Source: Haloplasmatales bacterium 4B | GTDB lineage: Bacteria; Bacillota_I; Bacilli_A; Haloplasmatales; Haloplasmataceae | Length of the DNA stretch: 36,496 nucleotides | NCBI GenBank assembly: GCA_003586005.1 | Contig: NSKI01000023.1 | Location: 1-36,496 of the forward strand | Direction: 5' to 3' | Shown: positions 1-36,496 of the stretch, one piece after another | Position numbering within the stretch: the stretch's first letter is position 1 | Layout of the letters: each line of letters starts with the position of its first letter | Program-made: the position numbers and the translations under genes | Notes under the pieces: model-generated | Database searches by the model: none | What the model was told of the DNA's origin: nothing | Seen by the model: the letters and a program-made list of their open reading frames with translations, nothing else

Positions 1-90
1 GATTATATTAACTGGTACAATAACATAAGAGTCCATGGAAGTTTAAATTATTTATCACCAGTTGAATATAGAAGAGGAATGTCTATATAA
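1..90 (+). CDS. IS3-family transposase (OrfB), C-terminal end only, cut by window edge
   Basis: The first 30 codons, read from base 1 to a TAA at 88-90, give the typical C-terminus of an IS3/IS150-group OrfB integrase. The tail runs DYINWYNN, then RVHGSLNYLSPVEYR, which matches the family signature YI.YYN..R.H..L...SP..YR. The catalytic DDE residues lie to the left, outside the window. The right end of the insertion sequence should lie within the next 20-40 bases, where a minus-strand radical SAM gene is cut off. This is one of only two plus-strand genes I can support. The family call is strong; whether the element is complete cannot be seen. Confidence 0.85.
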   Translation, partial: DYINWYNNIRVHGSLNYLSPVEYRRGMSI

Positions 91-388
91 AAATTGTTTT
101 AAAAAGTGTTGCCATTCCAATACAAGGAAATCCCATGTTCTTTATTGTATCAATAAAAAGTTTTAACTGTATAAAATTTGTTGAAAAGCACACATTAAAC
201 CCGATTATATTTGGTTTCAAATCTTCAATTTTCTCATAATATTGATCAATACGCATATTATATAGACTGTACACATTTATCTTATTATTCTTCAGTATTG
301 AATGAATAATAGAATTAATAGGATCAGAATTCAAATTTCGTTGAAGAATTAAATTATGAGCACTTAATAACAAAACATTTTTTTCCAT
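83..388 (-). pseudogene. N-terminal fragment of a cobalamin-binding radical SAM protein, truncated by an IS
   Basis: From an ATG at 388 the fragment reads MEKNVLLLSAHNLILQRN and continues to about residue 95. It contains KPNIIGFNVCFSTNF and IKNMGFPCIG, the pattern of the Rossmann-like B12-binding domain at the start of class B radical SAM enzymes (usual form PDIVGISVxxSTN...PxIxxGG). The frame then runs into IS3 sequence and stops at 83, so the CxxxCxxC radical SAM core is missing. It is the last gene in a minus-strand run after the carrier protein and the methyltransferase, and was probably part of the same pathway. The fold call comes from pattern recognition alone, and no function survives. 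Confidence 0.6.
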
Positions 389-501
389 ACACAAACTTGA
401 ATATTATATTTAGGTTAAAGTAATAGACAACCTTTAAGTCCATTTTATTTATCTATCAATAAAATTTATATTCTTAACTATTTTGCGAAAGCCTTACCTT
501 T

Positions 502-1299
502 TTATTTCACCGCAATAAACGTACCATATTCTTTAGGGATTTCAATTATTCCAGCAGCATTCTTTTGCGTTTCGTAAAAATCTATCATTTTAGTTTTTTG
601 ACTTTCACTTAAACCTTTCATGGATGTCATTGAATATATATATTCCACCAAATCATTAGATTCTGATATTTCTAACTTGTCATAATATTCCTTGCGTTGG
701 ACATTTGCAAAGTACCTACGAAGCTGCTCATCACCATTCTGAAGTGTAAACGAAACATTAGTTTTGTTTTCAGTAACAAGGTGTAACTCTTTTAATGTAT
801 CGAATATAAATTTTGTTAAACCATTTTCGCCGAAAGTCGCTGTATAAAATTTACCACCCTTCTTTAATACTCTGTATACTTCACACAGCGCTTTGTCTAT
901 GTTAGGTACATGATATAGCATTGAGTTTGCTATTATTATATCAAATGTATCATTATCATATGGTATATCTTGAATATCAATCTTTTTTATATTCACAGGC
1001 GATTTTGCATATTCATTTCGCAAATATTCGACCATTCCATCAGAAAAATCAGACAAAACAAGTTTAAACTCAGGAACTATATCACTAATGTGATTTTTCC
1101 ACAAATCGCCTTTTCCACTACCTAGTTCTAAAATACTGCACTCCGTTGGAAAATTATATTGTTCATATAGCCATGACGTAAAACCTTTTTTATTTACACT
1201 ATATTTTTCATGTAAGTTTTTGCGTTCATTCAACGCCAACACATTCTCATATTGCTTCTCTACGTATTCACTTTCTCTCATCTTTTTATAATCTAACAT
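502..1299 (-). CDS. Class I SAM-dependent methyltransferase (Methyltransf_11/UbiE-like)
   Basis: This is a 265-residue soluble protein. Motif I is ILELGSGKGDLW at about residues 56-67, binding S-adenosylmethionine. A motif II-like acidic stretch (LVLSDFSDGMVEYL) follows, then DIQDIPYDNDTFDIIIANSMLYHV, the usual motif III/IV region of small-molecule methyltransferases. YRVLKKGGKFY is the typical post-motif strand. The position downstream of an acyl carrier protein and upstream of a truncated B12-radical SAM gene suggests it modifies a carrier-bound or freed metabolite, but the substrate is unknown. No clear ribosome binding site precedes the ATG at 1299; the in-frame ATG seven codons later (MRESEYVEKQYE) is a possible alternative start. 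The family call is firm; the role is inferred. Confidence 0.85.
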   Translation of the reverse strand: MLDYKKMRESEYVEKQYENVLALNERKNLHEKYSVNKKGFTSWLYEQYNFPTECSILELGSGKGDLWKNHISDIVPEFKLVLSDFSDGMVEYLRNEYAKSPVNIKKIDIQDIPYDNDTFDIIIANSMLYHVPNIDKALCEVYRVLKKGGKFYTATFGENGLTKFIFDTLKELHLVTENKTNVSFTLQNGDEQLRRYFANVQRKEYYDKLEISESNDLVEYIYSMTSMKGLSESQKTKMIDFYETQKNAAGIIEIPKEYGTFIAVK

Positions 1300-1394
1300 T
1301 TTTACAGCACATATTGACTAAAGAAATATCTTTTTTCAATACTTTCCTTTCATTCATAATTTGCAAATTTATAACTCACCACTATATACTTTTA

Positions 1395-1655
1395 CTAATT
1401 TAATTTCTCTACTTTTTTTATAACAATTTCATATAAATTTTTAAATATCTTTATATGTTCAAAATCCATGTCTGATACATCAAACTCAATACCAAACTCT
1501 GATTCGATTTCCATTATAAGTGATACAAACTCAAGAGATGAAAATCCTCTATCTAATACTAAATCAGTATTATCTTCAATTTCGGTTACCCCTCCTTCCT
1601 CTGTATATTTGTTTATAATATCAAATAATTTTATCTTTTCTATTTTTTGATTCAT
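1395..1655 (-). CDS. Acyl carrier protein (phosphopantetheine-binding)
   Basis: This 86-residue protein has the four-helix carrier-protein pattern. RGFSSLEFVSLIMEIESEF corresponds to the canonical (L/F)G.DSL.....I...E..F motif, so Ser40 should carry the 4'-phosphopantetheine arm. The usual Asp before that Ser is Ser here, a tolerated variant. The start at 1655 is chosen because a perfect AAGGAGG lies 12 bases upstream; a longer frame opens at a TTG (1694) but has no ribosome binding site. The gene lies 95 bases upstream of the methyltransferase on the same strand. It is more likely a dedicated carrier of a secondary pathway than the fatty-acid ACP, because no fab genes are near and its pathway neighbour is disrupted. 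Confidence 0.8.
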   Translation of the reverse strand: MNQKIEKIKLFDIINKYTEEGGVTEIEDNTDLVLDRGFSSLEFVSLIMEIESEFGIEFDVSDMDFEHIKIFKNLYEIVIKKVEKLN

Positions 1656-1760
1656 TATATTCAAATCCTCCTTTTTTATTAGACAAATGGTCAATAATTT
1701 CTAACTTAATATAGGATGAGTTCTATATATTTTATAAAATAATAATTAAATATATCATAA

Positions 1761-1970
1761 TTATCTACCTAATGTAATTCTACATCCCTTCAAATTTTGA
1801 CGTTCTTCCATCTCATTCACTATTATTTCATTTAAAACGGATGAAAACTTATCAAATCCAGTAGGATATTTAATAATATATGCATTTATGTTTTTTATTC
1901 CCTGTAATAAATTAACCATAACTCTCTTAGCATCAATAATTTTGTTTCTTCCGGTTTTATTATATTCCAC
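1761..1970 (-). CDS. Small hypothetical protein upstream of the carrier protein
   Basis: I do not recognise this 69-residue frame. It starts at a GTG (1970) preceded by an AT-rich stretch without a clear ribosome binding site, and ends NLKGCRITLGR. It is basic at both ends, has no membrane segment, and contains a single Cys ten residues from... the C-terminal region, within the last seven residues. It is the most upstream member of the run that continues with the carrier protein, methyltransferase and broken radical SAM gene. It could be a pathway component, a peptide substrate, or the tail of a decayed gene; an in-frame TGA lies only five codons before the start. Confidence that it is translated is low. 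Confidence 0.3.
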   Translation of the reverse strand: MEYNKTGRNKIIDAKRVMVNLLQGIKNINAYIIKYPTGFDKFSSVLNEIIVNEMEERQNLKGCRITLGR

Positions 1971-2419
1971 TTTAAAAAAATATCAATATATCTGAAATAA
2001 TATATCTACAACATTTTATAAATCACATTAAAAGACAACAAATTTTTTTAACATTTCTACTCGAGTTACATCTCTAATTCACCCTAAAAAGTTACATAAA
2101 TTTACACAAACTACTTGACAAGCTCTAGAAAACGGTAGTGCTGTTTAAGGGATTCTGTTGTAAATACTTTTAATTCTTCTTGTTAAAAAATCACTTACTT
2201 CAGCATTAGGAAAACTGTTTCAATTATACATATATCGTTTTCTTTTAATAACGATGATATTAGTTTTTTTCTTTATTAATTATTTATTGTTGGTCAAAAG
2301 TTTGTATTGACGTATTAATTATATTTAACTCTATCTCTTTCTCTATCTATATCTCTGGTGGGAGAATGTCGGACATTTGTCCTATTAATTTTTTAGATTC
2401 GTTTTTTCAATTTTCTTAC
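1971..2419. other. AT-rich intergenic stretch, no gene seen
   Basis: I see no supportable gene here. Apart from AT runs the notable piece is at about 2359-2385, a slightly GC-richer segment containing GTCGGACATTTGTCC. It resembles the tips of some insertion sequences and is probably more transposon debris adjoining the orfA fossil on its right. Confidence 0.4.
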
Positions 2420-2700
2420 GATATAATTAGTATTAGATTACCTTAAACAGTGATCCTTCACCATTTAAATAATCATGAATAGCTGTAATCTTTAACTGTT
2501 TTGAATATTACTTATTTCTATGTTTATCATCAACTGCTTTTCTCCTAATGCATGCCCTAATTGGGCATATGATTTAAAACCGTTATTATACCTTAATTGC
2601 TTTTAGCTTCACTTCTTTACTATATTTAGCTTTTCTTTCCATAAGAAAAGATTCCCTTTCTGTATTAGTACAATTTATTTTTTTGTACTGTCTACTTAAA
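2420..2700 (-). pseudogene. Decayed IS3-family orfA and IS end
   Basis: Read on the minus strand, the stretch after 2700 opens with an IS-end-like sequence (TAGACAGTACA). It then gives MERKAKYSKEVKLKAIKV, followed after stops and frameshifts by SYAQLGHALGEKQL and by KITAIHDYLNGEGSLF. The R/KxKYSxExKLxAIKxYLxGxGS pattern is the N-terminal helix-turn-helix region of IS3/IS150-type OrfA, seen here in disordered pieces. No frame is open beyond about 20 residues. It belongs to the same broad family as the transposase end at position 1, but I cannot show it is the same element. The family is moderately supported and the limits are approximate. Confidence 0.45.
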
Positions 2701-2715
2701 GGGATCATATTAAAA

Positions 2716-3081
2716 TCAATAGCTTTTTTCTCTATCATTAAACAACTTTTTCCCATCTTTTATTACTAATATCAATGTATTCAAAGAAGCGAAAATTATT
2801 AATACACTTACCATTAAATAAACAATTTTAGCACCTAAATTACTTAACACTGGTGCTAAAAAAACAAAAAAAAGACTCATACCTATTAATAAAACAAATT
2901 CAACAATCTCCATAAAATAAGAAATTCTTTTCCATTTTGTTTTTTTATATAAAACATTAACAACAACGGCATAAAGACCTACTATAATTAAATACCATAA
3001 ATCTATATTAGTCAAAAAAATATTAGATATTTGTCGAATGAATAATCCAAATGCTAGAAAAGCCAATGTCAAATCCCTCAT
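2716..3081 (-). CDS. Small integral membrane protein, four predicted helices, function unknown
   Basis: This is a 121-residue hydrophobic protein of no recognisable family. Four membrane segments are visible at about residues 7-23, 29-45, 56-79 and 86-107. Short basic loops lie between them (KKTKWKR at about 46-52) and the tail is highly charged (KDGKKLFNDREKSY), so the C-terminus is probably cytoplasmic. The ATG at 3081 follows a perfect AAGGAGG spaced six bases away and a good promoter, so the gene looks intact and expressed although it sits among transposon fossils. No neighbour suggests a role. Confidence 0.65.
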   Translation of the reverse strand: MRDLTLAFLAFGLFIRQISNIFLTNIDLWYLIIVGLYAVVVNVLYKKTKWKRISYFMEIVEFVLLIGMSLFFVFLAPVLSNLGAKIVYLMVSVLIIFASLNTLILVIKDGKKLFNDREKSY

Positions 3082-3101
3082 AAACTCCTCCTTTTTTTCT
3101 T

Positions 3102-3130
3102 ATTATATCTCTTAAAAATATATTAAACAA
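3102..3130 (-). promoter_or_regulatory. Sigma-70-type promoter of the membrane-protein gene
   Basis: On the minus strand TTGTTT (3130-3125) and TATAAT (3107-3102) are separated by exactly 17 bases, about 20 bases upstream of the gene's AAGGAGG. The -35 box overlaps one arm of an inverted repeat. Confidence 0.6.
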
Positions 3131-3184
3131 CCTAGAAGAAGTAAAAATTTTCAGCATTTGTAAAATTTTACACCTATCTAGGTT
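3129..3184. repeat. Two-part inverted repeat overlapping a -35 box
   Basis: AACCTAGA (3129-3136) pairs with TCTAGGTT (3177-3184). Inside it, GTAAAAATTTT pairs imperfectly with AAAATTTTAC around CAGCATTTGT. One arm overlaps the -35 box of the membrane-protein promoter, so it could be an operator. It could also be a hairpin terminator of whatever once lay to the right. Confidence 0.45.
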
Positions 3185-3191
3185 TACCCCT

Positions 3192-3300
3192 TTACTTCAT
3201 TATAGTAATATTTGGTAAACCACCCGTTAAACGAGATAATTCATCGTTAGAGAACGTATACGTAACTCCTTTAGTATTTAGTGCTTCTTCATAAGCAGAA
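3192..3300 (-). pseudogene. Possible C-terminal scrap of an arginine-deiminase-like protein
   Basis: The minus strand reads EALNTKGVTYTF, then SNDELSRLTGGLPNITIMK and a stop at 3192. This resembles the very end of arginine deiminases (A...L...GV....F...ELSRG.GG..CM.M). The catalytic Cys expected after the GG pair is missing, and nothing upstream is open. The piece is short, so the match may be coincidental. Confidence 0.25.
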
Positions 3301-3499
3301 ACGAATTATGTATAATATAATATGGTTTTTATTCATATTTTCCTAATATTTTCAATCATTTTCTATATTGTCAATAGATGAGTTAATAATTTTATATCAT
3401 TTTAAAAATATAAATAAAACTTTTTTAGTATTTTTAATAATAGACCTCCATTTATTTCTTCGTAAGGCTCATTCTAAAATGAAATTCAATTAAAAAAGT

Positions 3500-3986
3500 C
3501 CATAGTGGATTATTCTGTTTTATGATTAATTTGCGAAAAAAACATACATTTTATAACTAAATACATTAATAACGAATAATTCACCATGTTTTGAATATAG
3601 TTTAACGTCTTCTTTCCAATCAACCTGAGCTTGTTTTCCAGGTGGAGTTTCATATCTAACTAATGATTTGTTGGTGCCATTTTTTTATTTAATTTGTTTT
3701 TGTTTATATATATTTGGAATAGTTTGAATAAGTTCCAATATCAGTATATTTATCTACTAAATATTCATAAATTTCCTTTTTATTAATACCTGTAATAGAT
3801 AGTTTATCTTTAATTTCATTAAAAATAAATATCTAGTTTTGATGGCTTATTTCTTTTTTTAGGCCTTCCTTTGTAGTACTTTTTAACAGTTCTATAATCA
3901 CAATTATATTTTCTAGCTAATTCTTCAAAGTTTGGTTTCATATTTAATCCTCTAAATAAATGTAGTTCACTTAATAATGTAATCAT
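3500..3986 (-). pseudogene. istA: IS21-family transposase istA, N-terminal part, frameshifted
   Basis: An ATG at 3986, spaced six bases from TAGGAGG, opens MITLLSELHLFRGLNMKPN and then FEELARKYNCDYRTVKKYYK, the helix-turn-helix start of IstA. The frame closes at a TAA after about 55 codons. A shifted frame continues (NEIKDKLSITGINKKEIYEY) and, after another break, reads RYETPPGKQAQVDWKEDVK, the hallmark ET.PG..AQVDWGE segment that leads to the first catalytic Asp. It decays beyond about 3500, and no istB is seen. Repeated AATGTNG-like motifs near 4020-4060 and 4070 may be the left terminal repeats of this element. Confidence 0.8.
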
Positions 3987-4303
3987 TTTATATACCTCCT
4001 AAGAATAGTATATCAAAAAGGAATGTAGGAAAAGCGACATTTTTATATTCCACTTTTTTTACATTCTTATATTACCATTTACAACTACTTAAAGAACGTT
4101 CTAAACTAAATATTAAAGATTATAAAAGAGTATACTGCTTCAAATATTTTTTCAATTATATTATATTATAAAAGTATAAATACCAAAATTATTATTATAT
4201 CATTTCTTGTTCTTTTCACATTTCGTCATCTAATATGACTTAACAAATCATAAATGATATAATTAAACAAACTAATTAAATTCTAGAGTGAAGGTAATTA
4301 ATT

Positions 4304-5263
4304 ATGAAAAGTTCAAATAAACATAATAATTATGATAATATAATCATATACCAATATTTTTTAAATTATTCTGATAATCTTAAAGATCTTTGTGATTTAG
4401 AAATGAAATCTATCTTTGGATTCATTCCAAGAAATAAATTCTTTACAACATCAATTTATATTGATCCATCAAGAAGTATATTTATTAAAGGTTGCTTAGC
4501 TATTCTTTATCTAGAAAACAGTTTAGAAGACTTAGAAAGAGCAATTAGAAATGATCAATTATTTTATGAAGACTATAAAATTCGTTTTATTAAATTAGAT
4601 GATGATGTGAAATACGAAGATAGACTAAAAGCACTAAGAGCGATTGGGTTTGCGATAGAAGGTAATTTTGCACTTCATAACCCTAGTATTAAATTAGCAT
4701 TAACCAAAATAAACAAAAAATGGATCTTTGGTCATTATATAAAAAATGATAGTACATGGATTGATCGAAAACAAAAACCATTTAACTATTCATATGCTCT
4801 TGATAATAAAATAGCAAAAACTCTAATTAACATAGCAATTGGAAACAATTTTAATTTAAATGTCGTTGACCCTTGCTGTGGAATTGGTACTGTAATAATT
4901 GAAGGTCGCTATATGGGTGTCGATATTAAAGGTTTTGATGTAAATCAAAATGTAGTTAATAAGTGTAATAAAAATCTTAAATTTTTTGGATTTAATGATA
5001 ATGTTAAAAATAAAAATATACTTGATATAACAAATCTTTATGATGTAGCTATTGTAGATTTACCATATGGTAAATTTTCTAAAACATCATTAAAGGAACA
5101 AACATTAATTATTAAAAAAACAAAACAAATTGCTAGAAAAGCAATTATTGTTTCGATGGATGATATGAGTGAATTAATTAATGCATGTGGTTTTACCATT
5201 ATCGAAAAATGTTTTGTACAAAAAAGAGATAAATTTAGTCGATATATTACAAATTGCTACTAG
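4304..5263 (+). CDS. Trm11-like RNA (guanine-N2) methylase, THUMP/UPF0020 type
   Basis: This 319-residue protein has the layout of the TRM11/UPF0020 RNA methylases. An N-terminal half of about 150 residues probably includes a THUMP-like RNA-binding domain. The linker RKQKPFNYSYALDNKIAKTL is the typical R..PF..S..L..K.A..L stretch. A Rossmann core follows with motif I VVDPCCGIGTVIIEG (about 187-201) and motif IV DLPYG (252-256), the N/DPPY-type catalytic loop for transfer to an exocyclic amine. GTGAAGG lies upstream of the ATG. It probably modifies tRNA or rRNA at a guanine N2. The gene appears intact, stands alone on the plus strand between fossils, and is likely part of the chromosome rather than of a mobile element. 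Confidence 0.75.
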   Translation: MKSSNKHNNYDNIIIYQYFLNYSDNLKDLCDLEMKSIFGFIPRNKFFTTSIYIDPSRSIFIKGCLAILYLENSLEDLERAIRNDQLFYEDYKIRFIKLDDDVKYEDRLKALRAIGFAIEGNFALHNPSIKLALTKINKKWIFGHYIKNDSTWIDRKQKPFNYSYALDNKIAKTLINIAIGNNFNLNVVDPCCGIGTVIIEGRYMGVDIKGFDVNQNVVNKCNKNLKFFGFNDNVKNKNILDITNLYDVAIVDLPYGKFSKTSLKEQTLIIKKTKQIARKAIIVSMDDMSELINACGFTIIEKCFVQKRDKFSRYITNCY

Positions 5264-5292
5264 AGATTAAACTATCAAGAACTGCTATTTTT

Positions 5293-5442
5293 TCAGAAGT
5301 TTTTGTTGCATTTATGACTTTTAGCAATACTCCTAAAAACCAAAAGTATAGGTTTTCCGTTCTTACCTATTATTCTTGTTGGTACTACTAAAAACATTTT
5401 AAATAATAAATGATGTCCATCATCAATTAATAGATTCTTCAT
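5293..5442 (-). CDS. Possible 49-aa ORF, unknown
   Basis: A short minus-strand frame opens at an ATG (5442) eight bases after GAAGGATG and reads MKNLLIDDGHHLLFKMFL... to TGA at 5293. The central stretch VVPTRIIGKNGKPILLVF is hydrophobic with a glycine turn. I recognise no family. The good ribosome binding site is its only support, and it may be a gene fragment. Confidence 0.2.
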   Translation of the reverse strand: MKNLLIDDGHHLLFKMFLVVPTRIIGKNGKPILLVFRSIAKSHKCNKNF

Positions 5443-5970
5443 AACATTCACATCCTTCTATATTGTTTCAAAACTTATACAAATTGCGTCTTAATTGCTA
5501 TAAACCAATATTAATTATTAACCATTTGTCTATTGGACCTATATGACGGTCGTTTATTAATCTAATTACTGGTCATATTATATTACACTATTTAGCAATA
5601 CCTAATAGTAAAGATTTAGTAATACATATTTAGGGGAGTAATTTTTGAGTATTTTATCAAATTGATTCATTACATCTAATGGCTTTGTTGAGTCCTTTTT
5701 CTACAAATGCAAATAGGAAGCAACTTGGGATGGGTAATAAAAATTAAGTCCTGTTAACTAGTTATTGAAAAGATTAATATTTTAAATATACATATGTTAT
5801 GTTCTAGTTATGACAACTATTCTAACGCATAGGGATATAACAAAAAAAGGTTGTTTCCAACCTTGTTCATTGTTTTAACTTAATATAATTAATATGGTGG
5901 AGATGGGGTGTATATAACTATATTCCGCTACGATTAAAAAGAATGATATTTATATATCATCAGTCCATAT
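5443..5970. other. Intergenic region with gene debris
   Basis: No intact gene is visible. On the minus strand around 5590-5700 a short open piece reads KPLDVMNQFDKILKNYSPK before a stop. It looks protein-like but I cannot assign it. The terminator hairpin at 5842-5864 is the only other clear structure. Confidence 0.35.
5842..5864 (-). terminator. Rho-independent terminator
   Basis: AAGGTTG (5847-5853) pairs perfectly with CAACCTT (5858-5864) around a four-base loop. On the minus strand the stem is followed by TTTTTTT. It lies downstream of the toxin relic and the tau operon and is the first clear stop for transcripts from them. Confidence 0.65.
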
Positions 5971-6170
5971 TTAGAAAAAACCTTTATAATGTAAAACGGA
6001 GTTTATTACTCTTAGAATCACCACTTGTCTTTAGCTTTCTTTTACTACATAAAAGATTAAATATTTTTTAAAAGGTAACATTCTAATATCGGCTACTTTA
6101 TATTCTATATACTTAGTGTATACTCCTTTATTAGGAAATACTTCTAATTGTTCCACCTGAAGTATTCTTA
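5971..6170 (-). pseudogene. RelE/ParE-type toxin relic, no N-terminus, one internal stop
   Basis: One minus-strand frame reads LEVFPNKGVYTKYIEYKV, ADIRMLPFKKYLIFYVVKES, stop, RQVVILRVINSVLHYKGFF, stop. The segment IRMLPFKKYLIFYVV...VVILRVIN matches the C-terminal beta-sheet core of ParE/RelE toxins (iR.l....YlifY.v....v.IlrV.h). The N-terminal helices are absent, a TAA interrupts the frame at about 6031, and no antitoxin is visible beside it. It begins right behind the tauB stop. The fold is well supported by the pattern, and the gene is clearly dead. Confidence 0.6.
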
Positions 6171-6172
6171 CT

Positions 6173-6940
6173 TTATTCTTCTAATAGACTTAATATTTTT
6201 TCTTTAAGTTTTATGAACCCTTCTTCCTTTACTACACTCTCTTTAGGATTGTTAATTAATCTATTTGTATAGTCTATATCATAGCTCTTTACAATACTCT
6301 TTTCTCCTCTTCTCATAACATAAATCTTAGTTCCTAGCAATAAAGCTTCATCAATATCATGAGTTACAAATAAAATAGTGGAATTATTTTTGTTCCAAAG
6401 GTCTCTAATCATAATCTGCATTTTCTTTCTTGTGAAACTATCCAATGCACCAAATGGTTCATCCATTAAAATGACTTCAGGATTGTTGGCAAGCGTTCTA
6501 GCAATTGCGACTCTTTGTTTTTGCCCACCAGAAAGTTCAAATACTTTAGAATCTTTATATTCTTCTAATTCAACTTGAGACAAGTATTTATCACAGATAT
6601 TATTAATTTCTTTTTGGGAACGATTGTTTAATTTAGGACCAATTGCTACATTTTGAAAAACAGTATACCACGGAAATAGGTTAGGTTCTTGGAATACAAC
6701 GCCTCTTGATTTATCGGGTGTCTGTATTTCCTGATTATTCATATAAATATTTCCTTCATTAGGAATAATAAATCCTGCGATGGTTTTCAATAACGTACTT
6801 TTCCCACATCCAGAAGGACCTAAAATACAAATGAATTCATTTTTGTTTATATCTAAAGAAACATTATTAAGGGCTTTTATTGTTTCTTCATCCATATCAT
6901 AATTAACACTAATATTATCAATTTCAATTATTTTCTTCAT
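6173..6940 (-). CDS. tauB: Taurine/sulfonate ABC transporter, ATP-binding subunit
   Basis: This 255-residue ATPase, the normal length for TauB/SsuB, powers sulfonate import from the cytoplasmic face of the membrane. Walker A is GPSGCGKSTLL (about 42-52), the Q-loop is VVFQEPNLFPW, the signature is ELSGGQKQRVAIARTL, Walker B is VILMDEPFGALD and the H-loop is FVTHDIDEA. The Q-loop and D-loop forms are those of the nitrate/sulfonate/taurine subfamily. The ATG at 6940 follows TTTGGAAG and overlaps the end of tauA by 17 bases, so the two are translationally coupled. It is the last gene of the tauC-tauA-tauB operon. SsuB is the main alternative; the permease and binding protein favour taurine. Confidence 0.85.
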   Translation of the reverse strand: MKKIIEIDNISVNYDMDEETIKALNNVSLDINKNEFICILGPSGCGKSTLLKTIAGFIIPNEGNIYMNNQEIQTPDKSRGVVFQEPNLFPWYTVFQNVAIGPKLNNRSQKEINNICDKYLSQVELEEYKDSKVFELSGGQKQRVAIARTLANNPEVILMDEPFGALDSFTRKKMQIMIRDLWNKNNSTILFVTHDIDEALLLGTKIYVMRRGEKSIVKSYDIDYTNRLINNPKESVVKEEGFIKLKEKILSLLEE

Positions 6941-7922
6941 TAGTTACTTCCAAAGCATATGAGTTGTTAATAAATACACCTATTTCATCTCTTGAGATAA
7001 TTCTGTCAACAAAGTCTTGATCGAATAAGAAACTTGATTGTGAATACATAGTATCTATGTATCTATTGATGAATTCATCCCCTTGCATTTCTTCCAAACT
7101 TGTCCAAATAGATCCACTGACTTCGATTGTGATTTCATCTACATCTAGCTCTAATTCAGTGGCTAATTTATTTATCGCATCACTTTCATTTGTATTAAAA
7201 TATTCAAATGCTTCAACCATGCATTCGATGTATGTAGTAACTAATTCTGGATGTTTTTCAGCAAATGATGCTCTAGCTAATTCAATATTAGCAGTCATAT
7301 AACCTTTTTCAATCATATCTTCTGATGAAACTAATATGCTTCCACCATTATCAAGAATAGTTCCTAGAGCTGGTTGCCAAGTATAAGCTGCATCGATATC
7401 ACCACGTAACCAAGCAGCAGTTAGTTCACTAGTCTTCATATTTAATAATTCAACTTCATCTTCAATTCCTGCGTCTTTTAAGACGTTAAGTAAAATATAA
7501 TGCGCTGTAGAAACAAAAGTTGTCGCGATTTTCATTCCACTTAAATCTTCAACTGAATTAATATCTATGCTATCTCTTACAGCTAAGGCTTCAACCTCAC
7601 CTAAAGTTTCATGAATCCAAACAAGTTCAGCATCTAAGTTGCTTCCTAAGGCAACTAATCCATTTATATTTCCCATAGTAGCAAAATCGATATCTCCTGA
7701 AACAATGGCTTTATTTGCATCAACCCCTGAATCAAAAACAAAATAATTAACTTCATATCCTAAATCACCAAATTTTTCATCAAATAATCCCATCTGCTTA
7801 GCAAGCATTGCATCGTTAGGCACTTTTAATAAACCTAAGTTAACTTCTTGCTTATTTCCTTTACAACTTACTAATAATATTAATAAAGCGAGTAATAGCA
7901 AAACTTGTAATTTTCTCATCAT
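6924..7922 (-). CDS. tauA: Taurine/sulfonate ABC transporter, substrate-binding lipoprotein
   Basis: This is a binding protein of about 332 residues anchored outside the membrane. After MMRKLQ comes a hydrophobic signal and the lipobox LLVSC, so it should be lipidated at that Cys. The mature part is TauA-like: GDIDFATMGN, KIATTFVSTAHYILLNVL and WLRGDIDAAYTWQPAL match the segments that line the sulfonate site in TauA. The ATGs at 7922 and 7919 follow AAAGGA and overlap the tauC stop (ATGA), so I prefer them to the earlier in-frame start at 7937. The substrate, taurine or another aliphatic sulfonate, is inferred from these motifs and from the sulfur genes next door. Confidence 0.8.
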   Translation of the reverse strand: MMRKLQVLLLLALLILLVSCKGNKQEVNLGLLKVPNDAMLAKQMGLFDEKFGDLGYEVNYFVFDSGVDANKAIVSGDIDFATMGNINGLVALGSNLDAELVWIHETLGEVEALAVRDSIDINSVEDLSGMKIATTFVSTAHYILLNVLKDAGIEDEVELLNMKTSELTAAWLRGDIDAAYTWQPALGTILDNGGSILVSSEDMIEKGYMTANIELARASFAEKHPELVTTYIECMVEAFEYFNTNESDAINKLATELELDVDEITIEVSGSIWTSLEEMQGDEFINRYIDTMYSQSSFLFDQDFVDRIISRDEIGVFINNSYALEVTNEENN

Positions 7923-8680
7923 GCTTGTCCTTTCCAAAAAATAACTTTATTTTCTATAAATTTTAAAAATTTATCAATTAATATTGCGGAAATCCCTATG
8001 ACAATAATTCCCACAAATACTATTTCTGAATTTAATTTTCCAGATGCATCGAGGATTACCCAACCAATCCCTGATACAGCCGCAACCATTTCAGCACTTA
8101 CAAGTGTTGTAAAGGCAACACCGGTAGCTGTTCTTATACCTGTAAAGATGTTTGGTAAAGAACTTGGGAATACTACATGTGTAAATAATTGCAGTTTATT
8201 AGCACCCAATGTTTGAACTGATAAAATATGATCTTGCTTAACAAGCTTAACAGCTTGAACACAAGCAATATAGATTGGTGCGAATGCCGCAATAAACAAC
8301 AGAACAACTTTTGAGGTATTACCAATTCCTAACCATAATATAAGTACCATATAATATGCTAGTGGAGGTAAAGGTCTAACAAACTCAACTATAGTTGAAA
8401 CAACAGTTTCAATTTTCTTAACATAACCACATAGAAGTCCTAAAGGTACAGCTGTGATAACAGCTAAAATAATTGCTAAAAACAATCGACCAAAACTTGC
8501 ACCTATATGACTCCAAAATGATTTACTATCATATCCATTATTCAGAAATTCAATAAATGATAAAAACACTTTACTTGGTTGAGGAACAACAACGTCACTT
8601 ACTATATTTAAATTTGGAATGGTAATGATGAACCAAATGAATATAATCACCAACCAAACGATTAATTTCTTAAACCACAT
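7919..8680 (-). CDS. tauC: Taurine/sulfonate ABC transporter, permease
   Basis: This 253-residue membrane protein has about six helices. It carries the EAA-type coupling loop of binding-protein-dependent permeases (SVQTLGANKLQLFTHVVFPSSLPNIFTGIR), which docks the ATPase. IVEFVRPLPPLAYYMVLILWLGIGNTSKV and LVSAEMVAAVSGIGWVI are close to the corresponding TauC segments. The ATG at 8680 lies seven bases after AGAAGGTG; a frame six codons longer (8698) has no such site. A TATAAT promoter lies just upstream. It is the first gene of the operon, and its TGA overlaps the tauA ATG. Confidence 0.85.
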   Translation of the reverse strand: MWFKKLIVWLVIIFIWFIITIPNLNIVSDVVVPQPSKVFLSFIEFLNNGYDSKSFWSHIGASFGRLFLAIILAVITAVPLGLLCGYVKKIETVVSTIVEFVRPLPPLAYYMVLILWLGIGNTSKVVLLFIAAFAPIYIACVQAVKLVKQDHILSVQTLGANKLQLFTHVVFPSSLPNIFTGIRTATGVAFTTLVSAEMVAAVSGIGWVILDASGKLNSEIVFVGIIVIGISAILIDKFLKFIENKVIFWKGQA

Positions 8681-8712
8681 AGAGTCACCTTCTAACACAA
8701 AACTCGAGTAAT

Positions 8713-8742
8713 ATTATATTTTAAGTTTTCGTATTTTGTAAA
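8713..8742 (-). promoter_or_regulatory. Promoter proximal to tauCAB
   Basis: On the minus strand TTTACA (8742-8737) and TATAAT (8718-8713) are 18 bases apart, placing the start of transcription about 25 bases before the tauC ATG. A second TATAAT lies far upstream at 9007-9002. Confidence 0.55.
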
Positions 8743-9117
8743 TTTTATAAACTGATTTCTAATTTATCAGCTTTCTTATCAATATTTTGGTTATTATTAC
8801 TAAATTCAATACATATTTAAAAATTGGTTTATTAAAACAACTACCTTTACTTAACTTTTTGAAATATTCTTAATTTCAGTTGTAATTGTTTATAGGGGTG
8901 AGCTGTCGAATAGATCCGATTTATTATGTTAGTACCTAGCTTACAAACTACCCAATCGAGTAAAGTGAATGTTTAACATTCACAGTTGTATTTTCAATTA
9001 AATTATAACATATTTTATTAGGCTTTCCCTTATTTTTAGACAACACGGTTTTTTAATGTAAAATTCAGTGTTTTTGTTTGTTTCAGTTTTTTCGAAAACT
9101 AAATATATATATTTTAA
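8743..9117. other. Long tau leader/intergenic region
   Basis: There is no gene here. The region contains the distal TATAAT (9002-9007), the palindrome, and a patch at about 8893-8960 that is clearly richer in G and C than its surroundings. If the distal promoter is used, that patch lies in a leader of nearly 300 bases. I could not match it to a known riboswitch. Confidence 0.4.
8965..8983. promoter_or_regulatory. 19-bp palindrome, candidate operator of the tau operon
   Basis: GTGAATGTTTAACATTCAC is a perfect palindrome apart from its centre base. On the minus strand it falls about 20-40 bases downstream of a TATAAT at 9007-9002 and about 285 bases before tauC, a position suited to repressor binding. 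The regulator is not in the window. Confidence 0.5.
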
Positions 9118-9120
9118 GAA

Positions 9121-9155
9121 AAAGCAAGCCTTTATAATATACAAAGGTTTGCTTT
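9121..9155 (-). terminator. Terminator of the reductase-transporter operon
   Basis: AAAGCAAGCCTTT pairs with AAAGGTTTGCTTT (one G-T pair) around a nine-base loop, with T runs on both sides. It begins 25 bases after the stop of the YeeE/YedE gene, so it is a good terminator for that minus-strand transcript and could act in both directions. Confidence 0.75.
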
Positions 9156-9179
9156 TGTTTATTAATTATTGAAATATTA

Positions 9180-10421
9180 TTAAAGTTTGCTTGAATCTAG
9201 TTTTTTGTAGAAACCTTTTCTAATCATATTTCCTAAATAACCTCCACCAAATAGGAAGAAGAAATAAAACCAGCCAGCAAGTGAGAAGTTAGCGATAGGA
9301 GTATATAATGCACCAACGTTACATCCTAGAGATAATCTAGTACCAAATCCCATTAACAAACCACCAGCAGCAAATAATAAGATTTCCAAAGGTTTAATTT
9401 TTAAACCAGCTTTGAATATTTTAGTAAATTTACCTGATAATAATAACCCCACAAAAGCACCAACAATAATACCAATGTTTTGCATATATCCAGCACTTGA
9501 GAATAAAGGGGTAGTGAATGATGCTTCAGATCTTTCAGTAAAATCAACTAATGTTTGAACATCAACACCAAGATGAACTAAAATAGATCCAAACCAATTA
9601 CCATAAACTGTTGAAGCACCCCATCCTGCACTTGTAACAGAATATAATAAACCGAATAATATTGCGATTACAAGAGCTGTTTGAGTCATTGACCATCTTT
9701 TAACGAAGAATCTTTCATAAGTTGTGTATTCTTTTTCTTCAACTTGGATTTCTTCTTTAGGGAAATTCTTAGCAACTTTCTTTTCATACCATTTTGCTAT
9801 AGAACCAACTAAAACTGCTAATAACACTGTTAAAAGAAGAGCACCTATTACACCATTAGCTCCGTCCCATTTGAACCAATCAACAAACCACACACCATTA
9901 TATGTATCCCCAGATGTGAATAAAGAATTTTGTGCAAAACCAGTTTTCATTAATGGGAATCCTAAGAATACACCAACTCCAAAGAAAATTAAAGTGATGA
10001 AGGCACGGCTAAGACCAATTGGAAAGTCTTGTAAAACACCAGTTGCACAACAGCTTGAGAAAGCCATACCGATACCAAATAGAACACCACCTGCTAATAA
10101 TCCCCAAGAAATTGGGTTAACCCATAAATTTAGGCTTGTTCCACTAACTATGAGTCCACCAACAATTAATGCCGAGATGACAAACATTAACATTAAAGCT
10201 CTAATTAATTTTGTTGATCCTTGTCTGCAAGCTCTGTTTGATAAACCTGCGAAACCAAAGTCACCTCTTGTTAATGCATAACCTAATCCAATACCTATTA
10301 AACATTTAATAAATACGGTTGTTGATGCAAAAACATCTAGAGCACCTAAAATTAACACTAGCGCAATTAACGCAAATCCAACAACTAATTCAATTAATTG
10401 TTTTAAATTTAATTTTTTCAT
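9180..10421 (-). CDS. YeeE/YedE (TsuA-like) sulfur-compound transporter
   Basis: This 413-residue membrane protein has about ten helices. It carries the twofold-repeated pattern of the YeeE/YedE family: GGVLFGIGMAFSSCCATGV at about 112-129 and GGLLMGFGTRLSLGCNVGAL near 350-370. The membrane-embedded cysteines of these motifs shuttle thiosulfate in characterised TsuA proteins. The length matches the fused two-half form. It starts at an ATG 18 bases after the stop of the CoA-disulfide reductase, with a TCAGGAGG site, so the two are one operon; a terminator follows. Thiosulfate or a related sulfur (or selenium) compound is the likely cargo. The family is certain; the substrate is inferred from the family and the rhodanese neighbour. 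Confidence 0.85.
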   Translation of the reverse strand: MKKLNLKQLIELVVGFALIALVLILGALDVFASTTVFIKCLIGIGLGYALTRGDFGFAGLSNRACRQGSTKLIRALMLMFVISALIVGGLIVSGTSLNLWVNPISWGLLAGGVLFGIGMAFSSCCATGVLQDFPIGLSRAFITLIFFGVGVFLGFPLMKTGFAQNSLFTSGDTYNGVWFVDWFKWDGANGVIGALLLTVLLAVLVGSIAKWYEKKVAKNFPKEEIQVEEKEYTTYERFFVKRWSMTQTALVIAILFGLLYSVTSAGWGASTVYGNWFGSILVHLGVDVQTLVDFTERSEASFTTPLFSSAGYMQNIGIIVGAFVGLLLSGKFTKIFKAGLKIKPLEILLFAAGGLLMGFGTRLSLGCNVGALYTPIANFSLAGWFYFFFLFGGGYLGNMIRKGFYKKLDSSKL

Positions 10422-10439
10422 ACTTCCTCCTGAAATAAT

Positions 10440-12137
10440 TTATTTAAAATTGTATTCTGATACAATTTTATCCCTTCCTAATGTAATATCTTCAAAATAT
10501 TGATTATAACAAATTCCCATGAATGATCCTGAGATGTTATAGATATTATCATAGCCCAATTGTCCTAACGCTCTTGCTACATTATACGATCTTTGAGCTG
10601 ATCTACAATGCACATAAACAGGACGATCTTTTGGAATTTCATTTAATCTTTGTCTAAACATACTCATTGGAATATTCACAGCATTTTTAATGTGACCTAA
10701 TTCCCATTCATGAGGTTCTCTAACATCGATTATAAAACCACCGTTCTCAACAATTTTTCTAATTTCAGATACTTTAACTTGTTTAAACTCATCATTTAAC
10801 ACATTTAAAGCAACTAATGCCGCATGGTTAAGTGGGTCTTTAGCAGTTGAAAACATTGGAGAATAACATAATTCTAATTCTTTTAAATTTTCTAATGTTC
10901 CTCCCATGGTTATCATAGTTGCAATAACATCAATTCTTTTAACGATGTTTCCTTTACCAATTGCTTGACATCCTAAGATTTTTCCTGTAGGTACTTCAAA
11001 TATGAGTTTTAAATGCATAGGGTTAGCAGTTGGAAGAATACCAACTCTATCACCAGGAATTAAATATACAAAATCGTAATTAATGTTGTTATTAATACAA
11101 TCTCTCTCATTTAAGCCTGTATTAGCAGCATTTAATTCAAACACTTTTACACAACTTGAACCAATAACACCTTTGTTTTGAACTGTACGACCATACATAT
11201 GATCAGCAGCTCCTCTTGCTTGTCTTTGTGCAGGGCCTGCAAGAGTTAATCTTGTAGGTTTATGAAGTAATGAAGAATATACTTCAATTGCATCACCAAC
11301 AGCATAGATGTCTTTAACATTTGTATGGTAGTTCGCATCCACTTTGATTGCGCCAGTTTCACCTAATTCTACTCCAGCTTTCACAGCTAAACTAACTTCA
11401 GGTTTAACACCAATAGCAGCAACAACCATTTGAGCTTCGATTTCTTTTCCACTTTGAAGAATGACTTTGTCTTTTTCAATATTACATAATGGATCATTTA
11501 CAATTAATTCTACACCGTTATCAATGATTTCTTTTTGAATAATTTGAACCATATCTTTATCAAGCGGTCTCATAATTTGATCAGCAGCTTCAATAAGCGT
11601 TACATTTAACCCTGACATTTTTAAGTTTTCCATGATTTCAAGGCCTATGAAACCGCCCCCGATTACAGCTATATCTTTAACACCATTTTCTTTGATGTAG
11701 TTATCAATGTGCACTATATCCACAACATTTCTTACTGGAAATACATGTTTTGAATTAATTCCTTTAATTGCACTTGGTAAAATAGGATTTGCACCTGGTG
11801 ATAGGAATAACTTATCATATTCCTGTTCATAAGTTTCACCTGATACTAAGTCTTTTACAACAACTTTATGTTCTTCAGGTAAAATTTGGATAACTTCACT
11901 ATTTACTTTAGCGTTAATATTGTATTGTTTTTTAAATTGAGTAGGACACATCAAAACTAAATTATCACTTTCTTCAACTGTTCTACTTAGAAAAAAAGGT
12001 AATGCACAGTTAGAAAAAGATACATGAGGACCTCTTTCAAACATTGTCACTTCAGCATCTTCATCAAGTCTTCTGACTCTAGCAGCAACTGAAGCCCCAC
12101 CAGCAACGCCTCCAACAATTAAAACTTTTTTTGACAT
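10440..12137 (-). CDS. cdr: CoA-disulfide reductase with C-terminal rhodanese domain
   Basis: This 565-residue flavoenzyme has the CoADR-RHD layout. Residues 1-445 form a disulfide reductase with an FAD motif (GGVAGGA at 9-15), a single redox Cys in SFSNCALPF (Cys44), an NAD(P)H-binding VIGGGFIGLE and a second FAD motif IYAVGDAIE. A rhodanese domain occupies about 455-545, with the loop VHCRSAQRS (Cys511). Members reduce CoA disulfides, persulfides or polysulfides. The next gene is a sulfur-compound transporter, so the pair probably imports and reduces sulfane sulfur. The ATG at 12137 follows AAAGGAG; an in-frame ATG at 12167 has no such site and I reject it. Confidence 0.92.
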   Translation of the reverse strand: MSKKVLIVGGVAGGASVAARVRRLDEDAEVTMFERGPHVSFSNCALPFFLSRTVEESDNLVLMCPTQFKKQYNINAKVNSEVIQILPEEHKVVVKDLVSGETYEQEYDKLFLSPGANPILPSAIKGINSKHVFPVRNVVDIVHIDNYIKENGVKDIAVIGGGFIGLEIMENLKMSGLNVTLIEAADQIMRPLDKDMVQIIQKEIIDNGVELIVNDPLCNIEKDKVILQSGKEIEAQMVVAAIGVKPEVSLAVKAGVELGETGAIKVDANYHTNVKDIYAVGDAIEVYSSLLHKPTRLTLAGPAQRQARGAADHMYGRTVQNKGVIGSSCVKVFELNAANTGLNERDCINNNINYDFVYLIPGDRVGILPTANPMHLKLIFEVPTGKILGCQAIGKGNIVKRIDVIATMITMGGTLENLKELELCYSPMFSTAKDPLNHAALVALNVLNDEFKQVKVSEIRKIVENGGFIIDVREPHEWELGHIKNAVNIPMSMFRQRLNEIPKDRPVYVHCRSAQRSYNVARALGQLGYDNIYNISGSFMGICYNQYFEDITLGRDKIVSEYNFK

Positions 12138-12173
12138 AAACTTCTCCTTTAAAATTAATTTTTTCACAATTAA

Positions 12174-12203
12174 ATTATAAACTATAGTAGCCGCTTATTG
12201 CAA
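12174..12203 (-). promoter_or_regulatory. Promoter of the cdr-yeeE operon
   Basis: On the minus strand TTGCAA (12203-12198) and TATAAT (12179-12174) are 18 bases apart, about 35 bases upstream of the cdr start codon. A palindrome abuts the -35 box. Confidence 0.65.
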
Positions 12204-12204
12204 G

Positions 12205-12222
12205 ACAAATATCGAAATTTGT
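12205..12222. promoter_or_regulatory. 18-bp near-palindrome, candidate redox/sulfur regulator site
   Basis: ACAAATATCGAAATTTGT has the form ACAAATNTCGANATTTGT with one mismatched pair. It ends one base upstream of the cdr -35 box, where an activator of the CRP/FNR kind usually binds, although a repressor is also possible. Confidence 0.5.
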
Positions 12223-12668
12223 GAAAAAAAAAATTATTGTTAATATGTGATGCAATTTTAAGAATGTTTTGTGCATAAAAACTATATAAAAGGCTTGTAT
12301 ATTTTTTGTTATTTTTTTTCCTATACTCTGAGTGTTTTAATCTTTCTTTATAGGTCAACATAGGTGTAGCAACAGGGTCAGTTGCACAATTATTATAAAC
12401 TTATTCAGGGGTCTTAAATCTATTAATTAATATTTTAATCCCTGAGTCCCTTTGAATAAATAAATTATATATATTTATTACATAATCACTCCTATATACA
12501 TCTTGGAAAAAAATATTTAGTGTTTCTCTTATTCATTACTTTTAGTTGTGATTCTATAAATTCAAAATCACAAGATTTAGAAATTCGTTTTGGATCTACT
12601 TTTTTTTACTATACGATTAGATTGAAATACTCCGTAATAGATGTATTTTGTACAAACTTTTTTATTAG
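12223..12668. other. Intergenic region between the sulfur block and the decayed module
   Basis: No intact gene is visible. The minus strand at about 12310-12410 has a protein-like piece (CATDPVATPMLTYKERLKHS) that I cannot place in a family. TTATTCA near 12405 and TGAATAA near 12455 form an interrupted inverted repeat. This is probably the edge between resident chromosome and mobile DNA. Confidence 0.35.
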
Positions 12669-12926
12669 TTAATGTTTTATAAGAATGTTCCCATTAATTA
12701 GTTTCTTAACTATAATGCTTTGATCTTGATAATCCTGATACTCATTTGGTGTTAACTCTGAGTATTCTGTACAGATTCCTATAACATCAACAACTTCAAC
12801 CTGATTTTGATATCCACTTAATGATTCATATACTCCCATCAATCCATCTTTACTGAATTGGTTTTGTCTATCATAGCGGATAAATTCCCTCATAAAGTCT
12901 TCAAAACTCAATCTTTTTACAATCAT
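12669..12926 (-). CDS. Small acidic protein, paralogue of the 34.3-34.6 kb protein
   Basis: This 85-residue acidic protein is of unknown function. It starts at an ATG preceded by GGGAGATGAAG. It is clearly homologous to the 83-residue protein encoded at 34311-34562. Both begin M(I/L)VKRL.(F/Y)ED, share EFIRY.R..QFS, continue with VEVVDVI..C..YSE(I/L)TP.E, and end with a (K/R)(K/R)L(I/L)NG strand and a final H. I see no known domain. The gene is intact although its upstream neighbours, the SSB and basic-protein relics, are decayed, so it may still be used. It probably serves the mobile element. Confidence 0.55.
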   Translation of the reverse strand: MIVKRLSFEDFMREFIRYDRQNQFSKDGLMGVYESLSGYQNQVEVVDVIGICTEYSELTPNEYQDYQDQSIIVKKLINGNILIKH

Positions 12927-12930
12927 ATCT

Positions 12931-12996
12931 TCATCTCCCGCACTTGGCTTGATTTACAATTCTTAAAGGACCATCTTTCTTTTGTTTAGTTTCCAT
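12931..12996 (-). CDS. Possible 21-aa peptide gene ahead of the 85-aa protein
   Basis: An ATG at 12996 follows a very strong GGGGGAGG and encodes METKQKKDGPLRIV..., a basic peptide ending at TGA, a few bases before the next start codon. It may be a real small protein, a leader coupling translation to the 85-aa gene, or the start of a truncated gene. Confidence 0.3.
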   Translation of the reverse strand: METKQKKDGPLRIVNQAKCGR

Positions 12997-13063
12997 TTTT
13001 TGCCTCCCCCTTAATACATTGTTAGTGACATTTTATTTTAATAAAATCTTAACATTATTACAC

Positions 13064-13273
13064 TCAATGATTATGTATCTGAATAAACCTTATCTCATGA
13101 ATTCTTTCTGTTTTAAATGCAACTGTATAATGGTTATCAGCACTTTGGGTTTTTACATTATATAAATGATCATAAGAAATTTTAATTTCAACGATTAACC
13201 AAATAGCAAATTTACAATATATAATGTTGTAAATCTTGAATAGGTTGAATATTATTAAAAATCTATTCATCAT
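13064..13273 (-). CDS. 69-aa hypothetical ORF, possibly a decayed gene
   Basis: This unrecognised frame starts MMNRFLIIFNLF and ends with a polar stretch, KISYDHLYNVKTQS and FKTERIHEIRFIQIHNH. The first 35 residues are hydrophobic. The start overlaps the end of the 44-aa ORF upstream by 11 bases, and the two may be pieces of one gene split by a frameshift. It lies between the SSB relic and the 85-aa gene. I cannot name a function. Confidence 0.25.
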   Translation of the reverse strand: MMNRFLIIFNLFKIYNIIYCKFAIWLIVEIKISYDHLYNVKTQSADNHYTVAFKTERIHEIRFIQIHNH

Positions 13274-13397
13274 ATCCCATTTCAGTTACAACATTAAACA
13301 CTTTATCCATTCGTGTAATTATTTTAGGATTAAATATATATTTATTTTGAATAGATTGTAACTCTTTGGTATAGATGTTCAATAATATTTTAATCAT
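13263..13397 (-). CDS. 44-aa hypothetical ORF next to the SSB relic
   Basis: The ATG at 13397 opens MIKILLNIYTKELQSIQNKY and the frame ends RMDKVFNVVTEMGYDE at a TAG. Its composition is protein-like, with no stop-rich drift. There is no strong ribosome binding site. It is probably the front part of a broken gene whose rear is the overlapping 69-aa frame. Confidence 0.25.
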   Translation of the reverse strand: MIKILLNIYTKELQSIQNKYIFNPKIITRMDKVFNVVTEMGYDE

Positions 13398-13437
13398 AAT
13401 ATACATTTCTTTCTAATCAAATAATAAGTGGTATTTG

Positions 13438-13660
13438 CTAATACTCTGATTTATTTGATGAAGAGATAAAAATTATCTTCTCTCCTAGAATCTGAGAAAC
13501 ATAGATATTACCTTCATCTGTTTCTTTAGTTACATCAACAGTGACAAAATCACTGTCATACTGTAATGTATCATGATTTTTAAAGCTTTTTTTGATTCAA
13601 TTATTTTCCAATACTTCTTCCATAGGATTATCTATAATTTTACCGATTAAAGTTGTCGCT
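13438..13660 (-). pseudogene. ssb: Single-stranded DNA-binding protein relic
   Basis: One broken reading gives LIGKIIDNPMEEVLENN, a stop, IKKSFKNHDTLQYDSDFVTV and, near the end, VSQILGEKIIFISS. These align with the intact SSB at 34917-35249 (LVGRLIEKPIRE..., IKRSYKNPNTLEYDSDIVTV, IPEIMGEKITYINS). About ten residues around the first strands are lost and an internal stop is present. This is a decayed paralogue of that OB-fold protein. Confidence 0.75.
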
Positions 13661-13785
13661 GTTAAAATCGACTACATTGACATTTTCCATTACAATGACG
13701 ACTTACTATAGATTTCTGTTATATTGTCGCATTAATAAATTGTTTTGATATCCTTTTTTGTATCTTCCTCGATTTGTTGCAGAAT
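13650..13785 (-). pseudogene. Relic of the basic SSB-associated protein
   Basis: The pieces ATNRGRYKKGYQNNL and, after stops and a frameshift, VVIVMENVNVVDFNSDN match the intact protein at 35250-35534 (GTNRGRYKKGYQNSL and VVIVTESVNVVDFNSDN). It precedes the SSB relic exactly as in the intact module. Confidence 0.75.
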
Positions 13786-13969
13786 AATAATTTAATCTGC
13801 AATTTACTTGTACATACGAAAATAAGTTTACAATACTTATCTATCTTATTTATTTATACGTTTACTTAAGATATTTTTCTGATTGATTACTATTCTTGTT
13901 AATTTAAATAACACTTATATCTAATGATTTATTGTCTTTTTTTATTTTTATTAATAATACTTTTTCATT
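13786..13969. other. AT-rich spacer upstream of the decayed module
   Basis: I see no gene. The sequence is AT runs with many stops in all frames. On the minus strand it includes an ATG following AAGGAGG from the neighbouring small ORF, but that frame ends after a few codons (MKKYY). Confidence 0.3.
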
Positions 13970-14104
13970 TTAACCTCCTTCCATAAATAATGAGCCTATC
14001 TTTACGATAGACTCAAAAAATCTTTGCGATTTAAATACAGAATTAGCAACTCTCACTCCTTTAATATATTTTTCATCCTTTTCCTGTAGCAATCTACATT
14101 GCAT
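13970..14104 (-). CDS. Possible 44-aa protein, coupled to the ORF upstream
   Basis: The frame starts at an ATG that overlaps the stop of the 32-aa ORF (TAATG) and reads MQCRLLQEKDEKYIKGVRVA, then SVFKSQRFFESIVKIGSLF. It is basic with amphipathic stretches and no known domain. A new AAGGAGG follows its stop. It could instead be the second half of one gene split by a frameshift. Confidence 0.3.
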   Translation of the reverse strand: MQCRLLQEKDEKYIKGVRVANSVFKSQRFFESIVKIGSLFMEGG

Positions 14105-14202
14105 TAAAAAGCTACAATAGGACTATTTGATTTTAAATATAAACTCCAAAAGTTATCTCGTAACAGATTCATATCATAATGATACTTATCAAATAAGTTC
14201 AT
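14104..14202 (-). CDS. Possible 32-aa protein with strong ribosome binding site
   Basis: The ATG at 14202 follows AAAGGAGGTTGAAATAT. The peptide is MNLFDKYHYDMNLLRDNFWS plus twelve residues ending in PIVAF, and its TAA overlaps the next ATG. Aromatic residues are frequent. The ribosome binding site and the TAATG overlap argue that this pair is or was translated. Confidence 0.3.
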   Translation of the reverse strand: MNLFDKYHYDMNLLRDNFWSLYLKSNSPIVAF

Positions 14203-14416
14203 ATATTTCAACCTCCTTTAATCTTTCCTATTAGCAGTTTTATATTATATATTTAAATAAGTAGCGGATTTAAATATTAATCTTACATTGTCGCATTTAT
14301 GTAAGATTTAAAACGGTTCTAAGAGGTTTTAATAAAAGATATTATAAATTTATTTCTAGCATCATATAAGGGCTAGAATACATTGCAAATCGATTTTAGT
14401 AATGTATAAAAACAAA
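14203..14416. other. Spacer with two inverted repeats
   Basis: There is no gene here. AATCTTACAT (14279-14288) pairs perfectly with ATGTAAGATT (14299-14308), and TTCTAGC (14354-14360) pairs with GCTAGAA (14372-14378). They lie between the decayed element module and the restriction operon, which suits a regulatory or recombination site, but nothing decides this. Confidence 0.4.
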
Positions 14417-14418
14417 AA

Positions 14419-14446
14419 AGGAGAAGTGAATTTAATCACCTCTCCT
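14419..14446 (-). terminator. Terminator of the hsdRMS operon
   Basis: AGGAGAAGTGA pairs with TCACCTCTCCT (one mismatch) around a six-base loop, followed on the minus strand by TTTTTTG. It begins about 28 bases after the hsdS stop. Confidence 0.8.
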
Positions 14447-14474
14447 TGTAATCTGATATAATAATTATTTTAAA

Positions 14475-15584
14475 CTAAACGAACATTTGCTGTAGTAAGC
14501 CTTTTTTAAATAATCTAAGTTTTTCAAGTTTGTTTTCAATTAGGAATATCTTATTATTAAACAGATCTAAGTCACTAACAACTTTATCTTGAGTCATCTT
14601 ATCAGGAATCTTAATATACAAATTTTGATATTCTGATATGTAATATCTTTTATGATTCTCGGGATTAAAGTCTATATGTTGCATAGCTTCATAAACAAAT
14701 TTTAAATTAACATCTTTATTCTTTACTGTTAAAATCTTTATAGCTGATGATTTAACTTTAAATTTAAAATCAACGTATTTATTTAGAGTTGTAAAGTCAT
14801 CAAATAATATTACACTTCCTTTGTCATAAATGCCTTTAACATCATTTGTATACCCTAGAATAAACGATTTATTAGCGGTTAAAACTGGTATATTATATTC
14901 TTGACTGACTTCCTCAATATTGTTGGTAATATATTTTGGAGGCTGTTCGTAATCTAATAATTCAGATAACGGTTTAGTTTCCCAGTCATTATCTACTAAA
15001 ACTTCCATTGAAGTTTTCTTTTTAAATTGATAAGTCAATTCAAGTTTCTTCTCTAGCAAATTAATCTTATCATCTACTTTTGATAGAAAGTTTGCTATTT
15101 TTTCTTGTTCATCCAATGATGGAAATGACATTTTAATTTTATAAAAATCGCTGTGATTCAAATCTGGAATTGTTGAAGTACCAGCTAAACGTAAAATTAA
15201 ATTTTGTGTTTTATAAAATCTTAAAAAGAAAACCAGGAAATCTTTATTAATAACTTTATTATTAAATTTAATTTTGAAAAAATTATTATGAAATGCTCCT
15301 GATATATTTGTTACTACTTGCCCTGTATTTCCTGTTCGTGTCATTAAAACATCTTCTTTAGTACAAATAACAGACTTAGGTGGGTTGATAATGTAATATT
15401 TTTTTTGAGATTTTTCTTTTAAAAATTCATTAGTTATATAAAAAAAACTATCTTCCACTTTTTTAGTTAGGCGATCGGAAATTGCAATTTGAAGACCCTG
15501 ATTAATTTTTGTTAGATTTTTAAATTTTTCAAATTTCCAGTCATTCGTAAACTCTTTAAACCTTAATTTAGGTACATTCTTCAT
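14475..15584 (-). CDS. hsdS: Type I restriction-modification specificity subunit
   Basis: This 369-residue protein chooses the DNA sequence for the type I complex. It has two target-recognition domains (about 1-150 and 195-330). Each ends in a conserved helical spacer: FPSLDEQEKIANFLSKVDDKINLLEKKL and the weaker IPDKMTQDKVVSDLDLFNNK...LIENKLEKLRLFKKGLLQQMF. LMTRTGNTG and IPDLNHSDFYKIK are typical of the first domain. Because the two halves differ, the site should be a bipartite asymmetric sequence. The ATG follows AGGTGGTGATTCT and lies 11 bases after the hsdM stop. No repeats suggesting shuffling of recognition domains are visible. It appears complete. Confidence 0.92.
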   Translation of the reverse strand: MKNVPKLRFKEFTNDWKFEKFKNLTKINQGLQIAISDRLTKKVEDSFFYITNEFLKEKSQKKYYIINPPKSVICTKEDVLMTRTGNTGQVVTNISGAFHNNFFKIKFNNKVINKDFLVFFLRFYKTQNLILRLAGTSTIPDLNHSDFYKIKMSFPSLDEQEKIANFLSKVDDKINLLEKKLELTYQFKKKTSMEVLVDNDWETKPLSELLDYEQPPKYITNNIEEVSQEYNIPVLTANKSFILGYTNDVKGIYDKGSVILFDDFTTLNKYVDFKFKVKSSAIKILTVKNKDVNLKFVYEAMQHIDFNPENHKRYYISEYQNLYIKIPDKMTQDKVVSDLDLFNNKIFLIENKLEKLRLFKKGLLQQMFV

Positions 15585-15595
15585 AGAATCACCAC

Positions 15596-17140
15596 CTAAA
15601 GTACAGGAGCTTTTATACCAAGCTCATCACAGTATTTCTTAATTTCTTTATCTATTTCAACCATTTCTTTATCAATTTCGATAATTTTATTTGCTACTTC
15701 TTCTAAATCAATTTCCTCTTCTTCCTCAAATGTATCTATATATCGTGGAATATTTAAGTTATAATCATTTTCTCTAATTTCATCAAGTGATACAGGTCTA
15801 GAATACTTTTCAATTTCTTGACGTTTTTCATATGCTTCAACAATTTTTAATACGTGTTCATCTATAAGCTTATTTTGAGTTTTAACTTTTACATAGTTGT
15901 TAGAAGCATCGATAAACATTACATTACTATCTTTTTCTCTACATTTCTTAAAGACTAAAATACAAGTTGGAATACTTGTTCCAAAAAACATATTTTGAGG
16001 TAATCCAATTACTGCATCCAAATAGTTTTTTTCTTCAATTAAATACTTTCTAATTACCCCTTCTGCTGCTCCCCTAAATAATACACCATGAGGTAAAACA
16101 ATCGCCATCGTACCATTTTCATCTAATTGATAAATCATATGTTGTACAAATGCAAAGTCAGCTTTTGAACTAGGTGCTAATTTCCCATAAGGACTAAAAC
16201 GTTCATCACTTAATTTTAAATCATCCGCATTCCACTTAATAGAATATGGTGGATTAGCTACAACTGCTTCAAACTTCTTATTTAAATGATATGGCTCCTC
16301 TAAAGTATCACCTTGTTCAATATGAAAATCTTTAAAACTTACATTGTGAAGAATCATATTCATACGAGCTAAGTTGTAAGTCGTTGTATTTAATTCTTGC
16401 CCATAAAAGTCAGTTACTTTTGCTTCTTTCGCTACTCGTAACAGTAATGATCCAGATCCACAGGTCGGGTCATACACACTTTTAAGTCTTCCTTTTCCTA
16501 ACGTAACGATTTTAGCCATTATTTTAGATACTTGTTGTGGTGTATAAAACTCTCCAGCTTTTTTACCTGCACTACTTGCGAACTGTCCAATCAGATATTC
16601 ATATGCATCACCTAAAATATCTGATTCAACGTCATTAAACTTAAAGTCTATTTCTTCTAAATGTTTGACTACTTCTGAAATTAACTTATTCTTTTGAACT
16701 ACTGTTTTACCAAGTTTTGAGTTAATTAAATCAACATCTTCAAATAATCCAGCAAATCCATCTTCACTATCTCTACCTAATGTTGATTCTTCTACATATT
16801 TAAATGCTCTACCAAGATCTTCAATAATCATTTCACGATTAACTGCTCTTTGAGCTAGTTTTCTAAATAAATATTTAGGTTCAATAAAGTAACCTAAAGT
16901 ATCTAATAGTTCTTCTCTTAGTTCTACGATTAGTTCTTCATCTTCAATAGCCTCAATAAAGGTTACACCATCTGCCTCTAATTCTCTATTAGCTACCTCT
17001 TCAACTTTTTCTGATAAATATTTATAGAAGATTAAACCAAGGATATAATCACGAAATTCATCAGCACCCATATTACCTCTAAGTTCATTAGCGATTGCCC
17101 ATAGTTTAGTTTCTAGTATTTTTCTTTGATTTTCAGTCAT
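15596..17140 (-). CDS. hsdM: Type I restriction-modification DNA methyltransferase subunit
   Basis: This 514-residue N6-adenine methyltransferase protects host DNA and forms the core of the complex. The N-terminal HsdM_N helical domain begins at about residue 3. Motif I is DPTCGSG (224-230), motif IV is NPPY (296-299), and GEFYTPQQVSKIM is the usual linker before motif I. The acidic C-terminal coil (EEEEEIDLEEVANKIIEIDKE) fits contact with HsdS. The length is normal. It follows hsdR by 12 bases and has GGAGTGG seven bases before the ATG. All catalytic residues are present. Confidence 0.95.
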   Translation of the reverse strand: MTENQRKILETKLWAIANELRGNMGADEFRDYILGLIFYKYLSEKVEEVANRELEADGVTFIEAIEDEELIVELREELLDTLGYFIEPKYLFRKLAQRAVNREMIIEDLGRAFKYVEESTLGRDSEDGFAGLFEDVDLINSKLGKTVVQKNKLISEVVKHLEEIDFKFNDVESDILGDAYEYLIGQFASSAGKKAGEFYTPQQVSKIMAKIVTLGKGRLKSVYDPTCGSGSLLLRVAKEAKVTDFYGQELNTTTYNLARMNMILHNVSFKDFHIEQGDTLEEPYHLNKKFEAVVANPPYSIKWNADDLKLSDERFSPYGKLAPSSKADFAFVQHMIYQLDENGTMAIVLPHGVLFRGAAEGVIRKYLIEEKNYLDAVIGLPQNMFFGTSIPTCILVFKKCREKDSNVMFIDASNNYVKVKTQNKLIDEHVLKIVEAYEKRQEIEKYSRPVSLDEIRENDYNLNIPRYIDTFEEEEEIDLEEVANKIIEIDKEMVEIDKEIKKYCDELGIKAPVL

Positions 17141-17152
17141 TAATAACCACTC

Positions 17153-19999
17153 CTACCAAGTAAATTTCTCTACAAAATTCTTAATAATATCAATAATTTC
17201 ATTTATCTTTCTTCTTCTAGCTTTTAGATGACTTTCTCCATCAAACATATCCACACCAGGTATTAATTCATTTAATGATTTTTTAATCAAAGGTTTATTT
17301 ATTTTCTGTGAATATTCATAATCACTAATAATCTTTTTAAAGACATCTTCTTTCAAATTGTTTTCAACAACAATTTGTGCTAAAACTTCTACTTTTTTCG
17401 CATTCATATACAACTCAAATTCTTCATCTATTGCACAACCCTCGGTAAAGTTCGTTGCATGAATAAATTCTTCAATTAATTCTTTCTTAGAACGAAGATT
17501 CTCTGTATCCATTTGTTTTAGAATAAACTTAATCTCTTTTTCGAAGTTTTCACTTCCACTATTCAAGTTACCTAATAAATTTAGAATATAATCAACATTA
17601 ATATGATCTTTTCTTAATAAAGCAATCTCAAAATCGATATCTGATAAAATCGATTCTGCTTTTCCAGTTTCTCTTGATTTGATCAAATCATATATTTCAA
17701 AATACTTACTTTTGTATTCAACAAATAATTCATCATTAATTATTAAATCATTGAATGAGAAATCCACAAATGAATCTAGTATATTGATTCCTCTTACCAC
17801 ATTTCTAAACAGACGCACAAATTCTGCTTTTTGTGCTTCAGATTGAAGCTGATTGACTTCATCTGGTGAAGCTATAAAATCTAGTAACTCTCTAATCTGC
17901 TGATTGGTTTGTTCTACGTATTCTTCATAAGTCTTCCATAAGACAGCCTCTACCGCATTGGAATCTGAGAATAATTCAATTGCTTCATTTGTTTTTTTAT
18001 ATAAGTTTCTAAAATTAACGATGTTTCCAAATGATTTTAAATCATTTAAGATTCGATTTGTTCTTGAATAAGCTTGAATCAAACCATGATATCTTAGATT
18101 TTTATCTGTATATAATGTATTTAAATAAACACTGTCAAATCCCGTTAAGAACATATCAACAACAAGAAGGATATCAATTTTGCGTTCTTTTACTTTCTTA
18201 GAAATATCAACATAATAAGCATTAAAACCATTAAAACGATTTAAATCATGATTTTCACCAAACATTTTATTATAATCTTTTACATATTGATCCAGTTTCT
18301 CCCTTGAGTGAGCTTGACTTACTGGATTTCCTTCTGTATCAAAATTACCATCAATATCTGAAAGATCTTCATTCGCTCCGTTAGTAAAGATTGTGGCAAT
18401 CTTTAAATTATGATCCTTACGTTTAAAGATATCATAATACTGAATTAAATTCTTCACAGAACTTACCGTAAACATCGCTGTAAAATGGCGGTTTTTTGTT
18501 TTAAAGTCATGTATCTTTAGAATGTGATCGACAATTAGTTCTAAACGTTCTTCACTATCAAATACTTCTTGTTTATTAATTCCTGGAACATCTATATCAT
18601 CATAATCCTTATCTCTTCCTGTTTCTTCTTCAATAAAATCTTTATTTGTAAAGGTTCTCAAGTATTCAACACTAAACCCTAAAACATTATCATCTGCAAT
18701 TGCATCTTTAATAATGTAACTATGGAGCCTTTCCCCAAACAACATTTGCGTTGTCTTTCCTTCAATTGAATTCACCGCAAAAATTGGTGTTCCTGTAAAC
18801 CCAAAAAACTGTTTATTCGTAAAGTACTTATTAATGCGATGATGAGAATCACCAAATTGTGATCGGTGACACTCATCAAAGATAAACACCATACGTTTAT
18901 CTTTTACTGATTCCATTCCTTTAAGATACTTTTCATTTCTAACAAGGTTGTTTAATTTTTGAATTGTTGTAATTAAAATACGAGTTTTAGTATCTTTTAG
19001 TTGCTTATATAATTGATCTGTATTACGTGTTGAACTAACTGATCCAGGAGAAAAAGATTCAAATTCTTTCATCGTATTAAAATCTAAATCTTTTCTATCT
19101 ACACAGAAAATAACTTTATCAATATCTTTATGTGTTGCAAGTATTTGACTTGCTTTAAAGGATGTTAATGTTTTCCCAGAACCAGTTGTATGCCAAATAT
19201 AGCCATTTTTCATCGCATTACTTTCAACATTTTTAATAATTTCTTCTACCGCGTAATATTGATATGGTCTTAACACCATTAAGGCATTTGCGGTTTCATT
19301 TAAAACGATATATTTCGTAATCATTTTTGATAAATGACATTTCTCTAAAAAATGTTCTGTAAACTCCGATAATCTTGAATATTTATTATTTTCAATATCA
19401 GTCCAATAAAAAGTTTGTTTATAGTTTAGTTCTTTATTATTTGAGAAATATTTTGTATCTACACCATTACTTATCACAAATAACTGTAGATATTGAAACA
19501 ATCCATTATAGGAGTGTCTATGATATCGGCAAATCTGATTAAATGCTTCCTTTAATTCCATACCTTTACGCTTCAATTCAATTTGAACCAAAGGTAGCCC
19601 ATTAATTAAAATCGTTACATCGTATCGATTTTCATACATTCCAAGAATTGTAATTTGGTTAGAAACCTGAAAAAGATTCTGACACCATTTATCAGAATTT
19701 ATAAAACTAATATAACAAACTTCTCCATTATCTAAAATTAAATCTAATCCAGCTCTTAGTTTCTTGGCCTTTTCAAATTTTGATCCACCAGATAAATGAT
19801 TCATGATTTTATCAAATTCATTATTAGTGAATTCAGTTACTCCACAAAGCAATAATTTTTCAGAATTATGTTGTTCTAACTGATATTTAAAATTCTTTTC
19901 AAGTTCATTTTCATCTTTAAATTTGATTCTTTTATAACCATTTGATAATAAATCTTTAATCAAATTTTCTTCTAAAACTGCCTCTGCTTGAATTGTCAT
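17153..19999 (-). CDS. hsdR: Type I restriction endonuclease subunit (translocase-nuclease)
   Basis: This 948-residue motor subunit cleaves DNA lacking the host methylation. The N-terminal PD-(D/E)XK nuclease is seen in RYDVTILINGLPLVQIELKRK (Asp127, Glu141-x-Lys143). The helicase motor has Walker A TTGSGKT (271-277), DECH (375-378), FGFTGTPIF (motif III) and, later, DMFLTGFDSVYLNTLY and QAYSRTNRI (motifs V-VI). The length and motifs place it with the EcoR124I-like group. The ATG follows GGGGTGATGTGAG. It leads the hsdR-hsdM-hsdS operon and is preceded by an extended -10 promoter. No frameshift is visible, so the system appears functional. Confidence 0.95.
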   Translation of the reverse strand: MTIQAEAVLEENLIKDLLSNGYKRIKFKDENELEKNFKYQLEQHNSEKLLLCGVTEFTNNEFDKIMNHLSGGSKFEKAKKLRAGLDLILDNGEVCYISFINSDKWCQNLFQVSNQITILGMYENRYDVTILINGLPLVQIELKRKGMELKEAFNQICRYHRHSYNGLFQYLQLFVISNGVDTKYFSNNKELNYKQTFYWTDIENNKYSRLSEFTEHFLEKCHLSKMITKYIVLNETANALMVLRPYQYYAVEEIIKNVESNAMKNGYIWHTTGSGKTLTSFKASQILATHKDIDKVIFCVDRKDLDFNTMKEFESFSPGSVSSTRNTDQLYKQLKDTKTRILITTIQKLNNLVRNEKYLKGMESVKDKRMVFIFDECHRSQFGDSHHRINKYFTNKQFFGFTGTPIFAVNSIEGKTTQMLFGERLHSYIIKDAIADDNVLGFSVEYLRTFTNKDFIEEETGRDKDYDDIDVPGINKQEVFDSEERLELIVDHILKIHDFKTKNRHFTAMFTVSSVKNLIQYYDIFKRKDHNLKIATIFTNGANEDLSDIDGNFDTEGNPVSQAHSREKLDQYVKDYNKMFGENHDLNRFNGFNAYYVDISKKVKERKIDILLVVDMFLTGFDSVYLNTLYTDKNLRYHGLIQAYSRTNRILNDLKSFGNIVNFRNLYKKTNEAIELFSDSNAVEAVLWKTYEEYVEQTNQQIRELLDFIASPDEVNQLQSEAQKAEFVRLFRNVVRGINILDSFVDFSFNDLIINDELFVEYKSKYFEIYDLIKSRETGKAESILSDIDFEIALLRKDHINVDYILNLLGNLNSGSENFEKEIKFILKQMDTENLRSKKELIEEFIHATNFTEGCAIDEEFELYMNAKKVEVLAQIVVENNLKEDVFKKIISDYEYSQKINKPLIKKSLNELIPGVDMFDGESHLKARRRKINEIIDIIKNFVEKFTW

Positions 20000-20025
20000 C
20001 TCACATCACCCCACAAAAATCTATT

Positions 20026-20037
20026 TTTATTGTATCA
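20026..20037 (-). promoter_or_regulatory. Extended -10 promoter of hsdRMS
   Basis: On the minus strand TGATACAAT (TG-n-TACAAT, with the hexamer at 20034-20029) lies about 30 bases before the hsdR start. No strong -35 box is visible, as is usual for extended -10 promoters. Confidence 0.45.
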
Positions 20038-20072
20038 AATAATGACAAAAAATAGAAGTACTATTCATTTTT

Positions 20073-21308
20073 TTACAATAGAGAAATCGGGCATAACCAA
20101 GTGTTTTTATTTAATGGTGTAATTCTATCTACCATGCAAATAACAATTCCTGTTTCAATATTTAATTTAAACTTCTTTAAAACATTATAATTTTTATCAG
20201 CATTTGTAGGATAAAAAATCTTTTTAATTTCAACAGGATAAATTTTATCTCCTTCAATAAAAAGTAAATCGATTTCTTTTTGATCAAAATCACGATAATA
20301 ATATAGATTCAACATCTTTCCAGAGTTGTAATAACTCTTTACTATTTCACTGATGACATAGGTTTCTAAATAGGCGCCATCCATAGCTCCGTTTTCCAAT
20401 AATTCAGGTGTTGGCCATTTCGCTAAAAACGCGCACAAACCTGTATCCATAAAATATAGTTTAGGAGTTTTGACAAGTCTTTTTGAGGCTTTATTGTTAT
20501 AAGGTTGGAGTAAAAAGATAATCCCGGTTGACACTAATATGGATGTCCAGTTTTTTATGGTAGGAGCTGAAACGCCAATCACTTTCGAAGCGTCAGCATA
20601 ATTTAACTCTTGAGCAGTTCTTGCAGCCAAATATGTTAAATAATTATAAAAGGCAATTTCATTTCCCACCTGTGACAAATCCTTAATATCTCTATCTAAA
20701 TATGTTCTTAAATAGTTGTTATAATATTCTTCTCTATCAAGATTATTAACGATTAATTTAGGCATGCCACCTTTAAAGATATTTTCATAAATCTGGTGAA
20801 CATCCTTTTTTATCATTACATTCTCTCTTAATTTTAATTGTTCTAAAGACGGATGAAAATAGTCAACATCTCTTTTCTCTATCTCCGCTGATGATAATCC
20901 TGATAAATCAATAATACCAACACGCCCTGCTAGAGATTCGCTCACATTTTTCATCATTTTAAATTGTTGTGAACCTGTAAGCCAAAACATCCCATTTGTT
21001 TCTTCATTATTTAGTGCTTTTTGATCAACAATTAATTTAATGACTGGCAATAAATCAGGAGCATATTGAAATTCATCAATCACAAGAGGATATCCATGTG
21101 ATTGAATAAACAGCATCGGATCTTCAATTGCCAATCTTTTTTCATTTGGGTCATCCAAACTAACCATTTTCCGATTCGGTTGTTTTATCTTATTTATCAT
21201 GGTCGATTTTCCTACCTGTCTTGGACCACACACCATGACAATAGGATAAGTTTTGTTTATTTTCAAAACTCTTCTCTCTGCTAATCGGGGTAAATACACA
21301 ATCATCAT
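20073..21308 (-). CDS. AAA ATPase with C-terminal DUF4143 domain
   Basis: This protein of up to 411 residues belongs to the widespread ATPase + DUF4143 family. Walker A is GPRQVGKST (28-36), Walker B is LVIDEFQYAPD, and sensor 1 is FWLTGSQQF. A winged-helix stretch (YADASKVIGVSAPTIKNWTSIL) precedes DUF4143, which ends in a nuclease-like EIDLLFIEGDKIYPVEIKK (Asp347, Glu360-x-Lys362). GGAG lies directly before the two ATGs and nine bases before the GTG that encodes residue 4, so the GTG at 21299 may be the true start. Its role is not established; members often sit in defence or mobile regions. It has its own spacer and may be independent of hsdRMS. Confidence 0.85.
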   Translation of the reverse strand: MMIVYLPRLAERRVLKINKTYPIVMVCGPRQVGKSTMINKIKQPNRKMVSLDDPNEKRLAIEDPMLFIQSHGYPLVIDEFQYAPDLLPVIKLIVDQKALNNEETNGMFWLTGSQQFKMMKNVSESLAGRVGIIDLSGLSSAEIEKRDVDYFHPSLEQLKLRENVMIKKDVHQIYENIFKGGMPKLIVNNLDREEYYNNYLRTYLDRDIKDLSQVGNEIAFYNYLTYLAARTAQELNYADASKVIGVSAPTIKNWTSILVSTGIIFLLQPYNNKASKRLVKTPKLYFMDTGLCAFLAKWPTPELLENGAMDGAYLETYVISEIVKSYYNSGKMLNLYYYRDFDQKEIDLLFIEGDKIYPVEIKKIFYPTNADKNYNVLKKFKLNIETGIVICMVDRITPLNKNTWLCPISLL

Positions 21309-21694
21309 CTCCGTAAAAAATAAAGTATAACTTTATTATACACGATTTTGATTTATTAGCAACTACAATATCTACAAGATTTAAAAATTCTAAATTTAAA
21401 TTATTACTCATACCCCTTAAGTTAGTTGCTTTCCTATTCAATCAATAAAAAGTACGTTAATCTTTTTTGTCATATAATTGTTATTGCCAAATAATCCATC
21501 ACAATAATTCCTATATATAAAAAATACTCAATCAAAATTGCTTGAGTATTTATAACAATTCAATAAACAAAAATCTCTTAATTATTCATTTATATCGATA
21601 ATTTTTGACCTTGTGAAATATGATTCCATTCTGCCTTTCCAGAATTATTTACTATAAATAATCATTAATAATTCTCTTTTAGATAGACAAATAT
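21309..21694. other. Spacer with a possible gene scrap
   Basis: There is no intact gene. On the minus strand near 21595-21645 a short piece reads SGKAEWNHISQGQKLSI and stops, which faintly recalls the end of a LysM repeat. It is too short to call. The terminator at 21522-21551 is the clear feature. Confidence 0.3.
21522..21551 (-). terminator. Rho-independent terminator
   Basis: AAATACTCAA pairs perfectly with TTGAGTATTT around ten bases, and on the minus strand the stem runs into TTTTTTA. It separates the dtd relic and nuclease genes upstream from the DUF4143 ATPase. Confidence 0.7.
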
Positions 21695-21956
21695 TTAGCT
21701 ATTTTTACTATCTATTATGATTGTTACTGGTCCATCATTAATTAATGAAACTTCCATCATTGCACCAAATATTCCTGTTTTTACTTTAACATTTTCATTT
21801 CTTATTTTTTCATTGAGTTCTTCATATAATTTTTTTGCTTGTTCAGGTCTAGCTGCATTGATAAAACTAGGACGATTACCTTTACTTGTATCTCCATATA
21901 AAGTGAAGTGTGTTTTTTTAGGGACAAGAATGCAACATATTATGTCATTTAAAAGT
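21695..21956 (-). pseudogene. dtd: C-terminal fragment of D-aminoacyl-tRNA deacylase
   Basis: The minus strand reads [20 protein letters not shown], then [20 protein letters not shown], and finally [20 protein letters not shown] with a stop at 21695. This is the second half of Dtd, including the F.LYGDT.KG.RPSF block and the G.FGAMM.V.L.NDGPVT motif near the C-terminus. The first half is missing: upstream the frame degrades (ILVPKK in place of the usual VVSQ) and meets a stop. The surviving part has no internal stop. It is a housekeeping gene fragment captured in or cut by the island. Confidence 0.85.
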
Positions 21957-22095
21957 TAATAAAGTTAATAACATTATTTTCATTGTGTATGTTTAGATAA
22001 AAATCATCAACTACCTCAAAGTTTGAATTAAAAAATTCTTTTATACTTATTTTTGAGAAATCAGATTGTTTAGTTGTATCGAGTTCAACTTTCAA
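21949..22095 (-). CDS. Possible 48-aa protein downstream of the HNH gene
   Basis: An open frame from a TTG (22095) reads [20 protein letters not shown], then [20 protein letters not shown], and ends at TAA. It is acidic and has protein-like periodicity. It begins 24 bases after the stop of the HNH-type gene and overlaps the dtd relic. It may be a real small protein, or the tail of a gene broken when the dtd fragment was joined here. There is no good ribosome binding site. Confidence 0.3.
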
Positions 22096-22118
22096 TATAT
22101 ATAAGTATTAGTCATTTA

Positions 22119-22850
22119 TTACTTTCTCCATCCTTTTTCGTAATTTATAGAATGTATTCTATTTTTATCATTTATAACTAAGAAAGGTTCATTATTTATC
22201 ATCATGAAAGGCCCTTGATTTTTATGGGTATTAACTAAAATTGGATATTCTAACTTTTTATCAATAAAGCTTAATTTTTCCAATGGAATCCTATTATAAG
22301 CATTAAAATCAAGTATAATTTTATAAGCGTCATGTATAACAATATTATAATCACAATTATATAATAACTTTGCTGCAATAACTGGTATTAATTTTTCGTT
22401 ATTTACTTCATATATTTCTGCATTAAAGCCCATCGTAATTTGATAATAATTAGTTGAGAAATCCTTGAAGATACTTAAAGCAACATATTCGCGAAATTTA
22501 TCAATTTGTTGGTCAATTTGAAAGCCTTTTGCTTTATTTAATGAATTCGGTAAAAATTCTAAATTAGTTATTCTACAATCAAAACCATTATTTTTTATAT
22601 GATCAATTACAAAGTTTTTGGAATACATATCTTTTACTACTTCTTCTCCGTACCATTTTTCCATAATAAATCTATGTAGGTATTTCTTTAATTTATTGGA
22701 AAACAAGTAATCACCTTTTTGTGTCCAAGTAAGATTTATTAACTCTTCATAATAATCCTCTCGATATGTAGTAAACCCTAATTTAGGCCAACTTTCTCGA
22801 TATATATATACAGTATCATCATGTACTTCAAACTTATTTAAACTCCCCAT
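22119..22850 (-). CDS. HNH-type nuclease domain protein
   Basis: This 243-residue protein contains a phage-like HNH motif at about residues 58-108. It has LHRFIMEKWYG, then VIDHIKNNGFDCRITNLEFL and NSLNKAKG, matching the LHR...VDHI.....NR..NL......N form with His84 as the likely general base. The ~130 residues after it have no recognised fold and may recognise a target or partner. It lies 46 bases after the putative PD-(D/E)XK gene and shares its direction, so both may belong to one operon with the HEPN/Toprim gene. HNH proteins of this shape can be homing nucleases or defence effectors; the context favours defence. Confidence 0.65.
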   Translation of the reverse strand: MGSLNKFEVHDDTVYIYRESWPKLGFTTYREDYYEELINLTWTQKGDYLFSNKLKKYLHRFIMEKWYGEEVVKDMYSKNFVIDHIKNNGFDCRITNLEFLPNSLNKAKGFQIDQQIDKFREYVALSIFKDFSTNYYQITMGFNAEIYEVNNEKLIPVIAAKLLYNCDYNIVIHDAYKIILDFNAYNRIPLEKLSFIDKKLEYPILVNTHKNQGPFMMINNEPFLVINDKNRIHSINYEKGWRK

Positions 22851-22896
22851 TTTATCACCATCTTATTAATATATATTTATTCATATTATTAAACTA

Positions 22897-23943
22897 CTAA
22901 CCAATATAAACTATTTTGTTTCTTAATTTACTTAGAGTCTCTTTCTCCATCTCAATTTTTAAGTCTAAATCAAAAGAAAAAAATCTAGTATTACTATATT
23001 CATTAGCAAACCAATGCAAAAAACATAATCTTTCAATAAAGCTATTGGATAGAATTTTATCTATAAAAGGATTTTCATATATTACCGTTAAGTTTGGGAA
23101 TGATAAAATAGCTGCACTTAAATTTGTTTTCTGTCTAAACCTTCCATTATGCATCATAGTATAAGGTTTAATAGGTGCCTTTTCTTCTAATGTATGTCCT
23201 TCAAATACCGGTGCACCTTTCCAACCATAAAAAGCATACCAAAAAAAGCCTGAAAAAAATTCTCCATTAAATGAACACAATGGCATTAAATATTTCTCAT
23301 CTAATGCTATTCTCCAATATTCATCTTGAAAGTCCAACCATAAAATTTGAGGATTATCTGATATAAGTTGATGTTCGCTTTCTTTAATACCACAAATTCT
23401 GCTTATTGCATTTAACGTTATTGAATCCTCTGGTTTTTTTGGTTCACCAAAAGGTGCTATTTCAATCGTTTCAGATCCAGGTTTATTTGTTTGCAAACGC
23501 CTTTTCTTAAAATCAAATAATAATTTGGCTTGTTCATAATCCATTTGTTTGCTATGTACTTCAATATTTAATGTTTCACTATTATAATTGCAAAGAAATT
23601 CTGGAGTAGGTTTCCCTTTTTTATCAATTGGAACTGGATTCGCATCAATTCCAGTTTCTAGTAGATATCCCAAAGCTCGTATTTCACCCAAAGCAGAAGA
23701 AGAGTGAGAAAAGTCATCTGTATCCAATAATCTATTTTTCAAACTTTTAATCCAATGTATTTGATCCTGATAATATATTTTTTTTAATGCACTATATGTA
23801 TTTACAGATACTAGTTTATCAATATCATCCTCAGGAAACATTACTTTCTTTAAAGGATGTGTTCTTTCTTTATTTTCAAAACACTTTATATTCTTTATTT
23901 CTTCATCACTAAAAATAAGTCCCCAATAATCAGTTATAGACAT
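22897..23943 (-). CDS. Putative PD-(D/E)XK-like protein of the defence island
   Basis: This 348-residue protein is of no family I can name. Residues 80-135 look like a restriction-nuclease core: ALGEIRALGYLLETG (Glu87), then PTPEFLCNY (Glu115 in the usual PD position), then LNIEVHSKQM (Glu128). The motif residue two after Glu128 is His130 instead of Lys, with Lys132 close by, so activity is uncertain. The C-terminal half has aromatic-rich segments (GFFWYAFYGWKG) and no membrane pattern. The ATG is six bases after AGGAGG, an excellent site. It follows the HEPN/Toprim gene by 38 bases, suggesting an operon. The nuclease call is an inference. Confidence 0.45.
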   Translation of the reverse strand: MSITDYWGLIFSDEEIKNIKCFENKERTHPLKKVMFPEDDIDKLVSVNTYSALKKIYYQDQIHWIKSLKNRLLDTDDFSHSSSALGEIRALGYLLETGIDANPVPIDKKGKPTPEFLCNYNSETLNIEVHSKQMDYEQAKLLFDFKKRRLQTNKPGSETIEIAPFGEPKKPEDSITLNAISRICGIKESEHQLISDNPQILWLDFQDEYWRIALDEKYLMPLCSFNGEFFSGFFWYAFYGWKGAPVFEGHTLEEKAPIKPYTMMHNGRFRQKTNLSAAILSFPNLTVIYENPFIDKILSNSFIERLCFLHWFANEYSNTRFFSFDLDLKIEMEKETLSKLRNKIVYIG

Positions 23944-23981
23944 ATTTACCTCCTAAAATTAAAATATAGTATAATTTAAAT

Positions 23982-25199
23982 TTAATGTAATCTTAATTCC
24001 TCAGCTATCCTAAATAGGTGTTCAAAAACTACAATCATGTTTTCAAAGTTATATTTATTAGCAGATTCAATCCCCTTACTAATTGAATCTATTAAAGAAT
24101 CCATGTTTTTATTTATATTTTCTTTATTTTTAATTACTCCTTGATACTTATTAATACTTTCTATATGTCCTTTCCATTCTATAGGATAATAATCTCCATT
24201 TTCATCTTTGAGAATATTATCTGGATAATATAATTCTAAGCTACATGCCATACTATTAATTCTCATATAATCTAGCCCTCCAGGACCCAAAGTAACATAT
24301 AGATTACCTAATGTTAGCGGAGGTAATTTTGTATAGACAATATTTGACGGAAATTTTATATTTTTTAGGTTTCTCATAGCATCTACTGCTGCAGCATCAT
24401 TATCAAATAACCCTATTACCTTCTCTTTTATCCCAGCTCCTATAAAAGCTTTCAAAGTATGAACTAACTGTGACACACTACCACTAGCTTTTGATTTATT
24501 AAAATCCATGAAATAAAATAAGTTACTATATTCTGGAAAAAGTATATTTAAAGTCTTATCTAAAATATAAGTATCTTTTTTTCCTTCAGTTATTACAATG
24601 ATTTTTTCATTATAAAAGCTTTCTTCTATTGTATCTCGATTAATCCAGCCTGAATTATATAATTCTGAAATATCAAAAGTTATTTTATCATCAGATAGTA
24701 AATATTCTAATATAGCTCTAAATATATACCAAAAGTCAATTTCAGTAGTTATACCCCAAAATAATTCCACTCTATCGTAATAATAACTACATGATTTATA
24801 AAAACTTTTTTTCCAGCACTCTTCATTTTCGCATCCTTTTATCTTTTCCTCAATCCCATCTAAACTAAAATTATTTTGCACAATGTTTTTAATAATTTCC
24901 AACCATTCATTAAATGTATATAATTCATAATTTTCATATTCACAATCAAACTCATAAATATCATATATTTTATTTTTTTTATTATCAAATAAAATATTAA
25001 AATTTTTAATATTATAGCCTAAAATATCTAGGTATTTCTTAGCAAAAGTGATTTCTTTTTTGAAGAGAATTATTGTTTCATCTCCTTCAATAATTGTCAT
25101 ATCCCCTATATTAAATAGCCTCATAATACTTTTATCTAAATAGTTTTTTATTGCAACAAACGGAAATTCATTAATTTTTAATTCTGCATAACTACCCAT
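23982..25199 (-). CDS. HEPN/Toprim-type protein
   Basis: This 405-residue protein begins MGSYAELKINEFPFVAIKNY, the hallmark start of the HEPN/Toprim-associated N-terminal domain family. A helical middle part (about 100-190) would be the HEPN-like region, although I see no clear RX4-6H. A Toprim domain follows, with IIVITEGKKDTYILD (Glu205) and VIGLFDNDAAAVDAM (Asp266-x-Asp268), the E and DxD that bind metal in nucleic-acid phosphoryl transfer. It should cut or nick RNA or DNA; members are linked with antiviral islands. GGAGG precedes the ATG by seven bases, and a 12-bp inverted repeat lies just upstream. The family call is firm and the function inferred. Confidence 0.75.
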   Translation of the reverse strand: MGSYAELKINEFPFVAIKNYLDKSIMRLFNIGDMTIIEGDETIILFKKEITFAKKYLDILGYNIKNFNILFDNKKNKIYDIYEFDCEYENYELYTFNEWLEIIKNIVQNNFSLDGIEEKIKGCENEECWKKSFYKSCSYYYDRVELFWGITTEIDFWYIFRAILEYLLSDDKITFDISELYNSGWINRDTIEESFYNEKIIVITEGKKDTYILDKTLNILFPEYSNLFYFMDFNKSKASGSVSQLVHTLKAFIGAGIKEKVIGLFDNDAAAVDAMRNLKNIKFPSNIVYTKLPPLTLGNLYVTLGPGGLDYMRINSMACSLELYYPDNILKDENGDYYPIEWKGHIESINKYQGVIKNKENINKNMDSLIDSISKGIESANKYNFENMIVVFEHLFRIAEELRLH

Positions 25200-25223
25200 A
25201 GGAAACCTCCAAGCAAAATTTTT

Positions 25224-25257
25224 TTATAAAAATGAACTATTTATATCATTTTTATAA
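25224..25257. repeat. 12-bp perfect inverted repeat before the HEPN/Toprim gene
   Basis: TTATAAAAATGA (25224-25235) pairs perfectly with TCATTTTTATAA (25246-25257) around ten bases. It lies 25-58 bases before the start codon. No T run follows on the minus strand, so an operator or a 5' hairpin is more likely than a terminator. Confidence 0.6.
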
Positions 25258-25305
25258 CAGATTACTAAGTTAATCAAGAAAACTACCTTATAATATTTTT
25301 TTATA

Positions 25306-25464
25306 TTAATTGTAATTTTTATCTAAACTTTCATTATATTCTTCACATACTTTATCATATATTTCTTTATCATATCTATTGAATATTTTATTTGTAGAGT
25401 TATATTCAATTAATTCCCTATTATTTAGTAATAAATAAATCTTATTAAATAATTCTAATATCAT
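25306..25464 (-). CDS. 52-aa protein translationally coupled to the 399-aa gene
   Basis: The ATG at 25464 shares bases with the TGA of the 399-aa gene (ATGA), the classic mark of coupled translation. The frame reads MILELFNKIYLLLNNRELIE, continues YNSTNKIFNRYDKEIYDKVC, and ends at TAA. The protein is helical and charged, with no known domain. It ends about 50 bases before the inverted repeat of the next gene. It is the fourth gene of the PHP-ATPase operon and could be an inhibitor, antitoxin or structural partner of the 399-aa protein. The overlap is direct sequence evidence; the role is unknown. Confidence 0.55.
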   Translation of the reverse strand: MILELFNKIYLLLNNRELIEYNSTNKIFNRYDKEIYDKVCEEYNESLDKNYN

Positions 25465-26660
25465 ATTATTTGTTCGATTAAAACTTTTTCTGTAATTTTT
25501 ATTAGTGAATCAATATTATTAAAGTTAAAACTCTTATTCCTTTCTTTTACTTGTTTTAATGTAAAATGTTTTTCTAAACAAAACTTTTTTATTGTATCTT
25601 GAAGAATTGTATTTTCATAAAAAGGATAGTAGTTATTTGTTGAGTGATCTATTACAAGCATTTTTAATTTTAATAATTTCCTAATTTCATTAAATCTCTT
25701 ATCTATACTATATAACATCGATATTGTGATATCTGCCTTTTTATTTTTAACATGCAACATTGAACTTTCCAGTTCCCTATGATGATAAATATCCCAAGCA
25801 GCATTTTTTATATCCTTAATTATATTCTTATTATTTTTTTGAAATTTTCCAAAAAAATTAGGTCTATTTTTTTTCTTAAAAAATTCTAAAGCCAATATTA
25901 GTTCTCCAACCATAATCTTATTTAGTTTGTTGTTCGAAAACTCAATTATCTTTCTTGCCTTAGATTCAAATGTTTTATTACTAAATTCTATTACTACCAT
26001 TTTCAAAAGCATTAAATATATAAGTTTGTATCTATATCTTAATATCTCAAACATGTCCGAGTTATAAAATGTCTTATTATAATTAATCAATTTATTTGTA
26101 TGTCTTTTCGCATTGTATCGAGCTAAAAATTTAAATCTTAAATGTTTATTATACAGAATTGTAAAAACATTTAGCATTGTATCATATACAGTATCAGATA
26201 TACTATCTTTAAACAATGTATTTTCAATTAAGTAGGGGCCTAAACTAACTGAACTCGCATATTTTCTTTTTTTTGCAAAAACCTTACTAACTTGCTTTAA
26301 ATTCTCACCGATTTTACCTCTAAAATTTGCATCCATATAACTTACAATTTGTGTATCCAGATTTATATCAAAAAAATACGCAATTTTCGGTTTTATATTA
26401 TAAGCAGACTCAATTGCTATTCTTTGATTAATAATATAAAAATGATCATTGACAAACGGAGTTGACAACATTCCCTTTTCTATTTTGTAATCATTTATGA
26501 ACGATTTAATAGGATTATACCCCTTTTTCTCATCAACAAAAATTATGTCTATATTATCCATATATTGAATATTATCTATAAATAATTCAATAGCTTCGTC
26601 TAACGTGCAATGAGACATATTATCAAAAATTTTCATTTTATAAAGTTCTACATTATTCAT
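25461..26660 (-). CDS. 399-aa protein of unknown family, third gene of the PHP-ATPase operon
   Basis: I do not recognise this basic, lysine-rich protein. It has no membrane segment or signal. Acidic residues with a nuclease-like setting occur at IDIIFVDEKKG (about 36-46), YFFDINLDTQIVSYMD (about 95-110) and NAAWDIYHHRELESSM followed by KKADITISMLYSIDKRF (about 288-320). The last recalls the D...D.....TxDxxF arrangement of PIN-like nucleases without matching one. The start follows AAGGTAGATGAG, 42 bases after the small gene upstream, and its TGA overlaps the next ATG. It is the most likely effector or sensor of a PHP-ATPase system, but that is inference. Confidence 0.6.
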   Translation of the reverse strand: MNNVELYKMKIFDNMSHCTLDEAIELFIDNIQYMDNIDIIFVDEKKGYNPIKSFINDYKIEKGMLSTPFVNDHFYIINQRIAIESAYNIKPKIAYFFDINLDTQIVSYMDANFRGKIGENLKQVSKVFAKKRKYASSVSLGPYLIENTLFKDSISDTVYDTMLNVFTILYNKHLRFKFLARYNAKRHTNKLINYNKTFYNSDMFEILRYRYKLIYLMLLKMVVIEFSNKTFESKARKIIEFSNNKLNKIMVGELILALEFFKKKNRPNFFGKFQKNNKNIIKDIKNAAWDIYHHRELESSMLHVKNKKADITISMLYSIDKRFNEIRKLLKLKMLVIDHSTNNYYPFYENTILQDTIKKFCLEKHFTLKQVKERNKSFNFNNIDSLIKITEKVLIEQII

Positions 26661-26702
26661 TTTCTCATCTACCTTAATTAAAACATTATCTAGTTTAAAT
26701 TT

Positions 26703-27077
26703 TTAGTTTTCTATTGTTTGAGCAGTTTTTTCCTTTCTAGCCTCATGAAAAGGTTTGTGTATTTTTTCATCTAAAGTTATGTTATATTTTGTTAATATTG
26801 GTTCAATTTCCTTATTTACCTGTTCAATAATGTTTTGTCTTTCTTTTTTTACACCAAGTAATTTCTTATATATTTTTTCGTATATTATTTTTTCAGCATC
26901 ATTCGGTATTGAGTTTGTATCATCAATTTGTTCAAATTCTAACTTGCTATCTGAATCATCTATTATTAATGATAAAATTAATAGTATATCTTCTTTTGAT
27001 ATTTCAGATATATTTTTATAATCATCTCCGTTTACTGAATATTCGCCTTTATTATTTTTTATTCTTAAGATTTTCAT
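26703..27077 (-). CDS. 124-aa protein overlapping the PHP-ATPase gene, unknown
   Basis: This small acidic protein starts MKILRIKNNKGEYSVNGDDY at an ATG (27077) seven bases after GAAGGGA; a seven-codon longer frame is less likely. The first 26 bases overlap the end of the PHP-ATPase gene, so translation is coupled. The N-terminal quarter looks like a short beta-sheet, the middle SEISKEDILLILSLIIDD a helix, and residues 65-105 a charged coil (YKKLLGVKKERQNIIEQVNK). No motif suggests catalysis. The size and position suit an adaptor between the ATPase and the 399-aa protein, or an inhibitor. Confidence 0.6.
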   Translation of the reverse strand: MKILRIKNNKGEYSVNGDDYKNISEISKEDILLILSLIIDDSDSKLEFEQIDDTNSIPNDAEKIIYEKIYKKLLGVKKERQNIIEQVNKEIEPILTKYNITLDEKIHKPFHEARKEKTAQTIEN

Positions 27078-29082
27078 ATATATCCCTTCTATCTTCATAA
27101 TTTTTTTCTCCTGATTCTAATGTTGTATATACTATTTCTGAACAAGGAATTTTATCTCCATTTTTATTGGTCAAATCCTCAGCACCAAATTTACCGGAAT
27201 ATATCTCAAACTCATCCTTATCTTCATTGTATGTTGTATATATTAATTTTTCAGGAAAAATATCTGCACCTAAAGAACTATTATGGGTTGTTATAAATGT
27301 TGTTGTATTTCTTGAGACCTCATAAATATAATTCTTTATAGAATCGTGTAAAAAGCTATTATCAAAAGATGCTTCAGGCTCATCTATCAGTAATAAATCA
27401 TATTTATTAGCTTGTTGAATTTCTTTTATTAATAAGAATTCAGCTCTTTCACCGCCTGAAATTGCTTTGTTTTTTTCGTTGTGAATATCATATTCTAGGC
27501 ATACCAGTAAACTCCCCTTTACCAATGAAGATGTTTTCTTTTGTAGTTCTTTTATGTACGTATAATATTTTCTTTTATTATAAAAATTATCCATTATATC
27601 AACTAAACTTAATTGACCAACTGAATTATACTTCTTTATATCTCTTGAATTAATATACTTTCTTCTTGTTACTATCCTTTTAAATCTTCCTGTTTCCTCA
27701 GATAATTCATTTATAGTAGTTTCTTCTAATAATTTATCAATTACATAATTGAAAGTACTTATTCTATCCATTTCTCTTGCTAAATCAATAAAATTAATAT
27801 CATGTATCTGAGTTCTAGATGATTTTCTGGCTAATACAGCTTTAGTTTCTGAAATGATATTATTAGTTTTCTCTTTTAACATGTTTCTCAAGTCTTTGTC
27901 TTTTTTGATTGTAAGGAGTTCACCAAGTAACTTTTTAATATTTTCTCGATCAATAAATTTATCAATAATATCTTTATAAATATTGCTATCTAATAAATTT
28001 TTTATAGAATCAATTAAAATGTTGTATTCATTATTTATTGGTTTTCTAAACTCTTCTTCTAAAAATAATGCGCATTTACTGTATACATTATCTAACTGCT
28101 CTTCTTCAGCATAATCGTTCAATGTTGTAACAAATGCATCAAGATTTTTAAGTTCCTCTAAGTAATCAATATTGGCAATATTCTCTACATACTCATCTAA
28201 CTTTTTTAAATAATTTTGTGAATAAGCTACATTTTCAACATTGATATATTCTTTAAATGAATCTTCTTCAGCTTTTTTAACTATCTGAAATTGTTCTATA
28301 TACTTTACCCTATCTTGTGGATAGGAATTTGCAACCGAAGAAAGTAAATGAGTTTTCCCAGTCGATCTTTTTCCAAGAATTAAATTTAATTTATCTGAAG
28401 CATTTACTTCACCATGAATTACAAATTCGTTCTCTTGATTATTTGTATTTAAATGTAACATACCTTTATTTGATAGTTTTAATTTGAGATTACTAAAATT
28501 TACTTCATCACAGTCAATGTAAGTTAGTATATTAGGAAATGCTTTTAAATTTCTTTCTATTCTAATATCACTAAATATAACAGGAGCCATTTTATCTTCG
28601 TCATTTTTACAAATATACCATCTTTTTGGATTGCTTACTTCACCTGTTGTTATAATGTCACCAAATTTTTTTAATAGATCCTGTGATATTTTTGGTTTTT
28701 TATTTTCATAATGAGGAATTACTATATATTCTTTCAAATTATCAAATATATTAATGAACTCTTCATATTTAATAAAGTCTGTTTTTGTATTGATTTTATT
28801 ATCTATTTTAATACATTGTGATACAAACTTATTTATTTTCTCATTTGGAGCAATTACTAATACATGACAGTTTTCAACATCAACTTCAATTCCAGCAAAT
28901 ACAGGAATATCAACTTCTTTGCATATAGTATCAAATTGATCTCTATCAAATAAATTGTGATTGGTTATTGCTATACCAGATAAACTAGCTTCTTCTAGAT
29001 ATTTTTTTAAAGTAGACATATCAAATTCAAAATCTCTATCTGATACAGAGCTTATTGTGTGAATATGTAAATCTATCTTTTG
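27052..29082 (-). CDS. PHP-phosphoesterase fused to an SMC/ABC-type ATPase (Ppl-like)
   Basis: This fusion of about 676 residues has an N-terminal PHP domain: DLHIHT (His6, His8), ITNHN, FAGIEVDVENCHVL, IPHYE and FSDIR supply the metal ligands. An ABC/SMC-type ATPase follows, with Walker A GKRSTGKT (237-244), about 300 residues of helical insertion, signature ISGGER (541-546), Walker B LLLIDEPEASFD and the H-loop TTHNSS. The pair of domains resembles the single-gene Ppl defence protein. I choose the TTG at 29082 as start because GGGGGG lies six bases upstream and PHP proteins usually begin directly at xKIDLHIHT; an ATG six codons earlier overlaps that site. It probably uses ATP to sense foreign DNA and to activate phosphoester cleavage. 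Confidence 0.8.
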   Translation of the reverse strand, partial: QKIDLHIHTISSVSDRDFEFDMSTLKKYLEEASLSGIAITNHNLFDRDQFDTICKEVDIPVFAGIEVDVENCHVLVIAPNEKINKFVSQCIKIDNKINTKTDFIKYEEFINIFDNLKEYIVIPHYENKKPKISQDLLKKFGDIITTGEVSNPKRWYICKNDEDKMAPVIFSDIRIERNLKAFPNILTYIDCDEVNFSNLKLKLSNKGMLHLNTNNQENEFVIHGEVNASDKLNLILGKRSTGKTHLLSSVANSYPQDRVKYIEQFQIVKKAEEDSFKEYINVENVAYSQNYLKKLDEYVENIANIDYLEELKNLDAFVTTLNDYAEEEQLDNVYSKCALFLEEEFRKPINNEYNILIDSIKNLLDSNIYKDIIDKFIDRENIKKLLGELLTIKKDKDLRNMLKEKTNNIISETKAVLARKSSRTQIHDINFIDLAREMDRISTFNYVIDKLLEETTINELSEETGRFKRIVTRRKYINSRDIKKYNSVGQLSLVDIMDNFYNKRKYYTYIKELQKKTSSLVKGSLLVCLEYDIHNEKNKAISGGERAEFLLIKEIQQANKYDLLLIDEPEASFDNSFLHDSIKNYIYEVSRNTTTFITTHNSSLGADIFPEKLIYTTYNEDKDEFEIYSGKFGAEDLTNKNGDKIPCSEIVYTTLESGEKNYEDRRDIYENLKNKK

Positions 29083-29147
29083 CAAAATTAATCCCCCCAT
29101 TATTTTTTTAAAAAAATCTTTTAATTCATTTCTCTCTTATAACTTTT

Positions 29148-29408
29148 TTAAAGGCAAATATAAAACTCAGTATCCATAAAATATTCTTCAGGATCATTGG
29201 TAAATTCAATAATTCCCATTGCTCTCAACGCATCAAGTGCTGAATTAATAGTATCAAAATCATTACAATACTCTGATACTTCTAAATCTTGTTTTACTTC
29301 AAGCAATATATCTTCATATGAAACTTTAGGTTCCTTCAATCGTAAACTTTCAAAAAAACTTGATAACCATTTATACATTGTTTCTTCCCTTTTTGTTTCA
29401 AACATCAT
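29148..29408 (-). CDS. 86-aa protein between HEPN and PHP-ATPase genes
   Basis: This small acidic protein has the second half INSALDALRAMGIIEFTN followed by PEEYFMDTEF, which looks like the recognition helix and wing of a winged-helix domain, as in many small regulators. The first half is helical. AAGGA lies nine bases before the first of two consecutive ATGs. It lies 37 bases after the HEPN gene and about 65 before the PHP-ATPase start, so all three are probably co-transcribed. It could be a repressor of the operon or a partner of the HEPN protein. The fold is a guess. Confidence 0.5.
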   Translation of the reverse strand: MMFETKREETMYKWLSSFFESLRLKEPKVSYEDILLEVKQDLEVSEYCNDFDTINSALDALRAMGIIEFTNDPEEYFMDTEFYICL

Positions 29409-29445
29409 ATTTCTCTTTCCTTTTTATTCTAATCATATTAATCTT

Positions 29446-29904
29446 TTATTCAATTGCATTATACTCATCTTCTTTTTCTTCAATTAACGTGCATAAATAA
29501 TAATTAAAATTACCGGCGCTATTTAAAAAGTTTGTGAGATATCTTGTTTGATTATCTATAAACCCATAATTATTTGAATGTTTTTCAAAATCTTTATCCT
29601 TAAAATAGTGGTGAATCAAATCATTTCTTTTTTGTAAAATATTTTCTAAATTATTAAGCTCTTGGTTATTTAAAAACCTATATTTTTTAACGTAATTAAT
29701 CACTCGCCCAAGTGTCATATTAGATAGCTTATCTTGAATTTCTTCAGCTTCTTGATCAGTTTCATAAAACAGGTCATTAGGTACACTATCCTTATCCTCA
29801 AATAATTTAAGCACTTTTTGATATCTTATCAATAATGCTAAATTATGTTCGATGTACTGTACAATTTTGATAATCTCTCCAATTTTACTTAATAAATCAT
29901 TCAT
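29446..29904 (-). CDS. HEPN-like protein with RX4H motif
   Basis: This all-helical protein of 152 residues has QKRNDLIHHYF at about 91-101, a clear RX4H motif (Arg93, His98) as in HEPN ribonucleases, preceded by a long amphipathic helix. These RNases cut tRNA or mRNA as toxins or defence effectors. The start ATG at 29904 lies ten bases after GGGGGG; an in-frame ATG 11 codons earlier has no site. It is the first gene of the run that continues with the 86-aa protein and the PHP-ATPase and is preceded by an extended -10 promoter. There is no adjacent nucleotidyltransferase, so it is not a plain HepT-MntA pair. Confidence 0.6.
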   Translation of the reverse strand: MNDLLSKIGEIIKIVQYIEHNLALLIRYQKVLKLFEDKDSVPNDLFYETDQEAEEIQDKLSNMTLGRVINYVKKYRFLNNQELNNLENILQKRNDLIHHYFKDKDFEKHSNNYGFIDNQTRYLTNFLNSAGNFNYYLCTLIEEKEDEYNAIE

Positions 29905-29935
29905 TTGTATATATCCCCCCCAATATTCATTCATC

Positions 29936-29948
29936 ATATTATACCATT
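29936..29948 (-). promoter_or_regulatory. Extended -10 promoter of the HEPN/PHP-ATPase run
   Basis: TGGTATAAT on the minus strand (TATAAT at 29943-29938) is an extended -10 element, about 35 bases before the HEPN start. A TTGTCA lies too close to serve as its -35 box. Confidence 0.55.
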
Positions 29949-30130
29949 TTTTGACAATTATTTAAACTATAAAAGGAATAACCTAAAAAGTATGCATTTT
30001 AAATTAAATGAAACAGTAAATGAAGAGTAGATTTTTCATTAACATGCAGGTTTATATACTTCATACGTCTCTCACTATAATTTTTATATCGAAGATTAGT
30101 TGTAACAATTCTATTATATTTAGTATAAAA

Positions 30131-30162
30131 AAATAAACCAAAGATATCTCTAAGGTTTATTT
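30131..30162 (-). terminator. Terminator of the first recombinase gene
   Basis: AAATAAACC (30131-30139) pairs perfectly with GGTTTATTT (30154-30162) around 14 bases. On the minus strand a T run follows. The hairpin includes the recombinase stop codon. Confidence 0.65.
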
Positions 30163-31761
30163 CTTTTTATTTATGATAAATGTAAATGCTAAATTATCAT
30201 ACATATCATTTTTTCCATTATTCAGCATTTTGTTAAATAAATTTTGTGTGATTTGAATGTTAAATCTAGGTTCACCTGTTTTATCAAGTTGTATAAATTC
30301 AACAAGTTCATTGATAACTTCACTTTTATACTCAATATTATTTTTGCTATTATGTAAAATCATTGATAGTTTATTGACAAATATATCGACATCCTTTTTA
30401 ATTAAAGTTATTGTTTTTTGATTAAGTAAGTAATCTGAATTATTAATACTTTTAAGTTGGTTCAATAAATAATTAAATCGTTCAGTAAATAACTTTTTAC
30501 TATTAACGAACATAGTTTCTTCGATTATTCCACTTTGGAATTGTTCAGTCAAATACTGCCTTCTTTTTTCTAATGATTGTAATTCAACTTGTAAAGTATC
30601 TATGTTCAAATTTTTAGTTCTATATCTTTGTACTTCTTTAACTAAATTAGCGTTTAAGGATTCCATAAACATTGAAGAATTTATCAACAATGTTAAGGAT
30701 TCAATTAATATATTATCTACTACATCAACACGTATTGCTGCAGAATTACAAGATTTAACCCTATAACTATTATGACAGCGATAATACAATCTTTTATTTT
30801 TACCAGAGCCTGACCATACTCCATACATTTTAGCTCCACACTTATAACAAATAATTTTCCCTGAAAACAAATAATTCTCATGATTTCTTTTAACAATTTT
30901 GTTTTCATTCATCATTGCTTGTACGTTATTCCAAATATCTATTGAAATAATTGGTTTATGTAATCCGTCTATTAGTTTTAACCTCTTACTTCTTTTATTC
31001 TCATCAGTTTCATACAATTTTATTTTTCCAATATATATTGGATTTTTAAGTATTCGTATTATTGAACTTTCAACAAATTTACTATTGGTTCTTGTTTTAT
31101 AATTTTTTTCATTTAAGTCCCTTGCAATCTCTATAACATTCATCCCACTAATATATGAATCATATATATTTCTTATTATTTTTGCCTCTTTGTCATTAAT
31201 TGCTAAATAGGATTCTCCTTTTTCATCCGTTAACCTCCTGTAACCTAAGCTTACATATTTCCCACCAGGACTTTTTCCATCTCTCTTCCGTTTCTTAATT
31301 GATTCAGTTACACGTACTCTTATATTCTCTAGTTCCAATTCACTGACTAAACCAAATACAGAAATAAGAATTTTAACAATGATCTCATTACTAGTATCAA
31401 TACCATCTTTTAATGCAACATAATGAACACCACGTTCATAGCATAGATTAATAAACCAATGAATTTCATGAGTGGATCGACTAATCCGATCTAATTTAAA
31501 AGAATATATTTTACTTATATTATTGTTTTTAGATTTTATTTTTTCTATTAGTTTAAGTATACCAGGTCTATTCTCAAATTTACTTCCTGATATTCCTGGA
31601 TCTGTATAGATTGCAATATTTTTCTCACTATATCCATCAGATATAGCTCTTGCTTTTAATTGTTCCTTTTGAACATCGAGTGATTGTCCATGTTCAACTT
31701 GATGATTCGTTGAAACACGTTATCGCAAGTAAAGTGCACAGTATTTACCTACTTTACCCAT
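30157..31761 (-). pseudogene. Large serine recombinase 1, interrupted by one in-frame TAA
   Basis: From an ATG at 31761 (after GGAGGGATATC) the frame reads MGKVGKYCALYLR, TAA at 31722-31720, then RVSTNHQVEHGQSLDVQKEQ and on without another stop to 30157. In all there are 533 sense codons, normal for a large serine recombinase. The serine of RVST is the nucleophile. DPGISGSKFENRP, KIYSFKLDRISRSTH and LVSELELENIRVR complete the catalytic domain. Then come the recombinase domain and a zinc ribbon (CYKCGAKMYG...C...C), with a coiled-coil tail. Normal proteins read YLRVST here, so six bases (TAACGT or CGATAA) look inserted. It is either a pseudogene with one lesion or expressed by readthrough. Confidence 0.8.
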
Positions 31762-31793
31762 GATATCCCTCCTCTCAAACATTGTTAATTTAA

Positions 31794-33391
31794 TTAATCT
31801 ACATTGCGATAAACATCCTGAAAATTTAGTTCCTTGTATTTACCTTCATAACTATCACCAATTACTTTTAGGAATATATCTTTATCAATATATAATTCAA
31901 ACTTTGCCTTTCCTGTGCTAACATCTTTGAAAGCAACTGTATTTATAATTTCATTTATGATTTCAATTTGTAACTTTTTATTACCTTTAGAATCACTTAT
32001 AATTTTCTTTAAATTGCTAATAAAAGTTATAATATCTTTATCATATTTACTTTCTGTAGCTTTATCAATTTTGATTTCTAAATCCTTTAAAAGTTTTTCT
32101 TTATTTCTTAATTCATCTAATTTATCATTAACGATTGCTATTGCTTCGCTATATAATACCTCATCCATTAAACCATAAGCATATTGCTCAATCAAGTTAT
32201 TCTTTCTCGCTTTAAGTGTATCAATTTCATTATTTATATCGATATCATAGTCTTCATTATTTGCTTTATATGTTTCTTTTACAAGCATATCTTTTATAAA
32301 TATATTAAACTTTTTTGAATCAATAATTTTTAACAATGCACTTAACAACATGTTATCTGTTAAATCAACCCTCAAAGCCTTAGCACTACATTTTTGGTTA
32401 AAGCATTTATAATATTTATGTCTTCTTTTATCTTTTTTATTGACCATTCCTGTTCTTTTTCCATACATTTTTGAACCGCATTTTGAACAAATAATCTTTG
32501 AAGAAAATAAATATTCTTCAAAGTTTCTTTTTCTTGTTATTTTATATCTGATAATCTTTTTTTGAACTCTTTCCCATAGATCTTTTGATATTATTGCATC
32601 GTGTAATCCATCCACAAGGATTGGTGCATCTTTATTCCTTCTTTTATTTCTTTCAGGATTGTTGTATCTAATCTTTCCTATATACACAGGATTTTTTAAG
32701 ATTCTATCGATAGAACTTTGCTTAAATGCATTATTTGCTCTTGTTTTATAACCTTTTTCATTTAAGTTATTAACTATATTTTTTTTGCTCATTCCATATG
32801 CATAGGACTCAAATATATATTTTATTATCTTTGCTTCATCCTTATCTATCTCAAAATAGGTTTCACCTTTTTCATCTGTTAATCTTTTATAACCTAAACT
32901 AACATAAACGCCACCCAAACTTTTCCCTTCTCTGTATCGTTTAAGTCTTGATTCAGTCGTTCTAATTTTGATGTTTTCTAACTCTAGTTCACTGACTAAT
33001 CCAAATACAGTAACTAGGATTTTACCTAGTGTTGGATTACTGGTATCAATACCATCTTTTAAAGAAACATAATGCACTCCGCATTCTGAACACAGATATG
33101 AGTTGACCTACTTATTCTATCTAACTTAAATGAATAGATTTTACCAATATCATTATCAGGTGATTGAATCTCTTCAATTAACTTTAAAATTTCTGGTCTA
33201 TTTTCAAACTTACTACCCGATATTCCAGGATCTTGATAAATACTTATATCTTCTACCTTATATCCATCAGATATTGCACGAGCGATTAATTGACTCTTCT
33301 GAACTTCTAAAGATTGTCCGTGTTCAACTTGTTGAGCAGTTGAAACACGTTATCGTAAGTAAATTGCGCATTTATTTTGCTCTTTACTCAC
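31794..33391 (-). pseudogene. Large serine recombinase 2, same in-frame TAA plus a 19-base deletion
   Basis: This is a tandem paralogue of recombinase 1, roughly two thirds identical by eye. From GTG 33391 (after GAGGGGGGAT) it reads a 13-codon start ending CAIYLR, TAA at 33352-33350, then RVSTAQQVEHGQSLEVQKSQ to RISRSTH. There, at about 33098, 19 bases are missing relative to recombinase 1. The 1598-base length plus 19 is divisible by three. The frame then resumes with GVHYVSLKDGIDTSN through the recombinase domain, a zinc ribbon (CSKCGSKMYG) and a coiled coil to 31794. The start overlaps the end of the 129-aa gene by eight bases. Two lesions make it a clear pseudogene. Confidence 0.8.
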
Positions 33392-33773
33392 TGGTATCCC
33401 CCCTCTCATACAATGTTCCATATTTAATGGGATAAAATATACTTCTTGTCCTTCTTTTTGCCTTATAACCTAATGATATAAATACGTACCGTAATACTCT
33501 ACCAACGCATTGCTTATCAAAATTATTTAAATCAATTTCATTTAATTCTTTCTCATAATATTTACAAAATGTATATACACACGCAATGTCAAAATAATCG
33601 TTATTAAATATCATAATCTTAATAAACTCTTCTGAGTTAATCGCTGTATTTAATAATATCCATATCGGTGTATTACGATAATATAAATTCATCGCTGGTT
33701 CTTTTGAGGAATATAAATTATATTCAATTATTGGCTTTAATGCCTCTAAATCAAGATCTATATGCTTAAACAT
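33384..33773 (-). CDS. 129-aa hypothetical protein, paralogue of its upstream neighbour
   Basis: This protein of unknown function is homologous to the 121-aa protein encoded just upstream. Shared features are an aromatic-Y/F-N stretch, FIK(I/V)(M/L)IFNND.F.IA..YTF in the middle, and a C-terminal G...RY.F...GY.....R.... followed by a G.LY turn. It starts at an ATG that overlaps the upstream TAA (TAATG) after AAAGGTGG, so it is translationally coupled. A longer frame from 33806 has no ribosome binding site. Its end overlaps the recombinase 2 start. The pair may be accessory factors of the recombinases. Confidence 0.6.
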   Translation of the reverse strand: MFKHIDLDLEALKPIIEYNLYSSKEPAMNLYYRNTPIWILLNTAINSEEFIKIMIFNNDYFDIACVYTFCKYYEKELNEIDLNNFDKQCVGRVLRYVFISLGYKAKRRTRSIFYPIKYGTLYERGDTSE

Positions 33774-34138
33774 TATACATCCACCTTTCTGTATAACCGG
33801 CCCCATCGTAAATTCGACTTATTTAATTGTGTTCTTGTATATTCTTCATAACCAATGAATTCAAATATATATCTTATAAAGGCACCTAATAGGCTCTTTT
33901 GAAATTTATTTAATACCATATCATCATCAATAAACATTGCAGCAAAAGTATAGTTACCTGCAATGTTAAATTTATCATTATTGAAGATTAAGACCTTTAT
34001 AAAGAAATCATTATCTAATGCTACATCTATTGCATCCTTCATATATACATTTTTATAAAATGATCTTAATGGTAATGACTCACTATTTCTGAATCTATTA
34101 AATACATAAGACTTTAATTCCTGTTTATCAATATCCAT
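33773..34138 (-). CDS. 121-aa hypothetical protein, first of a tandem paralogous pair
   Basis: This protein reads MDIDKQELKSYVFNRFRNSE at its start and contains FFIKVLIFNNDKFNIAGNYT, the core it shares with the 129-aa protein downstream, and a C-terminal AFIRYIFEFIGYEEYTRTQL. It has no membrane segment or known motif; it is soluble and rich in aromatic residues. Tandem duplication and divergence beside serine recombinases is the only clue to its role. The ribosome binding site is weak (GATGAGATG). It lies just after a terminator, so it has its own promoter somewhere in the 34139-34185 gap. Confidence 0.55.
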   Translation of the reverse strand: MDIDKQELKSYVFNRFRNSESLPLRSFYKNVYMKDAIDVALDNDFFIKVLIFNNDKFNIAGNYTFAAMFIDDDMVLNKFQKSLLGAFIRYIFEFIGYEEYTRTQLNKSNLRWGRLYRKVDV

Positions 34139-34185
34139 ATTAACATCTCATCTCTATTAAAAATATTTAAATTAAAAACAAAAAC

Positions 34186-34209
34186 AACACAACGAATTAA
34201 CGTTGTGTT
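34186..34209 (-). terminator. Rho-independent terminator
   Basis: AACACAACG pairs perfectly with CGTTGTGTT around six bases, followed on the minus strand by TTTTTGTTTTT. It ends the SSB/83-aa transcript and separates it from the paralogous pair and the recombinases. Confidence 0.8.
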
Positions 34210-34310
34210 ATTGATGTTTTCTCTATATAATCATCAAAGTAATTTACTTTGTTATTTTGAATACATTCTAATATTTATTTAGATATTTATCCTCATCATT
34301 CTAGATAATA

Positions 34311-34562
34311 TCAATGCCTTACCAAGTATTTACCATTCAGTAATCTTCTAACATTTATATCCTTTGAGTAATATTCTTTAAATTCCTCAGGTGTTATTTC
34401 AGAATATGTTGAACAAAATTTTATAACATCCACTACCTCTACCTTATCTTCATTTATTAATGCATATATCGCTTCAAGAGCATCTTCACTGAACTGTTCT
34501 TCTCTTGCATATCTTATAAACTCATTTTTTAAATCCTCATAGTTCAATCTTTTAACTAACAT
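34311..34562 (-). CDS. Small acidic protein, intact-module copy
   Basis: This 83-residue acidic protein starts MLVKRLNYEDLKNEFIRYAR and ends INVRRLLNGKYLVRH. It is homologous to the 85-residue protein at 12669-12926 over its whole length, with the central VEVVDVI..C..YSE most alike. No domain is recognised. The ATG follows AGAGGATGG. It is the last gene before the terminator. The same gene kept in both copies of the module suggests a useful element function such as replication, regulation or anti-restriction; the last is only a thought prompted by its charge and the nearby restriction genes. Confidence 0.6.
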   Translation of the reverse strand: MLVKRLNYEDLKNEFIRYAREEQFSEDALEAIYALINEDKVEVVDVIKFCSTYSEITPEEFKEYYSKDINVRRLLNGKYLVRH

Positions 34563-34611
34563 AATCCATCCTCTAATACCTTTCTTAAAAGTATTTTTAT
34601 TTACTCTTTAG

Positions 34612-34880
34612 TAAGTTTTAATGGCGGGGGAGTGAAACAACCAACGCCCCGCCTTCGTTGTTCGAGCATTTCTCAGCTCTATGTATTTATTTATTAGATT
34701 TGTTGTTTCTATGCAAATAGTGTTGGTATTTATTATCCTATTACCTATCAATAAATAACCTATAGAGGGTAAGTCACCTATCCCCGTATTATTTAATTGA
34801 CTCAACTTGAATTCGTTGACCACTATGTTACACCTGAACTGGAAGCAACTTCTCACACCAGAACATCTTTCTTTAATTAA
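34612..34880. ncRNA. GC-rich stem-loop region, candidate structured RNA or site
   Basis: The stretch between the SSB and 83-aa genes holds several pairings unusual for this AT-rich DNA. GGCGGGG (34624-34630) pairs with CCCCGCC, CAACG with CGTTG just after, and GAGC with GCTC at about 34664-34679. A longer stem joins GGTATTTATTA to TAATAAATAACC near 34722-34762, and GAAG with CTTC lies near 34840-34850. The first 60 bases are mostly G and C. A weak open frame exists on the minus strand (34608-34856), but it starts at GTG without a ribosome binding site and looks non-coding. A non-coding RNA, an origin or a protein-binding site are all possible, on either strand. Confidence 0.4.
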
Positions 34881-34916
34881 TTGTTAGTAGAATTTTATTT
34901 AATTAAAAATAATTAT

Positions 34917-35249
34917 TTATTCAACATTTTTATGAGAATTAATATAGGTTATCTTTTCTCCCATTATTTCTGGTATATGAATGATCCCATCTTTTGTTTC
35001 AATTGATGCTTGCTGTATTCTTGCTTTAATACCAACGACAGATCCTTCTTTTAGAAAATCTATCGTAGTACCTTCTATTCCATCCCATAAACTTACTGTG
35101 ACTATATCACTGTCATATTCTAATGTATTTGGATTTTTGTAACTTCTTTTAATATCCATCGTTATTTTGGTTTTATGAACACCAGATGCTATGGTTTCCC
35201 TAATAGGTTTTTCAATTAATCTTCCAACCAATATACATTGATTTAACAT
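34917..35249 (-). CDS. ssb: Single-stranded DNA-binding protein (OB-fold), element type
   Basis: This 110-residue protein begins MLNQCILVGRLIEKPIRETI, the SSB start (MLN.v.LVGRL..DP). IDFLKEGSVVGIKARIQ corresponds to the usual a.yl.KG..v.v.G.l strand, and IIHIPEIMGEKITYI to the last OB strand. It is shorter than chromosomal SSB and lacks the acidic glycine-rich tail that recruits repair proteins, as is common in mobile elements. AGGAGG precedes the ATG, which directly follows the stop of the basic protein gene, so both are co-translated. It should coat single strands made when the element replicates or moves. Confidence 0.8.
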   Translation of the reverse strand: MLNQCILVGRLIEKPIRETIASGVHKTKITMDIKRSYKNPNTLEYDSDIVTVSLWDGIEGTTIDFLKEGSVVGIKARIQQASIETKDGIIHIPEIMGEKITYINSHKNVE

Positions 35250-35534
35250 TTATTTTTTCCTCCTGTTCTTATAATTTCTATTTGTTCTTTGATTAGAATT
35301 ATCAAATCTATATTCAAAGTTATCGCTATTAAAATCCACAACATTGACACTTTCAGTAACAATGACTACTTTATCTTTACTATAGGTTTCAGTTCGTCTC
35401 ATCGCATTTGTTAGTGAATTTTGATAGCCTTTTTTATATCTTCCTCGATTCGTACCAGCAACTGTTTTTGCGATACTATAACCGTTATTGTTGTTATTTC
35501 CTCTTTTTGTAGGATAATATTTCTTATATGCCAA
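35250..35534 (-). CDS. Basic, asparagine-rich protein upstream of SSB
   Basis: This 94-residue, strongly basic and low-complexity protein starts AYKKYYPTKRGNNNNNGYS and includes TNRGRYKKGYQNSL, then VVIVTESVNVVDFNSDNFEY, and ends in an Arg/Lys-rich tail. The start is a TTG seven bases after GGAGG. Its relic at 13650-13785 keeps the same two blocks, so these are the conserved parts. The composition suggests nucleic-acid binding. It is always placed just before SSB in this window, so it is likely to work with it. No family is recognised. Confidence 0.6.
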   Translation of the reverse strand: MAYKKYYPTKRGNNNNNGYSIAKTVAGTNRGRYKKGYQNSLTNAMRRTETYSKDKVVIVTESVNVVDFNSDNFEYRFDNSNQRTNRNYKNRRKK

Positions 35535-35579
35535 GTCTTCACCTCCAATTTTTATAATCTAAACATGAATACCTTTATA

Positions 35580-36056
35580 TTAACTAATATATTTTTCTTC
35601 TCTCATGCTTAAGTAATTAACATTATTAGCATCATAACTGTTACCTATAATTAAATGATCAAGTAGTTCTATACCCAACAGTTCACCAGCATCTTTTAAT
35701 CTAGAAGTAACATCAATGTCACTTTGACTAGGTAAGACATTACCACTTGGATGATTGTGTGCAACAATTATGCTAGCTGATGATGATAATATCGCAAAAT
35801 TAAATACTTCTCTTGGATGTACAACTGAACGATTTAATGAACCAACAAACACTGTTTTTACAGCTATAATCTTATTTTTGACATCTAAACATAAGACAAT
35901 AAAATGCTCTTGCATTTCACCTTGAAGATCAAAAACATCATATATTAGTTTTGCGATATGTTCTGGAGCTGTCACTTGAAAATCATCATCTATTTTATAG
36001 TTCATGCCATTTTCTTTTACTAATACCATTTTTGTTTTATAGTAGTTGATTCTCAT
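35580..36056 (-). CDS. radC: RadC/JAB-domain protein
   Basis: This protein of 158 residues contains the RadC-type JAB/MPN domain. HFIVLCLDVKNKIIAV leads to VFVGSLNRSVVHPREVFNFA, then the metal site AHNHPSGNVLPSQSDIDVT (HxHP...SxxD) and LGIELLDHLIIG. All ligands are present. It lacks the N-terminal helix-hairpin-helix part of chromosomal RadC, as in many plasmid and island copies, whose job is unclear despite the historical name. The ATG at 36056 follows AAAGGTGG; a start ten codons earlier has no site. It lies 20 bases after the 95-aa gene and before the basic protein/SSB pair, and belongs to the mobile-element core. Confidence 0.88.
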   Translation of the reverse strand: MRINYYKTKMVLVKENGMNYKIDDDFQVTAPEHIAKLIYDVFDLQGEMQEHFIVLCLDVKNKIIAVKTVFVGSLNRSVVHPREVFNFAILSSSASIIVAHNHPSGNVLPSQSDIDVTSRLKDAGELLGIELLDHLIIGNSYDANNVNYLSMREEKYIS

Positions 36057-36076
36057 ATTAAAAACACACCACCTTT

Positions 36077-36364
36077 TTAATACCATTCTCCAACGCCATG
36101 ATACTCTGTAAATAAAGTATCAGAGTTAAATGACGCAATACTTGAATCTTGTTCTCGTAAATCCCTTAAATATTCCCTTGCACTTTGAGCAACACCGATT
36201 AATGTTGCATAATCTTTTTTCAGATAAACTGAAAAACTAATATCAATAATTTTTAAAATATCTGTTTCTAGATCTTCATTTGTAAATAAATCGTTTAATT
36301 CACGATAAATAACTGCTTTTGATAATAATTCATTCGTTGATAATTTTTTAATTTTATTTAACAT
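36077..36364 (-). CDS. 95-aa hypothetical protein upstream of radC
   Basis: This small, mostly helical acidic protein starts MLNKIKKLSTNELLSKAVIY and ends TEYHGVGEWY. The ATG at 36364 is six bases after AGGTG; an in-frame start three codons earlier is less well placed. The stretch ELLSKAVIYRELNDLFTNED and the coil LIGVAQSAREYLRDLREQDS show heptad-like spacing. I know no family for it. It is co-directional with radC, basic protein and SSB and most likely belongs to the same element operon, whose start is near 36380-36496 or beyond the window. Confidence 0.55.
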   Translation of the reverse strand: MLNKIKKLSTNELLSKAVIYRELNDLFTNEDLETDILKIIDISFSVYLKKDYATLIGVAQSAREYLRDLREQDSSIASFNSDTLFTEYHGVGEWY

Positions 36365-36496
36365 ATATTTCACCTACCACAAAATTAAATCTTGATTAGA
36401 TATTAAGTCTTTTACAATGTGTTAATGTCAATAGTAAATTTACCAATTTTGATTATGATAGATTAACCAATTATGGTAATTAACTCATAATCATTT
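36365..36496. other. AT-rich end of window
   Basis: There is no gene. It presumably contains the promoter of the radC operon, but I see no convincing -35/-10 pair. Confidence 0.3.

Follow-up and report, generated by a model that had tools for sequence, protein, structure and literature searches.

An in-frame stop codon ahead of the active-site serine in tandem large serine recombinase genes of Haloplasmatales bacterium 4B: a possible natural stop-hop

Introduction

How can a recombinase gene carry an in-frame stop just before the codon of its active-site serine and still retain protein-like sequence beyond it? The question is raised by a tandem pair of large serine recombinase genes, Rec2 followed by Rec1, on the minus strand of contig NSKI01000023.1 of Haloplasmatales bacterium 4B (GCA_003586005.1). 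The window, that is, the whole stretch of DNA analysed, comprises positions 1-36,496 of this contig (36,496 nt). The account preferred here is that this recombinase subfamily may have inherited the stop from long ago and that translation bypasses it, and it is weighed below against a history of dead or dying genes, plain readthrough and a short leader reading frame.

Results

Two recombinase genes with the same insert

The layout given for both genes in the preliminary description (a ribosome binding site, 13 codons ending in YLR, a TAA and then RVST) was confirmed. Strong ribosome-binding sites (GAGAGGAGGG, GAGAGGGGGG) precede the two starts. Rec1 begins with ATG, its codons 1-13 read MGKVGKYCALYLR, and after the TAA and RVST the frame stays open to the end of the gene; the TAA is the only internal stop and, as had been noted earlier, there is no other lesion. 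Rec2 begins with GTG and continues with VSKEQNKCAIYLR, the TAA and RVST, followed by a second lesion, a deletion past which 427 codons are open in a shifted frame. The 17 bases around the two stops, CGATAACGTGTTTCAAC, are indeed identical; they occur exactly twice in the window (expected in shuffles, 0) and nowhere else in the 2.26-Mb genome. The proteins differ by more than the third that had been estimated, being 76-78% identical over the first ~96 codons and ~44% identical beyond them; the DNA of the two genes is ~73% identical.

Removal of six bases from Rec1 or Rec2 gives YLRVST, the usual reading of the family, with the active-site serine in VST. That these six bases are extra was borne out by about 30 other serine recombinases read at the DNA level (<=38% identity to Rec1), none of which has additional codons at this point. 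Queried with the insert omitted, Rec1 matched PF00239 (Resolvase), PF07508 (Recombinase) and PF13408 (Zn_ribbon_recom) above cut-off and hence has the domain set of a large serine recombinase (Resolvase catalytic, Recombinase and zinc ribbon domains). The catalytic motifs R-x-S, D..G.SG..RP and DR..R are present, although YLRVST forms only when the insert is skipped; DPGISGSKFENRP and LDRISR lie downstream of the TAA, and the catalytic residues past it are retained (S, D..GISGSK..RP, KLDRISR).

A change of the genetic code with TAA reassigned was ruled out, as 9 of the 17 window ORFs end in TAA; with 5 TAG and 3 TGA among the remainder, all three stops terminate normal genes.

Table 1. Positions of the recombinase features and neighbouring genes in the window
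Feature	Positions	Strand	Remarks
Rec1, large serine recombinase	30157..31761	-	535 codons, ATG at 31761; one in-frame TAA at codon 14; Pfam match
Rec1 in-frame TAA, codon 14	31720..31722	-	flanked by CGA (31725-31723) and CGT (31719-31717)
Rec1 17-base stretch CGATAACGTGTTTCAAC	31709..31725	-
Rec1 RNA hairpin CGUGUUUCAAC...GUUGAACAUG	31689..31719	-	directly after UAA; includes CGU landing codon
Rec1 in-frame TTG	31338	-
Rec2, paralog	31794..33391	-	GTG at 33391; same TAA insert and later frameshifting deletion
Rec2 in-frame TAA, codon 14	33350..33352	-	between CGA and CGT
Rec2 17-base stretch CGATAACGTGTTTCAAC	33339..33355	-
Rec2 RNA hairpin CGUGUUUCAAC...GUUGAACACG	33319..33349	-	directly after UAA
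Rec2 frame-shifting deletion	33095..33098	-	approximate junction
Small protein, no Pfam family	33384..33806	-	3' end overlaps Rec2 start; homolog directly upstream of G005:C3 ortholog, 68% identity
Second, related small gene, no Pfam family	33773..34138	-
Short protein, 85 aa	12669..12926	-
Similar short protein, 83 aa	34311..34562	-
SSB-like and RadC-like genes	34917..36086	-	contig end 36496
Apparent type I restriction-modification genes	14475..19999	-	judged from translations only

Neighbourhood of the recombinases

Homologs of the two related small genes upstream of the recombinases also neighbour large serine recombinases elsewhere (G005:C4, G051, G111). This suggests that their product is a conserved partner, which might act as a directionality or accessory factor. 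The SSB-like and RadC-like genes, likewise upstream, are typical of an integrated mobile element. Two similar short proteins, encoded about 21.6 kb apart, may mark duplicated modules of a mobile region, and the apparent restriction-modification genes stand in the order S, M, R on the minus strand.

A differing insert at the same codon boundary in a related genus

The nearest relative (G005:C3:111999-113561; 52% identity to Rec1) belongs to another genus of the same family, here represented by genome G005. It is likely the ortholog of Rec2, because it is immediately preceded by the same small gene and because its dN is lowest to Rec2 (0.25, versus 0.38-0.42). At the codon boundary interrupted in Rec1 and Rec2, this gene too carries an insert, but of another sequence (CGCTGAGTG / TTACGCTGAGTGTTTCTACA), which adds 5 bases, brings in a TGA in frame and shifts the frame. 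A decayed duplicate ~7 kb from the ortholog has the identical insert, which predates the duplication, and a stop-bearing insert is present at this boundary in all four known genes of the subfamily (4/4). At G005:C3 (L036), 8400-8710 and 13967-15610 on the minus strand, the small gene together with the recombinase has recently been duplicated in tandem, one copy being truncated and decayed, adjoining chromosomal genes that resemble dtd and relA.

The earlier suggestion to look for relatives with an insertion at exactly this point was thus answered in part: the G005 ortholog and its duplicate carry one, whereas no interrupting or larger element stands there in any relative read. Protein searches of about 390 genomes each at the class and phylum level yielded no subfamily member besides those of G005, and peptide patterns gave none that could be confirmed in GTDB contigs or IMG/VR; the best plasmid and phage matches reach about 25-30% identity. 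A nucleotide search for further stop-bearing recombinases, which had also been proposed, was performed with a degenerate pattern. It found both window genes, and only those two among 247 genomes of the class, and matched no recombinase in IMG/VR. Outside the class, where the pattern covered IMG/VR, such genes may likewise be rare.

Age of the insert and selection beyond it

Synonymous divergence among Rec1, Rec2 and the G005 ortholog is saturated or nearly so (NG86, dS 1.6 to infinity), and the catalytic domain, the most conserved part of the protein, shows a dN of 0.10-0.16. The resulting dN/dS of 0.03-0.08 is at odds with neutral evolution past the stop, for which the preliminary description had named a ratio near 1. 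Rec1 and Rec2 share the sequence CGATAACG without a difference, whereas their fourfold-degenerate sites match at only 28 of 64; the chance that five unconstrained bases all match is about 0.016 (p). A stop would arise from about 6% of the single substitutions possible in the body of Rec1, yet none is present there; long neutral drift would have filled it with stops. If the insert is old, the genes would therefore have been translated after it arose. Since the G005 duplication, silent changes number 3 in the intact copy and 6 in the decayed one, and replacement changes 0-1 and 9, respectively, small numbers over 75 codons. Synonymous changes were not found to be suppressed around the stop site, as they would be by a conserved coding-region RNA signal.

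Raised earlier as an alternative, gene conversion between the two window genes was rejected in view of the lack of local excess similarity around the insert. Synonymous differences at codons 12 and 16 limit the length of a possible tract to about 20 nt, and the flanks carry no conversion signal, those of Rec1 being no closer to Rec2 than to the G005 gene. The tree gives no firm branching order for Rec1, Rec2 and the ortholog. On the simplest reading, the insert would predate the Rec1/Rec2 split and have been altered in the G005 lineage. We infer that one inherited insert is common to both genera, although that of G005 has another sequence and length and disrupts the frame; with the inserts taken as homologous, protein-level selection on Rec1, Rec2 and the G005 ortholog in the presence of the insert is strongly suggested by these comparisons.

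The most serious rival treats the genes as dead or decaying, with the insert as an inactivating scar. The scar would have formed at a mutation hotspot, the base of an inverted repeat, or been left by an element that targets the active-site sequence, and it would have spread by a tiny conversion or template switch between the tandem copies, with an independent hit in G005. Pseudogenes have high prior odds, the insert does lie at the base of an inverted repeat, where indels are common, and tandem copies favour template switching; further lesions in Rec2 and in the second G005 copy, and a G005 insert unlike the other in sequence and length, fit the same history. It requires, however, two independent stop-bearing inserts at one codon boundary and a tract of about 20 nt or less converted between genes that are ~73% identical and show no conversion signal in the flanks. 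Neither the constraint on the intact G005 copy after the insert nor the lack of a larger element in any relative read is expected from it. We regard such a scar-plus-pseudogene history as doubtful yet well within reason, and simple pseudogene decay seems to fit the sequences poorly, an old insert in still-translated genes better.

The argument made beforehand, that shared inheritance of the stop would point to recoding, gains from the G005 insert at the same boundary, from saturated dS with low dN/dS and from the missing conversion signal, but the insert of G005 differs and breaks the frame, which leaves a single inherited insert, and recoding itself, presumptive. Protein-like sequence kept past the stop in three genes over a long divergence suggests that ribosomes skip it, and that some functional bypass exists, be it a hop or readthrough, appears to us an evenly balanced proposition.

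A hop of six bases as the preferred mechanism

Layouts in which the codon before a stop and a landing codon beyond it are read by the same tRNA, with the stop directly after the take-off codon, are those of stop-hops, and CGA-TAA-CGT in Rec1 and Rec2 is of this kind. The tRNA-Arg with anticodon ICG reads CGA, CGC and CGU, and its I-A wobble pairing at CGA is weak. The ribosome would translate up to CGA and pause at UAA; the peptidyl-tRNA-Arg (ICG) would let go at CGA and re-pair six bases further on at CGU, so that the nine bases CGA-UAA-CGU would be decoded as one arginine and the product would read exactly YLR-VST around the active-site serine. The likely purpose would be a very low synthesis of recombinase, as frameshifting achieves for many transposases. 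This +6 hop of tRNA-Arg from CGA over UAA to CGU is our preferred mechanism, tentatively and with somewhat less than even confidence. Two of the four subfamily genes (Rec2 and the second G005 copy) have decayed, as dying genes would, which counts against it. tRNA-Arg(ACG) is absent from the 31 tRNAs found in an assembly that looks incomplete in tRNAs.

A hairpin of the form CGUGUU(U)CAAC...GUUG-AACAYG directly follows the stop in both window genes and may assist the hop. In Rec1 it has a predicted stability of -8.9 kcal/mol, matched by 2.3% of synonymous-codon shuffles, and ranks second in stability within the gene; a competing hairpin is also present. That of Rec2 reaches -13.0 kcal/mol (equalled in 0.2% of synonymous-codon shuffles; z -3.1) in the most stable 33-nt window of the gene. 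These tests were made after the inverted repeat had been noticed. With the stop in the A site, the 5' arm would sit inside the ribosome, and the role of the hairpin is uncertain. No known RNA element was detected in the window.

Readthrough, the term used in the preliminary description, is probably the wrong one, CGA-UAA-CGU being a better fit to a hop over the stop. A near-cognate tRNA decoding UAA would give YLR-X-RVST and so lengthen the first beta strand by two residues. Such a product agrees with the unchanged frame across the stop in Rec1 and Rec2 and the complete Arg-Val-Ser-Thr after it, and a shift of two residues preserves the alternation of the strand. Yet UAA is the least leaky bacterial stop, no suppressor anticodon occurs among the 31 tRNAs found (an incomplete list), the G005 ortholog is out of frame, and the presence of a CGN codon on either side of the stop would have no explanation. 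Readthrough is accordingly rated unlikely.

The proposed +6 hop as such is not shared by the G005 ortholog, because a +5 or -1 change would be needed, no CGN landing codon and no hairpin after the stop are present, and an alternative ATG is available; the ortholog would need a different event or that start. The ATG lies 21 bases into the ORF (ATGCGC...), opens a frame of 535 aa beginning MRDLLTLSVST, and its product loses the conserved arginine before VS. This open frame, together with the in-frame TTG of Rec1 and the common use of leader ORFs in regulation, is what a leader reading would build on: the first 13 codons would form a short leader, the G005 product would arise by termination-reinitiation at this ATG, and the window product would begin at a distal start as a DNA-binding regulator without normal catalysis. 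We consider it quite unlikely. No usable start lies between TAA and VST in the window, so that the catalytic domain would go untranslated despite its conservation, and the 13 codons are conserved as a normal first beta strand (KCAIYLR), not as a leader.

Discussion

Returning to the hop, the comparisons outlined above would be consistent with a natural in-frame stop-hop, conserved since before the Rec1/Rec2 split, in which bacterial ribosomes would skip UAA between CGA and CGU as a matter of routine and thereby throttle recombination, with the sister lineage changing its solution after the loss of one base. We offer this full scenario as a guarded possibility, well under even. Phage and ICE integrases of the large serine recombinase group share the domain order and catalytic motifs, and such ordinary relatives are uninterrupted. 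Transposase genes of IS elements use programmed frameshifting at slippery -1 or +1 sites midway in the gene. Presumably the purpose would be the same, to make little of an enzyme that rearranges DNA, whereas in Rec1 and Rec2 the stop stands at codon 14 and no slippery sequence accompanies it.

The synthetic stop-hops of Weiss et al. 1987 (as given in PMC5009743) share with Rec1 and Rec2 the CGN-stop-CGN layout and the frame-keeping net shift of +6; in that description they are laboratory constructs, while Rec1 and Rec2 are candidates from sequence. According to the same 2016 review, no natural in-frame stop hopping is known. Bypassing in T4 gene 60 (PMC5009743) is alike in its stop right after the take-off codon, its landing codon for the same tRNA and a stem-loop at the site. 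It differs in its gap of 50 nt, as against 3 between the codons in Rec1 and Rec2 (net +6), in identical GGA take-off and landing codons, where Rec1 and Rec2 have synonymous CGA and CGU, and in nascent-peptide and 5' stem-loop signals, none of which was identified in Rec1 and Rec2. The mitochondrial bypassing elements of Magnusiomyces capitatus (PMC5009743) are likewise short inserts rendered harmless by ribosomal bypassing, there by mitochondrial ribosomes with relaxed decoding, in contrast to the bacterial ribosomes and normal code that apply here.

Laboratory stop-hops go back to 1987, and a conserved natural case, if true, would represent very short bypassing used as regulation. By the same token, some of the 'pseudogenes' in which an early stop stands between matched codons would be live.
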